In this document: positions 1 through 64,000 of the stretch, piece by piece
Position numbering within the stretch: the stretch's first letter is position 1
Layout of the letters: each line of letters begins with the position of its first letter
NCBI GenBank assembly: GCA_019359355.1
Contig: JAHHHM010000022.1
Location: 62,001 to 126,000 of the forward strand
Direction of reading: 5' to 3'
Source: Microcoleus vaginatus WJT46-NPBG5
Lineage (GTDB): Bacteria > Cyanobacteriota > Cyanobacteriia > Cyanobacteriales > Oscillatoriaceae
DNA length: 64,000 bases
Notes under the pieces: model-generated
Database searches by the model: none
What the model was told of the DNA's origin: nothing
What the model saw: only the letters and a program-made list of their open reading frames with translations
Program-made: the position numbers and the translations under genes

Positions 1-60
1 CTAGAATAGAAGCTGAAACTCTGGTGCAGCTAATATTCTGTTGAGGGAGTAGAAGTTACT

Positions 61-372
61 ATGGCTAACCTAAGTACCGCAGAAGCAATCGAAGAACTCG
101 CGGCTGAGATTGGCGAGAACGTTTACATGGACATCGCCAAGTGGCACCTCCATTTACGTGAAGCTCATCTTCACACCGTTCTTGCTGAACGTCTTTACCC
201 GCTGCTGAGTGGTAGAACTATCGACGAAGACCAGGTTCTACCGATCCTGCAAAATATCCCTGTGAAATTAGGGGGTGGCAAACGGGAAGTTTCTCTTTTG
301 GATTTGCTGCCGATGCAATCTCAAGTTCAGCTCATGGACATCTTAGAAGAGTATCAGCGCAAGATTAGCTAA
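61..372 (+). CDS. DUF3181 family protein
   Basis: A 103-residue acidic, soluble, mostly helical protein that I recognise as the cyanobacterial DUF3181 family. Its N-terminal signature is AEIGENVYMDIAKWHLHL and it has the expected length of about 90-105 residues. No enzymatic motif, signal peptide or membrane segment is visible and the function is unknown. The ATG start is preceded by a purine-rich GAGGGAG at 43-49, a slightly long 11 nt away. A strong hairpin follows the stop codon, so the gene is probably the end of its transcript. Family assignment is from memory of the family, not a search. Confidence 0.8.
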   Translation: MANLSTAEAIEELAAEIGENVYMDIAKWHLHLREAHLHTVLAERLYPLLSGRTIDEDQVLPILQNIPVKLGGGKREVSLLDLLPMQSQVQLMDILEEYQRKIS

Positions 373-500
373 GTCTGATGAGAAAATGGCAGGGCTATGC
401 GGTTTGACCTCTGGCTGAGGCTGATTAACCAGCAAGCTAAAACCTTGAGGCTAAAACAAAAACTGCCTTGAATTTGGAAATCAATCAGACAACTGTTAGG

Positions 501-548
501 GCAAGTTCAGTGTTATGTCCGCAGCTCACTGTGAGCCACTGAACTTGC
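501..548 (+). terminator. Stem-loop downstream of the DUF3181 gene
   Basis: A perfect 12-bp inverted repeat, GCAAGTTCAGTG at 501-512 and CACTGAACTTGC at 537-548. A second small palindrome (GCTCAC T GTGAGC, 523-535) lies inside the loop. No immediate T-run follows, although a TTTTTT run occurs at about 565. It is probably a terminator or mRNA-stabilising hairpin of the upstream gene. Confidence 0.55.
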
Positions 549-649
549 AATAGTCATTTATAGGCTTTTTTGTCAAGGGCTTGATGGGATCGCAGCAGAC
601 GACTACTGTGATCGCAACGGACTTTTGCCCAGACGAGGAGCCAAAATGT

Positions 650-2617
650 ATGGCAAAAAAGAAAAGAGTGCCAAACACCGGCAAAGGCTTCGGTGCCGGC
701 ACTCAACAACTCATGGCCGGCTTAGTCAAAGCCGAAAGCTTGATCCGCCGCAAAAATTGGCTTCAAGCTTTGGAAATCTTACAGGCTTTGGAAGATCGCT
801 ATCCCAACGAGCCAGACGTGCTGATTAGCCAAGTGAACCTCTACCTGGAAATTGGTGACATCCAGCACTATCAGCATACTTGCGAGCGCCTGCTAAAAAT
901 TGACCCAAACAACGCCAATGCCACCCTAGGGTTAGCCGGCTCCTATCTGGCCAACTTCCGCCCCATGTTGGCCATCAGAACCTTTCGCCGATTTGTTGAG
1001 CGGTGGCCAAATGACCGACGCATTGCCGATGTTAACCAGACCATTGCGGAACTGGAACCCAAAATCACTGAAATGGTTGCAGAAATGGGGTTAACCGGCG
1101 AAGAGGCTATCGAACTGGCAACTCTTCATGAACAAGCCCAATGCTGCTTAGAACTAGGGAAATATCTGGAATGCCGGCAGCTTGAGGAACAGATATTAGA
1201 ACGCCGGCCCGATTTCACATCAGCACTCAACAACATCAGCCAAGCCTACGTGATGGAAGGCCAAATCGAGCCAGCGATTACCACCAGCCAGCGCGTCCTT
1301 GAAATTGATCCCAAAAACTATCACGCCCTCTCCAACCTCAGCCGTTACCTGTGCCTGAGTGGCCGGCTTGACGAAGCTAAACAGCAGGCTGAGCAACTTA
1401 AATCCATTGAATCTGATGCCGCAGATATCTGGGTAAAAAAAGCAGAAGCCTTCAGTTTCCTGGGCGACGATCAAAGCGTTCTGGATGCCTTCGTCGGCGC
1501 TGAAAAAACCGGCAGCCTGGAAACTGCCGTCTCTAGTCCCTTCCTTTATCATCTGGCAGCCGTTGCCCACCTAAGGCAGGGAAACCAAGATCGCGCCCGT
1601 CAATACTGGCAGCAAGCGCTCAAAATCAACGCCGGATTTGGATTAGCCCAATCCAACCTCAACGATCTCAACCAGCCGGTGAGTCAACGTCACTGTCCCT
1701 GGCCATTTCCTTTGGCAAACTGGGTCAGCCAGCACGCGGTTAACGAACTCCTTGAACAGGTGAGATCCGGGTTTCGCGAGGACGATGAAGAAGCCGCCAC
1801 ACAGACAACCCAACGCTATCTGCAACACCATCCAGAGATGGTGAGCCTAGTGCCGATGCTGCTGGATCGGGGCGATCCCCCTGGGCGCGAGTTTGCCTTG
1901 CGTCTTGCGAAAATGGCTAAGACGCCGGAGATGCTGGAAGCGCTCAAAGACTTTGCCTTGAGTGATCGCGGTCCTGATGAAAGCCGGCATGAAGCGTCAA
2001 CCGTTGTTTCAAGTGCCGGTCTTCTTTCTGCTGCTGAGCCGGTGCGGATGTGGATGCGAGGCAAATGGCAAGAAGTATTACTTTTCGGCTTTGAAATTGA
2101 TGATGAGCCGGTGGGGACGCACGATCCCCAGGTTATGAAGTGGCTGGCTGCTGCCATTGCAGCTTTAAAACAGCAAAACCCTGATGAGGCCGAGCGCCTG
2201 CTCCAGCAATGCCTGGAAATTGAACCCGACGATCCCTCGCTGTTAAATAATCTAGCGACTGCCTACGAACAGCAGAAGCGTAAAAAAGAAGCGTATACCC
2301 TTAGGCACCAAATTCACGAGCGCTATCCAGATTATTTGTTCGCTCGTCTCTCTATTGCCTCACAGCATTTGGCCACGGGAGAAATTGAGGCTGCTGAAGA
2401 ATTACTGAAACCATTGCTATCTCGCCAGCGCTTTCATGTCAGCGAATTTGCCGCCTTTTGTACGGTTCAGATGGAACTTTCAGTGGCTAAAGGCTCTCCA
2501 GAGGCAGCACGTTCCTGGCTGGCAATGTTTGAGCAGACTTATCCAGACCACCCAGCAATCAATTCTTGGAAACAGCGGTTAAGCCAACCAACCCGGCGGC
2601 GGGGGACTAGGGGTTAG
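650..2617 (+). CDS. Large tetratricopeptide-repeat (TPR) protein
   Basis: A 655-residue protein made almost entirely of TPR-like helical hairpins. Repeats with the W/L-G-Y-A-P pattern are clearest at the N-terminus (ALEILQALEDRYPNEPDVLI, then LKIDPNNANATLGLAG), in the centre (VLEIDPKNYHALSNLSRYL) and near the C-terminus (CLEIEPDDPSLLNNLATAY). No signal peptide or catalytic domain is visible, so a protein-protein scaffold role is the most that can be inferred. I chose ATG 650 because GAGGAG at 635-640 sits 9 nt upstream; the frame is also open from a TTG at 581. A Lys-rich start (AKKKRVP) follows. The stop codon lies inside the G-rich repeat that begins at 2613, so the last residues (RRRGTRG) may derive from repeat sequence. 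Confidence 0.75.
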   Translation: MAKKKRVPNTGKGFGAGTQQLMAGLVKAESLIRRKNWLQALEILQALEDRYPNEPDVLISQVNLYLEIGDIQHYQHTCERLLKIDPNNANATLGLAGSYLANFRPMLAIRTFRRFVERWPNDRRIADVNQTIAELEPKITEMVAEMGLTGEEAIELATLHEQAQCCLELGKYLECRQLEEQILERRPDFTSALNNISQAYVMEGQIEPAITTSQRVLEIDPKNYHALSNLSRYLCLSGRLDEAKQQAEQLKSIESDAADIWVKKAEAFSFLGDDQSVLDAFVGAEKTGSLETAVSSPFLYHLAAVAHLRQGNQDRARQYWQQALKINAGFGLAQSNLNDLNQPVSQRHCPWPFPLANWVSQHAVNELLEQVRSGFREDDEEAATQTTQRYLQHHPEMVSLVPMLLDRGDPPGREFALRLAKMAKTPEMLEALKDFALSDRGPDESRHEASTVVSSAGLLSAAEPVRMWMRGKWQEVLLFGFEIDDEPVGTHDPQVMKWLAAAIAALKQQNPDEAERLLQQCLEIEPDDPSLLNNLATAYEQQKRKKEAYTLRHQIHERYPDYLFARLSIASQHLATGEIEAAEELLKPLLSRQRFHVSEFAAFCTVQMELSVAKGSPEAARSWLAMFEQTYPDHPAINSWKQRLSQPTRRRGTRG

Positions 2618-2710
2618 GGGCATGGGGCATGGGTCAAGGCTTTGCCAACAAGAACGGTAGGGGCATGGGGTATGGGGCAAGGCTACGCCAACAAGAACGG
2701 TAGGGGCATG
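2613..2710 (+). repeat. GGGGCAT heptamer repeats with two copies of a 43-bp unit
   Basis: GGGGCAT-type heptamers interleaved with a 43-bp direct repeat whose copies start at about 2635 and 2678, with the core GCCAACAAGAACGGTAGGGG. The heptamers resemble the short tandemly repeated repetitive (STRR) elements known in filamentous cyanobacteria. The block starts at the stop codon of the TPR gene. Confidence 0.8.
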
Positions 2711-3153
2711 GGATTAGCTTTTGGCTCTGTGTCCTTCGCCCTCTTTCCTTAGCACTGTAAAATCTACGCCAAATAGTATTCCGAAATTTAAACTGTTACA
2801 TTAGATATTCTGAACAATTAAAAATCACTGAAACATACGTGTGTCAAGGGTTTTAGCGTAAATTTAGTAAAAGATGATATTTTGATTATTACAATCAATA
2901 AATTAATTTTGCTGGGAATTATTTAATAAATTTATGCAAGTCAAGCATCTTGCTCAACCCTATACTGTTCATACAGATTAGGCTCCAAATCTAGATACAG
3001 CAGTGATCCCAGCGGCTAACTCCTTCTATCCTTACCTTGAGCCGAGCCGGACACGCCAGTTCATAGGACAACTTGGCGGTTGTAACAAGGGATTTGCTGA
3101 AATCTTAATATTTTGTTACAAAGGAGCAAGAACTACTGGAAACGAGAAACCTC
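2711..3153. other. AT-rich intergenic region
   Basis: About 440 bases between the repeat block and the DUF2993 gene. The centre (2780-2960) is strongly AT-rich and may contain the promoter of the DUF2993 gene. No RNA gene or conserved ORF was recognised. Confidence 0.5.
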
Positions 3154-3948
3154 ATGTTTGGGACTCTCATTGGTCAAACAACCCCCCCTGGCACGGATTG
3201 GGGAGAGCGTATGCTCAACACCGTCGCCAGCCAATCCATTCGCCACCTGTTCAGTCAGAGTGAGTCCGTGGAGGTGGTTGTGCGCTGCCATCCCTCCAGC
3301 AAACTCTTACAAGGCAGTATTGATAGCTTCAAAATGAGCGGTCGGGGTCTGGTCATTCGCCGGGATTTTCCGGTTGAAGAAATGGTGTTTGAAACTGACG
3401 CTGTTTCCATTGACTTTAGCTCTATTCTTAGCGGCAAAATTCGCCTCAAGCAACCCACCCAAGCCATTGCCGACGTTATTCTCTCCGAAGACGGCATTAA
3501 CCAGTCTTTTCAAGCTGAGCTGGTGAAAAAGCGGCTGCAAAACCTCGATCTGCCGGCATTAACCGAATTGAGCGGTGGTGAACCCGTTTCTTTTTCCGAG
3601 GTGCAAGTGCAACTGCTGCCTCAAAATCGCCTTCGCATCTTCGCCAAGGCAGATTTAGCTGACCACGGGATCGTGCCCGTCACCCTGACGGTAACATTAG
3701 CCATTGAGCGCCGGCGTCGGATTCTGTTTCAAAATCCCGAAATCGATCTCGATGCTGTACCGGAATCGCTGCGAGAAACCTCTAAAACCCTGGCAGTTGC
3801 TTTGGGAGAGATTTTGGATAATATGGTCGATCTTGATCGCTTTGATCTTGATGGCGTGACGATGCGGCTCAATCGCCTGGAAACCCAAGGCAAACAGTTA
3901 ATTTTTAGCGGCTACGCTCAAATTGACCATTTCCCGCAGACGAAATAA
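3154..3948 (+). CDS. DUF2993 (LmeA-like) domain protein
   Basis: A 264-residue protein that I recognise as DUF2993, a family with a lipid-binding beta-rich fold that includes mycobacterial LmeA and is common in cyanobacteria. The pattern GSIDSFKMSGRGLVIRRDF followed by a region of alternating beta strands fits the family. No clear signal peptide is present, so it is probably cytoplasmic or membrane-peripheral here. The chosen ATG begins MFGTLIGQTTPPG; an AAGGAG lies too far upstream (about 3119) to be an ideal ribosome site, and an internal ATG at 3211 (MLNTVAS) is a realistic alternative. A strong terminator hairpin follows. The substrate is unknown. Confidence 0.75.
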   Translation: MFGTLIGQTTPPGTDWGERMLNTVASQSIRHLFSQSESVEVVVRCHPSSKLLQGSIDSFKMSGRGLVIRRDFPVEEMVFETDAVSIDFSSILSGKIRLKQPTQAIADVILSEDGINQSFQAELVKKRLQNLDLPALTELSGGEPVSFSEVQVQLLPQNRLRIFAKADLADHGIVPVTLTVTLAIERRRRILFQNPEIDLDAVPESLRETSKTLAVALGEILDNMVDLDRFDLDGVTMRLNRLETQGKQLIFSGYAQIDHFPQTK

Positions 3949-3964
3949 TCCCATCTAGATTTTA

Positions 3965-4017
3965 AAAAGTCGTTTGCTAGGGTTTAGATTGCTGTTGACC
4001 CTTAGCAAACGACTTTT
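3965..4017 (+). terminator. Rho-independent terminator after the DUF2993 gene
   Basis: Long inverted repeat AAAAGTCGTTTGCTAGGGT (3965-3983) and ACC-TTAGCAAACGACTTTT-type arm (3998-4017) with one bulged base. The A-start and T-end make it a plausible terminator in either direction. Confidence 0.8.
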
Positions 4018-4081
4018 AATTAATCAAGATTAAAAATCTAAAATAAGGTGCAAGATTGGTAAATTTATATCCGTAAGAAAT

Positions 4082-4693
4082 TTGTTCGCTGCCGGCGGGA
4101 TTGTGATGTTGCCACTGCTGGGATTTTCCCTCCTAGCAGTGGCGCTAATTTTGGAACGAGGCTTTTTTTGGCTGCGGGTGCTGAAGCGGCAAGAGTCTAT
4201 CGTGCAGCAAGCGCTTGCCCTTTACAAGCAAAATCCCCAGGCTGTGTTGCCCCTGCTGGTACAAAATGCGGATTTGCCGATGGCACGGATTTTTCTGACA
4301 GCATTGGAACTTGATTGCCCCTCTCCAGAGGATTTTCGCTTGGCACTGGAGAGTTCGTCTCAGGCAGAGTTGCCGGTGATGCGCCGGTTTAATACGGTGT
4401 TTGATACGATTATTGCGGTTTCGCCGTTGCTGGGTTTACTGGGCACTGTTTTAGGATTAATTCAATCTTTCAGTGCTTTACGCGTGGGTGATGTTGGCGG
4501 TAGCGATAGTGTGGGCGTTACTGCCGGCATTAGTGAAGCTCTGATTTCTACGGCTGCTGGATTAATTGTTGCTATCTTTACACTTTTATTTGCCAATCTG
4601 TTTCGGAGTTTCTATCAGACGCAGCGGGCTTTGATTCAGAAGTATGGGGGAAAGTTAGAGTTACTCTACCGGAGCCAAGATCAAAGCTTGTAA
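4082..4693 (+). CDS. MotA/TolQ/ExbB proton-channel family protein
   Basis: A 203-residue integral membrane protein with three predicted membrane segments: about residues 5-27 (GIVMLPLLGFSLLAVALILE), 103-128 and 140-165. The last two carry the family's glycine-rich pattern SPLLGLLGTVLGLIQSF and AGISEALISTAAGLIVAI. ExbB/TolQ proteins form the stator of proton-driven motors with ExbD/TolR. No exbD-like gene follows, which is odd; the partner must be elsewhere. The start is uncertain. No ATG is available; TTG 4082 is used here, while an ATT at 4055 behind AAGGTG would add nine residues. Confidence 0.82.
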   Translation: MFAAGGIVMLPLLGFSLLAVALILERGFFWLRVLKRQESIVQQALALYKQNPQAVLPLLVQNADLPMARIFLTALELDCPSPEDFRLALESSSQAELPVMRRFNTVFDTIIAVSPLLGLLGTVLGLIQSFSALRVGDVGGSDSVGVTAGISEALISTAAGLIVAIFTLLFANLFRSFYQTQRALIQKYGGKLELLYRSQDQSL

Positions 4694-5306
4694 GTGATCA
4701 ATCACAGAATTTTCTGTAATTATTTATATTTAAAAACTTAAATTGCTGTTGCCGGCAGCAAACGTTATACCAATCAGCATCTCATACTAATTTTAGAAAA
4801 GAAGGTGACAGAGGGGTAATTTAGGAAGAGTAACCTGAATCTCAACACCGATAATAATTTGAGTTGCCGGCCTGATGTCCAAAAGAGTACACACTCTAGG
4901 AAAGCATGGGATTACTTAACCCGACAGCAACTTTTTATACCAAATCCGTCTCAGTAACCCCTTTTGCCGGCTCCGTTAATTTGACTTCTTGAAAAGAGAA
5001 ATCAAAAGCACTGTTTAATGAATTCTTCCCCTGACAACTGAGGAAGCGGCAATCAGGACTTAACCTCACTCTCCTATGCCGGCTTGGTGAAAGCAAAATT
5101 CCTGATCTAGAGCGGATTAGGCAGTATTGAAGAGTGATTCTATTGATTTTTGTTTATGATAGGGGAACTATAGCCGAGGGGTGTCACCCCTCATTCCCCT
5201 GTCAATCATAAGAAACGATGACCGTACAGTTCTGGATTGAGAAACTCCAAGAGCTGAGGTAACAAGGGAGAAATAAGGCAAAAAATAGCGTATAGGTAAA
5301 AAAAAT
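4694..5306. other. Intergenic region with a short perfect palindrome
   Basis: About 610 bases without a convincing gene. It contains scattered GCCGG words and two TATACCAA(A)TC fragments of the kind seen in interspersed cyanobacterial repeats. A perfect palindrome, GAGGGGTG-T-CACCCCTC, lies at 5176-5192, about 115 bases before the pentapeptide-repeat gene, and could be an operator or small hairpin. Confidence 0.5.
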
Positions 5307-6110
5307 ATGGCGGGAAATAGCGCACACGTCAAACGGTTGCTGCAAACAAAACAATGTCAGGGGGGCGATCTGAGCGAAGCAAATTTGGCTCAATTGAATT
5401 TGAGTAGTGCTGACCTCAGCGGTGCTAAGTTAATGTTCGCCAACCTGCATGGGGCCAATCTTAATAGTGCGAACTTGAGCGGTGCCGATCTCTGTTTTGC
5501 GAACCTCGTAGCCGTCGATCTGACGAATGCCGATCTCAGGGGCATTGATGGCAAAGGACTAAATTTGTTAGATGCCAAACTCCATAGTGCTAACTTCAGC
5601 GGTGCTGACTTGGGGTTTGCCACATTTGTTAACAGCAATTTGCACGAAGCCAATCTCAGCGGTGCTGACTTGGATGGTGCCAATATGATAGGAGCCAAAC
5701 TCAATAGTGCTAACCTCAGCGGTACTGACCTGGGAGGTGCCAATTTAGGTCATGCTGAGCTGATAGGGGCTAATCTATCGAATGCCAACCTTAGTGATGC
5801 TCGGTTAGTGGCTGCTGACTTGAGTGATGCGAATTTGAGCGGGGCTAACCTGAGTAGCGCCAACTTGTTAAATGCGAATTTGAGTGGGGCGAATCTGAGT
5901 GGGGCGAACCTGAGTGGGGCGAACCTGGCGAACGCTCAGCTAGAGGGTGCGATAGGACTCTACATAGACACTCAAGCTGGGACTCGCCGGCATGACACCC
6001 AGAGGTCAGGCACGCCCCAGTCAAGTCCAGCTTATGTTACTTTTTCCCAGCCTGGGGTATATCGCTCAGATTCCTCAGCTTTGGGATTGCCACATCCGGG
6101 GTTGCCTTAG
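5307..6110 (+). CDS. Pentapeptide-repeat protein
   Basis: A 267-residue protein. Residues from about 20 to 215 are an almost uninterrupted run of A(D/N)LSG-type pentapeptides (for example ANLSGADLDGANMIGAKL), predicted to form a right-handed quadrilateral beta-helix. There is no signal peptide or membrane segment. The last 50 residues are not repetitive and look unstructured. Such proteins are very abundant in filamentous cyanobacteria and mostly of unknown function; a few elsewhere mimic DNA to protect gyrase, but nothing here points to that. The stop codon falls directly in front of a GGGGCAT repeat array, so the C-terminal tail may be evolutionarily unstable. Confidence 0.9.
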   Translation: MAGNSAHVKRLLQTKQCQGGDLSEANLAQLNLSSADLSGAKLMFANLHGANLNSANLSGADLCFANLVAVDLTNADLRGIDGKGLNLLDAKLHSANFSGADLGFATFVNSNLHEANLSGADLDGANMIGAKLNSANLSGTDLGGANLGHAELIGANLSNANLSDARLVAADLSDANLSGANLSSANLLNANLSGANLSGANLSGANLANAQLEGAIGLYIDTQAGTRRHDTQRSGTPQSSPAYVTFSQPGVYRSDSSALGLPHPGLP

Positions 6111-6176
6111 GGAATGGGGAATGGGGAATGGGGCATGGGGCATAGGGCATGGGGCATTGGGCATGGGGCATGGGGC
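6110..6176 (+). repeat. STRR-like GGGGCAT/GGGGAAT heptamer array
   Basis: About nine imperfect tandem heptamers of the form GGGRMAT between two convergent genes. It has the same composition as the arrays at 13263, 14919 and 58692. Confidence 0.85.
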
Positions 6177-6278
6177 TATACCAATCGTATGGATAGCCCT
6201 TTTTGAGGTTAACTACAGGATTATCCTGTTCTTTGCCCAAAGCTTAGGACAAAGCCATGCTTTAACTCTATGTCTGAC

Positions 6279-7556
6279 TCAAGAGGGATCACTCAGGACT
6301 TGAGCGAACACTTGTTCAAGGGTTTGCAGGGCGCTGTCTACTTCTTGGGCACTGAGAATCAGCGGGGGGACAAACCGCAGGACTTTGGGACCGGCCGGCA
6401 CTAGCAGCAAGCCTTCATCCATCGCTGCTTTAACAACCGCTGGAGACGTTAGCTCGATGTCTGCTTTGAGTTCCATGCCGTTAATTAAACCCCAGCCGCG
6501 CACCTCAGTAACCAGGTGAGGATATTTTGCTGCTAGCGCTTGCAAGCCGGCTCGTAATTGCTCACCTCGCGCCTCAGCGTTAGCCAGTAGGTTCTCCCGT
6601 TCTATTGTCTGGCAGACAGCGAGCGCAACGGTACAAGCGAAAGGATTGCCCCCAAAGGTACTGGCGTGATCTCCGGGTTGGAAGACATCGCAGAAGGACT
6701 TGCACAACATGGCACCGATGGGAATACCCCCGCCTAATCCCTTGGCAGAGGTAAAGATATCTGGCTCAATACCCAGATTTTCGTAACCCCACAACTTGCC
6801 GGTGCGTCCCATTCCGACTTGCACTTCATCTAAAATCAGCAGGATACCCTTTTCATCGCAAATTTCCCGAATTCGCTGGAAATAAGCAACTTCTCCCGGT
6901 CGCACGCCGCCTTCTCCTTGCAAAGCTTCCAGGAGAATCGCCGCAACCCGCCGTTCGCCGCTATCGAGTTCCGCAATTACCGCCTCTAGTGCCTCAATAT
7001 CGTTGTAAGGCACATATTGAAAACCGGGCATTAAGGGATCAAAATTTTTCTGATACTTGGGTTGACCCGTTGCTGTAATGGTTGCCAGCGTCCGTCCGTG
7101 GAAACTGGCATGAGCGGTTAAAATCATCGGCTCTTTGATATTTAAAACTGTATGCGCGTACTTTCGGGCCAGTTTAATCGCCCCTTCATTCGCTTCCGCG
7201 CCAGAGTTACAGAAAAATGCCCGATCCGCACAGGAATGATCGACCAGCCATTGCGCTAGTTGACCTTGCACGGGAATGTAGTAAAGATTGGAAACATGGT
7301 GCAGCGTTTGAATCTGCTGGGTTACGGCTTCCACCATTGCTGGGTGGGCGTGTCCCAAAGTACAAGTGGCAATGCCGGCAACAAAATCGAGATATTCGCG
7401 CCCTTGCGTGTCCCAAACCCGACAACCGACCCCTCGTTCTAAGGCTAGGGAAAATCGGGCGTATGTGGTCATCACATAACTGTCAAAGTTGTCTGGGCTA
7501 AATGGGCTAGACTCTGCTACTCCAGATGTCTGCTCAATAAGAGTTTCTACGCTCAC
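6279..7556 (-). CDS. argD: Acetylornithine aminotransferase
   Basis: A 425-residue class-III PLP aminotransferase matching ArgD, which converts N-acetylglutamate semialdehyde and glutamate to N-acetylornithine and 2-oxoglutarate in arginine biosynthesis. The PLP lysine is K272 in TSAKGLGGGIPIGAM. The cofactor-binding segment NSGAEANEGAIKLAR and the LILDEVQVGMGRTG motif are intact. A 25-30 residue N-terminal extension precedes the typical start of the fold, as is usual in cyanobacteria. The GTG start is preceded on the minus strand by GAGGA with good spacing. It is a stand-alone gene convergent with the pentapeptide-repeat gene. Other omega-aminotransferases (GABA, succinylornithine) are possible, but overall similarity favours ArgD. 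Confidence 0.9.
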   Translation of the reverse strand: MSVETLIEQTSGVAESSPFSPDNFDSYVMTTYARFSLALERGVGCRVWDTQGREYLDFVAGIATCTLGHAHPAMVEAVTQQIQTLHHVSNLYYIPVQGQLAQWLVDHSCADRAFFCNSGAEANEGAIKLARKYAHTVLNIKEPMILTAHASFHGRTLATITATGQPKYQKNFDPLMPGFQYVPYNDIEALEAVIAELDSGERRVAAILLEALQGEGGVRPGEVAYFQRIREICDEKGILLILDEVQVGMGRTGKLWGYENLGIEPDIFTSAKGLGGGIPIGAMLCKSFCDVFQPGDHASTFGGNPFACTVALAVCQTIERENLLANAEARGEQLRAGLQALAAKYPHLVTEVRGWGLINGMELKADIELTSPAVVKAAMDEGLLLVPAGPKVLRFVPPLILSAQEVDSALQTLEQVFAQVLSDPS

Positions 7557-7859
7557 AATTGCTTCCTCTAATCCTGAAGTTTGAAACTGCTGAGTTGAAC
7601 TAGACTCGATTGTAGGTCAGCCCAGCTGCTATTTTGCCGGCTTTATAGAATCTGAAATTGTATTAAGCACAACAATCTCTCTGAGGCGCTATCAGGTCGG
7701 GACTGGAATAAGCTACAACTATCAAGGGCAAAAGACTTTGTATTTTGGAGAGAGTTGTAGCCGATTTAGGAAATGCCAAGAAATCAAGACAAAGGCAAGT
7801 GAGTGTTTTTAAAAGTTGTCCTGATGCTGAAACTCTAGAATTTAAATAATTAAAAGCTG
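7557..7859. other. Divergent intergenic region argD / ion channel
   Basis: About 300 bases that must carry the promoters of the two divergent genes. No riboswitch, palindromic operator or small ORF was recognised. Confidence 0.45.
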
Positions 7860-8930
7860 GTGTACACGACTCTCGAACAAAAATATCGACGCATCCAGAA
7901 AGAACTGCTTGGGGGGACGATCGCCTTCGCCGGCGTTCTGCTGATCGGCACGTTATGGTACTGGCTGGTCGAAAAATGGCCGTGGCCCGATGCCGCTTAC
8001 ATGACCGTGATCACCCTAGCAACGGTTGGGTTTGGAGAAATTCACCCCCTCGGAGATCGTGGGCGGCTGTTTACCATTGCCTTAATTTTGATGGGGCTGA
8101 TCAACATCGGCTATATTGTTAACCGATTTACAGAAGCCTTGATTCAAGGCTACTTTCAAGAAGGCATTCGATTAAGGCAAAAAAAACGCTTGATAGACTC
8201 TTTATCTGAGCATTACATCCTCTGCGGGTTCGGTCGCACAGGCCGGCAGATTGCCTATGAATTTAAGGCAGAAGGCATTGATTTTGTAACGATTGATTCG
8301 GATTCCGAACAGATTTTAGAAGCTCAACAGCTAGGTTACACAGCCTTTCAAGGGGATGCGACGTTAGATGCCACCCTGCTTAAGGTTGGCGTTGAAAAGG
8401 CTGTCTGCTTGGTAGCAGCGCTGCCTTCTGATGCGGAAAATCTTTATACGGTTCTGTCTGCAAAAACACTCAATCCTAAAGTTAGGGCCATCGCCCGCGC
8501 CAGTACAGAAGAAGCGGTTCAAAAGCTGCAACGTGGCGGTGCTGATGCGGTTGTCTCGCCCTATATCACCGGCGGCAGACGCATGGCGGCAGCGGCGCTG
8601 AGACCCCAGGTTATGGACTTTGTGGATGGCATTATTGCCGGCGCGGATCGGGCCTTTTATTTGGAAGAGTTTTTGATTGACCCGGAAACTTGTCCTTTTG
8701 TAGGTCAATCTTTGAGAGAGGCTAAACTTCGCTCTCAGTCTGGGGCACTCGTTCTTGCTGTTCGCCGCGCTGATGGTACGCTGATTGGCGGCCCAACTGC
8801 CGATACCCATTTAATAGCCGGAGATTTGCTTATCTGCATGGGGACAGCTGAGCAACTGCGCCAACTCAATCAAATTCTTGGCCCGATTCGCTCGAAGGCG
8901 CTTCGCCGGCCTAAACAGGCACCGTCATGA
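7860..8930 (+). CDS. Two-TM potassium channel with TrkA-N/TrkA-C (RCK) domains
   Basis: A 356-residue K+ channel subunit. TM1 spans about residues 19-36. The pore helix and selectivity filter ATVGFGE place TVGFG at residues 55-59. TM2 spans about 68-92. The cytoplasmic half holds an NAD-binding Rossmann domain (YILCGFGRTGRQIAYEF, glycine-rich loop) and a C-terminal TrkA-C lobe from about residue 260. This is the MthK/YugO-like architecture, in which ligand binding to the RCK ring gates potassium flow. The filter is canonical apart from GFG instead of GYG, which is common in prokaryotic channels. The GTG start at 7860 gives the family's usual short N-terminus. No operon partner. Confidence 0.92.
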   Translation: MYTTLEQKYRRIQKELLGGTIAFAGVLLIGTLWYWLVEKWPWPDAAYMTVITLATVGFGEIHPLGDRGRLFTIALILMGLINIGYIVNRFTEALIQGYFQEGIRLRQKKRLIDSLSEHYILCGFGRTGRQIAYEFKAEGIDFVTIDSDSEQILEAQQLGYTAFQGDATLDATLLKVGVEKAVCLVAALPSDAENLYTVLSAKTLNPKVRAIARASTEEAVQKLQRGGADAVVSPYITGGRRMAAAALRPQVMDFVDGIIAGADRAFYLEEFLIDPETCPFVGQSLREAKLRSQSGALVLAVRRADGTLIGGPTADTHLIAGDLLICMGTAEQLRQLNQILGPIRSKALRRPKQAPS

Positions 8931-9027
8931 GGGCCGCCTTAAGTGTGAGGTAAAGTTGGGTGGGAATCTGCCTCAGATATTCTCCCCATCTCCCCCTATT
9001 CTCGTGTTCATTGACGCTTATCAAATC

Positions 9028-9234
9028 TTAGGAAAGCTTTAAGGCGTTCACCGGCACCTCATCCCAAGAACTGACCGTCCGCAATCTTGCCATCCATCCG
9101 CTTGCTTTTTGGCTTTCAGTTAAATTCTGATCGAATGACTCATGGCAGTCCTTGGCTTGAGATTCATTGCAGCAGGCAATGCAAGCGAATAGCATACCCG
9201 AAGGATCGATTTGTTCGTTTACCCAAATAGTCAT
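9028..9234 (-). CDS. Small conserved cyanobacterial protein
   Basis: A 68-residue protein beginning MTIWVNEQIDPSGMLFACIA and ending in SWDEVPVNALKLS. I believe this pattern recurs in other cyanobacteria, but it has no named function. It contains three cysteines (ACIACC), no signal peptide and no membrane segment. The gene lies convergent to the channel gene, downstream of a 490-base AT-rich region. Coding status rests on the conserved look of the sequence and an ATG preceded by a G-rich segment (GGGGGTTACC on the minus strand). Confidence 0.6.
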   Translation of the reverse strand: MTIWVNEQIDPSGMLFACIACCNESQAKDCHESFDQNLTESQKASGWMARLRTVSSWDEVPVNALKLS

Positions 9235-9724
9235 GGTAACCCCCTATTCCTCGATCATTTGCTTTTAATGCTAAGCAGTTATACTTATTTTTTACCAGAA
9301 GTTCACAAATAATAGCAAGGCAAACTTACTATTATTTACAATTACGGCTGAAATGCTGTGTAAATCGTTACATTTCACCGTCTAATTTTGTTAAATTTAT
9401 TTAATCTTTTTTTAACTATTCATTTAAACGTTAAGCTTCAATACTACAGAAGCTTTGATAGTATTCAGTTTCGGCTAAATTTTACATTGTTCAATCTCAA
9501 ATAATTTAACAAAAAATCTTTATGAATTATTTCCTCCCAATTTTCCAACACGTATTTTGTTACGGATAGGTTTAAAGCGTGGGTGAAAGCGAATCATTTA
9601 GGCAATTCTTCCGCTGAATTGCCTTGAATATTTTACCTCACTTCTCTCGATGATAAAGAGAAACACGGCTACCTAGCAAAAGGATGGGATAAGGTAAAAT
9701 AGATGAGCCAATTTCCTGTCAATG
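9235..9724. other. AT-rich intergenic region
   Basis: About 490 bases, clearly more AT-rich than its surroundings and without GCCGG words. A 9-bp inverted repeat (AAATAATAG/CTATTATTT, 9307-9337) is the only structure seen. It contains the promoter of the 9028-9234 gene and the terminal region of the redoxin-oxygenase gene. No gene recognised. Confidence 0.45.
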
Positions 9725-10858
9725 TTAATTCAATATGACTAAATTGTTGTAGTCGGTTAAATTTTGCTTTTCATAAGCTTCTCGCTGCTGAGCTTCCTTT
9801 TCTCCATAAAAGAAGGAAAGAAGCACAAAACGACGACCGGCTATGACATCCGTAGCCTCATGCATAAGTGTGCAAGAGAAAATCACAGCACTTCCTGTCT
9901 CAGGCTTGTATAGATGAGGGCCATATTCAGGAAATCTTAAATATCCTCCCTCATACTCATCCGCATTTAAATTTAGCGTCATCGCAAAGCGCCGGTGTGC
10001 AGTTCCTCCAGTTGTATTATCCCGGTGAGGTCTGAAAAAACCACCTCGACTCGCATCGTAGCAGGCTATGCGATAATCTTCACGACGGGTTACTTCAAAA
10101 TTAAACGCTTTGGAAATTTCAGGAAAAACTCGCCGTTTTAAGATTCGATCTAAAATCGTTTGCCGTTCTGAGTGTTTAATAAAATGATCTCGCCGAATTT
10201 TATGGTTGTAATTGAGGACTGTAATCGTTTTCTCACCTTGCCGGCGCATCGAACCTGATTCTTCATTGCCTTCTGTTTCCCAAATATACATCAGTTCACG
10301 ACAGAGGTTTCGATCCAGCACATTTGGAATTAACAAAACCGGCGCTTGCATAGTTAGATGACGAGGTTCTTCTCGCGGGAAGACAGTCTTGATATCTTTC
10401 AAGATTTCTCCCATAGCCGATTGCAAATCTATCAGAGGATAAATTTTGACGACTCGCAAATTGATATCTAGAAGAAAGGCAATTCGATTGTAAGTTAAAA
10501 TTGAGCTATCATTCGCATCGCCTGGATAGCAAACGCCATATTGCTGGCTAACTAGGTTGTTAAGGTCAAAAAGAAGTGGGTAGGAAATATTATGTTGTTT
10601 GGCAAATGCCTGACGTGATTGAGGCGGATTTGAGCTGATCCCAAATATTTGCACATCCAACTTGTTAAAAGTTGGCATGACATCTCTAAACGCACAAGCA
10701 ATATCCCGGCAGCCTGGAATATCGTCATTTGCATAAAATATCAGAAGTGAAGGTTTTCCCACCCCATCTCTTAAAATCACTAGGCTTTTATCTTGATTTT
10801 CTAAAGCATACAGAGGGGCGTGATCTCCAACAGTTAGAGTTCTTGTAGAGTCTATCAT
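9725..10858 (-). CDS. Peroxiredoxin-like domain fused to a 2OG-Fe(II) oxygenase
   Basis: A 377-residue two-domain protein. Residues 8-155 are a thioredoxin-fold AhpC/TSA-like domain: the peroxidatic-type cysteine C50 sits in NDDIPGCRDIACAF, with C55 five residues later as in BCP-type peroxiredoxins. Residues 175-365 are a 2-oxoglutarate/Fe(II) dioxygenase of the prolyl-4-hydroxylase type. Its iron ligands are probably H278 and D280 (PHRDNTTGG) with distal H333 (MHEATD), followed by an arginine pair (GRRFVLLSFF) for 2-oxoglutarate. Both active sites look complete. The ATG at 10858 is chosen over an upstream TTG because the redoxin fold starts directly after it. The substrate is unknown; the fusion suggests hydroxylation coupled to peroxide or redox state. 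Confidence 0.82.
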   Translation of the reverse strand: MIDSTRTLTVGDHAPLYALENQDKSLVILRDGVGKPSLLIFYANDDIPGCRDIACAFRDVMPTFNKLDVQIFGISSNPPQSRQAFAKQHNISYPLLFDLNNLVSQQYGVCYPGDANDSSILTYNRIAFLLDINLRVVKIYPLIDLQSAMGEILKDIKTVFPREEPRHLTMQAPVLLIPNVLDRNLCRELMYIWETEGNEESGSMRRQGEKTITVLNYNHKIRRDHFIKHSERQTILDRILKRRVFPEISKAFNFEVTRREDYRIACYDASRGGFFRPHRDNTTGGTAHRRFAMTLNLNADEYEGGYLRFPEYGPHLYKPETGSAVIFSCTLMHEATDVIAGRRFVLLSFFYGEKEAQQREAYEKQNLTDYNNLVILN

Positions 10859-11036
10859 TTCAGTTCGGATGTAAAGGAAATTTAAGATCAAATATTAGGT
10901 GCTTAAGCTCTTTTTATCATAACAAAGGATAGGTTTGTAAGCTTACAAGTTTTCAGGATAAATAATATTTATTTGAAATAAATGCTCAAGCTAATTGTTT
11001 CATCTAGCGATAATTCCCCTAAAATATTTTAATAAA

Positions 11037-12005
11037 TTATGTCTGAGACGCTAAGTTAAGGAGAAAATCACCGGCAACGCGACAAATGCGCCAGTCTGGC
11101 AATACAGAAGCGCCCAAATGCTGATAAAAATTAATCGCCGGCTCATTCCAAATCGCAACAGTCCATTCCAACCTCCCGCAATTACGAGTAACCGCTTGTT
11201 GAGCCAAATAGGTTAATATTGCTTTCCCGATACCTTGCTGCCGGTATTCTGGGAAAATGAACAGGTCTTCGATATAAATTCCCGGTTTCGTTAAAAAAGT
11301 AGAATAATTATAAAAGAATAGAGCAAATCCAACTACATTATCTGCGTGTTCTGCAACAATGGCTTCAGCATAGGGACGCAAGCCGAATAGATGTTCTGAG
11401 AGGGTGTCGGTGTTTCCTGTGACTGCCGGCAATTGCTGATTAAACTCAGCTTGTGCTTGAATTAATTGAAACAAAACGCGGATATCTGCCGGCACAGATG
11501 AACGCAAAGTTGCTGACGAGTTCCCATCTGCCATTTGAGCGAGAGATGCGCCACTGACTCGGCAAATTCGGCTATTTTCTCGAATAGAAGCACCCATGCG
11601 CCGGTAAAAAGCAATTGCCGGCTCATTCCAATCTAAAACACTCCAATCCAGCCGGCCACAACCGCGCGTAATTGCCAACTGCGCCAGGTAAGACAGCAGC
11701 GCTTTGCCAATACCTTGATTGCGGTATTCTGGTAGAACAAATAAATCTTCTAAATAAATTCCGGGCTTGGTAAGAAAAGTCGAATAGTTGTGGAAAAACA
11801 AAGCAAATCCCACACATTGACCGGCATATTCTGCAAGAATGGCTTCAACATAAGGACGCTCGCCAAAAAGGTGAGCTTCCAGAGACTCAGGCGTGCCGGT
11901 GACAGCGTGAGATAACTTCTCATACTCCGCCAATGCCTGAATTAGCTGAAAGATTGCCGGCACATCAGCCGGGGTTGCCGGTCGTAAATTGAGCGCAGGT
12001 TTCAT
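11037..12005 (-). CDS. Tandem GNAT N-acetyltransferase (two fused domains)
   Basis: A 322-residue protein made of two complete GNAT domains of about 155 residues each, both resembling the diamine-acetyltransferase branch. The acetyl-CoA loop appears twice, as PEYRNQGIGKALL and PEYRQQGIGKAIL. The strings NYSTFLTKPGIY and WNEPAI are shared by both halves, so the gene arose by internal duplication and fusion. Both halves keep the full P-loop-like motif and are potentially active. ATG 12005 is preferred over a TTG six bases upstream. It lies 78 bases downstream of the sigma-factor gene on the same strand and may share its transcript. Substrate unknown; polyamine or thialysine-like amines are a family-based guess. 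Confidence 0.88.
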   Translation of the reverse strand: MKPALNLRPATPADVPAIFQLIQALAEYEKLSHAVTGTPESLEAHLFGERPYVEAILAEYAGQCVGFALFFHNYSTFLTKPGIYLEDLFVLPEYRNQGIGKALLSYLAQLAITRGCGRLDWSVLDWNEPAIAFYRRMGASIRENSRICRVSGASLAQMADGNSSATLRSSVPADIRVLFQLIQAQAEFNQQLPAVTGNTDTLSEHLFGLRPYAEAIVAEHADNVVGFALFFYNYSTFLTKPGIYIEDLFIFPEYRQQGIGKAILTYLAQQAVTRNCGRLEWTVAIWNEPAINFYQHLGASVLPDWRICRVAGDFLLNLASQT

Positions 12006-12083
12006 GAGCAATTGTTCGCAGTTGAGGGTTTAAGGTTCATGGCAATATTACAATTAACCAGGAACCCTGAACAGCAAAAAATT

Positions 12084-13082
12084 CTATCGCAACCAACTTT
12101 TTAAGCGTTTTGCCACATTCGGTAACCGAAGTTTCCGCATGGCTCTAGCTTGAATTTGACGCACCCGCTCACAGGATAAGTCGAACAGCCGGCTCACTTC
12201 ATCTAAGGTGCGGGGTTCACCATTCATCAACCCATAACGCAAAGCAATAATTTCTTGTTCCCGCTGCGTTAGCACCTCGCCTAAAACCTCCCACACATCC
12301 TGCCGGCGCATTCTTTCACTTACTTGCGCTTCAGGTGATGGCGTCTGAGCATCTTCAAGCACATCCATCAGTTCTGTAGACTCTTCCTGACCAATTTGGT
12401 GGTTAAGGGAAAGTGATTGCATTCGCAACTGTTGCAGTTGTTGTAACTTTTCAGGAGAAATTTCTAAAGCTTTTGTTAGTTCTGCTTGTGTAGGATTGCG
12501 ATGCAGCGTTTTCTTAAGTTCGCGCATCGCGTATTTAAGTTTATTGAGCTGTTCAACAATATGAATGGGTAAACGAATTGTTCGAGAATTATTAGCGAGG
12601 GTTCGGGTAATTCCCTGACGAATCCACCAATAAGCATAGGTAGAAAACTTATAACCCTTATCTGGATCAAACTTTTCCGCCGCTCGATTTAGTCCTAAAG
12701 CGCCTTCCTGAATCAGATCCTGAAACGGCACTCCGCGATTGAGATATCGCTTAGCCAAGGAGACAACTAATCTTAAATTCGAGCGAATCATTTTCTGTTT
12801 CGCAATGCGGCAGCGATGGAGGCGGTATTGGAGCTGGGTTTCACTTAACTCTGCCGCTGCTGCTAATTCTGCCGGCGTTGGCGCGCGATCTAATTGATTT
12901 GCTAATTTTTCCTGTAACCCTTCGAGGGCAACTAATTCTTGAACGGCACGCGCTAGCGTCGTCTCTTCCTCCTGCGTTAGCAGTGGGTAACGACCCATTT
13001 CCTTAAAAAATGCGCCGATTGAATCATCTGTAGCCGTTTTGTAATAACCGGATGAAGGTTTAGTCGCTGTCATTTCAGCCAC
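12084..13082 (-). CDS. RNA polymerase sigma factor, RpoD/SigA family (group 2)
   Basis: A 332-residue primary-like sigma factor lacking the long region 1.1. Region 1.2 is DSIGAFFKEMGRYPLLTQEE. Region 2 contains NLRLVVSLAKRYLNRGVPF and FSTYAYWWIRQGITR, the -10 recognition helix. Region 3 follows, and region 4.2 has LDEVSRLFDLSCERVRQIQA for -35 recognition. Length and architecture match cyanobacterial group-2 sigma factors (SigB/C/D/E type), which act in stress, nitrogen, carbon or circadian responses; the exact subgroup cannot be decided by eye. The GTG start at 13082 has AGGA seven bases upstream; an in-frame ATG lies three codons later. The upstream region carries a heptamer-repeat array. 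Confidence 0.93.
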   Translation of the reverse strand: MAEMTATKPSSGYYKTATDDSIGAFFKEMGRYPLLTQEEETTLARAVQELVALEGLQEKLANQLDRAPTPAELAAAAELSETQLQYRLHRCRIAKQKMIRSNLRLVVSLAKRYLNRGVPFQDLIQEGALGLNRAAEKFDPDKGYKFSTYAYWWIRQGITRTLANNSRTIRLPIHIVEQLNKLKYAMRELKKTLHRNPTQAELTKALEISPEKLQQLQQLRMQSLSLNHQIGQEESTELMDVLEDAQTPSPEAQVSERMRRQDVWEVLGEVLTQREQEIIALRYGLMNGEPRTLDEVSRLFDLSCERVRQIQARAMRKLRLPNVAKRLKSWLR

Positions 13083-13439
13083 TTCGCTTTCCTACTACTA
13101 ATGGTAATTGAGCTTAGAAGCTTCCTGCCGGCGCTGTTTTTAGCTTAATTGTTTTAAAACTTCTTTCAGTTCACCATCGGCACCGCGCCGCAAAAGCAGT
13201 TGGGTCTGGTAAATTGGGATTTCTCTTGTAATGATAACATACGCATCATTTACGCTTGTTTCGGGCATTGGGTATTGGGCATGGGGCATGGGGCATGGGG
13301 CATTGGGCATGGGGCATTGGGCATTGGGGATGGGACTCGGAAGTAGAGACCTGGGGAACGGTAAAGTAAAGAGGGTCTAGCTTAAGGTTTAGTTTTCTGT
13401 GCGCCATGCACTGCCCACTTCACACTTCACTTTTGCGCT
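13083..13439. other. Divergent intergenic region sigma factor / priA
   Basis: About 360 bases holding promoters for both divergent genes and, at 13263-13334, a heptamer array. No ORF or RNA gene recognised. Confidence 0.5.
13263..13334 (+). repeat. STRR-like GGGGCAT/TGGGCAT heptamer array
   Basis: About ten tandem heptamers alternating GGGGCAT and TGGGCAT, about 105 bases upstream of priA. Same family as the arrays at 6110, 14919 and 58692. Confidence 0.88.
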
Positions 13440-16067
13440 ATGTATAAATGTGATTTTGATGTCATCACCGGCATCGTCGCGGAACCAGGGGAATCTTATC
13501 GAGCCGGCACAGCGCAACAGCAGTGGATAGAAGTTCTAGTAGATTGTCCCGGTGCCCAAGGACTTTTTACTTACCGGCTGCCGGCAGGCTTAGAAATCCA
13601 ACCCGGAGATATCTTAACGGTTCCCTTTGGCTCACAAAGCCTTGGCGCGATTGCCGTTCGACTCGTTGAGGACCTACCCGCTGATTTAGCACCCGATAAA
13701 GTTCGAGAAGTCGAGGATGTCGTTAGCACCGGCTTCTTCCCCACCACCTACTGGCAACTCCTTGAACGAGTTGCAAATTATTACTACACCCCCCTGATTC
13801 AAGTCATTCGCGCCGCATTGCCTCCCGGTTTGCTAGGGCGATCACAGCGCCGCATTCGCCTCGTTGCTGATTTGTATTTGTTGGCAATTCTTAAACTATT
13901 GAATAACCAATACTTGAGATTATTCAGTTTTTATTTTCATACCTTGATTCAGCAACGCCCTTTCCTCTCTCCCGTTGCCCGCCAAATTCTAGAATTACTG
14001 CAAGCGTCAAAAACCGGCGATTACGCATGGCAGTATATCGCTCAAAAAATCAGAGGGGCTAAGCGAGGACTGCGGGAATTATTGAAACGCGGTTTGGTGG
14101 AAAGCTACCTAGAACCTGCCAAACACACTAAAACCAAGCAACAGCAAGCCGTAACCCTGGTGACAGATGCCTTCCCCACTGATCTCACGGCGGGGCAGCG
14201 GGAAGTATTAAAAGTGCTAAGGCGTTGCGGCGGCGAACTGTTGCTAACTGAATTGCTGCAAACTTGCAGTACCAGTACATCGGTTGTCAAGGCGCTAGAG
14301 CAAAAAGGCTACGTTGTGATTCAACTGCGCGAAGTGTTGCGAATCCCCGTCGAGCCGGCGCAACCCGCAGATCAACACAAAGAATTGACAAATAATCAGA
14401 GAAGTGCCTTAGAAGTCATTGCCGGTCTGAATGGATTTGCCCAAGTTTTACTGCATGGCGTCACCGGCTCAGGCAAAACCGAAGTTTACCTGCAAGCAAT
14501 CGCGCCGGTTTTACAACGCGGTGAATCCGCCCTCGTCCTCGTCCCAGAAATTGGCCTCACGCCCCAGCTCACTGATCGATTTCGAGCAAGATTTGGCCAA
14601 AAAGTTTGCGTCTATCACAGCGCCCTCTCCCCAGAGGAACGATACGACACCTGGCGGCAAATGCTCACCGGCAGCCCCCAAGTCGTCATCGGTACTCGTT
14701 CTGCCATTTTTGCGCCTTTGCCCCAACTTGGCTTGATTGTCTTAGATGAAGAGTACGATTCCAGCTTCAAACAAGATCAGCCGGCTCCCACCTATCATGC
14801 CCGAACTGTGGCCCAATGGCGGGCAGAACTCGTTAACTGTCCGTTAATTTTAGGTTCCGCCACGCCTTCTTTAGAGACTTGGGTAAAGGTAAAGGTAAAA
14901 GGAGAGCAGGGAGAGAATGCCCAATGCCCCATGCCCCATCCCCAATTCCCAATGCCCCATGCCCCATGCCCCACCCATTATTTATCTTTACCAGAGCGTG
15001 TCCACTCGCGCCCAATGCCGCCGGTGGAAGTGGTGGATATGCGCCTAGAATTGCGAGCCGGCAATCGTTCCATTTTTAGCCGGTCGCTTCAAGACGCGTT
15101 GAGCCGGCTTCAGGCAACAGGTGAGCAAGGCATCCTATTCATTCACCGGCGAGGGCACAGCACCTTTGTTTCTTGCCGTAGTTGTGGATCGGTCATTGAG
15201 TGCCCAAACTGTGATGTTTCCCTCTCTTATCACTACACCCATGAGGGGGCGACAGAAGTGCTGCGCTGTCATTACTGCAACTATGGACAACTGCACCCGG
15301 AACGCTGTCCAGAATGCAGTTCACCTTACCTAAAAAACTTCGGCAGTGGCACCCAGCGAGTTGAGGAAGAATTAGGCAAGCAGTTTCCCCAATTGCGGGT
15401 GATCCGGTTTGATAGCGATACCACCCGCACGAAGGGAGCACACCGAAATCTATTAACCCGATTTGCCAACCGGGAAGCCGATCTTTTAGTGGGAACGCAA
15501 ATGCTCACAAAAGGCTTGGATCTGCCGCAGGTAACGTTGGTGGGAGTTGTGGCGGCGGATGGATTGCTAAATTTAGCGGACTTTCGGGCAGCGGAAAGGG
15601 CGGTTCAAACGCTGATGCAAGTGGCCGGTCGTGCCGGCAGGGGGGATGATCCGGGTCGCGTAATTATTCAAACCTACACACCCGAACATCCGGCGATCAC
15701 AGCGGTGCGCCGGCACGATTATGAGCAATTTATTGAGGCGGAATTGGAACAGCGCCTAGCCCTAAATTTCCCACCCTACGGGCGTTTGATTTTGCTGCGA
15801 TTAAGTGGTGCGGATGAGGCGGAAGTTGAGGCAACTGCTGAGCGTTTGGTCTCTGTGTTGCAACCAGCATCCGAAGTTCCTGTTTTTGAAATTTTAGGGC
15901 CGGCACCGGCACCGATCACGCGTGTGGCGAACCGCTATCGGTGGCATATTTTGCTAAAGTTTCCCCTTAATATGTCCTTTGATCTACCGGCTTTCGAGAG
16001 TTTACGCGCCGTTTGTCCTGGGCCGGTTAGTTTGACAATTGATGTTGACCCGTTGAATTTAGGCTAA
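13440..16067 (+). CDS. priA: Primosomal protein N' (PriA helicase)
   Basis: An 875-residue replication-restart helicase. The N-terminal DNA-binding domain begins at WIEVLVDCPGAQGLFTYRLP. Walker A is HGVTGSGKTEVY, and motif II is DEEYDSS where the usual form is DEEH. Motif III is LGSATPSLETW. The zinc-binding insert has the cysteine pairs CRSCG, CPNC, CHYC and CPEC. The C-terminal helicase motifs (GTQMLTKGLDLPQVTLVG, QVAGRAGRG) are intact. PriA reloads the replisome at stalled forks. Between motif III and LPERV the protein carries about 30 extra residues encoded by a heptamer repeat (14919-14976), in frame. No clear Shine-Dalgarno precedes ATG 13440, so the start may lie further downstream. 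Confidence 0.93.
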   Translation: MYKCDFDVITGIVAEPGESYRAGTAQQQWIEVLVDCPGAQGLFTYRLPAGLEIQPGDILTVPFGSQSLGAIAVRLVEDLPADLAPDKVREVEDVVSTGFFPTTYWQLLERVANYYYTPLIQVIRAALPPGLLGRSQRRIRLVADLYLLAILKLLNNQYLRLFSFYFHTLIQQRPFLSPVARQILELLQASKTGDYAWQYIAQKIRGAKRGLRELLKRGLVESYLEPAKHTKTKQQQAVTLVTDAFPTDLTAGQREVLKVLRRCGGELLLTELLQTCSTSTSVVKALEQKGYVVIQLREVLRIPVEPAQPADQHKELTNNQRSALEVIAGLNGFAQVLLHGVTGSGKTEVYLQAIAPVLQRGESALVLVPEIGLTPQLTDRFRARFGQKVCVYHSALSPEERYDTWRQMLTGSPQVVIGTRSAIFAPLPQLGLIVLDEEYDSSFKQDQPAPTYHARTVAQWRAELVNCPLILGSATPSLETWVKVKVKGEQGENAQCPMPHPQFPMPHAPCPTHYLSLPERVHSRPMPPVEVVDMRLELRAGNRSIFSRSLQDALSRLQATGEQGILFIHRRGHSTFVSCRSCGSVIECPNCDVSLSYHYTHEGATEVLRCHYCNYGQLHPERCPECSSPYLKNFGSGTQRVEEELGKQFPQLRVIRFDSDTTRTKGAHRNLLTRFANREADLLVGTQMLTKGLDLPQVTLVGVVAADGLLNLADFRAAERAVQTLMQVAGRAGRGDDPGRVIIQTYTPEHPAITAVRRHDYEQFIEAELEQRLALNFPPYGRLILLRLSGADEAEVEATAERLVSVLQPASEVPVFEILGPAPAPITRVANRYRWHILLKFPLNMSFDLPAFESLRAVCPGPVSLTIDVDPLNLG
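14919..14976 (+). repeat. Heptamer (CCCATGC) array inside the priA coding sequence
   Basis: Eight or so imperfect CCC(A/C)ATGC heptamers, the reverse complement of the intergenic GGGGCAT arrays, are embedded in priA. They are read as a Pro/Met/His/Cys-rich string (QCPMPHPQFPMPHAPCP). The reading frame on both sides is preserved. Confidence 0.9.
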
Positions 16068-16155
16068 TTTAATCTCAAATAAATTTCTGAGGGTGGATGT
16101 TATCCTCAGTTGCCTTCACATTGCCTTTGGTAAAAGACAAGATTAAGAGCCTAAC

Positions 16156-16194
16156 AAAAAATGAGAGGAAAAGTTTTCTCACCTCTCACTTTTT
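16156..16194 (+). terminator. Bidirectional terminator between priA and the 16206 gene
   Basis: Stem TGAGAGG (16162-16168) / CCTCTCA (16182-16188) with additional A/T pairs inside the loop, a T-run after it on the plus strand and an A-run before it. This suits the convergent genes on both sides. Confidence 0.7.
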
Positions 16195-16205
16195 ACTTCT
16201 CACTT

Positions 16206-16388
16206 TTACCCGATTTGAGCGTCAGGGAAAGTGCGCTTGAATTCGTCAATTAAATCATCCATTTCTTCAAGCGCCTGGTTAACATCGATTCGCAGGGTTC
16301 CCAGGTCTGGTTTTTCTAGAAGTCGCAGCAGCACTTCCCGCTGGCTCTCGATTTTTGCCATCCGCTCTTGCAATGTTTGTCGATCCAT
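16206..16388 (-). CDS. Small conserved cyanobacterial protein, helical
   Basis: A 60-residue, highly charged, probably coiled-coil protein (MDRQTLQERMAKIESQREVL, then ALEEMDDLIDEFKRTFPDA). I recognise it as a recurrent short hypothetical in cyanobacteria but know no function. There is no signal peptide or membrane segment. It is convergent with priA and ends next to a bidirectional terminator. Confidence 0.65.
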   Translation of the reverse strand: MDRQTLQERMAKIESQREVLLRLLEKPDLGTLRIDVNQALEEMDDLIDEFKRTFPDAQIG

Positions 16389-16576
16389 GATAGATGTCCT
16401 TGTTATGCTTTTCGCTTAAACGAGCGTTTTTAGAGTCAGAGCGCACCGGCATTGCTTCCCAAACGCCTTGGCTGAGGGAAATTTACCCACAGGCATTGAG
16501 AAAACGTGCTCTCGTGTTCTTAACTAGAAGAAATTATTTTAGCAACAGTTGAGTAGTCGTGAATTTACGTGAGCGC

Positions 16577-16834
16577 TTAACGCATGAAAGGAGGGCGTTT
16601 GCTATCTGCCGGCTTATTCTTGATCATTTCAGCTAGAAAGCGTTTGAGCGCTTTTTCACGATTTTTCATAAAAGCTGCCCAGAACCCCGGTTGAAACTCA
16701 TCCATCGTTTTCGCGAGCGCCCACACATCCACCGCTAAGATGTTGTACAGCATTTCGTCTTCTCGCTTGAGAGATTTGAGTTCATCGATTAAGGCGCTTT
16801 TTCCAGAGGCTTCGCCATTTTGGTCTTTAATCAT
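16577..16834 (-). CDS. Conserved hypothetical protein
   Basis: An 85-residue soluble helical protein (ALIDELKSLKREDEMLYNIL, then FWAAFMKNREKALKRFLAEM). It is not assigned to a functional family. Start and stop are well placed and composition fits the neighbours. It lies 188 bases upstream of the 60-residue gene on the same strand, so the two could be cotranscribed. Confidence 0.6.
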   Translation of the reverse strand: MIKDQNGEASGKSALIDELKSLKREDEMLYNILAVDVWALAKTMDEFQPGFWAAFMKNREKALKRFLAEMIKNKPADSKRPPFMR

Positions 16835-17193
16835 GTCAAATACTCAGTTAAACAGCAATTATAGAAGCCGGCAATAGAGCGAGTTGATCTCAGATCTACC
16901 TTGATAATACTGGTTGTCTCTGTGGCTGTCCTTAGGTTTTTCTACGAAATCAAAATCCGTAATATTGCTGAGTCCGCTCCCTTTGTTGCAGAGAAATGCC
17001 GGTAAAAACACGTAAAGCCGGCATTATTTGGTGGACTACGGCGAACCCTCGCTCACACAAAACCTTCGATTTCGTTACAGATGCCAATAACAGAGACAGC
17101 TCATTTAATGTTCAATCTACTCGCGCATCTTTCATGCCCCCAAAAGGCGACAATAATGGCTGAAGTAATTGTAAATTAAACCATCAGACAGAT
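16835..17193. other. Divergent intergenic region
   Basis: About 360 bases between two divergent genes. Two GCCGGC-containing segments around 16990-17030 form a weak imperfect repeat. No gene or RNA family recognised. Confidence 0.4.
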
Positions 17194-17754
17194 ATGTTAC
17201 GTCAAACGTCTTTGGGAAGCTTAGGTTTATGGATTGGCGGTTTCCTCACCATTGTTGGTTTCGCTGCCTATTTTTCTGACAACGCCACATTAAATTTAGC
17301 CGGCTTTTTTTATGGAATTCCCCTCCTGTTGGGAGGCTTAGCGCTGAAAGCCTCAGAACTCAAGCCAGTTCCTTTCACTGAGCCAACTGCGGCAAATGTC
17401 GTGACACTGCGGGAGAATCTTGCCACCGAAATTCAAAATCAGATTCGCAAAGACGTGACTCGATATCGTTACGGTCAACAAGCCCATCTTGATGATACGC
17501 TCGCACGTTTAGGACTTAGCGCCACCGACGAGGAACGTCCTCTGCTGCAGGGATTAAAGGAAGCCGAGGTTGCCGGTAGCTACGCTTTAATTTTAGAATT
17601 TGACTCGCCGTTCGTTTCCTTAGAAACTTGGCAGCAAAAAAAGGAGAAAATTGAGAAATTCTTTGGCCCCGGCCTACGAGTGGAACTCACCCAGCCATCC
17701 GCCAAGTATATTGACCTCGCTTTGATTACCACTCCCAAGGAAAAAGCGATGTAG
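17194..17754 (+). CDS. DUF2854 membrane protein
   Basis: A 186-residue protein with two adjacent N-terminal membrane helices, about residues 8-26 (LGLWIGGFLTIVGFAAYF) and 31-50 (LNLAGFFYGIPLLLGGLALK). A soluble domain of about 130 residues follows, with conserved RYRYGQQAHLDDTLARLGL. I recognise this as DUF2854, a family shared by cyanobacteria and plastids, so a thylakoid-membrane location is plausible but not proven. The function is unknown. ATG start without a strong ribosome site. A nested inverted repeat follows and probably terminates the transcript. Confidence 0.82.
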   Translation: MLRQTSLGSLGLWIGGFLTIVGFAAYFSDNATLNLAGFFYGIPLLLGGLALKASELKPVPFTEPTAANVVTLRENLATEIQNQIRKDVTRYRYGQQAHLDDTLARLGLSATDEERPLLQGLKEAEVAGSYALILEFDSPFVSLETWQQKKEKIEKFFGPGLRVELTQPSAKYIDLALITTPKEKAM

Positions 17755-17852
17755 ATCCTCAAAAGTGAGAAGCATAAATTAACATTTGTGAGAAAGTCAG
17801 GTGAAAAATTTAACCTTTCACGCTTGTACTGTCTTCTCGCAGCAAGGCAATT

Positions 17853-17955
17853 CCCCAGCCTAAAGGGCGAAGCATGAGCGGATAAATATTGGCTTTATGC
17901 CATAGATTTTAGGCGCTCATGCGATGCCCCTAAAAGGAACTGAAAACGGCTGGGG
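17853..17955. repeat. Nested inverted repeat between convergent genes
   Basis: Outer arms CCCCAGCC (17853-17860) and GGCTGGGG (17948-17955). Middle arms GGGC (17864-17867) and GCCC (17925-17928). Inner arms GCATGAGCG (17872-17880) and CGCTCATGC (17914-17922). All are exact and concentric, giving a roughly 100-nt cruciform or RNA fold. It may be a two-way terminator or a small mobile/structured element. Its right end lies 13 bases from the crr7-like stop codon. Confidence 0.65.
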
Positions 17956-17967
17956 TTCGCCTTTACT

Positions 17968-18225
17968 TTACTTTTCTAGACGAACTGCATACCACTGCAA
18001 AAATTCTCCAGGGCCAACATCTAACTCACAGCTGGTGTCTAGCAAATACTCGGCTTGCGTGTCCACAGACGTGAACTTCTGTAGATCCCGTGGCAGTTCG
18101 TGCTGACGCTGGGACAAAATTGTTTTAAGCTTTTCTAAAAGTTCCCCAGGTGTAAGGAACTTTTCGGGTTGGTTGGTTTCTAAAACCACAAAATGGTCTT
18201 CTTGAAACAGCAAATGATTTGACAT
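17968..18225 (-). CDS. Chlororespiratory reduction 7 (Crr7) family protein
   Basis: An 85-residue soluble protein. The pattern NQPEKFLTPGELLEKLK, LPRDLQKFTSV and the C-terminal CELDVGPGEFLQWYAVRLEK is what I recall for the Crr7 family (DUF3571). In plants Crr7 is needed for accumulation of the chloroplast NAD(P)H dehydrogenase-like (NDH) complex; the role of the cyanobacterial homologue is not established by this sequence. Length matches the family. ATG 18225 is taken as the start; an in-frame GTG three codons upstream is the alternative, and neither has a strong ribosome site. Confidence 0.8.
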   Translation of the reverse strand: MSNHLLFQEDHFVVLETNQPEKFLTPGELLEKLKTILSQRQHELPRDLQKFTSVDTQAEYLLDTSCELDVGPGEFLQWYAVRLEK

Positions 18226-18614
18226 CTTGACCACTTGATTGTGCGTTTATAAAAGGATGAGTTAATGGCGAGTGAACGTACAACTCTAGCACCGGCAGCC
18301 GCCACGATTCCGTAACTGATGATGCCGGCACTGGGTGCTCAGCCTTCCTAAACGTTAGATTGTATATTCTAATTCAAAATCACAGCTACAGCACATTACC
18401 CCACGAGGGTGCCGGCTGAGCAATTAATGTCAGCCGGCAAACACCCAGCCTTGCAGTTCCTCAGAAAAACACCCACCTGAGTGCTCAGCCCCATCATCCA
18501 CAGAAGCATCAGCGAGAATAACAGCGCAGATCCTTAAAAACACTCTTTTGTTTGGCATAACTAAAGAATAGGACTTGTTTTCCTAAGTGTGGCTGCGTAA
18601 CAGGGAACTCGATT
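18226..18614. other. Divergent intergenic region Crr7 / hybrid kinase
   Basis: About 390 bases with several GCCGGC words and two near-copies of GGGTGCTCAGCC/GAGTGCTCAGCC (about 18335 and 18480). No gene recognised. Confidence 0.4.
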
Positions 18615-21600
18615 GTGGAATTAATAAAAACCTTTTTTGCAAACAACTTTCTTCCCCAAGGTGATTGCTACCTGTGGAATAGCGGGCTGATATGGCTGCA
18701 CGTGCTTTCAGAGTTGCTGATCGCCCTGTCCTATTACGCAATTCCCCTGCTGCTCGTTTACTTTATCCGTAAGCGACAGGATGCGCCGTTTCGATGGATC
18801 TTCTTGCTCATTGGCAGTTTTCTCGTTGCCGGTGGCACGACCCACCTCATCTCAGTTTCGGTACTTTGGCACCCAAATTACTGGATTGCAGCTTTCATCA
18901 ACGCGATCACCGCAGCCATATCGTTGCTGACAGCAGCATTGCTTGTGCCCTTACTGCCCAACGCTTTGGGCATTTCTAGTCCGATCCAACTTGAGTTAGT
19001 TAACAAAACCCTGCAAAAAGAAGTCGGTGAACGCCGGCAAGCAGAAGAACGCGTTCGCACCCTTAACGCTGAATTAGAAGAACGGGTGAGAGAACGCACA
19101 GCCGAATTAGAGACAACCAACGAGCAGTTAATCAAAGAAATTCAAGAAAAAAAGCGAGCTGAAACAGCACTCCAAGAAAGTGAATCCACGCTTCGCACGG
19201 TTGTCACCAACGCCCCGATTATTCTGTATGCCTTAGATAGTAACGGCGTAATCGCGCTTTCAGAAGGAAAAGGATTGGAATCTTTGGGACTTGGCGCAGG
19301 CGAACTCGTCGGACATTCTATCTTTGAGATATATCGCAATCAGCCAGAAATTTTAGCCAATCTTCAGCGCGTTTTGGAGGGCGAAGAAGGCACTTGGATT
19401 TCAGCAGTCCAAACGCCTAAAGGCACGTCTGTACACTATGAAAATCGAGCGACGCCGGTGGGTGATCTGGGCCAGGGGTTGATATGGATCGCCACAAATA
19501 TCACGGAAAGCAAGCAGGCGGAGGCAGCACTGCGAGAAAGTGAATCAACGCTTCGCAGTTTCTTTGATAGTGCCACCATGATGATGGGCATTGTCGAGTT
19601 GCGGGATGATGACATCCTCCATATTTCTGATAATGCAGCAGCGGCAGAGTTTTTCGACCTGACTCCAGAAACAATGCGAAACCGGCTTGCAACCGAGTTA
19701 GGGGTTTCAAAAGATGAAGTGGGCCTGTGGATTAGGCACTCCCGACAAAGCCAGGGCAATGGCTGTCCAGTCCGCTTTGAATATAGCCACAATGCTGGCA
19801 CCGCCCGCAGGTGGTTATCTGCCACTGTTTGCTCCATCCCCACAGCAGCCGGTGGTCAAGAACGGTTCTCTTATGTGGTTGAGGACGTTACCGAACGCAA
19901 GCAGGCAGAGGAAGATCGGGATCGGTTTTTCACCCTTTCTGTGGATATGCTTTGCGTGACTGGGTTTGATGGCTATTTTAAGCAGCTAAATCCAGCCTGG
20001 AAAGAAACCTTGGGTTACAGCATAGAAACCTTAAAAAGTCAACCTTATCTGGAATTTGTGCATCCCGACGACCAGGAAGCCACAAGAGCCGAAAGTGAAA
20101 AACTGGCGCGGGGGTTCATCACGGTTTCCTTTGAAAATCGCTATCGCTGCAAAGATGGCTCTTACAGATGGCTGTCGTGGAACGCTACCCCATTTGTAGA
20201 GCAGGGATTGATGTACGCGGTTGCTCACGACATTACCGAGCGAAAACAAGCAGAGGCGGCGATGCGGGAGAGCGAAAACCAATACCGCTCCGTCGTTGAG
20301 AGCGTCAGAGAAGTGATTTTCCAGACAGACGCAGAGGGATCGTGGACATTTCTTAATCCTGCTTGGAGTGAGATTACAGGATTTACAATCGAAGAAAGCT
20401 TGGGCACTGACTTTTTACATTACGTTCATCCCGATGACCGGCAAAACAATAGCGAGTTGTTTCAATGGTTGGTGGAAGGAAAAAAAGACGAGTGCCGGTA
20501 TGAGGTGAGATACCTAACAAATACAGAAACTTGCCTGATTTCTTGCGCTCGATATGGGGACAATGAAGGAATTAATACGTTTCGCTGGGTAGAAGTGTGC
20601 GCCCGTGTCAAGCTTGATGCAGCCGGCCAGATCGTCGGCACTGGCGGCACTCTCAACGACATCACAGAGCGCCGGCAGGCAGAAGAATCATTGCGGCAGC
20701 AATTTTTGAGAGAACACTTAGTCGGAACAATTGCCCAGCGCATCCGCCAATCTTTAGACCTCGAAGAAGTGCTTAATACTGCAGTAGCAGAAGTGCGGCA
20801 ATTTCTCAAAACCGACCGAACCGTTATTTACCGCTTTCTGCCAGATTGGACTGGGTTTGTAGAGGTAGAGTCGGTAGGTGAAGGTTGGAGCCAAACTTTA
20901 GGCGCTAATATCAACGACCCTTGTTTTGGGGAAACTCATGTAGAACTATACAAGCACAATCGCATTGCGGCGATTGAAGATATTTATACAGCAGAACTTA
21001 ACCAGCCCCATATAGATCTGCTTTGCCAGTATCAAGTTAGAGCCAACTTAGTGGTGCCGATTTTGCAAGGCGAAAACTTATGGGGGTTACTAATTGCCCA
21101 TCACTGCAATGAACCGCGCCGGTGGAAAACAACCGAAATTGTCTTGCTCAAACAGCTCAGCGTGCAACTAGCCATTGCCATCCAGCAGTCTACCCTCTTC
21201 GAGCAAGCAAAAACTGAACTTGCAGAGCGCAAATTAGCAGAAGAAGAACTGCGGGAAAGTGAAGCGGCAATTCGAGCGCTGTATACCGTCACTGCCGCTT
21301 CAGATAAGAACTTTGACGGCAAAGCCCAACATCTGCTGGAAATGGGATGTAGCCGGTTTAATCTGGAGATTGGCATTTTAGGCCGCATCCGAGAAGAATA
21401 CTGTGAAGTAATTGCAGCTCGATTGCCAGAAAATACCCCGATGAAAATGCTCAAAGGCGATGCCTTTAACTTAGAGCGAACCTACTTCCGGGACACAGCA
21501 GAGGCAACTGAACCAATCTGTTTTGAGTTCGCTTCTGCTACCGAATGGCGCAATCATCCAGCCTACGCAGCGCGGCAAATAGAAGCTTATGTGGGTGCAA

Positions 21601-24392
21601 GGGTAATGGTTGCCGGCTACCTTTACGGCATCCTGAGTTTCTGTAGTCCCACAGCCCGTCACAACCCGGTTAAAGCAGTCGAAAAAGAATTGCTGAAACT
21701 GATGGCCCAGTGGATTGGCGGTGAAATTGAACGTGACAGCGCCCAAACTGCCTTGCACCGGCAGCTTCAACGCAGCCTGTTGCTAGGAAAAGTTACGCAA
21801 GAAATTCGCCAAAGCTTAGACACGCATCAAATTTTCCAAACGACTGCCACGCTGCTGGGAAGCGCATTTGGGGTGAATCGCTGTTTAATTCACAGCTATA
21901 TCGCAACGCCAACGCCTCAAATTCCTTTGGTAGCCGAGTATTTAGAACCGGGGTATCAATCGTTTTTAGCTTTAAATATACAAGTGCCGGTGATAGGCAA
22001 CCCCCACGCCGAGCAAATGATTGCTCAGGATCGGGCGTTTGTCTCCTCTGACGTTTTTTCAGATCCGCTGCTGCAAGCCGGTGCCGATCTTTGCCGGCAA
22101 ATGGGCCTGAAATCCATGCTGGCCATTCGCACCTCCTATAAAGGAGAACCTAACGGAATCATTGGGTTGCACCAGTGTGATCGCTTCCGCCGGTGGGGGC
22201 AAGATGAAATTGAGCTGCTCGAAGCGGTTGCCGCTCAAGTCGGTATTGCTTTAGCGCAAGCTCAATTGCTAGAGCAAGAAACCGAGCAGCGACAGCAGCT
22301 TGCCGAGCATAATTTAGCTTTAGAGCAAGCCAAACAAGCAGCGGATGCCGCCAACCGGGCTAAAAGTGAGTTTTTGGCCATGATGAGCCACGAAATCAGA
22401 ACCCCCATGAATGCTGTGATCGGCATGACCGGCTTAATGCTCGACACCCAACTAAGTCTCGAACAGCAGGACTTTGTAGAAACCATCCGCACCAGTGGCG
22501 AAGCGTTGCTCAGCATTATTAACGATATTCTCGATTTTTCTAAAATTGAGTCGGGCAAGCTGGATATCGAGGCGCATCCCTTTAATCTCCGTTCTTGTAT
22601 CGAGGAATCGCTCGATTTGCTGGCTCCAAGGGCGGCCCAAAAAGGTCTTGAACTCGCCTATTTGATTTCGCCACCGACACCGGCTGTGTGTATTGGCGAT
22701 GTCGCTCGACTACGCCAAATCTTGGTAAATTTGCTCAGCAACGCCGTTAAATTTACTGACAGAGGCGAAGTGGTGGTTTCGGTAACAGCCTCTGCGATTT
22801 CTTCTCCTTTGGCAGAGGCAAATGAAGCCGAAGAATTAACCTACGAAATTCAATTTGCGATTACAGACACCGGCATCGGCATTCCTGAAGATCGGATGGA
22901 GCGCCTGTTTAAGCCCTTTAGCCAGGTTGATGCTTCCACCACTCGCCAGTATGGGGGCACCGGCTTGGGTTTGGTGATTTCTCAACGCTTGAGTCACATG
23001 ATGGGCGGCACAATGTGGATAGAAAGTCAACTAGGGCAAGGTTCGACTTTCTATTTCACAGTCATCGCCCGATCCCTAGAAAATGACTTGCCGGCTGACA
23101 ATACTGCCTTAGCCGGCAAGCGATTACTGATTGTGGATGACAATGCCACGAACCGGCAGATTTTGACGCTGCAAGCCCAAGCTTGGGGAATGCTCTCCTG
23201 GGCAGCCGGCTCCGGTACGGAGGCTTTAGAGTGGCTGGCGGGGGGGCAATCGTTTGACATTGCCTTCCTGGATATGCAAATGCCACAGATGGACGGCATG
23301 ACTTTGGCAGCAGAAATCCGCAAGCAGCCTCACTGCCAGAAATTGCCCTTGGTGATGTTTACTTCGATTGGCAAGCCAGAAATCGCAGCCGGCGAAGACT
23401 CAGCCAATTCTGAGTTCCCCATCAATTTTGCGGCGTTTCTCAACAAGCCCCTCAAACAATCTCAGCTCTACAATGTCTTGAGCCAGATATTGGGCCAGCA
23501 GCCGATTTCCGTGCGCCCACAGCGGCAACTGCCGCCGGTAGACTCAGGGCCGGCACCCCGTCTTCCCTTACGAATTCTGTTAGCCGAGGACAATGTGGTG
23601 AACCAAAAGGTTGCCCTACACCTGTTGGAGCGCCTGGGGTATCGGGCAGATATTGCCGGCAACGGGCTGGAAGTGCTCGAAGCGTTGCACCGGCAGCCGT
23701 ACGACGTGGTGCTGATGGATGTCCATATGCCAGAAATGGATGGTTTGGAAGCCGCACGCCAAATCTGCCAACAGTGGGATGATCCAAAACAGCGACCCCA
23801 AATTATTGCCATGACAGCTAATGCCATGCAAGGTGACCGGGAAATGTGCCTGCAAGCTGGCATGGATGACTACATCAGCAAGCCGATCCGAGTGCCGGTG
23901 TTGGTTGAGGCGCTACAGAGATGTCAGCCCAAGAATCATATTGGCGTGCGGCAGCGCAAGCGAGCGCAGGATCGGGGGAGTTTAGCAGAGGGAGAGAGGA
24001 AGAGAGAGGGAGAATCTTTCACGGTTCCATCGCCACAGATATTTCCGGCCATTGACTCTAAGGCTTTAAACGAGTTACGCCAGATGCTAGGAGAAGACAG
24101 CGCAGAAATGTTGACAATCGTGATTGATAGCTATTTGACTGATGCGGTTGATCTGTTGCAAGCGCTGCGGCGTGCAGTTGAACAAGAAGATGCCACAGCG
24201 CTAAACTTGCCGGCTCACACGCTAAAGTCTACCAGTGCGACCCTAGGAGCAATGGTTCTGGCCCAGTTATGCAAGCAGTTAGAAACAATGGCACGCACCG
24301 GCATGATGGCAGAGGCAGCAGCCATTGTCTCTCAAGTGGAAGCAGAGTATGAAAGAGTAAAGCAAGCGTTGCAAGAAAGTTTAAATTTCTAA
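18615..24392 (+). CDS. Giant hybrid histidine kinase with ethylene-receptor-like N-terminus
   Basis: A 1925-residue membrane sensor. Residues 1-120 hold three helices closely resembling the ethylene-binding domain ([26 protein letters not shown]), but the copper-ligand cysteine is G73; the histidine (H77) is kept. A coiled coil (130-190), four PAS domains (about 188-303, 306-430, 431-550, 550-690) and three GAF domains (about 695-860, 880-1040, 1058-1216) follow. The first GAF is phytochrome/CBCR-like ([20 protein letters not shown]) but has P798-H799 where bilin binders have Cys-His. HisKA has H1259 in [14 protein letters not shown], then HATPase_c (1358-1485). REC1 has D1553, REC2 D1702 and HPt H1868, so a full internal phosphorelay is present. 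GTG start. A REC-GGDEF gene lies 195 bases downstream and may be its output. Confidence 0.93.
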
Positions 24393-24587
24393 TCAGAGTT
24401 CACACATACGCTTGCTCTGCACAATTGCTCTGCACAATATTTTGCAATTTCCCTAACATCTTTACCGCTCTCCCGCTTTTGATTGCTACCCTATTAAGTC
24501 AGCTCATAAGTCTTTAAACTTTTTGATTGCTGCCGAAGAAAAAAGCCATTTCTAATTATTCCCTAGCCCTAGTTCTCTTACGATGCT

Positions 24588-25550
24588 ATGTTCGAGCAAT
24601 TTGCCCCTAATACAATTTCTTTAGAGAATGAACCCCCTCTTGTCCTCGTAGTTGAGGATGATCGAACCACGCGAATGCTACTACGGCGAGCGATGGAAAA
24701 AGAGGGCTACCGGGTGGCAGAGGCAACTGACGGCGAGCAAGCTTTAGCCGATTACAATCATCTGCACCCGGATATTGTCTTGCTAGATGCGGTGATGCCG
24801 GTGATGGATGGTTTTACTTGCTGCCGGCACCTGCAAAGCTTGCCTGGGGGCGATCGGACGCCGCTGCTAATTATTACCAGTCTTGACGATCCGGAGTCGG
24901 TAGATCGGGCGTTTGAAGTGGGTGCGAGTGATTACGTTACCAAACCCATTCACTGGGCAGTGTTGCGTCAGCGCGTGCGGCGTCTAATTCAACAATCCCA
25001 TCTGTATAAGGAATTAGAGGCGGCTAATCAAAAGTTGCGCCGGCTTGCCTCTCTTGATGGTTTAACCCAAGTAGCCAACCGACGTTTGTTTGATGAGCGG
25101 TTTGAGAAAGAGTGGCTGCGACTGGCGCGAGAGCAGGCGTCTCTGTCTCTAATCATGTGCGATGTTGATTTTTTTAAAGCCTACAACGACACGTATGGCC
25201 ATCAAGCCGGTGATGAGTGTTTGCAGCAGGTTGCCCGTGCCATTACTGAGTCGGTAAGGCGTCCCGCCGATTTAGTGGCGCGTTATGGAGGAGAAGAGTT
25301 TGCAGTGATTTTGCCCAACACTGAAAGTGCCGGTGCGGTGCTGGTGGCTGAATCTATCCGCAAGCGAGTACAAGCACTAGCAATTGTTCACGCCACTTCT
25401 ACAGCCAGCAAGTACATTACCCTAAGTTTAGGTGTTGCCAGCGTAATCCCCCTCCCTAGCTCCTTATCGGCGACGCTGATTTTAGCGGCTGATAAGGCAC
25501 TTTACCAGGCTAAAGCTTCTGGGCGAGATGCGGTGGTTTTGAGGCAATAA
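24588..25550 (+). CDS. Response regulator with GGDEF diguanylate cyclase domain
   Basis: A 320-residue REC-GGDEF protein (PleD/WspR logic). REC occupies about residues 17-130 with the acidic pair VEDDR, phospho-acceptor in IVLLDAVMPVMDG and the lysine in YVTKPI. A short linker leads to a GGDEF domain from about residue 150. The active-site motif is RYGGEEF, a catalytically competent variant. An RxxD inhibitory site (RPAD) sits exactly five residues before it, so product feedback by c-di-GMP is expected. It follows the giant hybrid kinase on the same strand (195-base gap) and converges on a GGDEF-EAL gene. It makes c-di-GMP from two GTP on phosphorylation; its kinase is inferred from position only. 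Confidence 0.93.
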   Translation: MFEQFAPNTISLENEPPLVLVVEDDRTTRMLLRRAMEKEGYRVAEATDGEQALADYNHLHPDIVLLDAVMPVMDGFTCCRHLQSLPGGDRTPLLIITSLDDPESVDRAFEVGASDYVTKPIHWAVLRQRVRRLIQQSHLYKELEAANQKLRRLASLDGLTQVANRRLFDERFEKEWLRLAREQASLSLIMCDVDFFKAYNDTYGHQAGDECLQQVARAITESVRRPADLVARYGGEEFAVILPNTESAGAVLVAESIRKRVQALAIVHATSTASKYITLSLGVASVIPLPSSLSATLILAADKALYQAKASGRDAVVLRQ

Positions 25551-25579
25551 AACCCCCACTCGGTTCAATTCGAGCGTCT

Positions 25580-28500
25580 TTAGCAAACGAGTTTTGCCTC
25601 ACAAATTAATTTATTCAGGGGGAACTCCCCCAGCACATCTTCTGAGCCGGCCAAATTTGTGAGGTTAAACGGCTCTGGCTTTGCAATGCCATAACCCTGA
25701 GCGTAATCAATTCCTATTTGGGTGACTTTTTCTAAAATAATTTCATTTTCCACACACTCAGCAATGGTTTGAATTCCGATCACATGGCAAATTCGATGAA
25801 TCGATTCTACCATCGCTAAATCTATCGGATTTTCTACTATTTTCTTAATAAAATTGCCATCTATTTTTAGAAAATCAAGCGGTAAATGTCTGAGATAGGC
25901 AAAGGATGACATCCCGCTGCCAAAATCATCTAAAGCAACCCAACAGCCCATTTCCTTAAGTGACTGAATCAGCTCCCCGGCTTTCGTCCAGTTCGCAATG
26001 GCAACTGTTTCCGTAATTTCAAAACAGATGCTTTGCGGTGGGATTTTATGGAGAAAAAATTGTTCTTTAAGAAAGTCAATGAACTGCTCGTCATGAATAC
26101 TAGAGCCTGAGAGATTAATGGCATACAAGCTCTGTTTTGTGCTGGAAGTTTGTTGGGCTTTTTCCGGCGGGTATTCCCCCTGCCCACTTATTCCTGAATC
26201 GTGAGTTATGAGCGCTGATAAATGTGCGAAAAGTGTGCGTATAACCCAGCGGTCAATCGTTTGCATCAAATGGTAGCGTTCCGCTGCTGGAATAAATGCC
26301 ATTGGTGAAACCATCTGTCCGGTCTGATCTTGCAGGCGCACAAAGACTTCATAATGTTCTACACCGGCACAGGGATGGGCAATCGGGATAATTGGCTGAG
26401 AGTAAAGGCAAAACTGATTATTCTGCAACGCCTGATTAATTTTGACAACCCACTGAATTTCCCCCCGATGCTGCGCTAATTCGTGGTCATTAGTTTGATA
26501 AACATGGACGCGATTGCGACCTCGATTTTTGGCGGTGTAGCAGGCTGTATCTGCATCACTTAAAACACTCGAAACGCTTTGCGTATCAGCATTAATTGCA
26601 ACTAAACCAATACTGACCCCAATGGAAAAGGTTTTATCTTGCCACACAAAGCGCAATGTCTGAATGCTCTGCAAAAGGGACTCAGCAACCTGTAAACCTT
26701 GTGAGTCTGAGCATTGATAAAGCAGCACAGCAAATTCATCACCGCCAAGACGCGCTAAAGTATCAGTTTTGCGAATTCTACTTTTAAATTGCTGGCTGAC
26801 TTGACGCAGCAATTCGTCACCGGCAACGTGACCGCAGGTGTCGTTTACAATTTTAAATCGGTCGAGATCGAGATATAACAAAATGTGCGGTTGACTGCCG
26901 GTTTTAGCCTTAAAAATAGTTTGTTCCAATTGCTCTTCAAATTCGCGCCGGTTTACTAAACCCGTAAGCGCATCGTGATTGGCCTGCCAGGATAATTGGC
27001 GTGCCATATCCCGCGTTAAGGTACTATCTCGGAAAACGAGAACCGCACCGATAATGCAACCATCACTGGCATGGATAGGGGCGGCGGAATGATCGATCGC
27101 AAACTCGTGGCCATTACGGGCAATTAAGACACTGTGGTTCATAATCTCAACCACTTTGTCTTCACGCAAGGCAGTCTCGGCGGTATTATCCACCGGCAAG
27201 CGTGTGAGTTCGTTAACAATCTGAAAGACATGGGTTAAGGGTAAGCCTTTTGCTTCAGCGCTTGACCAACCCGTAAGCTTTTCAGCCACTGGGTTGAGTG
27301 ACTGAATTCGGCCCGATGCGTCGGTGGTAATCACGCCATCGCCGATTGATTGCAAGGTGACTTGCGCCAGTTCTTTTTCTTCAAAGAGGGCTTGTTCCAT
27401 GCGTTTGCGTTCGGTGACGTTGCGCTGCACAGACACCCAGTGGGTTAAGTTGCCTTGTTCATCTGTGACGGGGACGCTGTTGAGTTCGACCCAATATTGC
27501 GAACCGTCTTTGCGATAGTTAATTAATTCCACTCGCACCGGCTGCCGGTGTAACAAGGCGCTGCGGATTTTGACGATTTGCCGGGGATTAGTATTTGGCC
27601 CGCGCAAAACATTCGGCGTTTTGCCAATAATTTCTTCGGGTTGGTATCCGGTTAGCTGCGTAAACGCTTCGTTGACATAAACGATTTTGGGATCTGAGGC
27701 ATCATCGCACCCTGCGTCCATAATCACGATGGCGTCGTTGGCGTTGACGACGACCGATTCTAGCAAGCGTAAGCGCTGCTCGGCTCGCTCGCGGGTGAGC
27801 ATTTCATTTTCTAATCGAGCAATCGTTGTGTTCAGTTCAGCGAGTGCGTCTTTGAGTTCGCTGGTTCGCTGTTCAACGGCGACTTGCAACCCATCAATGA
27901 CGCCAGACATTTCCATTGGATCGAGCATTCGCAGCACATTTGTTTGCGTGACAATTCCCAGCAGTTCTCCTTGGCTGCCGGCGACAACCAAGCGCCGCAC
28001 ATACCGCTGATGCATCTCTTGATGAGCCACCCACAGGGAATCTTGGGGTTGCAGACAAAATAGCGGTGAACTCATCACGTCTTGAGCCGGCAAGAGTGAC
28101 AAATCTAGTTCTAATGCCTGAAACTGCACGATATCTCGCTCTGTAACAATTCCCAAGGGAAGGGCACATCGAGAATTGTCGCTGTTTTGCATTTCCCGTT
28201 CTTCGGTAATGACGACACAGCTGACGTGATGTTTGCTCATCAGTTGGGCCAGACTCAGGACGGATGCACTGATCGGCGCTTGAATCACCTCAGCATTCAT
28301 CACTTCGTCCACTCGCCGCATTTTCAGAAGGTTAGCCGGTTGCAGCATGGCTTGCCTAATACTTTCCGGCGTGACGACTCCGATTAAGTGACCCCGCTGA
28401 TTAGTAATGGGCAAGTGGCGAATTCGGTACTGACGCAGCAACAGTAGCAATGTGAAGATATCTTCAGCCTCAGATTCTTTGAGGGTGATCGCCGGTTGAG

Positions 28501-28867
28501 TCATCACCTCAGCGATGGGAATCTGGGTTAAGGGAGAACCCTCAGAAGCGTTCAATTTTCCCGAAGCAATTAACTGCACCAAATCCCGTTCAGTGAATAT
28601 CCCCTGCACAACCTCGCCTGCCGGTGTTCCCACCTGTCTGGGTTCTGTAATGAGGACACAGCTCGCTCTCGCTTCTCCCATTAAACCCGCTTGCTTGGTT
28701 TCAAGGTCGAAGGATGGGTTAAAGCTTTCAAGTGGGCAACTGCTACGGAGTTGTCCCATCAACGCTATCACCTCTATGAGGGGCGTTTGAGGGGCAACAA
28801 TTAGAGGGTATCGGTCAATAACTTCGTGTAGTTGCGGCAGATAGATAGGAGGGTTGTTTGGCTGCAT
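25580..28867 (-). CDS. CBS-CBS-PAS-PAS-GGDEF-EAL bifunctional c-di-GMP protein
   Basis: A 1095-residue soluble signalling protein. Two CBS pairs (about residues 15-320; for example GIFTERDLVQL, GIVTERDIVQF, GIVTQTNVL) suggest adenylate-nucleotide sensing. A coiled coil (325-375), two PAS domains (about 375-495 and 500-620) and a GGDEF domain with intact RLGGDEF near residue 707 follow. RKTD five residues earlier is an I-site. In the C-terminal EAL domain (about 810-1075) the signature is YEVFVRL instead of EAL, but the other catalytic motifs are present: INLSGSS, FEITETVA, ALDDFGSGMSSF, FLKIDG, IAECVEN. Both synthesis and hydrolysis are therefore possible. Convergent with the REC-GGDEF gene. 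Confidence 0.92.
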   Translation of the reverse strand: MQPNNPPIYLPQLHEVIDRYPLIVAPQTPLIEVIALMGQLRSSCPLESFNPSFDLETKQAGLMGEARASCVLITEPRQVGTPAGEVVQGIFTERDLVQLIASGKLNASEGSPLTQIPIAEVMTQPAITLKESEAEDIFTLLLLLRQYRIRHLPITNQRGHLIGVVTPESIRQAMLQPANLLKMRRVDEVMNAEVIQAPISASVLSLAQLMSKHHVSCVVITEEREMQNSDNSRCALPLGIVTERDIVQFQALELDLSLLPAQDVMSSPLFCLQPQDSLWVAHQEMHQRYVRRLVVAGSQGELLGIVTQTNVLRMLDPMEMSGVIDGLQVAVEQRTSELKDALAELNTTIARLENEMLTRERAEQRLRLLESVVVNANDAIVIMDAGCDDASDPKIVYVNEAFTQLTGYQPEEIIGKTPNVLRGPNTNPRQIVKIRSALLHRQPVRVELINYRKDGSQYWVELNSVPVTDEQGNLTHWVSVQRNVTERKRMEQALFEEKELAQVTLQSIGDGVITTDASGRIQSLNPVAEKLTGWSSAEAKGLPLTHVFQIVNELTRLPVDNTAETALREDKVVEIMNHSVLIARNGHEFAIDHSAAPIHASDGCIIGAVLVFRDSTLTRDMARQLSWQANHDALTGLVNRREFEEQLEQTIFKAKTGSQPHILLYLDLDRFKIVNDTCGHVAGDELLRQVSQQFKSRIRKTDTLARLGGDEFAVLLYQCSDSQGLQVAESLLQSIQTLRFVWQDKTFSIGVSIGLVAINADTQSVSSVLSDADTACYTAKNRGRNRVHVYQTNDHELAQHRGEIQWVVKINQALQNNQFCLYSQPIIPIAHPCAGVEHYEVFVRLQDQTGQMVSPMAFIPAAERYHLMQTIDRWVIRTLFAHLSALITHDSGISGQGEYPPEKAQQTSSTKQSLYAINLSGSSIHDEQFIDFLKEQFFLHKIPPQSICFEITETVAIANWTKAGELIQSLKEMGCWVALDDFGSGMSSFAYLRHLPLDFLKIDGNFIKKIVENPIDLAMVESIHRICHVIGIQTIAECVENEIILEKVTQIGIDYAQGYGIAKPEPFNLTNLAGSEDVLGEFPLNKLICEAKLVC

Positions 28868-29670
28868 ATTTAATTCAGGTTGTGTAAAGGGTTGCAGAGG
28901 GCCGGCAATGCGTTTCCCCTGTCAACAATTTATAAATCACTTAGCATCTTTGTAAAAGCTTTATGAAAGGTCTCTTCAGCAGATGCCCTGCATTGAAAAG
29001 CTTTTATTTAACTGCTGTCTATTTTTTCAGGATATGAAATAACGCCGGCTCATGGAAGTAGCCTACGCTTTAATTGAAAGATAGCCTGAAATTACTGTAA
29101 AATATAAATCAATATCTTAAGTTTAACAAAAAATAAAGTTCTACTACTTATAATAAAGCTCTCATCCTGCTTTGTGATCTCCTTGGCTCAGCGGCTATAT
29201 TCTCACAAGACAGTTAAAATCCAGCTTTACCTTATCAGGATGAATCCTGATGGTGCCACTTCTTATCCCTCTCTATTCCTCTATTTTGCTTTTTTCTGCT
29301 ACTTCCCCTGTATCTGGTTAATTTTTTAGGGAAAAAACGATCTCGCTGCTGACGCCTGCCCACTTCTTTTAAAAAGGGCAAAAATCCTAAAACTTCCCTA
29401 TTTAACCAACAGCCAATCTGCTTAGATGGCTTTTGATTTGAACACAAAAAAAGCGCAATCTATCGGAATTCAGTAGAGATTGGGGTGAATTTGTAGCCGC
29501 TTGAAAATAAACTAGAGCAAGTTAGACAATTGTCTGTTTTCGAGACTACAAATGAGGGGAGCAGTACCGATAGATTAGCAGGTTACTTGGGGGAATATGT
29601 AGCGTTTGCCACAGAAATTCAAGAGACTTTGACCTTATTTTTTAAGTAGGCTCCTAGATGAAAACGGCGC
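28868..29670. other. Long intergenic region without a recognised gene
   Basis: About 800 AT-rich bases. It contains a perfect 12-bp palindrome AGACAATTGTCT (29524-29535) and TTGTAGCCGCTT at about 29492, which recurs at 32176. A 70-codon minus-strand ORF (29235-29447) has no recognisable features and a composition unlike coding sequence. No tRNA or known RNA family was recognised; an unannotated small RNA cannot be excluded. Confidence 0.45.
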
Positions 29671-31251
29671 TTATTTAGACCCGCTCCCCAAAATAAACAA
29701 GCTTAGTAAAGTGCCGGTGTTCCAGAGGCTATGAAGTAGCATTGGAGCTAATAAATTGCGCGAGCGAGTGTAAATAAATCCCAAGACTGTGCCTAGGGTT
29801 GCCAGAGGTAGCACTTCCGAGACATTCAAATGAGCAATTGCAAATAGCAAACTGCTGGCTGCGATTGCGCCCCACACCGGCACGTAACGCGTGAGAGAGG
29901 GCAGTAAGAAACCCCGAAACATGAGTTCCTCAAACACCGGCGCACCAATGGATGCCGTTAAGAAAAATACCGCTAAGGCTACGTTGTCCTTTCCTTCCAA
30001 TGCAATAGGAAGAATCGGATTACTACCCCCTTGTCCTTGCCACAGCCGTTGGTTAATCAGCGACACCACAACCACTAGCGGCAAAGCCACTAAGTAACCA
30101 CCGACACCCCACAAAAACCAGTTTCCCCGCCAATCAAAGCGAAACCAACTCTCTGGCAGCGGCAAATAAGGCTTGACAGATAAATAAATCACCAAAAGCC
30201 CTCCCGACGCCAACAGTATATAACTGGCAAGAATGTAGAAAGCTTTAGAACGGACATCAAGGGTTGCTGGATTGATATCTAGTGCCGAATTTAACAGTCC
30301 TAAACTCAGTGGCACTACAATTTGTCCGACAAAGAAAAAACCGACGATCAGAACTTGCCAAATCGTTTCAGCATCCCAAGGCGTTTCCCAAGAAAGATCC
30401 CCATACTGCGCCAGTAGGGATTCTTTTCCCTTCACAAGTCGCTGTGCTAACACAAAGATCAGTAAGCCAACTCCCACGAAGAAGCCTATCGTCGGAATTC
30501 CGCCAATAATTGCTAATTTTATAGCTGCTTGCTGGGCAACTTCTTGTTCCTGTGCTTGCAGCGTTGCCAGTATATTCGAGCGTTCCTGCAATTCATAAAG
30601 GCGGGATAATGCTTGATAGCGGAACCAGCCATCGAGATTTTGTTGGAGCTGCGGTTCGGCGTTAGGTAAGATGCGAGAGTTCCACAGTTCACGCAACACG
30701 CCGGCTGTTGCAGGGAATGGTTGAGCGTTATTGCTGGATCGCTCGATAATTCCTGTCCAAGTTGTGAGTGCGGCTTCTGTTTGAGCTTTGTGAGCTTGCA
30801 AAATACCGATCCGCAAATCAAGTTCGTCAATTAATTTATCTAGCCGATCAATCGATGCCTCTAACTGCTGCGGAGACTGCACCGAGGTTTTAACCGGCGG
30901 ATTTTCTGGTGCCGGCGGCTTCGGTGCCGGTGGGACTGCCGTTGTTTGGGCAAGTTCGAGTTGCTGTTGGGTGGTTTCCAGAGATTTCTGGGCTGACTCG
31001 CGTGTTTCCTGATACTGCTTGAGCGCTGTTTCAAAGGCATCATTCCCGATCAGCGTCTTGCGGGCATTTTCTACGCCGGCTGCTTGATCGCCATCTCCCC
31101 GCCACTCTGCGGCATGGAGGATGAGATTGGTTTGGTACAGTTCCAGCCGACTTTGAATCTGGGGTTGGTTCCAGCTTTGTATGAGAGAAGCGCTGACTAG
31201 GAAGAGCGCCAGTATCGTCAGAGCACCTAAAAGCAACCGCTTGATTGTCAT
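29671..31251 (-). CDS. CPBP family intramembrane glutamic endopeptidase
   Basis: A 526-residue membrane protein. An N-terminal membrane helix (about 7-25) precedes a periplasmic or lumenal helical region of about 210 residues with coiled coil and a Pro-rich stretch (PPAPKPPAPENPPVK). Several membrane segments follow from about residue 240. The CPBP/Abi protease motifs are all near the C-terminus: EELMFRGF (EExxxR), FAIAHLN and HSLWNTG. This family includes CAAX-type proteases and the cyanobacterial/plastid BCM- and SCO4-like proteins; the substrate is unknown. ATG 31251 has GGAGGG upstream on the minus strand. The large N-terminal extension is longer than typical members. Confidence 0.88.
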   Translation of the reverse strand: MTIKRLLLGALTILALFLVSASLIQSWNQPQIQSRLELYQTNLILHAAEWRGDGDQAAGVENARKTLIGNDAFETALKQYQETRESAQKSLETTQQQLELAQTTAVPPAPKPPAPENPPVKTSVQSPQQLEASIDRLDKLIDELDLRIGILQAHKAQTEAALTTWTGIIERSSNNAQPFPATAGVLRELWNSRILPNAEPQLQQNLDGWFRYQALSRLYELQERSNILATLQAQEQEVAQQAAIKLAIIGGIPTIGFFVGVGLLIFVLAQRLVKGKESLLAQYGDLSWETPWDAETIWQVLIVGFFFVGQIVVPLSLGLLNSALDINPATLDVRSKAFYILASYILLASGGLLVIYLSVKPYLPLPESWFRFDWRGNWFLWGVGGYLVALPLVVVVSLINQRLWQGQGGSNPILPIALEGKDNVALAVFFLTASIGAPVFEELMFRGFLLPSLTRYVPVWGAIAASSLLFAIAHLNVSEVLPLATLGTVLGFIYTRSRNLLAPMLLHSLWNTGTLLSLFILGSGSK

Positions 31252-31482
31252 CCATCCCTCCGTAATCGGTACTTGCCTGATTCACCCGTATCTAATCATA
31301 CAAGGGCAGTAAAGTACCGCTCGATCCCAGCTGAAGCAAAGGTTGTTGCTTTCTAGGCGTTAGGGATGCAATTGCAGCTATGGGGACTGTTTTTGTTAGT
31401 TAGGGGAAAATTAACGGCTGTTGATAGGGGATGCCGGTATTCCAAATTAGATGCCGGTGTCACAATGAATATTTTTTAGTGG

Positions 31483-32109
31483 CTACTTTGGCCAAGAAAA
31501 GGTATCTAAAATGATGTCAACACTGGTTTGCTGATCGCCGTCTGCTACTCCATCTCCATTGTCATCGATTAAATTAGCACTAAAAAAATAGCATTGAACT
31601 TCTACTTTTTTATTAGCTTCTTCCTGAGAAATCAATAAGTTCAAAGTCCCCGATTCCATCCCGCATTTAGTTTCATATTCTTTAATTTTATCAGGAGATT
31701 GCTCCCGTAACTTTTCTAAAATATTTTGGCATTCGCCTTCGCTACAAGACCACGAACTTCCAAAAGTCCCTTCTTCCCCAGGAAACGGCAAAACAGCTAA
31801 GGAATCTCCCGACCTAGAACCATCTGGCTGCTTTTCTCCCCAACAGGCAACCATCACTTTTCCCGCTTCGCCCTCATTGGCCAATACTTGCAAGCCTAGT
31901 GTGTTGTTGTCTTGACAGTTCGCTTTGTATTGGCTGATTTGTTCTGGCCACTGTTTGCGTAATTGCTCTAATAGATCCTCGCAGCTTTGCTTCCCACAAT
32001 TTCCTAGAATAACCGACTCTGCGGTGACAGGAAATGAGAAAGCAAAGCAACTAGCTGCCCATGTTGCTGCTGTTAGTAATCCTGTAAAATTAAATTGCTT
32101 AATATTCAT
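31483..32109 (-). CDS. Secreted Cys-rich protein with a two-fold repeat
   Basis: A 208-residue protein with a signal peptide (hydrophobic core about residues 8-28, cleavage probably after VTA-E). Two homologous modules follow, each starting with a C-x4-C pair: CGKQSCEDLLEQLRKQWPEQ and CSEGECQNILEKLREQSPDK. Each ends in another cysteine (ANC, TKC), which suggests disulfides within each module. Near the C-terminus DDNGDGVADGD looks like a calcium-binding loop of the DxNxDGxxD type. The family is not recognised and no function can be named. It is a monocistronic-looking gene downstream of an ATG with an AT-rich leader. Confidence 0.68.
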   Translation of the reverse strand: MNIKQFNFTGLLTAATWAASCFAFSFPVTAESVILGNCGKQSCEDLLEQLRKQWPEQISQYKANCQDNNTLGLQVLANEGEAGKVMVACWGEKQPDGSRSGDSLAVLPFPGEEGTFGSSWSCSEGECQNILEKLREQSPDKIKEYETKCGMESGTLNLLISQEEANKKVEVQCYFFSANLIDDNGDGVADGDQQTSVDIILDTFSWPK

Positions 32110-32552
32110 AAATATTTTTTCAATAGATATTCTTAAATTAGAAGTTTAGCAGATTTGAAATAGAGTGCCAACAGTTTTGTAGCCGCTTAATTACCGTTCA
32201 ACGCGCTCAATTTGTCAACAACCTGTCGTCAATGAGGCAAGGATCGTTGAGATCATCACCTTGACACTTAGGGAGTGGACTGGGGCGAATGGCCCAACGC
32301 ATCGCAATAGAGAGGGCAATGCCGCAAAGAATGTCAAGGCGAAGGTTTAGAAGTTTTGGGACTTGGAAGGCTGCTGCCGGCACACATACTCTGAGTTGTC
32401 GTTGCCGGTGAAAGAGGAAGCCGGCACCACCCTTCACATCCTGTGAGGGCTTCACCTTAAAATGACTAACCAGATCCAAAGAACAGGTATCTTGCACAAC
32501 GGTGTCCCTTAAAAGGGCATAATTCCAAAAAACACGGTGGCAACGAAAATCT
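32110..32552. other. Divergent intergenic region
   Basis: About 440 bases. A 96-codon minus-strand ORF (32207-32497) exists but has low-complexity, atypical residue usage and no recognisable motif, so I do not call it. Promoters of both flanking genes must lie here. Confidence 0.4.
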
Positions 32553-32906
32553 GTGAAATACTTTTTTCTATCAGATGGATGGACGATAGGTCGAGTCTGG
32601 GGAGCCGAGGGTCTGTGGAACGAAATGGCTTGGCGGCGTCAACCCAAAATTGAGCAAATGGATCTTTGTCTGATGGAGCCAGAAGAAAAAATGTGGCTCT
32701 ATCGCGTGGAAGATGCGGTTTTGATGGTGGAAGTGAAACCGATTGCTCCAGAACCGGGCGAACCGATAGCCAAGAACATCGGACAAGTCGTATTAAAACG
32801 CCTGATCAGCGGCGATCAAGTCGTTGAGCGACTTTGTGCTGCCGGCGCGACGTGTCAATTAGGAGGGGCGATTGTAGAACCCACCGGCACCAATGAGCAA
32901 ATATAA
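32553..32906 (+). CDS. Conserved cyanobacterial hypothetical protein
   Basis: A 117-residue soluble protein starting with GTG (MKYFFLSDGWTIGRVWGAEG, then GLWNEMAWRRQPKI). I recognise it as a conserved hypothetical in cyanobacteria without a known role. Tryptophan-rich N-terminal half and no signal peptide. It lies about 260 bases upstream of psbB on the same strand; cotranscription is possible but not supported by spacing. Confidence 0.7.
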   Translation: MKYFFLSDGWTIGRVWGAEGLWNEMAWRRQPKIEQMDLCLMEPEEKMWLYRVEDAVLMVEVKPIAPEPGEPIAKNIGQVVLKRLISGDQVVERLCAAGATCQLGGAIVEPTGTNEQI

Positions 32907-33167
32907 CCGTGTTAACCATATTTAGTGGGCTGGCGGTGCCGGCACTATCCCTGTCAATTTGCTTGCAATAGGGTCACTCAATGGTTACACTTCTTTAAAT
33001 ACTACTCATATTTCGAGAACGCACTGTCATGCCTGCCCATGCGGTCTGGCAAACAAGTTTCTTGTTCAGCCGGCTAGCCTCAAGCAGATTAAGACTTTAG
33101 CACTTAAACACAAGACTGAAAGATAGCGTTCAAGTAGACATCTCTCATGGAGGAGGAAGCGTAGTCA

Positions 33168-34700
33168 ATGGGACTACCCTGGTATCGAGTACACACAGTC
33201 GTTCTGAACGACCCAGGCCGCCTGATTTCTGTCCACCTCATGCATACTGCCCTGGTGGCCGGGTGGGCTGGTTCTATGGCTTTGTATGAATTGGCCATCT
33301 TTGACCCCAGTGATCCAGTCCTGAACCCGATGTGGCGTCAGGGTATGTACGTCATGCCCTTCATGGCTCGTCTGGGCGTAACCGACTCTTGGCGGGGTTG
33401 GAGCGTAACGGGTGCGACAGCAGTTGATCCTGGCGTCTGGAGCGTTGAAGGCGTCGCTGCCGCTCACATCATCCTGTCTGGTTTGCTGTTCCTAGCTGCC
33501 TGCTGGCACTGGGTTTACTGGGATCTAGAACTGTTTAGAGACCCACGCACCGGCGAACCGGCACTGGATCTGCCAAAAATGTTTGGCATTCACCTGTTCT
33601 TATCTGGTCTTCTTTGCTTTGGTTTCGGTGCCTTCCACCTGACGGGCTTATTTGGCCCTGGTATGTGGGTGTCTGACCCTTATGGGTTAACTGGCAGCGT
33701 GCAACCCGTGGCCCCGTCGTGGGGACCTGAAGGCTTTAACCCCTTCAATCCGGGGGGCATCGTCGCTCACCACATTGCGGCAGGCATTGTTGGGATTATT
33801 GCCGGTTTGTTCCACTTGAGTGTTCGCCCGCCAGAGCGGCTTTACCGCGCTCTGCGGATGGGGAACATCGAAACCGTGCTCTCTAGCAGTATTGCCGCTG
33901 TATTTTTCGCAGCCTTTGTGGTGGCCGGCACAATGTGGTATGGCAACGCCGCCACCCCCATTGAACTGTTTGGCCCCACCCGTTATCAGTGGGATAGCGG
34001 TTACTTCCACCAAGAAATTGACCGACGCGTTCAAACCAGCTTAGCGAACGGCAACAGCATAGAAACAGCCTACTCAGAAATTCCTGAGAAACTGGCATTC
34101 TATGACTACGTCGGCAACAACCCGGCTAAAGGTGGTCTGTTCCGTGTTGGAGCGATGAATAGTGGAGATGGTCTGGCAACCACTTGGTTAGGCCATCCAG
34201 TATTTAAAGATAGCGAAGGTCGGGAACTAACCGTTCGCCGCATCCCCAACTTCTTTGAAACTTTCCCAGTCATTTTGACCGATAAAGATGGCATTCTTCG
34301 CGCTGATATTCCGTTCCGCCGCGCTGAATCTAAGTACAGCTTTGAGCAAGCCGGTGTGACTGTCAGCTTCTACGGTGGCTCACTTGACGGTCAAACCTTT
34401 GACGACCCCGCCACGGTGAAGAAGTACGCCCGGAAAGCTCAGCTAGGCGAACCCTTCGACTTTGATCGCGAAAGCGTTGACGCTGATGGGGTGTTCCGGA
34501 CTAGCCCTCGCGGTTGGTTCACCTATGGACACGCTTGTTTTGCTCTGTTGTTCTTCTTCGGTCACCTCTGGCACGGATCTCGGACACTGTTCCGCGATGT
34601 GTTTGCCGGTATTGACCCAGACCTTGATGAAGAACAAGTGGAATTCGGTCTCTTCCAAAAACTAGGAGACAGATCAACCCGCAGAAAGGAAGTAGTCTAA
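33168..34700 (+). CDS. psbB: Photosystem II CP47 chlorophyll-binding core antenna protein
   Basis: A 510-residue protein of full family length. It starts with the diagnostic [20 protein letters not shown] and has six membrane helices rich in chlorophyll-ligating histidines ([45 protein letters not shown]). A large lumenal loop lies between helices 5 and 6, and the last helix is [21 protein letters not shown]47 binds antenna chlorophylls and carries excitation to the PSII reaction centre in the thylakoid membrane. A GGAGGAGG ribosome site at about 33150 precedes ATG. psbT follows after 124 bases, the conserved cyanobacterial and plastid order. The C-terminal STRRKEVV is typical. Confidence 0.99.
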
Positions 34701-34715
34701 AAACGTTTCCGATTT

Positions 34716-34756
34716 TGAGTTTTCAGTTTTGGTTCACCCACTACTGAAAACTCAAA
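34716..34756 (+). terminator. Stem-loop in the psbB-psbT spacer
   Basis: Perfect 13-bp inverted repeat TTGAGTTTTCAGT (34716-34728) and ACTGAAAACTCAA (34744-34756) with a 15-nt loop and no T-run. It is probably an intercistronic processing, stabilising or partial-termination hairpin. Confidence 0.65.
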
Positions 34757-34824
34757 GTTCAGAAATTAACAGACCCATTCCCTTGCTAAAATGTTAGTTA
34801 ACGAAAGGAGCAGGAACTTCTAAT

Positions 34825-34932
34825 ATGGAAAGCGTTGCTTACATTTTGATTCTTACTTTGACGATCGGGTTGCTCTTCTTTGCGATTGCGTTTCGCGAAC
34901 CCCCCCGGATCGATACCACTGACAAGAAGTAA
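34825..34932 (+). CDS. psbT: Photosystem II reaction-centre protein PsbT
   Basis: A 35-residue single-span membrane protein, [18 protein letters not shown] followed by [11 protein letters not shown] and a short DTTDKK tail. It is identical in layout to PsbT, a small subunit at the PSII dimer interface near CP47 and D1. AAAGGAG at 34804-34810 is the ribosome site. It sits 124 bases behind psbB, as in most cyanobacteria and plastids, and is followed by a strong terminator. Confidence 0.97.
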
Positions 34933-34954
34933 GCCTGAAAGTTTTTTGAACTCA

Positions 34955-35025
34955 CCTGAGCCGTTAAAAGCTGTTGTTAGAGCATTATTATCTAGCTAAC
35001 AGCTTTTGTTGCCGGCTCAGGTTTT
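34955..35025 (+). terminator. Terminator after psbT
   Basis: Concentric inverted repeats CCTGAGCCG (34955-34963)/CGGCTCAGG (35013-35021) and AAAAGCTGTT.../...AACAGCTTTT inside it, followed by TTTTGCC. It marks the end of the psbB-psbT transcript before nrdR. Confidence 0.8.
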
Positions 35026-35064
35026 GCCATTTACGCCCAGTGCCGACTGCCGAGAAAGCTAATC

Positions 35065-35631
35065 ATGCGGTGTCCCTTCTGCCAACATACAGACAGTCGC
35101 GTTTTAGAGTCGCGTTCAGCCGAATCTGGCCAAAGTGTGCGGCGACGCCGGGAATGCTTGGATTGCAAGCATCGCTTCACAACTTACGAACGCATAGAAT
35201 TTGTACCGATTACAGTAATTAAACGCGATGGCAAACGCGAGTCGTTTGATCGTTCTAAATTACTGCGAGGCATCATCCGAGCTTGCGAAAAAACCGGCAT
35301 TCCTGCCATGCGGCTTGAAGAACTCGTTGATGAACTCGAAGCGGAATTGCAGCAGCAAACAGCCAGAGAAGTTAGCAGTAGCGAAATTGGCGAACTGGTA
35401 TTGCGCCAACTGCAATCTATTAGCGAAGTCGCCTACATTCGATTTGCCTCAGTTTATCGCCAATTCCAAGGCATTCGAGATTTTGTTGACACCTTAAATC
35501 ATCTTCAGAACCAACAAATTTCAGATGTGGAACCAGAAAAAATAGATAAAGCCCTAACTGGAGTTTGTCCGCCATCAGGAGATTCTAGCGGCTGGGAAAC
35601 CTCAGCTTCTGGCTTCACTCCCCTCAACTAA
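35065..35631 (+). CDS. nrdR: Transcriptional repressor NrdR
   Basis: A 188-residue protein with the N-terminal zinc ribbon [17 protein letters not shown] and [15 protein letters not shown] (two CxxC pairs). An ATP-cone domain follows ([20 protein letters not shown]). NrdR binds (d)ATP and represses ribonucleotide reductase genes through NrdR boxes. About 30 extra residues (after HLQNQQ) extend beyond the usual 150-160, as in other cyanobacterial members. It lies between psbT and rpsA, an arrangement I recall from other cyanobacteria. No nrd gene is in the window. Confidence 0.96.
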
Positions 35632-35811
35632 AAGGCTTGAGTCCTGTATCCCCAATTTGAACATTTATTCTAAAATTTAAAATTGATCTGCCTGATTTCG
35701 CGACAGAGAAGGCAGGAAAGCTGTTCAGGAGCATATAGTCAAGTTATAATATCAAGTCTAAGCTTCAAGCATCGCCATTGGCTCTGCCAAAAAAGAGCTT
35801 GGAGTGATGTA

Positions 35812-35847
35812 GATGTAAACTGCACCGTCAAAAGGTGCATGTACATC
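35812..35847 (+). promoter_or_regulatory. Hairpin in the rpsA 5' leader
   Basis: GATGTA-AAC-TGCACC-GTCAAAA-GGTGCA-TG-TACATC: two stacked perfect stems with a small internal loop, ending 50 bases before the rpsA ATG and just before an AGGAGG at 35851-35856 that has no start codon at proper distance. It could be a translational-control element for ribosomal protein S1, which autoregulates in other bacteria. Confidence 0.5.
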
Positions 35848-35897
35848 CGCAGGAGGCAAATTAAACTACGGAGATTAAGTCCTAGGAAACCAATCGC

Positions 35898-37019
35898 ATG
35901 GTCAATCAGAAAACACCCGTCAAAGATGTTGGCTTTACCCACGAAGATTTTGCAGCCCTACTCGACAAATATGACTATCACTTTAGCCCCGGTGATGTGG
36001 TAGCAGGTACAGTATTCAGTCTAGAACCAAGGGGCGCTCTGATTGACATCGGTGCAAAAACAGCGGCTTACATCCCCATCCAAGAAATGTCAATCAACCG
36101 GGTTGACGCCCCGGAAGAAGTCCTGCAGTCTAACGAAACCCGTGAATTCTTCATCCTCACCGATGAAAATGAGGATGGACAGCTAACTCTGTCAATCCGG
36201 CGGATTGAGTATATGCGGGCGTGGGAGCGAGTGCGCCAGTTGCAAGCAGAAGATGCCACAGTTCGTTCTAGCGTCTTTGCGACGAACCGAGGCGGTGCGC
36301 TGGTACGCATTGAAGGATTGCGTGGATTTATTCCCGGTTCTCACATCAGCACCCGCAAGCCTAAAGAAGATTTGGTTGGAGAAGAACTCCCCCTCAAATT
36401 CTTGGAAGTAGACGAAGATCGCAACCGCCTAGTTTTGAGCCACCGCCGCGCACTGGTTGAGCGCAAGATGAACCGGCTCGAAGTTGGCGAAGTCGTCATC
36501 GGTAATGTTCGCGGAATTAAACCTTACGGTGCCTTCATCGATATTGGAGGCGTCAGCGGTTTGCTGCACATCTCGGAAATCTCTCACGATCACATCGATA
36601 CGCCGCACAGCGTCTTCAATGTCAATGATGAAGTGAAGGTGATGATCATTGACTTGGATGCAGAACGAGGTCGCATTTCCCTTTCTACCAAACAACTGGA
36701 ACCCGAACCAGGTGACATGGTGAAAAATCCCGATATGGTTTATGAGAAAGCTGAGGAGATGGCTGCCAAGTTCCGCGAACAGATGCGGAACAGACAGCAA
36801 GCTCAACAGCAATCTCAACAGCAGTCGGCTTCACCAGCCAGCGACACCTCTGAATCTGAGGAGGATCTGCCAGAGGTAGCGGCAGAAGAAGCACCAGAGG
36901 TAGAAGCACCGGCAGCCCCAGAAGTAGAGGCAGAGGCAGTGCCACAAGTAGAGGCAGAGGCAGCCCCAGAAGTAGAGGCAGCCCCAGAGGAGGAATTAAT
37001 CACCGCTGAAGAGGTGTAG
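35898..37019 (+). CDS. rpsA: 30S ribosomal protein S1 (three S1 domains)
   Basis: A 373-residue cyanobacterial-type S1 with three OB-fold S1 motifs: about residues 30-100 (PGDVVAGTVFSLEPRGALID), 115-180 and 195-265 (VGEVVIGNVRGIKPYGAFID, VSGLLHISEISHDHI). It is shorter than the six-domain enterobacterial S1, as is typical for cyanobacteria and plastids. The last 80 residues are a Gln-rich linker followed by a low-complexity acidic tail of repeated (P/A)EVEA units, encoded by a short tandem repeat and probably variable in length. S1 helps recruit mRNA to the 30S subunit. The leader carries a hairpin, and a clean terminator follows. Confidence 0.96.
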   Translation: MVNQKTPVKDVGFTHEDFAALLDKYDYHFSPGDVVAGTVFSLEPRGALIDIGAKTAAYIPIQEMSINRVDAPEEVLQSNETREFFILTDENEDGQLTLSIRRIEYMRAWERVRQLQAEDATVRSSVFATNRGGALVRIEGLRGFIPGSHISTRKPKEDLVGEELPLKFLEVDEDRNRLVLSHRRALVERKMNRLEVGEVVIGNVRGIKPYGAFIDIGGVSGLLHISEISHDHIDTPHSVFNVNDEVKVMIIDLDAERGRISLSTKQLEPEPGDMVKNPDMVYEKAEEMAAKFREQMRNRQQAQQQSQQQSASPASDTSESEEDLPEVAAEEAPEVEAPAAPEVEAEAVPQVEAEAAPEVEAAPEEELITAEEV

Positions 37020-37076
37020 ATTCTGGAGCCTGAAGAACCGTGCAGCAGGCTTGATGACAAGCCGCGCTGCGCGATT

Positions 37077-37099
37077 GAGGGAATCATCCCTCTTTTTTT
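37077..37099 (+). terminator. Rho-independent terminator after rpsA
   Basis: GAGGGA-ATCA-TCCCTC followed directly by seven T residues. An additional hairpin (GCAGC...GCTGC with GGCTT/AAGCC inside) precedes it at 37042-37070. Confidence 0.88.
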
Positions 37100-37123
37100 A
37101 TATGGGGGTCATGTTTATGATTG

Positions 37124-37876
37124 ATGGGAGTTGAGCGTTTGACGACAATTCAGTGTGGGAATGTCACATTCAAAAATATCCAGGCTGTTATTTTTGATAA
37201 AGACGGGACGCTGGAAGATTCAGAAGATTTTTTAAGAAACTTGGGCCAGAAACGAGCGCGGATGCTAGATGCCCAAATTCCCGGAATTGGAGAACCTTTG
37301 TTGATGGCGTTCGGCATTAATGGAGCTCGTCTCGATCCCACCGGCTTACTCGCCGTTGGCAGCCGGCGGGAAAATGAAATTGCCTCCGCCGCTTATATCG
37401 CCGAGACAGGACGAGGGTGGTTGGAATCTCTTGAGATTGCGCGTCGCTCATTTGAAGAAGCCGACCAAATGTTCAAAACATTTGCCCCGTCTCCTTTATT
37501 TGCCGGCTCTCTAGAGGTGCTAAAGTTCCTTTCAGATGCCGGTCTGAAACTGGCGATTCTCTCAGCAGCCAGTACACAAAGGGTGCAGAAGTTTGTCAAA
37601 GATCATCAACTAGAACCCTACATTCAGGTGCAAATGGGTGTTGATGAAGGGCCAAGCAAACCAGATCCCTCTCTCTTTTTAAATGTCTGTCGAACCTTAG
37701 GCGTTGAACCGGCGTCAACCCTGATGGTTGGCGATTCCTTGGCGGATATTGAAATGGCCAAACGGGCCGGGGCTGCCGGCAGTATTGGTATTTGTTGGAA
37801 TACACCAAAAGCTAGCCATTTAGAAGCCGCTAATGTTACGATCGCGCAACTTGATGAAATAAAAATCATCTCCTAA
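37124..37876 (+). CDS. HAD superfamily hydrolase
   Basis: A 250-residue haloacid-dehalogenase-type phosphatase. Motif I is FDKDGTLEDS with nucleophile D25 and general acid D27. Motif II is LAILSAAS. Motif III/IV is SKPDPSLF followed by LMVGDSLADIEMAKRAGA. The cap is a small helical insert between motifs I and II, as in phosphoglycolate-phosphatase/beta-phosphoglucomutase relatives. The substrate cannot be told from sequence. ATG 37124 is chosen; a TTG lies one codon upstream and further candidates inside the first 15 codons. The gene lies between rpsA and metK with terminators or gaps on both sides. Confidence 0.88.
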   Translation: MGVERLTTIQCGNVTFKNIQAVIFDKDGTLEDSEDFLRNLGQKRARMLDAQIPGIGEPLLMAFGINGARLDPTGLLAVGSRRENEIASAAYIAETGRGWLESLEIARRSFEEADQMFKTFAPSPLFAGSLEVLKFLSDAGLKLAILSAASTQRVQKFVKDHQLEPYIQVQMGVDEGPSKPDPSLFLNVCRTLGVEPASTLMVGDSLADIEMAKRAGAAGSIGICWNTPKASHLEAANVTIAQLDEIKIIS

Positions 37877-37940
37877 ACCTCGATCGCAGTGAGCGAATTG
37901 GGAACCATTTAAACACACCCCGTCTGCCTAGCCACTATTT

Positions 37941-37947
37941 AAGGAGG
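37941..37947 (+). promoter_or_regulatory. Strong Shine-Dalgarno fixing the TTG start of metK
   Basis: AAGGAGG at 37941-37947, eight bases before TTG 37956. It supports the rare TTG start over any internal ATG, the first of which lies far inside the conserved fold. Confidence 0.8.
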
Positions 37948-37955
37948 ATTGATCC

Positions 37956-39218
37956 TTGACACGTCGCTACCTGTTTACCTCCGAATCCGTCACCGAAGGG
38001 CACCCTGATAAAATCTGTGATCAAATCTCAGATACGATTTTAGACGCCCTGCTCACTCAAGACCCCGCCAGCCGCGTCGCCGCAGAAGTTGTGGTCAACA
38101 CCGGCTTGGTGCTGATCACCGGCGAAGTCACCACCAAAGCTCAGGTGAACTTCGTCGATCTCGCCCGGAAAAAAATTGCCGAAATCGGCTATACAGATGC
38201 CGACAACGGCTTTTCTGCAAATAGCTGTGCAGTCCTCGTTGCCCTCGACGAACAATCTCCTGACATCGCCCAAGGTGTCAACACCGCCCAAGAAACCCGC
38301 GAAGAATCCAGCGATGACGCTTTAGACGCGGTTGGTGCCGGCGATCAAGGGATCATGTTTGGCTTTGCCTGCAACGAAACCCCGGAATTGATGCCTTTGC
38401 CCATCTGTCTCGCCCACCGGATTTCCCGGCGGTTGGCAGCAGTCCGCAAAACCGGCGATCTGCCTTACCTGCGTCCCGATGGCAAAACTCAAGTCACCGT
38501 TGTTTACGAAGATGGACGCCCCGTAGGCATCGACACAATTCTGATTTCCACACAGCACACGGCTTCAATTGGGGAAATTACGGATACGGCAGAGGTTCAG
38601 GCCAAGATCAAGGAAGATTTGTGGACAGCAGTGGTCGAGCCGGTGTTTGCAGACATTGACGTGAAGCCAGATGCAGAAACTCGCTTTCTTGTTAATCCCA
38701 CCGGCAAATTTGTGATCGGCGGGCCTCAAGGAGATTCCGGTCTCACAGGTCGCAAAATTATTGTAGATACTTATGGTGGCTATTCCCGGCACGGCGGCGG
38801 CGCTTTTTCCGGCAAAGACCCCACAAAAGTAGACCGCAGCGCCGCTTATGCCGCTCGCTATGTGGCTAAAAATATCGTTGCCGCCGGCTTGGCAGAAAAG
38901 TGTGAAGTTCAACTCAGTTATGCAATCGGCGTAGCGCGCCCCGTGAGCATGATGATTGAAACCTTTGGTACCGGCAAAGTCGATGAAGACCGGCTGCTGG
39001 AAGTCGTGAAAGAGCATTTTGAGCTGCGTCCGGCTGGAATTATCAAAACCTTTAATTTGCGCCGCCTGCCGGCTGAACGCGGCGGTCGTTTTTACCAAGA
39101 AGTTGCTGCTTACGGTCATTTGGGACGCACCGATATCGACTTGCCTTGGGAACAAACCGATAAAGCGCAGTTGCTCAAAGACGCACTGACTCAACCGCTT
39201 TCCGCTTCTGTGGGATAG
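37956..39218 (+). CDS. metK: S-adenosylmethionine synthase
   Basis: A 420-residue enzyme making SAM from methionine and ATP. Conserved segments are the N-terminal [20 protein letters not shown], the ATP-binding [10 protein letters not shown], the P-loop-like [16 protein letters not shown], and the potassium/magnesium sites in between. Length and motifs are complete. Translation probably starts at TTG (LTRRYLF) behind a near-perfect ribosome site. A canonical terminator follows, so the gene is monocistronic. No SAM riboswitch is seen in the 80-base leader. Confidence 0.98.
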
Positions 39219-39251
39219 TTATTTACCCCACATTTAAATAAATTTTGCCAT

Positions 39252-39282
39252 ACCCGTTTATTTAAACAAACGGGTTTTTTTA
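39252..39282 (+). terminator. Rho-independent terminator after metK
   Basis: ACCCGTTT (39252-39259) / AAACGGGT (39268-39275) stem followed by a T-run. Confidence 0.88.
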
Positions 39283-39604
39283 TTTGTTAAGTTAGAAGCG
39301 GTTGGATAGGTATTCCTTTAGTAATAGAGATCAATCCCTGTTAAATCTACCCGGTAGATCTAGTATTTATTCGCCTGGTTTAACTGATAAGATACGAGTC
39401 AGTTAGATTGCCGGCCCGTACCCGAATTAGCAAGCAGCGCAATTGTCAAGAACGGTATTGAGCCGGCTTACACGTTTACGGAAACTTTCTATCCAGCATT
39501 ATTGTAATTACAGCTAACTGAACGCGTAACCTTTCATGCTTAAAAGCTTTTGAAGAACTGCGTGTGTTAATCAATCAGGGTCTGATCGTAGAGGAGTCAC
39601 AGCG
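39283..39604. other. Intergenic region
   Basis: About 320 bases with a few GCCGGC words and no recognised element other than the ribosome site of the next gene (GAGGAG, 39591-39596). Confidence 0.4.
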
Positions 39605-39895
39605 ATGAATCCGAAGCAGAGAGAAAAGTGGGCGAGAATCAGAAGATTGGGAAAGTTGCGCTATATGATTATCTACGGAATTTTGTTCTGGGGGCTTCCC
39701 GTCGCTGTTTTGTATGTGTTCATCACCACTTTTCTCGATAATAATTTTTCCATTCAACAGGCTCTCCAATCTGCACTTTTGAGAAGACTGTTTTTTGCCA
39801 AACTTTTTATTTCACTCACTTTATTTCCAACCTGTGGCCTCGCAGTGAGCTGGTGGCTGTGGGATTATAACGAGAAAAAATATTCAGACGAATAA
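39605..39895 (+). CDS. Small two-TM membrane protein
   Basis: A 96-residue protein with a basic N-terminus (NPKQREKWARIRRLGKLRY), membrane helices at about 21-43 and 65-88, and a short charged tail. GAGGAG eight bases upstream of the ATG supports translation. Family not recognised; the positive-inside pattern suggests both termini are cytoplasmic. Confidence 0.65.
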   Translation: MNPKQREKWARIRRLGKLRYMIIYGILFWGLPVAVLYVFITTFLDNNFSIQQALQSALLRRLFFAKLFISLTLFPTCGLAVSWWLWDYNEKKYSDE

Positions 39896-40351
39896 ATACA
39901 ACGCTTATTTTTCTTGCGCCGGCATTAAACAGGAACTTTTCTCCTGCAAAAAGCGCACGTTTGCCTCACTTGTTTCCAGCAGTTGCTCAGATCATCTTAA
40001 ATAAGCAAAAATACTCACTCTATCAAGAATCTGACTCAGCCCAAAAAACCGATTTTCTCAAACAAAATAGCTCAATGCGCTCGCTTCAGTTTTGATAACT
40101 AGCACATTAACCTCTGTCAAGAAATCTTAATGTTTAGTATCAATTTGTGTGGTAAAATAATAACCCTTGGGAACGTAAAAATCACGTTAAATCTTTGTGG
40201 GGCATTTTGGTATGAGCATCTATAGAATTGGCGACTGAGCGTCTCTTATCAGGGCGGATACTGCCCTATCACCGCACGTTTTTAAATCAGCCTTTTTTTA
40301 AAATCAGCCGTTTAAGCCCCTTTTCCCTATCCTTGAAACCCTAGCGCAGAG
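39896..40351. other. AT-rich intergenic region
   Basis: About 455 bases with no recognised gene or RNA family. The stretch 40130-40170 (TTGTGTGGTAAAATAATAA) looks promoter-like for the following gene. Confidence 0.4.
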
Positions 40352-40360
40352 GTGATAATT

Positions 40361-40798
40361 ATGCCTTGGTCTTTCATGATTACACTGGGAATTGCTCTGG
40401 CAGTTACCTATATCTTGAAAAACTCTGCTGACGAAATTGCCTATCTCGCCGCATCAATTTTAGTTGTGAGCTTACTGGTGAGTTTGGTAATCGCACCCTG
40501 GCAGATTCAGTTGTTACTGCTCGTGCTTGCCTTAGTTAGCAGTAACCGACTTTTGCAGCCAAGCCAGCAGCTCATCATTGAATCTGAACCCGATCAAAAA
40601 ATAAAACTCAGTTATCGCGGAGTAGACTACGAGCCAACCGCGCCCCTAGAGGAAGCGAAAGAAGGTGAAACTATCGTAAAATACCGGGGTCAAATTTGTA
40701 AAATCGGCACCGAACAAACAGCTCTAATGGTTCAACAAAATCAAGCTTTAGAGGTAAAATATCGAGGGGCTAGCATTCCCGAGCAAAAATCTAATTAA
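40361..40798 (+). CDS. DUF4278 domain membrane protein
   Basis: A 145-residue protein with two N-terminal membrane helices (about 5-20 and 30-65). A soluble tail carries three copies of a YRG motif: KLSYRGVDYE, IVKYRGQICK and EVKYRGASI. This is the hallmark of the cyanobacterial DUF4278 family. ATG 40361 is preferred because AGAGGTG at 40348-40354 then serves as ribosome site; an in-frame GTG lies within that site. Function unknown. Confidence 0.78.
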   Translation: MPWSFMITLGIALAVTYILKNSADEIAYLAASILVVSLLVSLVIAPWQIQLLLLVLALVSSNRLLQPSQQLIIESEPDQKIKLSYRGVDYEPTAPLEEAKEGETIVKYRGQICKIGTEQTALMVQQNQALEVKYRGASIPEQKSN

Positions 40799-40870
40799 GG
40801 GATTGCTCAACAAATTCTTCAGTATCCCGGCAGAATTCTTTGTTTGATAGAATGCTGGGATTCGCTTAAA

Positions 40871-41263
40871 ATGCATCCCATGCACTCCCTCAAACAACTG
40901 GCAAGGAAACTTAAAAAAGAAACCTGGGCGATTTATCTGGTGAGTAAAGATTCCAGAACGCCTTGGTATGCCCGTTTCCTAGCTGCTGCTGTCGTTGCTT
41001 ATGCCTTCAGTCCCATTGATTTAATTCCAGATATAATTCCCGTCCTCGGATTTCTGGACGATTTGATCATCGTGCCGGCGGGAATTTGGCTGGTGCTGAA
41101 AATGATTCCCCCAGAGGTTTTAGCTGAATGCCGCGAGAAAGCAGCAAGCGAAATGGCACAGGAAAAACCCACAAATTGGATAGCCGCCGGCATCATTGTA
41201 CTGATTTGGGTGTTACTGGGGGTTTTAACAGTTTTCTGGTTAGGTGAAATCCTAAAAGATTAA
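40871..41263 (+). CDS. YkvA family (DUF1232) membrane protein
   Basis: A 130-residue protein with the DUF1232 core ARFLAAAVVAYAFSPIDLIP followed by DIIPVLGFLDDLIIVPAGIW, and an extra C-terminal membrane helix (about 105-128). The SPxDLIPD-x-IPxxGxLDD pattern is diagnostic. The start could be ATG 40871, ATG 40880 or a TTG at 40844; 40871 gives the most typical N-terminus. It sits 72 bases after the DUF4278 gene on the same strand and may be cotranscribed. Function unknown. Confidence 0.82.
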   Translation: MHPMHSLKQLARKLKKETWAIYLVSKDSRTPWYARFLAAAVVAYAFSPIDLIPDIIPVLGFLDDLIIVPAGIWLVLKMIPPEVLAECREKAASEMAQEKPTNWIAAGIIVLIWVLLGVLTVFWLGEILKD

Positions 41264-41285
41264 ATCACATAGACTTGCCGGCTGT

Positions 41286-42050
41286 TTAATAACGAATTTG
41301 CAGCGTTACAAAAGATTGTACCTGCTGCTCTCCGCCCACTACTTGAGTGACAGAATTTTTCGCTTCTTGTGCTAACGGAACACCAACCGTAATTGGCATC
41401 GGTGGCATCGGCGTATTTGCAGCATTAACTTGAATTCCGACAATTTCCTGCGACTTAAAACTTAGGGTTGTAAAAACGGCATCCGCTTGTTTTTTCGCAT
41501 CTTCCGTTGCTTCACCCAGCGCTAGCTTTTGGGCAGATGCAATCGCTTCATCTGTTGCTGTAAAGTTAATGCTGTCAATTCGCGTTGCCCCAGCTTTAAT
41601 CGCATCATCTAACAGCGTTCCCACCTTATCTGTAGCAATTTCAAAGCTGACAATGTTGCTGCCGGCATATCCATTTAAGCGTTGCTCATTGTTTTGAAAG
41701 CTATATGTTGGGCTAAGATTAATGCCGGCGGTTTTCAATTTTTCTACCTTCCGCTCTTTCAACAGTTTTACCACCGCCTCCGAGCGTTTTGCGACCTCCG
41801 CTTGCACCCCTGTTGCGGTTTTACCCTGAACTTCAACGCCTAAATTGACTTTCGCGATTGTCGCGGGGATACTGACCTCTGCCTTCCCGGATACACTGAG
41901 GGTTCTCGGTAGGGGTGCGAAATGTCCAGTTTGCATTTGAGCCGGCACAGATTGGCACGCAGTTAAGCTGAGCAAACCTAACACTAAAGACAAACTTTTC
42001 AAACGATTCCAAGCAGTGGATTGAGCGCCAGACTGTAGAGATAAATTCAT
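41286..42050 (-). CDS. SIMPL domain (DUF541) lipoprotein
   Basis: A 254-residue exported protein. A signal sequence ends in the lipobox LSLTAC with C32, so it is probably lipid-anchored. The SIMPL domain (about 50-254) is recognisable from LSVSGKAEVSIPATIAKVNL and the C-terminal VQSFVTLQIRY. Bacterial members include outer-membrane or periplasmic proteins linked to oxidative-stress protection, with unclear biochemistry. AGGAAA upstream of the ATG on the minus strand. Convergent with the YkvA gene. Confidence 0.85.
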   Translation of the reverse strand: MNLSLQSGAQSTAWNRLKSLSLVLGLLSLTACQSVPAQMQTGHFAPLPRTLSVSGKAEVSIPATIAKVNLGVEVQGKTATGVQAEVAKRSEAVVKLLKERKVEKLKTAGINLSPTYSFQNNEQRLNGYAGSNIVSFEIATDKVGTLLDDAIKAGATRIDSINFTATDEAIASAQKLALGEATEDAKKQADAVFTTLSFKSQEIVGIQVNAANTPMPPMPITVGVPLAQEAKNSVTQVVGGEQQVQSFVTLQIRY

Positions 42051-42461
42051 AAAAGAGAGTTTCCTGAGAAAGAAAAGGATAAAAGCACACTTAACGGCTT
42101 GTTTCTACTTTGCCACCGTTTCAGCCGGCACCTTCTATTGGTTACACTTTTGGAAACTCAAGATTTCTAAACCGCTGAAAGCTGAACGTGTTTAACCCGA
42201 AAGCCTTGGTTGTTGCAAAAAACTGAAGAAAAGTGCCCGACTTAATACTTATTCATTAATCCAACATTCACACATCTAACTTGATAGGATCGAGCTTCTA
42301 CAGTAAACTGGCACAAAACCGTCATGAGTCTGCGCCTTTTCAGAGCGATCAATTACTCGCCCAGTTCGGTTTCATAAGCTAGGATCGTTGGTGTCTGCTG
42401 CGATTGGGGAAATTTTACTGCACAGTTGTTTGAGCCATGTAAGAGTTAACAGAGTAAACGG
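42051..42461. other. Divergent intergenic region
   Basis: About 410 bases between the SIMPL gene and the HAMP kinase gene; no recognised element. Confidence 0.4.
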
Positions 42462-44222
42462 ATGCGATCGTTTTTTGCTGGAGGTAAGGAATTTCTGCAG
42501 ATGCAACCTCAACAGTCAACCCCTTCTGACGGAAACACAGAGAGTCAACAAGTTGTAACTGCTCAGCCCCCCCCAGAAAGCCAGCCCCTAAAATTCCTCC
42601 AACACTGGGAAACTAAAGCCCGCTCTTGGCGCATCCACCAAAAAATTGGTTACGGGTATTTCCTAGCACTTGGCATTGGTTTGTGTGGTTCACTTGCTGG
42701 GCTGATCGTTGCGGATTATTTCCAGGGACAAGGCGTACAGGAGCTTGCCGATGCCCATATACAAGCACAACTGCTGGGAAATTTTAAGGATGCGGCAATC
42801 TTGGCGCAGTTGCATGGCTCGCGGCTTGCTGCGATTGTGGAGGATGCAGATCGGCTGCAATTAGAAAAAACTCGCTTTTTTGAAAGTGTTGCCAAGGCAC
42901 AGAAGTTGCAGCTTGAAATTGAAAGCTTTATTCAAAGTAATCCCCGGTGGTTAGCCGCAGATCCCCCCACGATGCTGACTTTGATACAGGCTTACACAAC
43001 GAGCTTAAAAGCTTACGCACAACAAATCGACTCAAGCTTGCAGCAGCAAATCAACCCATCGCAATTGCCGTCAGAGGAGGTAGGCTTAGCACGGCAGCAA
43101 CTGCGGGTGCTTGTCACCGGCACGCAAGCCACGGAACTGGATCGTCTTTTAGAACCTCTAGCAGAACTCCTTAATATTTCTCAAGAGCAAGAGCGTTTGG
43201 GGGAAATGGCGATGGAGGAGGCACAAGGACTTGAGAAACTAATTATTGTGGTGAGTATGTTGCTGTCAGTGGCGATTGCTGGGGTTTTGGCGCTGCGTAC
43301 CAGTCGAGCCATCGCTCAGCCGGTTGTCACCCTCACTCAACTGGCTGAGCAGGTGGGGAGAGAGTCTAATTTTGACTTACGAGTGCCGGTGACAACCCAA
43401 GATGAAATTGGCTCATTAGCGATTTCTTTAAATCATCTCATCGAGCGAGTGTCTGAGCGAACCCAACAACTGCAACAGGCGAAAGAAGCAGCTGAAGCGG
43501 CTAGCAAAGCGAAAAGCCAGTTTTTAGCAAATATGAGCCATGAATTACGCACGCCGTTGAATGCGATCATCGGTTACAGCGAACTGCTTCAAGAGGATGT
43601 TCAGGATTTAGAGATCGCTGATATGGATTTTGTTGACGATCTCCAATCAATTAATGGTGCCGGCAAGCATTTACTAACATTAATTAATGATATTCTCGAC
43701 TTCTCCAAAATTGAAGCGGGAAAAATGCAGCTTTATCCAGAGAGGTTTGAACTTTCGCCACTAATTGCTAACGTCATTGCTACAGTCAAGCCGATTGTGG
43801 AAAAAAATGGCAATGTTTTAGAGGTGAATTGTGATCATCAACTGGGGATGATGTACGCCGATCAAACTAAGGTGCGGCAGGTGCTTTTTAACTTACTGAG
43901 CAATGCTGCAAAATTTACAACAAATGGTCGGGTAACACTGACAGTGACTCGTGAGGTTGAAAGCATTCCTGAGTGGATTCACTTCTGCGTAAAAGACACA
44001 GGGATTGGGATGTCTTTAGAGGAACAGCAGCGATTATTTGAAGCCTTTATCCAAGGGGACGCCTCGACGACGCGCAAGTATGGGGGCACAGGATTGGGCT
44101 TAGCAATTAGCCGGCATTTCTGTGAGATGATGGGCGGAGAAATTACTATGGAAAGCGAGCTGGGTAAGGGTTCTGTGTTTACGGTGCGTCTGCCGGCAGC
44201 TATGAGTGATGACGAAAGTTAG
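42462..44222 (+). CDS. Membrane sensor histidine kinase with HAMP domain
   Basis: A 586-residue kinase. The N-terminal 60 residues are Gln/Pro-rich and cytoplasmic. TM1 is about 66-90, followed by a helical periplasmic sensor of about 165 residues and TM2 at about 258-282. A HAMP domain (about 283-335) and coiled coil lead to HisKA with H360 in [20 protein letters not shown]. HATPase_c contains the N-box [10 protein letters not shown]1 KDTGIGMS and G2 GGTGLGLAI. All catalytic boxes are intact, so it should autophosphorylate. There is no receiver domain and no adjacent response regulator, making it an orphan kinase. The signal sensed is unknown. Confidence 0.93.
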
Positions 44223-44475
44223 TGGGGGTTAAAAGATTTTGCGACTGGCATCGGGCGTCAGTCGAGCTTGTCGGGCTAGCGGTAGCATCGCCACGTAGTA
44301 AAATTAATATTCTGGACTTTTGAAATTTATTCGGTGAAGGAATTCTCGCTCTTTATCTTGAAACTGCATTTCTATTTAATACAATTGAAGCGATATTTCA
44401 AGCCCCTAGAGTTAGAATTTTACTCGGCTCTCTGATAGATAGAATTAGTTTAAACTCTCTGCTATTTTGGTGTGC

Positions 44476-45957
44476 ATGACTGAGCAACATAATCCCGATT
44501 CATCGCCGGCTGATTCTCAGCAAAAAAGTGAACCGACTGAGGCTGTGAAAACTGAGCCGGTGAACAATCCCTGGAAAAACCGTATTGCCGGTGTCTGGAA
44601 CAACGCAACCGACAGAGTAATGCGACATTCCGATTCATCGCCGGCTGATTCTCAGCAAAGAAGTGAACCGACTGAGGATGTAAAAACTGAGCCGGTGAAC
44701 AATCCCTGGAAAAATCGCGTTGCCGGTGTCTGGAACAACGCAACAGATCGCGTAATGCGACTTTTACCCATCGATGAAGCCACACAGACGGCGACGAAAT
44801 GGTTTAGTGTCAGTGATGAGCGGGTTGCAGAGATTTTGGCGGCGGTTCGCGCAGAATTGCCCACAACGGAAGCGCTTTTGATCGGGAAGCCCCAATCGGG
44901 GAAAAGCTCAATTGTGCGGGGGCTAACCGGCGTGTCTGCTGAGATTGTAGGGCAGGGATTTCGCCCTCACACGCAGAACACGCAACGCTATGCTTATCCG
45001 TCTAATGACCTGCCATTATTGATTTTTACCGATACCGTGGGGCTGGGAGATGTCAATCAGGACACTCAAGTGCTGGTTGGAGAACTGGTTGGCGATCTGC
45101 AACAGAAGAGTCGCCGCGCCAGCGTTCTAATTTTGACGGTTAAAATTAATGATTTTGCAACGGATACTTTGCGGCAAATTGCAACTGGGTTGCGCCGGCA
45201 GTATCCCGATATTCCCTGTTTGTTGGTGGTGACTTGCTTGCATGAGCTTTACCCTGCCAGCACAGCAGATCATCCGGCTTACCCACCGGACTATGCGGAA
45301 GTTAACCGAGCGTTTGCGGCAATTCAGCAAGCCTTTAAAGGACTGTACAACGGCGCTGTTCTGATTGACTTTACGCTGGAAGAGGACGGGTACACGCCGG
45401 TTTTTTATGGTTTAGAGGCGCTGCGGGATTCTCTGGCAGAGTTGCTACCAGAAGCAGAAGCGAGTGCGATTTATCAGTTATTGGATCAGGAAGCCGGTGA
45501 GCAAATTGGCAACCTTTATCGGGATACTGCACGCCGCTACATTTTGCCATTTTCGATCATGGCAGCTGCGGTCGAGGCGGTGCCCCTGCCATTTGCGAGT
45601 ATGCCGGTGTTGACTGCCTTGCAAGTCTCAATGGTGGGGCTGCTGGGGAAATTGTACGGGCAGACGCTAACCCCATCGCAAGCAGGGGGTGTTGTCAGTA
45701 CGATTGCCGGCGGCTTTCTAGCGCAAGCAATTGGGCGGGAAGTCGTTAAATTTTTACCGGGTTTTGGTAGTGTGATTGCGGCTTCTTGGGCTGCTGCTTA
45801 TACCTTCTCGCTGGGTGAGGGTGCCTGTGTTTATTTCGGCGATTTAATGGGAGGGAAGAAACCAGATCCTAAAAAAATTCAGTCTGTCATGCGAGAGTCG
45901 TTTAAGTCAGCACAAGAACGCTTTAAGGGAATCAAACAGTCAGAAAACACTGGGTGA
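44476..45957 (+). CDS. GTPase of the Era/YcjF-like group, membrane-associating C-terminus
   Basis: A 493-residue P-loop GTPase. The N-terminus contains a fresh 45-residue tandem duplication (two copies of PVNNPWKNR...AGVWNNATDRVMR). The G domain starts near residue 130: G1 is GKPQSGKSS (137-145), G3 FTDTVGLGD. The expected NKxD at G4 is replaced by a less canonical LLVVTCLHELYP. The C-terminal 160 residues contain long hydrophobic stretches (FSIMAAAVEAVPLPFASMPV; GGVVSTIAGGFLAQAI) like those in DUF697/YcjF proteins that contact membranes. Role unknown; membrane remodelling or stress functions are inferred from relatives only. ATG 44476 is preferred to a TTG three codons upstream. Confidence 0.8.
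   Translation: MTEQHNPDSSPADSQQKSEPTEAVKTEPVNNPWKNRIAGVWNNATDRVMRHSDSSPADSQQRSEPTEDVKTEPVNNPWKNRVAGVWNNATDRVMRLLPIDEATQTATKWFSVSDERVAEILAAVRAELPTTEALLIGKPQSGKSSIVRGLTGVSAEIVGQGFRPHTQNTQRYAYPSNDLPLLIFTDTVGLGDVNQDTQVLVGELVGDLQQKSRRASVLILTVKINDFATDTLRQIATGLRRQYPDIPCLLVVTCLHELYPASTADHPAYPPDYAEVNRAFAAIQQAFKGLYNGAVLIDFTLEEDGYTPVFYGLEALRDSLAELLPEAEASAIYQLLDQEAGEQIGNLYRDTARRYILPFSIMAAAVEAVPLPFASMPVLTALQVSMVGLLGKLYGQTLTPSQAGGVVSTIAGGFLAQAIGREVVKFLPGFGSVIAASWAAAYTFSLGEGACVYFGDLMGGKKPDPKKIQSVMRESFKSAQERFKGIKQSENTG
44497..44762 (+). repeat. Near-identical 135-bp tandem duplication within the GTPase gene
   Basis: Copy 1 at 44497-44631 and copy 2 at 44632-44762 begin with GATTCATCGCCGGCTGATTC and differ at only about nine or ten positions. 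The unit is exactly 45 codons, so the frame is kept. Confidence 0.93.
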
Positions 45958-46006
45958 GGGTGCCGGCATTTGAACGTGCCGATGCGGAAATTTATTAGAA
46001 ATAACC

Positions 46007-46263
46007 CTATTTCTTGCCAATCAACTTATCATAGTCAGCGTGTGTGCCGAGCCAAAATCACAAGATTCCTTGGTTAACTTCTACGCTTAATGCTCGATAA
46101 CCTAGCGCCACTCGCCCGACCAATATTTCCCAACTTTTTTGAAATGAAGTGAGGGATGAGCTGGATCATTTTTGAGTAGCTTATAACCTTGATCGGCTGT
46201 TTGGTCTACAGCTTCTGGCAAGGCATTGTAGCAGTCTCAAAATCGACGAGTGGTGTAGTGTAT
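46007..46263 (-). pseudogene. Decayed RelE/ParE-like toxin gene
   Basis: Read by eye on the minus strand, this stretch encodes a recognisable RelE-type toxin broken in several places. Pieces are HYTTRRF-stop-DCYNALPEAV, then YKLLKNDPAHPSLHFKKVGKYW. After a one-base frame change the rest reads RVALGYRALSVEVNQGIL-stop-FWLGTHADYDKLIG. Two TGA codons stand where Trp would be expected, one frameshift interrupts the WS(V)RV region, and the start position holds ATA. It begins directly at the stop of the antitoxin-like gene, the usual antitoxin-then-toxin order. The gene should be inactive unless sequencing errors explain all lesions, which is unlikely for four of them. Confidence 0.78.
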
Positions 46264-46463
46264 CAGATTGTCCGATAATGCCTTGCCTCCAAATCAGCGA
46301 GGGCTTCTTGAGCTAAATCTTCTAACCTACCCTTAGCAATATCTTTTTCTAGTTGCTCGTCCCAGCGCCGATTATCCAAATCTAAAAACCATTGTCGAAG
46401 GTGTTGGAATTCATCAGGCGGTAGCTTAAGGATGGCAGCTTCTATTTGCTCAAGTGTCAGCAT
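46263..46463 (-). CDS. Antitoxin-like small protein, partner of the decayed toxin
   Basis: A 66-residue acidic helical protein (MLTLEQIEAAILKLPPDEFQ, then WFLDLDNRRWDEQLEKDIAK) ending in DLEARHYRTI. Its size, the ExxI-x-LPPxE-x-LRxW pattern and its position directly upstream of a RelE-like remnant match a common cyanobacterial antitoxin family. The frame is intact although the toxin is dead, so it may persist as an orphan or neutralise a homologous toxin elsewhere. Confidence 0.72.
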   Translation of the reverse strand: MLTLEQIEAAILKLPPDEFQHLRQWFLDLDNRRWDEQLEKDIAKGRLEDLAQEALADLEARHYRTI

Positions 46464-46629
46464 GGCTGTTGTAACTGATTGTTAGTTCTACTACCGATTT
46501 TAATTAGCGTTTAAGTGGGCGTAAGAACGGTTAATGCAAATAAACGTTGAAAAAACTTCCGATGTGTTACATTTTAACAAACTCTAATGCTCATTATTTT
46601 AGATTAAGGTCAAGCTGATCTGCGACAAA

Positions 46630-47274
46630 TCAGAATTCATATAAAGTCTTAAACCAATTCACAAACATTTGGGCTTTTGGATGTTTTGGATTAATTATTT
46701 TCTTCTTGATGGCGTCATTCATGTGTTCTCCTGGTTTGTCCTGCCATGCTAGCCATGTATAAATATAAGCCTTATCTATATGAGACTCACTAAAGGGTGC
46801 ACCTCTATTCTTAGCTTCTCTTGCCGCCTCTTGGGCATAGTTCCACAGTATTTCACTTTCATCGGGAATCATGTCTGCCAAGAAGGTCTCTAACATACCT
46901 TGCAATTGGTTATCTGGCATAATCCAAACCCCAAACTTCTGCCCATCTTTAGTTGTATGGATTAGTCCTGAATCAGGTAGCTTCTTAGGTATATCGGGTA
47001 TGCTCTCCAAGCGCTTTTGTCTGACACTCTGCCATCGATTTTTTGAATTTTTATCAGCATCCACTATTAACCCTAGCCCAGTTAATCTTGAACCTTTCAA
47101 GTTAGCGGAAATTTTCTCCGGAGTTAATTTATCGTAGCCACCGAGAGCTATTATCTCAACAGGAGAAGGCTTATCCTCTTGCCAAGGAACTCCATTAGCT
47201 TTCATTAGAGGAGGAATGACCCAGAGATCTCTCTTACCTTCAACAAAAAGCACTTTTGCCTGTATTTCTCCCAT
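46630..47274 (-). CDS. DUF3226 (TOPRIM-like) protein, second gene of an ATPase operon
   Basis: A 214-residue soluble protein. KVLFVEGKRDLWVI (E12, D16) followed by GLGLIVDADKNSKNRW (D72, D74) is the E...DxD metal-binding pattern of TOPRIM-like folds. I recognise the family as DUF3226. It starts two bases after the stop of the ATPase gene, so the two are surely cotranscribed and probably act together. By analogy with OLD nucleases and PARIS, the ATPase would control a nucleolytic or toxic TOPRIM effector; this is inference. The region is AT-richer than its neighbours and lacks GCCGGC words, suggesting recent acquisition. Confidence 0.82.
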   Translation of the reverse strand: MGEIQAKVLFVEGKRDLWVIPPLMKANGVPWQEDKPSPVEIIALGGYDKLTPEKISANLKGSRLTGLGLIVDADKNSKNRWQSVRQKRLESIPDIPKKLPDSGLIHTTKDGQKFGVWIMPDNQLQGMLETFLADMIPDESEILWNYAQEAAREAKNRGAPFSESHIDKAYIYTWLAWQDKPGEHMNDAIKKKIINPKHPKAQMFVNWFKTLYEF

Positions 47275-47276
47275 GA

Positions 47277-48425
47277 CTACCGAACCTCAATCCCTTGCTC
47301 TGCAGCAATGACAATTTCACGTTCATTAAAGACGATACCTTCCTCTTTACCGCGTTCTATTCGTTGAATTGTAATTCCGTCTTCAGCTACATCTTCTTGA
47401 CTCGCAATATTAGCTAAGCTGGTCCAACAGTCACTACTGTGTGTAGTAGCGAAGACTTGCACATTTAATCTTTTTGACGTTTCACAGATGAGTTTCCACA
47501 TATCAGACATTGTACTAAAGTGAAGTCCGGTATCAATTTCATCGACAAATAAGACTCCACCTTCTGCCGAGACAGTTGCTAGTGCAAGCCCTAGTATACG
47601 CCAGAGACCATCTCCCATACTCCCAATAGGCACACGTTGGTCACTGTCAGAGAGGCGAACGACAAACGCACCCCGCGAGTCTGAACGTCTATATTGATTA
47701 GAGCTAACTGAAGCAATACGCTCAATTCTTGGTTCGATTACCTGAAGTGCCTCCTGTACAAGTTTTTCCTCAGGCGTTAGCACTACCTGATCAAACAACT
47801 CAATCATTTTCTCAGTTGTTAAAGATGATGAGGTGACAAATTGCGTTCTTGTCGCTATTTTTTTTTGTTTACTTATAAGCCGCCATCGCCGAGCAGAGTT
47901 AAAAGACAATCCTCCATTGGGCGACAAAAGGAGATCTCTTTTATCTTCTTCCTCTCCAGGAACCCATTTAATACTAATATTAAGTCCTTTTAAATCATTT
48001 AGATCACTATCAAATGATTTTTCAGTTAAACTAATTGTTTCTTCCTCAAAACTACGAGATGAATCGTATTTTGAGCCAATTGAACGGAGACCTATTGTTC
48101 CTTCTATAGATTCTTCTAATGTTTTTTTATTTGTACCTGAAATTGAGAATTGACTGCCTAGTTCAATCTCATGCCCATAAAAAAGGTGACGGATATCCAA
48201 TTCAGGTTCTCCCTTACCGTCATCTCCAACAAAATACTCACCTCGGTTCTTCATTATCTCAATGAGTGAATCAAGATTGTTGCGTCCGCATAAGAGTTGA
48301 ATAGCTTCCAGTACGGATGTTTTGCCACTGTTGTTTGTACCAACCAGTAGATTTACCCTGCCAAGCTGCTGAAGCTTAAAAGATTTGAAACCACGAAAAT
48401 TTTTTAATTTTATTGTCTTCAACAT
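47277..48425 (-). CDS. OLD/SMC-like AAA ATPase (AAA_15/AAA_21 type)
   Basis: A 382-residue ABC-type ATPase without membrane segments. It begins MLKTIKLKNFRGFKSFKLQQ, the standard FRG(F)-x-F opening of OLD/RecF-like proteins. Walker A is VGTNNSGKTS (G29-T36). A variant signature is PIGSMGDGLWRI, Walker B is VLFVDEIDTGLH and the H-switch is FATTHSSDCW. The insert of about 200 residues between Walker A and signature is family-typical. All ATPase elements look intact. It is the upstream gene of an operon with DUF3226. The ATG at 48425 is chosen over an open frame to 48494 because homology starts here. A terminator-like hairpin sits in its leader. Confidence 0.88.
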   Translation of the reverse strand: MLKTIKLKNFRGFKSFKLQQLGRVNLLVGTNNSGKTSVLEAIQLLCGRNNLDSLIEIMKNRGEYFVGDDGKGEPELDIRHLFYGHEIELGSQFSISGTNKKTLEESIEGTIGLRSIGSKYDSSRSFEEETISLTEKSFDSDLNDLKGLNISIKWVPGEEEDKRDLLLSPNGGLSFNSARRWRLISKQKKIATRTQFVTSSSLTTEKMIELFDQVVLTPEEKLVQEALQVIEPRIERIASVSSNQYRRSDSRGAFVVRLSDSDQRVPIGSMGDGLWRILGLALATVSAEGGVLFVDEIDTGLHFSTMSDMWKLICETSKRLNVQVFATTHSSDCWTSLANIASQEDVAEDGITIQRIERGKEEGIVFNEREIVIAAEQGIEVR

Positions 48426-48464
48426 AGAATTTAGTTGATAGGAAGTAACAAAGTAATAGAGGAA

Positions 48465-48495
48465 GAAAAAGTGCGAGCAGAAAAAAGCTCGCACT
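48465..48495 (-). terminator. Terminator-like hairpin in the leader of the ATPase operon
   Basis: On the minus strand AGTGCGAGC-TTTTTTCT-GCTCGCACT followed by TTTTC, a perfect 9-bp stem plus U-tract, 40-70 bases upstream of the ATPase ATG and in the same direction. It either insulates the operon from upstream transcription or attenuates it. Confidence 0.65.
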
Positions 48496-48570
48496 ACATC
48501 TTATTCTAGTAAGATGGATCAATTATTTTATTCAAATGGCCCACAGCGCTCTAACACGCTGATTATCAGA

Positions 48571-48584
48571 TTATCACGTGATAA
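48571..48584. promoter_or_regulatory. Perfect palindrome TTATCACGTGATAA between divergent genes
   Basis: A 14-bp perfect palindrome (near-palindromic over 18 bp) midway between the divergent ATPase operon and the GTPase gene. It looks like the binding site of a dimeric regulator. The regulator is unknown. Confidence 0.5.
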
Positions 48585-48656
48585 CCGGCTCATCACACAT
48601 CCCAGGAGCGTTAGCGCGACAATAGCAATATAATAACTCGAAGCAGGCAGAGTGCA

Positions 48657-50573
48657 ATGGTGCGATTAAAGCTGTGGCAATGGATTGTATTGGCAACGCC
48701 AATCGCAATGATCGTTGGTTTCTTGCTGGTAGCAGCCGGCAGACAAATCCACGAATGGGGAATTAACTGGATCTGGGCTGTAGTTACCGTTCTATTAGTT
48801 GGCTGGCGGTGGCTACTCGTTAAATGGACGAAACCGGCTTTCGATCAGATGGAAGCCGTGATGGCGGAAGTTAACAAAGAATTGGCATCTCCGATTGGAG
48901 ATTCAACCGCACAGTTAGCCGATAACGACACAATCAATCGAGCAGAAACTGCACTTCAAGAAATCGTAACAACCGCACAAAATGATCCGCCAATTTGGGA
49001 AGATTGGTCAATATTTTGGCAGCGATGTCAGGAACTGGTTTCTGCTGTTTCCCATGTCTATCATCCTGAAGTTAAATATCCCTTACTTTCGATTTACGTT
49101 CCCCAAGCTTATGCCCTAATTCGGGGAACTGTGGATGACTTGGATCGGTGGATGCAAAAATTATCTCCCGCCTTGAATCAAGTTACGGTTGGGCAGGCTT
49201 ATGAAGCTTACGAAGTCTATCGCAAACTAGAGCCATCCGCTCGCAAACTGATGAAAGTTTGGAATTGGGCGCAGTGGTTTTTAAACCCGGCGGTGGCGGT
49301 GGCAAAAGTCGCGAGTCAGCGTTCCGGTAACCAGGCAACTCAGCAATTGTTGGTAAATTTGGGTCAGTCGCTTCGGGAAGCTGCTTTGCGGAACCTGTGC
49401 CGGCAAGCAATTACCCTCTACGGCGGTAGTACGGTATTGCCTGGGGAATTTGCCGTTGCCACACCGGCACTCCCGAAAGCAAAAACCCAAACCCTGCGAG
49501 AAATTCTCTCACAAGCTGAACCTGTCGAGGAAGTTGAGCAAAAACCGATCAGCATTTTGCTGGTTGGGCGCACCGGCGCTGGGAAAAGCAGTCTAATTAA
49601 CACGCTGTTTCGGGCAGATAAAGCTGCGGTTGATGTATTACCCAGTACAGACAAAATACAGAATTATCGCTGGCAAAGTGATGCCGGTGAAACGCTTATC
49701 CTTTGGGATACACCGGGTTACGAACAAGTAAACCGTGGAGATTTGCGGGATGAAGTGCTGGAGTTTGCTGCCGACGCGGATCTGCTGGTACTCGTCACAC
49801 CGGCTTTAGATCCCGCCCTGCAAATGGATGTGGATTTTCTCAAAGACATGAAGGCGACGGTTGAAGATTTGCCGGCAATTGTACTCGTTACCCAGGTGGA
49901 TCGTCTGCGCCCGGTACGCGAGTGGGAACCGCCCTATGATTGGCAATGGGGTGATCGCCCTAAAGAAAAAGCGATTCGGGAAGCGACGGAATACCGCGCT
50001 CAACTTCTCGGTGATTTCTGTAATTTAATTCTGCCAGTTGTCGCCAGCGATCTGAAAACAGAACGCACGGCTTGGAATGCAGAGGCGATATCGCAGGCGC
50101 TGGTGCAAGAAATATCGCCGGCTAAACAATTTCGTCTTGCCCGCTTTCTGCGGAATTTGGAAGCCCGCACGGTGGCTGCTGGCAAAATAATCGACCGCTA
50201 TACTTTTCAAATGGCGACAACTCAAGGACTCACGGCACTGTTAAAAAGTCCGGTTCTTCAGTTTATTTCCACCATGTCAACCGGCTCTCCAAATTTAGCG
50301 TATCTGTTGGCTGAGCAAATTCCTGTGGAACAGTTGCCGGTGGTGATTGGTAAGTTGCAAATGGCTTATGATTTGTTCTCGCTGTTGAATGATGGCGGCG
50401 CGAATCCGCTTAATTTTGACTTGCGAGCACTTTGGCCGGTGTTGATAGAAAACACGGCTGCACCGGAGCGCAACGCCTGGGCGTTCGGTCATGCTTTGGT
50501 GGAATATTGGACTCAGAATCTGCCGGTGGAACAATTGCAACAGCGCTTTGAATCTTATCTGCAACAAGTTTAA
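48657..50573 (+). CDS. Membrane-anchored Era-like GTPase
   Basis: A 638-residue protein with two N-terminal membrane helices (about 8-27 and 36-56), a helical region, then a G domain. G1 is GRTGAGKSS (304-312), G3 is WDTPGYEQ and G4 TQVD (VLVTQVDRLRP). The C-terminal 180 residues are helical with a hydrophobic patch. It resembles the 50S-ribosome-binding-type/YcjX-YcjF GTPases found in several copies in filamentous cyanobacteria. It is a second member of this type after 44476. Function unknown; position beside the putative defence operon could be coincidental. ATG 48657 with GCAGGC upstream only; alternative starts are not obvious. Confidence 0.82.
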   Translation: MVRLKLWQWIVLATPIAMIVGFLLVAAGRQIHEWGINWIWAVVTVLLVGWRWLLVKWTKPAFDQMEAVMAEVNKELASPIGDSTAQLADNDTINRAETALQEIVTTAQNDPPIWEDWSIFWQRCQELVSAVSHVYHPEVKYPLLSIYVPQAYALIRGTVDDLDRWMQKLSPALNQVTVGQAYEAYEVYRKLEPSARKLMKVWNWAQWFLNPAVAVAKVASQRSGNQATQQLLVNLGQSLREAALRNLCRQAITLYGGSTVLPGEFAVATPALPKAKTQTLREILSQAEPVEEVEQKPISILLVGRTGAGKSSLINTLFRADKAAVDVLPSTDKIQNYRWQSDAGETLILWDTPGYEQVNRGDLRDEVLEFAADADLLVLVTPALDPALQMDVDFLKDMKATVEDLPAIVLVTQVDRLRPVREWEPPYDWQWGDRPKEKAIREATEYRAQLLGDFCNLILPVVASDLKTERTAWNAEAISQALVQEISPAKQFRLARFLRNLEARTVAAGKIIDRYTFQMATTQGLTALLKSPVLQFISTMSTGSPNLAYLLAEQIPVEQLPVVIGKLQMAYDLFSLLNDGGANPLNFDLRALWPVLIENTAAPERNAWAFGHALVEYWTQNLPVEQLQQRFESYLQQV

Positions 50574-50654
50574 GCCGGCGCAATAGCTATCGTGAATTTC
50601 TTTTAACAACTTTTGCAACAAGTCTCTTGACAAATTGCAGAAGTTGTTCTTTAA

Positions 50655-51035
50655 ATGCAAATTTCGCAGAGAAGGTTAACCGTGGTTTTAACGTCTTTGC
50701 TCGTTGTGATTTCAACTCAAAAGACTGAAATTTTAAAATTATTTACTAAATTCATTCATTGTATTGACTTTAGCGACGTTTTGAGGTTATCGGCACATAT
50801 TCAACCCAAAAAATCTGAAAACAACAAATTGTCAGAAAATTTTCCGAGTCAAGACAAAATTGAGTATTTAAGGAAAATTTGTAACTTACGATACTTTTTT
50901 AAAATAAACTCATTGCTAGTTTATGTAAGAGAAAGTACAGGAGAGACTTTTAAAAGCGTTCAGAAGTTATCCCAGACGGTAGTTAATACAGTCAAAACTT
51001 CAACGACTTTGAGAGAACTCATAGATACGAAGTAA
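50655..51035 (+). CDS. Possible small hypothetical protein
   Basis: An open frame of 126 codons encoding a basic, Ile/Leu/Thr-rich protein (MQISQRRLTVVLTSLLVVIS could be a short hydrophobic N-terminus). It has no recognised family, no good ribosome site and AT-rich composition unlike its neighbours. It ends just upstream of the guanidine riboswitch. It may be a real, recently acquired gene or a chance ORF. Confidence 0.3.
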   Translation: MQISQRRLTVVLTSLLVVISTQKTEILKLFTKFIHCIDFSDVLRLSAHIQPKKSENNKLSENFPSQDKIEYLRKICNLRYFFKINSLLVYVRESTGETFKSVQKLSQTVVNTVKTSTTLRELIDTK

Positions 51036-51045
51036 AAAATTTAAT

Positions 51046-51202
51046 GGCCTCTAGGGTTCCGGTTTGAGCCGCGCAACACCAATCAAATTTCAAATTGTAG
51101 TTGCTCAAATGCTGGTCCGAGAGAGGTAAACTGGCTTCTCCAAAACTTATAGTTTTTTGTGAGGAATTCGCTAGTCACACGGCGGGATAAAAGCCCGGGA
51201 GG
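51046..51202 (+). ncRNA. Guanidine-I (ykkC) riboswitch
   Basis: The leader carries the ordered consensus blocks of the ykkC class: CTCTAGGGTTCCGG (51049-51062), TGGTCCGAGAGAGGTAAAC (about 51113-51131) and CACACGGCGGGATAAAAGCC followed by CGGGAGGA (about 51176-51202). Guanidinium binding to this RNA turns on detoxification or utilisation genes. The conserved 3' strand AAGCCCGGGAGGAAC can alternatively pair with GTTCTCCTGGGCTTT (51230-51245), a plausible expression platform. The downstream gene is a guanidine hydrolase, in agreement with the call. Confidence 0.93.
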
Positions 51203-51303
51203 AACTTACCAGTCACTGAGACTGAGCTTGTTCTCCTGGGCTTTCGACGTTGACGAGCGCAAAATCCTCATTTTGTTGTTTTGAAAATTTCTAGGGTATT
51301 TAA

Positions 51304-52509
51304 ATGACTGAAAATCCTTCAGAAAACCCCATGTTCCAAAGCCCATCGACCAATAACGGGCACATTGCATCGGAAGCACAACGGGCTTTAGAATTGGAAG
51401 CAAGATTGCCATTAACCGGCTGGCAGCAAGAGGTATCAAAAGGTTTAGAATACGGATTGGAAGCAGCGGCAAGTATTCAAGATCGCAGTATTCCCACATT
51501 TTCTCGCGGTGAACTGCCTCATTATGCCGGGATTAACACCTTTCTCAAAGCACCTTATGTAGAAGATGTGCGGAAGGTTGGAGAATATGATGTTGCAATT
51601 GTCGGGGTTCCTCATGATTCCGGAACCACCTATCGTCCCGGAACAAGATTTGGCCCTCAAGGAATTCGACGAATTTCTGCACTCTATACACCCTACAACT
51701 TCGAGTTAGGCGTTGATCTGCGCGAACAAATTACGCTTTGCGATGTTGGGGATATTTTCACCATTCCTGCCAATAACGAAAAGTCATTTGATCAAATTTC
51801 TAAAGGCATCGCTCACATCTTTAGTTCCGGTGCATTTCCGATTATTTTAGGCGGTGATCATTCAATTGGTTTCCCAACCGTGCGCGGGATTTGCCGGCAT
51901 TTAGGGGATAAGAAAGTGGGCATTATTCACTTTGATCGCCACGCCGATACGCAAGAAACCGATCTTGATGAACGGATGCACACTTGTCCTTGGTTTCATG
52001 CCACCAACATGAAAAACGCCCCAGCAAAAAACTTAGTACAGCTAGGAATTGGCGGCTGGCAGGTTCCTCGTCAAGGCGTGAAAGTTTGTCGGGAACGTGC
52101 AACTAATATTCTCACCGTTACCGACATTGTAGAAAAAGGAATCGATGCCGCTGTTGATTTCGCTTTAGAACGGGCATTAGACGGCACGGATTGCGTCTAC
52201 ATCAGCTTTGATATTGATTGCATTGATGCCGGATTTGTCCCCGGTACAGGTTGGCCAGAACCCGGTGGATTGCTACCTCGTGAAGCCTTAGCGTTGTTAG
52301 CAAAAATTGTGCAACGTGCGCCGGTTTGTGGTTTAGAAGTTGTGGAAGTTTCTCCACCTTATGACATCAGCGATATTACTTCACTCATGGCAACTCGCGT
52401 CATTTGTGACACAATGGCTCATTTAGTCCTGTCGGGGCAACTGCCACGGAAGCAGAAACCCGCCTATATTTTTCCAGAGTCACAACCGGAACTTGTTGCG
52501 TGGTCATAA
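51304..52509 (+). CDS. gdmH: Nickel-dependent guanidine hydrolase (ureohydrolase family)
   Basis: A 401-residue member of the arginase/agmatinase fold. Metal ligands are all visible: H186 (GGDHSIGF), D211, H213 and D215 (HFDRHADTQ), D303 and D305 (SFDIDCID). Features seen in the guanidine hydrolase of Synechocystis (Sll1077/GdmH), as far as I recall it, are the HFDRHADT variant of DAHxD, the GFVPGTGWPEPGG loop, and an N-terminal extension of about 70 residues not found in agmatinases. The enzyme splits guanidine into urea and ammonia and needs Ni2+. A guanidine-I riboswitch in the leader and hypA/hypB-like genes downstream strongly support this over agmatinase. Confidence 0.92.
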   Translation: MTENPSENPMFQSPSTNNGHIASEAQRALELEARLPLTGWQQEVSKGLEYGLEAAASIQDRSIPTFSRGELPHYAGINTFLKAPYVEDVRKVGEYDVAIVGVPHDSGTTYRPGTRFGPQGIRRISALYTPYNFELGVDLREQITLCDVGDIFTIPANNEKSFDQISKGIAHIFSSGAFPIILGGDHSIGFPTVRGICRHLGDKKVGIIHFDRHADTQETDLDERMHTCPWFHATNMKNAPAKNLVQLGIGGWQVPRQGVKVCRERATNILTVTDIVEKGIDAAVDFALERALDGTDCVYISFDIDCIDAGFVPGTGWPEPGGLLPREALALLAKIVQRAPVCGLEVVEVSPPYDISDITSLMATRVICDTMAHLVLSGQLPRKQKPAYIFPESQPELVAWS

Positions 52510-52574
52510 AAGTTGAGAGGCGCAATTTATTGCGTCTCTATAACTAGAATATTTGCATTTGATTGGAGAGATCC

Positions 52575-52958
52575 ATGCACGAAACTGATATGACCAAAGC
52601 GCTCATTGTCACTGTCCGAAAATGGTGGCAAGAGCAGCCTGAGAAACCTAAAATTTCCCAGGTTCATCTAACCGTTGGTCAATTTACTTGTGTTGAACCT
52701 GTGAGTTTGCAATTTGCATTTGAAGTTCAAACTCGCAACACTTTTTTAGAGGGCGCACAGTTAGTCATTACAGAAACGCCACTGATTGCTTTTTGCCATC
52801 AATGCCGGCAGGAATATCGCCCTGAAATAGGCATTCAATATGCTTGCCCAACCTGTCAGTCCCCAATGGATGATATTCGCTCAGGGCGAGAATTGAAAAT
52901 TGAGCGCCTTGAATATTCACAACCCGATGTGGTTACTTCCAGTAAAGGCGAAGAGTAA
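52575..52958 (+). CDS. hypA: HypA-like nickel chaperone of the guanidine hydrolase
   Basis: A 127-residue HypA/HybF family protein. It has the nickel-binding N-terminus MHETDM (H2, E3) and a zinc site of C74/C77 (FCHQC) and C91/C94 (CPTC). HypA normally delivers Ni2+ to hydrogenase, but no hydrogenase gene is near. In this context it matches the accessory protein called GhaA that helps activate the guanidine hydrolase. ATG 52575 directly reproduces the invariant MHE start; it lies 65 bases after gdmH with GGAGAG upstream, and ghaB follows after 47 bases. Confidence 0.9.
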   Translation: MHETDMTKALIVTVRKWWQEQPEKPKISQVHLTVGQFTCVEPVSLQFAFEVQTRNTFLEGAQLVITETPLIAFCHQCRQEYRPEIGIQYACPTCQSPMDDIRSGRELKIERLEYSQPDVVTSSKGEE

Positions 52959-53005
52959 GAGCGTTGCCATTTATCGCTATTCATCTAAACTCCAAAGGCT
53001 GAATT

Positions 53006-53713
53006 ATGCACCAAACTTTTGACGCTGCTTTAGGAATTAATTTGCTTCATGCCAATCAGGAAGGGGCGGATCATAACCGCGCTCATTTTGATGAGTGGGG
53101 AATTACTTGCTTAAATATTATGAGTAGTCCCGGTGCCGGCAAAACTGCACTGCTGGAAAAAACACTCGCGGTTTTGACAAATGAGTGCAAAATTGCCGTG
53201 ATTGAAGGCGATATGACGACAGAATTGGATGCAGAGCGCCTGCGGAAATACAACGTGCCGGTGATTGCAATTAATACGGGCCGGTCTTGCCATTTAGATT
53301 CTAAAATGGTTGCCGGCGGAATTCACCGGCTCTCCCATGAATATAATCCCTCAGAATTTGATTTGGTATTGGTAGAAAACGTGGGAAATCTCGTTTGTCC
53401 TGCTGAATTTGAAGTCGGCGAACACCTAAAAGTTGCACTTTTGAGTGTGACAGAAGGGGAAGATAAACCGCTAAAATACCCGGTGATGTTTCAAGAAGCA
53501 GATTGTCTGTTAATCACCAAGATGGATATCGCGCCCCATCTAGATGTTGATGTGAATCAAATTGTGGCGAATGTGCGACAAATGAATCCTCATGTCACCA
53601 TTATTCCGGTTTCTGCAAAGACTGGAGAAGGGTTAGAGGCTTGGTTTGATTGGGTGCGTTCTCAGCTTGCTCAATCATCAACTGCTCAACAGCAACTTTC
53701 AGGTGTCTGCTGA
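53006..53713 (+). CDS. hypB: HypB-like GTPase, nickel insertion accessory protein
   Basis: A 235-residue SIMIBI-class GTPase. The P-loop is SSPGAGKT (40-47). [12 protein letters not shown] follows, and the metal-binding switch [11 protein letters not shown] has C95 and H96. The guanine-specificity motif is ITKMD and the end is [19 protein letters not shown]. There is no poly-His N-terminus. HypB dimers use GTP hydrolysis to release Ni2+ into target enzymes; here the target is probably the guanidine hydrolase two genes upstream (role called GhaB). Part of the gdmH-hypA-hypB cluster with short gaps. Confidence 0.92.
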
Positions 53714-53736
53714 GAGAATACCAACCCCACGATTGA

Positions 53737-53766
53737 AGGGGTGGGCAAGATGCTCACCCATCCCCT
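53737..53766 (+). terminator. G/C-rich hairpin between hypB and the ABC transporter genes
   Basis: AGGGGTGGG (53737-53745) pairs with CCCATCCCCT (53757-53766) with one bulge. No T-run. It may be a partial terminator setting a lower or independent level of transporter expression. Confidence 0.5.
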
Positions 53767-53992
53767 CACTAACAGCATTGATTACAAAACTTAAAGAGCT
53801 GGAAATATAAAAGCTCCCCAGATATCAAGTTTCAAGTTTTTTAAAATATCTGTAGGTTTTGTATCAAAAGAAACAAAGCGGTGACTGCTTTACCTGCTAC
53901 ACATAGTTAACCGCTCAGTCAAAAATTATTTTTGCTACAGCGAATAACAAACTGCTGAAAACTCCCAACCAATCTCTGCACTAGGAGATGCT

Positions 53993-55042
53993 ATGAGAGT
54001 GAGATCACCTCTATCTTTTTGTATCCTTTTTCTTGTCACACTGACTTTGGTTATCGGCTGCGTTAACCCGGCAATTTATATCAAAACAACCACCGAAACT
54101 GAGACTGCATCCTCAGCAAATGCCGGCAGCGTCCGTTTAGGATTTAGTGCATGGCCAGGTTGGTTTCCTTGGCAAGTTGCTCAACAACAGGGAATTTTTC
54201 AGGCAAATACTATTCCAGTCGATTTGAAATGGTTTGATGGGTATCTGGAATCGATCAGTACGCTGACAGCCGGCCAAATTGATGCCAATAGCCAAACGCT
54301 AGGAGATACGGTTAACTCTCTATCGGGTGGCGCGGATCAAGTGATTGTCCTGGTTAACGATAACTCCACCGGCAATGATAAGGTGATTGTCAGCGAAGGC
54401 ATTAACTCAATTGCTGATCTCAAAGGAAAAAAAGTCGCCGCAGAAGAAGGCACAGTTGATCACTTTCTGCTGTTGTTAGGACTAAAGAAAGCCGGTTTAT
54501 CACCACAAGACATTCAATTTATCCCGTTGGAAACAGGTAAAGCAGCAGCAGCATTTGTGGCGGGACAAGTTGAGGCAACAGCAGTTTTTGCTCCTTTCAC
54601 CACACAAGCTTTAAAACGTCCGGGTAGTAAAGAACTATTTAGTTCTAAGGATTTCACCGGCGCAATTTCCGATCATCTGGTCTTCACCCGAAAATTTGTC
54701 GATGAACATCCTGATCGCGTTCAAGCATTAGTTGATTCTTGGTTTGCCACCTTGGAATATATGAAGGCAAATCCAGAGAAATCTTATGAAATCATGGCGC
54801 AACGAGCAGGAGTCCCTGTTGAGGAATATAAACAGTATGCAGATGGCACTCGGATCTTCACCATTGAGGAAAATCTAACCGCTTTTCAACCAGGTAACGA
54901 TTTAACTTCCTTACAATTTGCTGCCCAAGAAATGAGTAAATTTCTTAGAGAAGTTGGTTTGGCAAACAATAATCCAGATATCAGCCGACTCTTTGATGAT
55001 CGCTTTGTCAAAGCCTACGCTGAGAAATTTAACAAAACCTAA
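53993..55042 (+). CDS. ABC transporter substrate-binding lipoprotein (NitT/TauT/SsuA type)
   Basis: A 349-residue periplasmic binding protein. Its signal peptide ends at the lipobox LVIGC (C23), so it should be membrane-anchored. The mature part has the SsuA/THI5-like fold: RLGFSAWPGWFPWQVAQQQG, then the characteristic ADLKGKKVAAEEGT and HPDRVQALVDSWF. Members of the family bind nitrate, taurine, aliphatic sulfonates, cyanate or pyrimidines. The position behind a guanidine hydrolase cassette and a riboswitch suggests guanidine or a guanidinium compound as ligand, which is inference. ATG 53993 has TAGGAGATGCT upstream (GGAG, 7 nt). Confidence 0.9.
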   Translation: MRVRSPLSFCILFLVTLTLVIGCVNPAIYIKTTTETETASSANAGSVRLGFSAWPGWFPWQVAQQQGIFQANTIPVDLKWFDGYLESISTLTAGQIDANSQTLGDTVNSLSGGADQVIVLVNDNSTGNDKVIVSEGINSIADLKGKKVAAEEGTVDHFLLLLGLKKAGLSPQDIQFIPLETGKAAAAFVAGQVEATAVFAPFTTQALKRPGSKELFSSKDFTGAISDHLVFTRKFVDEHPDRVQALVDSWFATLEYMKANPEKSYEIMAQRAGVPVEEYKQYADGTRIFTIEENLTAFQPGNDLTSLQFAAQEMSKFLREVGLANNNPDISRLFDDRFVKAYAEKFNKT

Positions 55043-55162
55043 GCTAGTTGTCAGTAAAATCACATTTTTTAGCTCTGCAATGTCATTAAATGTAATTTAT
55101 GCAACGATTCATTAACAATTACTAAGCTCACAATTATTTCTTTGTCGTTTTGAAATTTAGTC

Positions 55163-56008
55163 ATGAATCAAAATCCTGAATCGATTCGAGACTTTCTCCG
55201 ATCTAAAAAACTAAATCCAACCGTTTTCTGGCAACTTGCTGAAGACATCCCCAAACCGCTTCATACAGCATTACTAATTACCTCGATTGGCGTTCCTCTA
55301 ATATTGTGGTGGTTGGTCACTACCTTTGGAAACATCGATCCTAAATTTTTACCCTCGCCGGCTCAAGTTCTTGAGGCATTTGGCCGGCTGTGGAGAACAC
55401 GCGAACTCCTGAAAGATACCGTCGCAAGTCTATGGCGCGTCGGTGTTGGGTTTCTTTTTGCGGCAGTCCTTTCTATCCCCGTTGGCGTATTAATGGGCAG
55501 TTTTGCCAGTATTCGCGCCTTGCTGGAACCGCTGTTCGGGTTAATGCGCTATATGCCGGCACCGGCCTTTATTCCGCTGTTAATTCTCTACCAAGGTATC
55601 GGAGAAGAACCGAAAATTACTTTAATTTTTATCGGTGTGTTTTTCTTTAACACCCTGATGGTAATGGATACGGTAAAATTTGTATCCAAAGATTTAATTG
55701 AAGCTACTTATATGTTAGGAGGAAACCGTTTACAAGCCCTACTGCAGGTAATTTTTCCTCATGTTTTGCCGGGAATTCTTGATGCCTGTCGCATTAACTT
55801 AGCAGCCGCTTGGCAGTTAGTCATTGTCTCAGAACTCATTGCGGCATCAGAAGGGTTAGGCCGGCGCATCAGTGTGGCCGGTCGATTTCTTAAAACTGAT
55901 GAAATTTTTGTGGGATTGATTGTCATTGGAGTCATTGGCTTGACATTTGATCTGTTGTTTCAATACTTTTTAAGGATTTCTTGCCGGTGGGCAAGTCAAC
56001 AACGATAA
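55163..56008 (+). CDS. ABC transporter permease
   Basis: A 281-residue inner-membrane permease of the BPD_transp_1 family with about six membrane helices (for example ALLITSIGVPLILWWLVTTF; VGVGFLFAAVLSIPVGVLMG). The EAA-type coupling loop is EATYMLGGNRLQALLQVIFP. The N-terminus is cytoplasmic and charged. It forms the channel with the flanking binding lipoprotein and ATPase. No large gap or frame problem. Confidence 0.92.
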   Translation: MNQNPESIRDFLRSKKLNPTVFWQLAEDIPKPLHTALLITSIGVPLILWWLVTTFGNIDPKFLPSPAQVLEAFGRLWRTRELLKDTVASLWRVGVGFLFAAVLSIPVGVLMGSFASIRALLEPLFGLMRYMPAPAFIPLLILYQGIGEEPKITLIFIGVFFFNTLMVMDTVKFVSKDLIEATYMLGGNRLQALLQVIFPHVLPGILDACRINLAAAWQLVIVSELIAASEGLGRRISVAGRFLKTDEIFVGLIVIGVIGLTFDLLFQYFLRISCRWASQQR

Positions 56009-56090
56009 TCTCAGTTGTCGGCTTTATTTTATTAACAAACGCTCAAGTTTATCAATTGCAAACTTTGTTCTAATTAAGGAGATTTCACTC

Positions 56091-56864
56091 ATGTACTTGC
56101 AAATCAAAAATCTGCACAAGCACTTTGATACCAAAAATGGCTCGCTAGTTGTCCTGAAGGACATTAATATGACAATTAAGCGAGGTGAATTTATCTGTGC
56201 TGTGGGGGCATCGGGATCAGGTAAATCGACGCTGCTGCGACAAATTGCCGGCCTTGATATGCCGACATCTGGAGAAGTCACAATTGATGGAGAGCCGGTT
56301 ACTGGGCCAGGGCCAGATCGGGGGATGATATTTCAGCATTACACCCTTTATCCTTGGATGACTGTGCAGGAAAATGCTGAGTTTGGACTTAAGCTGCAAG
56401 GTGTACCGAAAAAGATTCGGCGTGAACAAGCAAGCTATTACTTAAATGTCGTAGGATTGGCTAATTTTGCGAAGACATTACCGAAGGAATTATCAGGTGG
56501 GATGAAGCAACGCGTGGCAATTGCGCGGGCGTTGGTTGCAGAACCCAAAGTGTTGTTAATGGATGAACCTTTTGGTGCGTTGGATATCCATACCAAAGAG
56601 TCAATGCACGAATTTATGTTAGACCTTTGGCAGCGCACGAATATCACAATTTTTATGATCACCCATGATGTGGAAGAAGCAGTTTTCCTGGCAAATCGTA
56701 TCTATGCTTTGGGAACGCGTCCGGGTACAGTGCGGAAAGAAATGACGATTAAGCTACCTGAACGCAGCTATAACGTTAAACGCCATTCTATATTCCACGA
56801 TTACCGGGATGAATTGATGGAGTTGTTGCGCCGGCATGGGCAAGAGGCTTTAGTTGCCGCTTAA
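56091..56864 (+). CDS. ABC transporter ATP-binding protein
   Basis: A 257-residue ATPase with Walker A GASGSGKST, Q-loop MIFQHYTLYPW, signature LSGGMKQRVAIARAL, Walker B VLLMDEPFGALD and H-loop MITHDVEEA. It is the SsuB/TauB/NrtD type, matching the substrate-binding protein and permease upstream. AAGGAG at about 56076 precedes the ATG. It is the last gene of the transporter cluster. Confidence 0.95.
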   Translation: MYLQIKNLHKHFDTKNGSLVVLKDINMTIKRGEFICAVGASGSGKSTLLRQIAGLDMPTSGEVTIDGEPVTGPGPDRGMIFQHYTLYPWMTVQENAEFGLKLQGVPKKIRREQASYYLNVVGLANFAKTLPKELSGGMKQRVAIARALVAEPKVLLMDEPFGALDIHTKESMHEFMLDLWQRTNITIFMITHDVEEAVFLANRIYALGTRPGTVRKEMTIKLPERSYNVKRHSIFHDYRDELMELLRRHGQEALVAA

Positions 56865-56924
56865 TTGGAATGGGGAATTAAGAGTTGTTAGACAATGGCG
56901 TTTTTCATTGGGATGAAAAACTTG

Positions 56925-57006
56925 GAAAAGCCAGAAAGACATTGGGGGGGTTCCCCCCAAACCCCCCATTGGGTGACGGTTGCGTCCCCCAAACCCCCTC
57001 CAAAAG
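56925..57006 (-). repeat. Single inverted copy of the 144-bp G-rich repeat
   Basis: On the minus strand this carries the core GGAGGGGGTTTGGGGGACGC, CCAATGGGGGGTTTGGGGGG and AACCCCCCCAATG found four times in tandem at 61463-61994, including part of the flank ...CTTTTCC. It lies about 60 bases after the ABC ATPase gene. Confidence 0.88.
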
Positions 57007-57294
57007 GGTTGATATGCTGCGTGTCAAGAGCCTGAAGATGAATTCTGAATGTATAATCTTGAAGATTGTTGAGAATTAATATATTTTTATTACGCTTAAA
57101 AGAAATTCTAAATAATTTATTAGATTGAAGCGCTGGACTGAACATGAGTGAGAGTTACTAGATTTCTATTTTAAGTAAGGCTGTACCTCGCCAAATTCAA
57201 TGAAGATCGGCTTTCATTTGAATTCAAAAAATGTGAGGCACAGCCTGAGAGTTTACATTGTCAAGCGCTAACTTAAAGAGGAAAAGTTTAAGCT

Positions 57295-58611
57295 TCAATC
57301 GGCCTGAAAGTTATTTGATTTAACAGTCGCTTCAACTGCTTTTAAATCAATCTCAAATTTGTTAGCAATAGTTTCCAGCAACTGTGTTTCTTCGGGGGTT
57401 ATTGTGCCATCGTTTTGGGAAAGGGTGTAACATTTCACCAGCAAAGGTAAGGCAAAGTCTCGGTTGAGTTTTTCAACCAGCCGGCCTAAAGGTTGGGGCG
57501 ATTTCAGTTCAGCCGTCATCACTTCTAATGAAGTTGGGCTAACATTCATTGCCTTTAACTCTGGCAATATATTTTCCCAAGATTTGTTTGGGTTACTTGC
57601 CAAAATTGTCTGAGCCAAAATTTGATCCATAATGCTTTGCTGTGCCAGTGCCACTGTTAGATATTCTTCACTATCTTTCTGGATAGCTTGCGCGACTGCC
57701 GGCGAACTCATGGGATCAACTTTGGCTTCATAGAACCGGCACGCGGCAAACCCCAAGGTGTAGAGCATAACCGTATTCGTGCCGGCACCAATCGCCATAC
57801 CGGCTAGGGGCACATTTCGCAGCACACCCAAGCCGAGTTTAATCGCTTGACTGCCACCGAGGGACAGCCCAAAAATTGCCATCACTTCACCCCGACGTGC
57901 CGGTGCTTGTAAATCCATGCCATAGGCGGCGGCGATCTGATAAATCATTTCCGCTTGCAGTTGCGTTGTCGCTGCCAAATCGATGGCTAGCAGCGCCAGT
58001 GCCACTCCTGGGACAAGACTGCTGACTAAACCCACACCGCCGGCTTGAATCGCTTTCTCTGACATAATTCGATGAGCGATTTCGTTGGCAGTTTCGTTGG
58101 GATGCTCTTGTTGTAGCTTTCTGACCGCTTCTTGAGCTTTAATTGTATCAACTTGGCCCACCATTCCCAGCAGCCATTCTGCCCGAAACACTTTCAAAAC
58201 TTGTCGCAATACGGGGTTATCGCCAATAAAACTAGCAGCACGACCGGCTTCATGTGTCGCTTTCTCAAATATCTCTTGGCTTTGTTTAGCTGCGGTTTGT
58301 GCCGTCTCTGCGGCTGTTGTCAAGGCTGCTTGACCGGCTTGAGTTGCAACTGTGCCAATTGCCCCACCCACGCCGGCTGCTGTCTGCATCACCGTTTGGC
58401 CGGTTTGCGCTGCAGCGTTAAGTGCCTCGCCTACGCCGGCAGTTACTTGAACTAATGAATCAAAAAGCGAGTGATTCTCAGTTCGGCTGGTTTGTGTTTG
58501 ACTGGTTGGGGTGTGGCTGCCGGTATCGGGTGCGTGTGCCTTCTCAGATGCCGGTGCCGATGAATTTACAGGTTCGTTTTGCTCAAAGTTTTTATCTTGT
58601 TCGTTAGTCAT
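57295..58611 (-). CDS. EcsC family protein with TerB-like C-terminus
   Basis: A 438-residue protein. The first 130 residues are polar then Ala/Thr/Gly-rich (repeats such as QTGQTVMQTAAGVGGAIGTV), typical of an amphipathic, disordered linker. The EcsC-like core spans about 140-315 with hydrophobic stretches (GVGLVSSLVPGVALALLAID; LGLGVLRNVPLAGMAIGAG). The last 80 residues (LPLLVKCYTLSQNDGTITPE, ETQLLETIANKFEI) look like a TerB helical module. Such proteins occur in phage- and stress-associated contexts in cyanobacteria, but the function is unknown. ATG 58611 has GGAGGAGG upstream on the minus strand. Two P-loop GTPases with similar hydrophobic C-termini lie within 15 kb. Confidence 0.8.
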   Translation of the reverse strand: MTNEQDKNFEQNEPVNSSAPASEKAHAPDTGSHTPTSQTQTSRTENHSLFDSLVQVTAGVGEALNAAAQTGQTVMQTAAGVGGAIGTVATQAGQAALTTAAETAQTAAKQSQEIFEKATHEAGRAASFIGDNPVLRQVLKVFRAEWLLGMVGQVDTIKAQEAVRKLQQEHPNETANEIAHRIMSEKAIQAGGVGLVSSLVPGVALALLAIDLAATTQLQAEMIYQIAAAYGMDLQAPARRGEVMAIFGLSLGGSQAIKLGLGVLRNVPLAGMAIGAGTNTVMLYTLGFAACRFYEAKVDPMSSPAVAQAIQKDSEEYLTVALAQQSIMDQILAQTILASNPNKSWENILPELKAMNVSPTSLEVMTAELKSPQPLGRLVEKLNRDFALPLLVKCYTLSQNDGTITPEETQLLETIANKFEIDLKAVEATVKSNNFQAD

Positions 58612-58691
58612 AATTCCATTCCTCCTCCCTGCCGGTATTTATCCTCAGCATAGCGCTCACGATTGGCGAGTTTTGAGTTTTGAGGAATGAT

Positions 58692-58776
58692 CGCCCAATC
58701 CCCAATCCCCCATGCCCCATCCCCCATGCCCCATCCCCCATGCCCCATCCCCCATGCCCCATCCCCCATGCCCAAT
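58692..58776 (-). repeat. STRR-like heptamer array (CCCCATG/CCCCATC)
   Basis: About a dozen CCCCAT(G/C)C heptamers in the divergent spacer between the EcsC gene and the reductase gene. It is the longest and most regular array in the window. Confidence 0.9.
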
Positions 58777-58877
58777 CAACGCAGTGCTGCATGGGTTGAA
58801 GGCACAAAACTTCAGCAGTATTGTTAGGGTTGAAACAAAGAAAGATGGAGAACTTGACGACGGGAGGTGTCCCTGAC

Positions 58878-59837
58878 ATGGCCAATCGAACTTATGCAAT
58901 CCTCGGCACCGGCGCAGTAGGTGGGTTCTACGGTGCTCGCCTGCAAAAGGCCGGTTTAGATGTCCACTTCCTGCTGCACAGTGATTACGAACACGTCCGA
59001 CAGCATGGGTTAGTGGTGGAGTCCCCAGAAGGCGATTTTGTGCTTCCCCAGGTGAAGGCTTATTGCAATGCTGACGAAATGCCCCAATGTGATGTGGTCG
59101 TGATTGCGTTAAAAAGCACTTACAATCACCTACTGCCGAATTTGTTGCCGGCAGCACTTAAAGATACTAGCGTCGTTCTGCTGTTGCAAAATGGCTGGGG
59201 TATTGAAACAGAAGTTGCCAAAATTGTTGGTGCTGAACGTGTGATAGGAGGGTTGTGTTTTGTCTGTTCTAATAAAGTTGGGCCTGGTCACATCTGCCAT
59301 TTAGATTACAGTGCAGTTACGTTGGGAGAATACGCTCCTGACTATCAACCGGCAGGGATTACAGAACGAATGCGCCAAATTGCCAGTGATTTTGAACGCG
59401 CCGGCATCCCCATTGAGCAGGCAGAAGATTTAATGCTGGCGCGATGGAAAAAACTGATTTGGAATATTCCTTACAACGGGCTTTCTGTGATTTTAAATGC
59501 CAGAACAGATGAGTTGATGGCAGAAGCTCATATCCGCATTTTAGTCGAGCAATTGATGCAGGAAGTCGTTGCCGGCGCGGCGGCCTACAATCGCGCAATT
59601 CCAGATAGTTTTATTCAAAAAATGCTGGATCACACTGCCAAGATGAAACCTTATCGAACCAGTATGAAAATTGACTATGACGAAAAGCGTCCCTTAGAAG
59701 TAGAGGCAATTGTTGGCAATCCTTGGCGTGCCGCGCAGAGTGCCGGTGTAGAATTGCCTCAAATTGGGATGCTTTACCGGCAGTTAAAGTTTCTCGATGC
59801 TCAGAATCGAGAGCAACGTGAAGCCTTAGAAATGTGA
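58878..59837 (+). CDS. Ketopantoate reductase-like (ApbA/PanE family) oxidoreductase
   Basis: A 319-residue NADP-dependent dehydrogenase. The N-terminal Rossmann motif is ILGTGAVGGFYGARLQKAG, and the family motif ALKSTYNH follows. The C-terminal helical domain contains the conserved KLIWNIPYNGLSVI (catalytic Lys) and SMKIDYDEKRPLEVEAIVG. PanE reduces 2-dehydropantoate to pantoate for CoA biosynthesis. The family has several paralogues with other substrates, so the assignment to PanE itself is open. I chose ATG 58878, with GGGAGG ten bases upstream, over earlier in-frame starts at 58821 and 58845. Confidence 0.85.
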   Translation: MANRTYAILGTGAVGGFYGARLQKAGLDVHFLLHSDYEHVRQHGLVVESPEGDFVLPQVKAYCNADEMPQCDVVVIALKSTYNHLLPNLLPAALKDTSVVLLLQNGWGIETEVAKIVGAERVIGGLCFVCSNKVGPGHICHLDYSAVTLGEYAPDYQPAGITERMRQIASDFERAGIPIEQAEDLMLARWKKLIWNIPYNGLSVILNARTDELMAEAHIRILVEQLMQEVVAGAAAYNRAIPDSFIQKMLDHTAKMKPYRTSMKIDYDEKRPLEVEAIVGNPWRAAQSAGVELPQIGMLYRQLKFLDAQNREQREALEM

Positions 59838-59860
59838 GAAACAATAAGTGAGAAATTGCG

Positions 59861-60190
59861 ATGTTTCAAGAATATAACAAACTTGTGCGAGATCGCATTC
59901 CAGAAATTATTCACAAAGCCGGCAATGAATGCGAAGTAGTGACAATGTCGCCAGATGAATACAAACAAGCGTTACGAGACAAACTGATAGAAGAAGCCCA
60001 AGAAGCTGCCGGCGCGGCAAATTCTCAAGATTTAGTCAAAGAATTGGCTGATCTTTATGAAGTCATTGATGCCGTCATCTTAACCTATGGAATTGAGCGC
60101 GAATCTGTCTTAGCCGAGCAAAACCGCAGGCGGAGTGAAAGAGGTGGATTTGAGCAGCGCATTAAGTTGCGGTGGACGAAATCCCCATAA
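59861..60190 (+). CDS. Small MazG-like nucleoside triphosphate pyrophosphohydrolase
   Basis: A 109-residue all-alpha NTP-PPase. The diagnostic start is YNKLVRDRIPEII, followed by the acidic Mg-binding helices EEAQEAAGA and KELADLYEVIDAVI. It probably hydrolyses a non-canonical or excess nucleoside triphosphate. Related proteins occur in phages and as stand-alone house-cleaning enzymes. It follows the reductase gene by 23 bases and is probably cotranscribed. Confidence 0.88.
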   Translation: MFQEYNKLVRDRIPEIIHKAGNECEVVTMSPDEYKQALRDKLIEEAQEAAGAANSQDLVKELADLYEVIDAVILTYGIERESVLAEQNRRRSERGGFEQRIKLRWTKSP

Positions 60191-60277
60191 AATCGGCTAT
60201 TTTTCATAGGTATAAAATGAATCTTCTTGTTCCAACTTCGCCAAATTAACCGGCACGTTTTCACTGCACAAAATCAC

Positions 60278-61342
60278 ATGAATTGCCGGCACCCATTATT
60301 AGATATCGCCCAATCTTACTTGCGTGAATTTGTCGCCCCGCAAGCTGCCGAACTTGACAGCGATCCAGCGGCATTACAAGCAGCTTTAAAAGGACTTGGT
60401 GAGCATTCTTTACTGGCACTGCGAGTTCCCCAAACCGGGGGTGCAGCAGAGATCAGTGAAGAAATTTTTCGCACCTTTCAAGAGATGGTGACTCGATACT
60501 CTGGTGCTTTAGCTTTCTTGCAAACCCAGCATCAAAGCGCCGGCGGATTGTTAGCAAAAAGTGATAATGAAGCGCTTAAGCAAGAATATCTCCCGCATTT
60601 AGCCACCGGCAAGCGGTTATTAGGCGTAGGCTTTTCCCAATTGCGACGTCAGGGAGAACCGGCACTCATTGCACAGCCTGTTGAAGCCGGCTTTCTGCTC
60701 AATGGTTACGTCCCTTGGATCACCGGCTTCGGCTGCTTTCAAGAATTTATTGCCGGTGCAACTTTGCCAGATGGGGGCGCTGTCTTTGGCGTAGTTCCGT
60801 TTGTAGAAACTTATCAAAATAACAGCGGCAAAATTATATTAAGTGAGCCAATGGAATTGGCAGCAATGGCATCGACTAACACCGTTACCGCCCAGTTCAA
60901 TCAGTGGTTTTTACCCAAAGAACGAGTGCTGTTTGTCAAACCGGCAGGTTGGATTCATGAAAATGATCGCAACAATGTACTCCAGCATAGTTTTTTTGCT
61001 TTAGGTTGCGCTCGTGCCGGCCTTGATATTGTAGAAGCGGTTGGGAAAACAAAACAATTACCCTTTATTCAAACAACTTTTGACGCCTTAGATCAAGAAC
61101 TACTCAATTGTCGCGCCGGCATCATAGAAGCTTACCGACAACCTGCGGATCGTTTGAAATTGCGGGCATGGGCAATAGAATTAGCCTGCCGGTGTGCGAC
61201 TGCTGCGGTAACAGTTTCTAGCGGCGCTGCCAATTACAAACACAATGCCGCACAACGAGTCTATCGAGAAGCCTTAGTTTTTACAGTTGCCGGTCAAACA
61301 ACCGCAGTCATGGAAGCAACATTGAGCCGACTGATTCGCTGA
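60278..61342 (+). CDS. Acyl-CoA dehydrogenase-like protein
   Basis: A 354-residue flavoprotein-fold protein. The helical N-domain (YLREFVAPQAAELDSDPAAL), FAD-loop-like ATGKRLLGVGFSQLRRQGEP, the beta domain and a C-terminal helical bundle with SSGAANYKHNAAQRVYREAL resemble acyl-CoA dehydrogenases. The canonical catalytic Glu environment is not obvious by eye, and it is slightly short. Cyanobacteria largely lack beta-oxidation, so a different oxidation reaction is likely. ATG 60278 (MNCRHPLL) is preferred over a start at 60227. It may be cotranscribed with the pyrophosphohydrolase gene 87 bases upstream. Confidence 0.75.
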   Translation: MNCRHPLLDIAQSYLREFVAPQAAELDSDPAALQAALKGLGEHSLLALRVPQTGGAAEISEEIFRTFQEMVTRYSGALAFLQTQHQSAGGLLAKSDNEALKQEYLPHLATGKRLLGVGFSQLRRQGEPALIAQPVEAGFLLNGYVPWITGFGCFQEFIAGATLPDGGAVFGVVPFVETYQNNSGKIILSEPMELAAMASTNTVTAQFNQWFLPKERVLFVKPAGWIHENDRNNVLQHSFFALGCARAGLDIVEAVGKTKQLPFIQTTFDALDQELLNCRAGIIEAYRQPADRLKLRAWAIELACRCATAAVTVSSGAANYKHNAAQRVYREALVFTVAGQTTAVMEATLSRLIR

Positions 61343-61462
61343 AAGTCAGCACGAGTGCAAAAAATCTTCTATCGACCAAAATATACCGCGTTACCTAGGG
61401 GTATAGCATCAGCACAGAAAAGATTCACTAAGATTAAACTACACATTATATACCAAGTAATC

Positions 61463-61994
61463 TATAACCCTCACAGATCACCCCGTGTGGAGGGGGTTTG
61501 GGGGACGCACCCGTCCACCAATGGGGGGTTTGGGGGGAACCCCCCCAATGCCTTTAAGACTTTTCAAGGATTACAGCAATCTGAAAACAGCTATATATAT
61601 CAAGCCTATAATTCTCATAGATCACCCCGTGTGGAGGGGGTTTGGGGGACGCACCCGTCCACCAATCGGGGGTTTGGGGGGAACCCCCCCAATGCCTTTA
61701 AGACTTTTCAAGGATTACAGCAATCTGAAAACACCTATATATATCAAGCCTATAACCCTCACAGATCACCCCGTGTGGAGGGGGTTTGGGGGACGCACCC
61801 GTCCACCAATGGGGGGTTTGGGGGGAATCCCCCAATGCCTTTGAGACTTTTCAAAGATTACAGCAATTTGAAAACAGCTATATATATCAAGCTTATAATT
61901 CTCACAACCCCCCCGTGTGGAGGGGGTTTGGGGGACGCACCCGTCACCCAATGGGGGGTTTGGGGGGAACCCCCCCAATGCCTTTGAGACTTTT
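61463..61994 (+). repeat. Four tandem 144-bp G-rich repeats
   Basis: The units share GTGTGGAGGGGGTTTGGGGG, whose positions (61485, 61629, 61773, 61915) give periods of 144, 144 and 142 bases. Each unit has G-tracts of five to six (GGGGG TTT GGGGG ... GGGGGG TTT GGGGGG), a GGGTT...AACCC inverted part, and an AT-rich tail GAAAACAGCTATATATATCA. The frame stays open through the array because 144 is a multiple of three. I regard that ORF as non-coding. Confidence 0.95.
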
Positions 61995-62211
61995 CCTACG
62001 CTGCTGTACTACGTCAAGTTTTGCGTAAGTGTACCATTGGCGCAGGTAGCAGATAACTTTAAAGTAAATTAAGTCAAAGATCCGACGCAGAATCTTGCAA
62101 TCGCTGCAAAATAGCCATCAAACTTCAGCACATACAGGTTAAAACCGCTAGCAAATTCGCTACGATCTTCTACATCTGTTCACTATCAGCGTTGTTTCAT
62201 CTCAAACTCCT
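61995..62211. other. Spacer between G-rich repeats and the transaminase gene
   Basis: About 215 bases, AT-rich toward 62200, probably holding the promoter of the transaminase gene. No structured element recognised. Confidence 0.4.
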
Positions 62212-63495
62212 ATGAATCCTGCCCTGACTCAATTCGGCGATCAAATGTCCCACCTGACAGGGGTGCGGGCGATTATGAAAGATATTATTGAAACCTTGCA
62301 AGCTGGAGAAGGGCAGGAGTTTATCAACTTAAGCGCCGGCAACCCAGTCATTTTGCCAGAGGTTGAGCAGTTGTGGCGCGATTGCACAGCCGAACTTCTG
62401 GCAAGTTCAGATTATGGCGAAGTCGTTTGCCGGTATGGATCTTCTCAAGGATATCAACCCTTGATCGATGCCGTCGTAACTGATTTTAACCGGCGCTATG
62501 GATTGAATTTAACTGAGCGTAACATCTTAATCACCCCCGGCAGTCAAGCACTTTATTTTTATGCTGCCAATGCCTTTGGCGGTTACACCTCTGCCAAACA
62601 GTTAAAGCAAATTGTCCTGCCCCTGAGTCCCGATTATACCGGCTATGGCGGTGTCAGCTTAATGCCAGAAGCGCTGTTTGCCTATAAGCCGGCACTTGAT
62701 ATTAATGCAGCCGGTCATAGTTTCAAATACCGGCCTGATTTCAGCCAGTTGGAAATTAACGAAAACACCGGCTGCGTGCTATTCTCGCGCCCCTGTAACC
62801 CCACCGGCAACGTTTTGACCAATGAAGAAGTGCAGAAAATTGCCGCGCTGGCTGCCCCCTACGACGTGCCGGTGATGGTAGACTCGGCCTATGGCCCTCC
62901 ATTCCCCGCCTTGAACTTTACAGAAATGACGCCGGTGTTTGGCGGCAATGTGATTCATGGCATGAGTTTATCAAAAGCCGGATTGCCGGGAGAACGGGTG
63001 GGCATTGCGGTTGGCGATGAGCGAGTGATTCAAATTCTGCAATCCTTCCAGACGAATATGTGCATTCACTCCCCGCGTTATGGGCAAGCGATCGCAGCGC
63101 GGGCAATTGCCAGTGGTGCCCTTGCAGATGTGGCAGAAAACGTGATTCGCCCTTACTACCAAAGTAAATTTACCGTCGTTGAAAGCACCTTAGATGCAGC
63201 GATGCCTAAAGATTTGCCCTGGTTTCTGCATCGCGGAGAAGGCGCAATTTTTGCTTGGTTGTGGTTAGAGAATTTGCCCATGAGTGATTGGGATTTGTAT
63301 CAAGAATTAAAGCAAGTAGGCGTGGTTGTGGTGCCCGGTAGCTCATTCTTCCCCGGTTTGCGCGAAGATTGGCGGCACAAAAATGAGTGTATTCGCATTA
63401 GTTTGACGGCAACGGATGCAGAAATAGAAACCGGCATGAAGCGGTTAGCTGAGGTTGTGGAACGAGTGTATCAGCAGCAAGCCGTTAGTTGTTAA
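62212..63495 (+). CDS. avtA: Valine-pyruvate transaminase-like class I/II aminotransferase
   Basis: A 427-residue fold-type-I PLP enzyme. The PLP lysine is K255 in MSLSKAGLPGERVG. Other cofactor contacts are ITPGSQALYFYAANAFGG and FSRPCNPTGNVLT, with the C-terminal Arg in CIRISLTATD. The N-terminus SAGNPVILPEVEQLW and overall length match AvtA, which transfers the amino group from alanine to 2-oxoisovalerate to make valine. A different amino-acid pair is possible. It appears to be monocistronic and is followed by a good terminator. Confidence 0.87.
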   Translation: MNPALTQFGDQMSHLTGVRAIMKDIIETLQAGEGQEFINLSAGNPVILPEVEQLWRDCTAELLASSDYGEVVCRYGSSQGYQPLIDAVVTDFNRRYGLNLTERNILITPGSQALYFYAANAFGGYTSAKQLKQIVLPLSPDYTGYGGVSLMPEALFAYKPALDINAAGHSFKYRPDFSQLEINENTGCVLFSRPCNPTGNVLTNEEVQKIAALAAPYDVPVMVDSAYGPPFPALNFTEMTPVFGGNVIHGMSLSKAGLPGERVGIAVGDERVIQILQSFQTNMCIHSPRYGQAIAARAIASGALADVAENVIRPYYQSKFTVVESTLDAAMPKDLPWFLHRGEGAIFAWLWLENLPMSDWDLYQELKQVGVVVVPGSSFFPGLREDWRHKNECIRISLTATDAEIETGMKRLAEVVERVYQQQAVSC

Positions 63496-63513
63496 TTGAT
63501 TGAGAATGAGAGG

Positions 63514-63548
63514 GGGACGGTTGCAGAGATCGTCCCTATTTTTTTTAT
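63514..63548 (+). terminator. Rho-independent terminator after avtA
   Basis: GGGACG (63514-63519) / CGTCCC (63531-63536) stem followed by TATTTTTTTTA. Confidence 0.85.
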
Positions 63549-63586
63549 GGGTGAAAATTGTGCCGGTGAGGCATTTCTCACAAGAT

Positions 63587-63814
63587 TTATTTCTTTTTGA
63601 TTGCCCACAAAACAATTAAATGCACCAATAATAGTAACGTCCATTGCAGGTGAGCAGTTGGAGGTAAGCTGGGAAAAATCGGTAAATTTTGATTAGGCGA
63701 CGCCGGCTGCGCTTGATATTGGATGAGTCTTTGCGGATCTTGCTCTACAACCGTGTCAAAGTTATCGATTGTCTCGCTTAAACGTTGCGCTTTAGTTTTA
63801 CGGGAGTTGTCCAT
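63587..63814 (-). CDS. Small C-terminally anchored membrane protein
   Basis: A 75-residue protein: a polar N-terminal two-thirds (SRKTKAQRLSETIDNFDTVV), a Pro-rich linker and one C-terminal membrane helix (TLLLLVHLIVLWAIKKK). AGGA nine bases before the ATG on the minus strand supports translation. It is convergent with avtA. No family recognised. Confidence 0.55.
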   Translation of the reverse strand: MDNSRKTKAQRLSETIDNFDTVVEQDPQRLIQYQAQPASPNQNLPIFPSLPPTAHLQWTLLLLVHLIVLWAIKKK

Positions 63815-63980
63815 CGCTCGAAATCCTTGTTTTATCTAGCTTTGAGACAACTCTAAATTTTTGGATAGGTAAAAGTCAGGACGATTTAGGGACAGATCAA
63901 AAGTTCCCTTTTCTGTCACTCTCAGCAGTGGTCAAGCTGGTTATGCTATTGGTATCAGCAATTTTGGGAATGTCTAGGCA

Positions 63981-64000
63981 ATGAATCAACCTCGCAAACC
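63981..64000 (+). CDS. Possible start of a gene running off the window
   Basis: ATG with a nearby AGG begins MNQPRK at the very edge. Too little sequence to judge; listed only so it can be joined to the next window. Confidence 0.25.

Follow-up and report, generated by a model that had tools for sequence, protein, structure and literature searches.

A probable guanidine-induced nitrogen-scavenging operon with a predicted guanidine importer in Microcoleus vaginatus

Gene content and organization of the locus

The window analyzed here is a 64 kb stretch (64,000 nucleotides) of contig JAHHHM010000022.1 from Microcoleus vaginatus WJT46-NPBG5. A riboswitch, gdmH, ghaA, ghaB and the lipoprotein, permease and ATPase genes of an ABC importer occupy one strand, in that order, up to position 56864:

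51040..51203, + strand: Guanidine-I (ykkC) riboswitch aptamer (Rfam RF00442, 67.0 bits against a gathering score of 63)
51192..51242, + strand: hairpin, putative expression platform; the 3' end of the aptamer (AGCCCGGGAG) forms its 5' arm
51304..52509, + strand: gdmH, predicted Ni-dependent guanidine hydrolase of the ureohydrolase family (phmmer 776 bits to 7esr/7oi1; PF00491)
52575..52958, + strand: ghaA, HypA-like nickel chaperone (TIGR00100, 126 bits, cut-off 88; PF01155, 109 bits)
53006..53713, + strand: ghaB, HypB-like GTPase (TIGR00073, 315 bits, cut-off 121)
53993..55042, + strand: substrate-binding lipoprotein of the importer, NitT/TauT type (TIGR01728, 236 bits; TIGR03427, 152 bits)
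55163..56008, + strand: importer permease (PF00528; conserved neighbor of the binding protein)
56091..56864, + strand: importer ATPase (PF00005; conserved neighbor of the binding protein)

A preliminary description of this DNA had reported the riboswitch, gdmH, the hypA/hypB-like genes and the ABC importer as contiguous and co-oriented, and all of them are indeed found between 51040 and 56864. Its statements that GdmH has all of its metal ligands and that the hypA/hypB-like genes occur without a hydrogenase are likewise borne out. GdmH contains GGDHS, FDRHADTQE (FDRHxD) and FDIDCID (FDID) in alignment with 7esr, motifs that we take to be the metal ligands of an arginase-type binuclear site, and a search of the whole genome for the NiFe hydrogenase large subunit (PF00374) gave 0 matches. 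GhaA and GhaB are a HypA- and HypB-type pair that adjoins gdmH in a genome with no detected NiFe hydrogenase, and they are the only matches in this genome above the respective family cut-offs. For ghaA we prefer the ATG start at 52575 over the TTG at 52563 because the protein then opens with MHE, presumably the HypA nickel motif. The best solved homolog of GdmH, 7esr/7oi1 (776 bits over residues 22-393), is the Synechocystis guanidinase (PMC11410670, in excerpt); GdmH also scores 593 bits to 9fek, with the first non-guanidinase relative at 177 bits. Judged by homology, the window GdmH is a guanidine hydrolase nearest to the characterized guanidinases, with a predicted Ni-dependent activity.

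The intergenic gaps from gdmH to the ATPase gene measure 65, 47, 279, 120 and 82 nt. A search for terminator-like sites on the + strand from 51225 to 57320 found none, which fits a single transcript but is no proof of one. A scan for a separate importer promoter carries no weight because it returned 11 sites when 12.7 are expected in shuffled sequence. A second riboswitch was also sought in the 279-nt gap; the Rfam scan gave none there in the window, whereas one related locus (L063) has one at that place.

Riboswitch and leader structure

The covariance-model alignment of the aptamer spans the full RF00442 model (1-107) and its score lies above the gathering score, albeit by a slim margin (67.0 versus 63 bits). 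Its core aligns well, and two of its hairpins are long, with 36 and 32 bases versus 4 and 6 in the model. This is the sole Rfam match above gathering score in the window, and no second RF00442 was found in the 6.46 Mb genome among the 150 of 196 first-look candidates that were scored. The hairpin at 51192..51242 is followed by TTCGACG and is terminator-like, with a weak, poor T run in the window copy; the stretch 51191-51250 folds at -28.7 kcal/mol (z -3.84 relative to 200 shuffles). A competing leader hairpin is also present in related leaders. In a comparison of 70 sequences (the window plus 69 loci), a stricter test was passed by 68 of 70 as opposed to 516 of 2100 shuffles. An earlier, looser test was dropped because it was passed by 721 of 1400 shuffles as well as by 69 of 70 sequences. 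Both tests exclude 11 of 80 loci, which either lacked a motif within 650 nt or offered insufficient sequence. Within the alignment of 32 of 68 hairpins (A2), a double change occurs at only one of nine consensus pairs, which, like the poor T run, counts against the proposed expression platform.

The importer binding protein

The lipoprotein has a lipobox, read by eye, with its cysteine at position 23, and this C23 is invariant in the 39 of 53 binding proteins that were aligned (A1). Its top NCBIfam model is TIGR01728 (SsuA_fam; 236.4 bits, above the cut-off of 163.5), a broad subfamily named for aliphatic sulfonates, such that the match does not settle the ligand. The more specific models fall short: the protein scores 67.5 bits to the TauA model TIGR01729 (cut-off 304.25) and 82.9 bits to the SsuA model NF008588 (cut-off 299). 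Membership in TIGR03427, a putative urea ABC transporter binding protein, was rejected at 152.3 bits, far under the cut-off of 333.9. The predicted structure (mean pLDDT 88.4) has TauA (6ssy, E 1.2e-21) and SsuA (2x26, E 3.7e-20) as its nearest folds. Residues W54, W57, W60, D105 and N128 of the window protein are absent from E. coli TauA and SsuA, in a comparison by sequence alignment rather than structure and at positions picked after seeing the data.

A tree of 76 rows, which includes neither a nitrate binder nor the Synechocystis importer protein and omits three own-genome paralogs (OWN_L005, OWN_L008 and OWN_L009), places the window protein with L112 and L113, both from carboxylase-type genomes (support 95/88). 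The enclosing clade of 23 rows (100/100) intermixes hydrolase-linked, carboxylase-linked and riboswitch-only copies, and E. coli TauA and SsuA fall outside the cyanobacterial clade; long branches make the deep order of the tree unsure. Since the window protein groups with carboxylase-type copies, the importer appears to track guanidine and not one particular enzyme.

Distribution of the importer and its predicted substrate

The binding protein is present in 37 of 244 genomes of the phylum, a count that includes the genome G070, where it is a lone gene (L121) without permease and ATPase. GdmH is encoded in 30 of these 37 genomes, a full-length urea/guanidine carboxylase in six, and neither in one; the co-occurrence with GdmH has a Fisher p of about 7e-26, uncorrected for genome relatedness. 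The exception is G229, in which some 335 nt separate the start of the binding-protein gene from a contig end and no GdmH, full-length carboxylase or Guanidine-I match was found (150 of 308 candidates scored). Gene order around gdmH was compared, as the preliminary description had proposed: among 80 GdmH loci, all six genes occur in the window order in 47, and the binding protein lies within the fetched stretch in 52. Additionally, in seven of nine further importer loci searched (L063, L073, L112, L113, L114, L115 and L118) the importer lies directly 3' of its own RF00442 riboswitch, while in L116 and L068 it is divergent from riboswitch or enzyme genes.

The importer accompanies two unrelated routes of guanidine breakdown and is frequently preceded by a Guanidine-I riboswitch of its own, and guanidine import is therefore strongly supported. 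This pairing across pathways, together with the separate riboswitches, is independent evidence for the substrate, and the comparative evidence strongly favors the predicted import of guanidine by this NitT/TauT-type transporter, as had been proposed at the outset. Two observations that would have counted against that proposal were checked. As regards clustering with known binders, the protein stands apart from TauA and SsuA in the tree (with no nitrate binder included) but has a fold closest to theirs. As regards separate regulation of the transporter genes, some genomes do show it, but under a riboswitch of the same class.

It is very unlikely that the importer carries sulfonate, taurine, nitrate or a larger guanidino compound such as methylguanidine, with its place beside gdmH being incidental or only loosely related. 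This reading can draw on SsuA_fam as the top model and on taurine and alkanesulfonate binders as the closest folds, as well as on a relative of 33% identity whose gene cluster, on an Acinetobacter plasmid, also encodes allophanate hydrolase, an SMR exporter and a 2OG-Fe(II) oxygenase and resembles the methylguanidine operon (PMC12508155, in excerpt). However, it has to contend with GdmH or carboxylase in 36 of the 37 importer genomes, with the repeated placement of the importer behind its own Guanidine-I riboswitch, and with TauA and SsuA scores far under their cut-offs. An importer specificity that includes methylguanidine would nonetheless be compatible with the sequence comparisons.

That the cluster detoxifies internally made guanidine, with the ABC genes a separate unit normally not co-transcribed, is extremely improbable: the 279-nt gap before the lipoprotein gene, importers with their own riboswitch in several relatives and, in the excerpted literature, the toxicity of guanidine to cyanobacteria and its relief by Sll1077 would suit it, but a substrate-binding lipoprotein marks the transporter as an importer, that gap has no terminator-like site on the + strand, and the same literature has Synechocystis using external guanidine as a nitrogen source via Sll1077 and raised sll1080-1082 levels in guanidine-producing strains.

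Alternative guanidine importers

An SSF-type symporter is present in four of the six GdmH genomes that lack this ABC importer. In another genome such a symporter has a Guanidine-I riboswitch to itself, and a symporter remnant is found between ghaB and the ABC genes at one locus. From these occurrences we predict a second class of guanidinium importer. At L025, one of the loci counted as symporter loci, there remains a solitary ATPase gene with 68% identity to that of the importer, and the symporter gene is separated from gdmH by 3.6 kb and two ORFs. With the thresholds applied, neither type of importer was detected in the genome G095, although it encodes GdmH. In L023 and L128 the same role may fall to a third ABC type, distantly related and with its ATPase gene in first position.

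We put at somewhat better than even the chance that guanidine import is handled by an exchangeable module: the cyanobacterial ABC type would serve both hydrolase and carboxylase, and an SSF clade, as a sodium-coupled guanidinium importer, would replace it in some GdmH lineages. An SSF-family transporter tied to guanidine was not found in the literature searched, and we regard the symporter in GdmH genomes as a useful side finding that offers a concrete, directly testable candidate for a second guanidine importer. These results suggest that annotations of the kind proline-symporter-like or aliphatic sulfonate transporter are misleading at such loci.

Proposed function of the locus

Very probably the locus works as an operon that is induced by guanidine and scavenges nitrogen from it, and it belongs to the published family of GdmH operons. 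Without guanidine, the 3' strand of the aptamer would pair into the downstream hairpin and transcription would halt before gdmH; with guanidine, the aptamer would retain that strand and transcription would continue. The lipoprotein, by comparison with its relatives, would capture guanidinium and deliver it to the permease/ATPase pair. GhaA and GhaB would load nickel into GdmH, and guanidine would be converted to urea and ammonium, steps that are in print for Synechocystis and are predicted here from homology. A urease encoded at another place in the genome would complete the breakdown.

The genome contains a urease alpha gene (989 bits) with accessory genes recognized by eye, and a UrtA-type urea binding protein (596 bits) near the urease genes; it thus encodes a route from guanidine to ammonium. 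The second binding protein of the importer type in this genome (C12, 49% identical) was discounted as a spare guanidine binder because it has F57, V60 and G128, versus W, W and N in the guanidine-linked cyanobacterial proteins, and has no adjoining permease or ATPase gene.

Comparison with known systems

The sll1077-1082 operon of Synechocystis sp. PCC 6803 includes sll1078 and sll1079, which we take to be hypA and hypB genes. Its riboswitch class and kinds of genes match those of the window (PMC8390497 and PMC12186494, both in excerpt). The novelty implied by the earlier account does not stand, since this guanidine operon and its induction are published (PMC8390497, in excerpt) and the transporter is already named a guanidine importer in reviews (PMC12186494, in excerpt). 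The window differs in that it comes from a different organism and has long aptamer hairpins. The marine picocyanobacterial clusters Pro-eCAG_004 and Syn-eCAG_001 similarly have a ykkC riboswitch followed by speB2 (the gdmH ortholog), hypA, hypB and an ABC transporter (PMC10119275, in excerpt). Most Synechococcus/Cyanobium copies have an extra downstream Rieske Fe-S gene (same excerpt), whereas the next large downstream ORF in the window (57295-58611) is on the opposite strand.

More distant is the TIGR03427 importer of urea/guanidine carboxylase operons (Rhizobium, Pantoea, Azospirillum plasmids), also of NitT/TauT type and in a guanidine context. Loci L098 and L099 have Guanidine-I immediately 5' of the binding-protein gene, with Guanidine-II at a greater distance downstream, while the Azospirillum locus L100 gave no Guanidine match. 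TIGR03427 is the second-best NCBIfam model for the window protein, but its proteins form a separate long branch of the tree and belong with the carboxylase pathway. E. coli TauABC and SsuABC have their transporter family and fold in common with the window importer. The window adds one more cyanobacterium to the published operon family, with little that is new in the window itself.

Guanidine operon and route to ammonium

The preliminary description had read a complete, co-oriented guanidine-utilization locus from the sequence. The analysis bears out this arrangement, which occupies 51040-56864 entirely on the + strand:

51040-51203, +, Guanidine-I (ykkC) riboswitch RF00442 (67.0 bits, gathering score 63)
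51304-52509, +, gdmH, Ni-dependent guanidine hydrolase (776 bits to the Synechocystis guanidinase structure 7esr/7oi1)
52575-52958, +, ghaA, HypA-like nickel chaperone, next after gdmH
53006-53713, +, ghaB, HypB-like nickel chaperone, next after ghaA
53993-55042, +, substrate-binding lipoprotein of the importer, next after ghaB
55163-56008, +, permease, next after the lipoprotein gene
56091-56864, +, ATPase, last of the series

In a homology search of solved structures, GdmH also matched 9fek, a Nitrospira enzyme according to PMC11410670, at 593 bits, with the next relative after the guanidinases at 177 bits. The genome (6.46 Mb, 99.6% complete) gave a single RF00442 match in a covariance-model search that scored 150 of 196 first-look candidates, as well as one match each to HypA and HypB above family cut-offs. 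A genome-wide profile search found no NiFe hydrogenase large subunit, so as far as this family shows the chaperone-like genes stand without a hydrogenase, as originally noted. The genome additionally encodes a urease, with accessory genes recognized by eye and a UrtA-type urea binding protein gene close by. Because the operon parts and urease with its accessory genes are all present, a route from guanidine via urea to ammonium is complete on paper.

Two other features of the window were observed. C/G-rich stretches recur at 56930-57010 and 61355-61990; peptide motifs such as THPSTNGGFGGNPPNAF are common to their mechanical ORFs, and the stretches resemble dispersed or tandem repeats. Upstream of the operon, 46630-48494 (-) holds two adjoining genes, by eye one for a protein like AAA-type ATPases and one for a 214-aa product; they may form an OLD-like pair.

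Putative riboswitch expression platform

Just past the aptamer the RNA can form a hairpin (51192-51242; -28.7 kcal/mol, z -3.84 against shuffles) that uses the 3' strand of the aptamer itself as its 5' arm. We compared this arrangement across 70 sequences: the window plus 69 GdmH loci from the best 80, of which 11 lacked the motif or were too short. An aptamer-overlapping hairpin occurs in 68 of the 70, versus 516 of 2100 shuffles, and by a looser count at least four T follow within 9 bases in 66 of 70. The arrangement fits a transcriptional off-switch, the type to which PMC11410670 assigns this riboswitch class. Two observations count against such a switch: the T run after the window's hairpin (TTCGACG) is weak, and just one of nine consensus hairpin pairs exhibits a double change. 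With the 5' arm constrained by the aptamer, most changes in the pairs replace G-C with G-U.

Gene order at other GdmH loci

Among the best 80 GdmH loci from one genome-collection scan, which yielded more than 80 in total, 47 have the six genes arranged as in the window. The binding protein lies inside the fetched stretch in 52; of the 28 without it, 18 include at least 5 kb downstream of gdmH. Variants include an importer forming a separate unit with its own upstream RF00442 (L073), a second RF00442 between ghaB and the importer (L063), a divergent importer (L068) and gdmH as the last gene (L061). A GdmH operon also occurs in a record labelled Candidatus Gracilibacteria (L028). Its binding protein and the one from Hydrococcus L029 are paired in the tree (support 100/99), and the contig is most likely cyanobacterial and misassigned.

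A different NitT/TauT-like ABC set with the ATPase gene first was seen at L023 11519-13393, after ghaB, and at L128 6367-9035, after the second Guanidine-I riboswitch of genome G027. Its binding protein is 26-30% identical, a distant relation to the window's importer.

The importer accompanies two guanidine pathways

In a sample of 244 genomes from the phylum, GdmH (E <=1e-150) was present in 36, the binding protein (E <=1e-90) in 37 and both in 30. The urea/guanidine carboxylase is encoded at full length in six of the seven genomes with the binding protein and no GdmH (1711 to 2781 bits, using a query taken from G085, itself one of the six); no full-length copy was found in the seventh, G229. 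In contrast, the four GdmH genomes checked gave only partial carboxylase matches of 389 to 412 bits. UAAP1 and UAAP2 genes adjoin the importer in L112, L113 and L116, an allophanate hydrolase gene is close to it in L112 and L116, and L116 contains the carboxylase gene itself. In G060 and G185 importer and carboxylase cluster occupy separate contigs, with a Guanidine-I riboswitch at each. RF00442 was sought at nine loci with an importer outside the gdmH operon or a suspected second riboswitch. The importer lies directly behind it in seven (L063, L073, L112, L113, L114, L115, L118), the riboswitch points away in L116, and no match was found in L117.

The binding-protein tree groups the window's protein with those of L112 and L113 (95/88), whose genomes are both of the carboxylase type. 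The surrounding 23-row clade (100/100) contains a mixture of copies linked to the hydrolase, linked to the carboxylase or accompanied only by a riboswitch. Clustering with taurine or sulfonate binders, which would have spoken against the predicted uptake of guanidine, is not seen in this tree, which includes no nitrate binder and places E. coli TauA and SsuA outside the clade. Because of the two-pathway co-occurrence, the importer's own RF00442 copies and the mixed clade, the importer is predicted to follow its substrate, guanidine, and not any one enzyme.

Binding-protein residues and relatives

Within the tree's clade set, W60 and N128 are present in all 62 cyanobacterial rows and D105 in 61. 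All three residues occur in an Acinetobacter protein and three TIGR03427 proteins and jointly in none of nine other relatives compared, several of which have W54, an aromatic residue at 57, or D129. This pattern is a lead only, since the positions were picked after inspecting the data. An AlphaFold model (pLDDT 88.4) has TauA and SsuA as closest folds, as the family predicts.

Several relatives were observed in other settings. The same genome encodes an orphan lipoprotein (C12:23026-24063; L096 8024-9064, - strand), 49% identical to the window's binding protein and differing at residues 57, 60 and 128; two methyl-accepting chemotaxis protein genes follow on the same strand, and it may feed a chemoreceptor. 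Two TIGR03427 genes (L098 6902-7975, L099 6905-7960) lie immediately downstream of a Guanidine-I riboswitch, with a Guanidine-II riboswitch ahead of later operon genes, and NCBI's family label "putative urea ABC transporter" should probably read guanidine.

A candidate second importer

An SSF-family symporter gene lies behind ghaB or no more than 4 kb from gdmH in five of the best 80 loci (L022, L025, L037, L053, L057), none of which has the ABC binding protein; L025 keeps a lone importer-type ATPase gene. Among the 244 genomes the symporter (E <=1e-100) occurs in six, all GdmH-positive (hypergeometric p 7e-6, which ignores genome relatedness), being present in four of the six GdmH genomes that lack the ABC binding protein versus two of 30 with it (G170 and G070, the latter having the binding protein as a lone gene). 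The symporter gene follows ghaB in L125, L126 and L131, lies behind its own RF00442 (5801-5915) in L122 and stands alone in L123 and L124. No Guanidine-I riboswitch match was obtained in L123, L124, L025 or L037.

Symporter genes (longest open frames)
L022 8221-9711
L025 3869-5371
L037 7019-8575
L053 11658-13163
L057 3167-4666
L122 6023-7525
L125 8585-10141
L126 8298-10112
L131 5876-7375

L045 has a symporter piece (11449-11604, 71% identical over 52 residues) with a likely N-terminus just ahead, judged by eye, giving a remnant of about 11400-11604. This decayed piece separates ghaB from the ABC binding-protein gene, which we regard as a sign that one importer has replaced the other. The best solved relatives of the L022 symporter are choline transporters, carriers of an organic cation. 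The symporter is a candidate sodium-coupled guanidinium importer in genomes mostly without the ABC importer. The portions of the literature searched showed no link between this SSF type and guanidine, and the symporter is the part of these results most deserving a test.

Comparison with known systems

An Acinetobacter plasmid cluster (L102 4151-11154) resembles the methylguanidine operon of PMC12508155. It has genes for allophanate hydrolase, an SMR exporter and a related binding protein, plus a 2OG-Fe(II) oxygenase gene next to one for a hypothetical protein, and no riboswitch there exceeded a gathering score. As for the window's operon, PMC8390497 describes Sll1077-type genes often in operons with hypA, hypB, sll1080, sll1081 and sll1082 under guanidine riboswitches, with raised levels of those operon genes in guanidine-producing strains. 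A review (PMC12186494) attributes guanidine import in Synechocystis to the operon-encoded ABC transporter, PMC10119275 reports the cluster in marine picocyanobacteria from population genomics and suggests guanidine transport, and PMC12930504 restates ABC import and cites a PNAS 2025 paper on cyanobacterial guanidine assimilation. The reading of the locus as a guanidine operon with a guanidine importer is right in both observation and interpretation, yet both were already published for the same operon.
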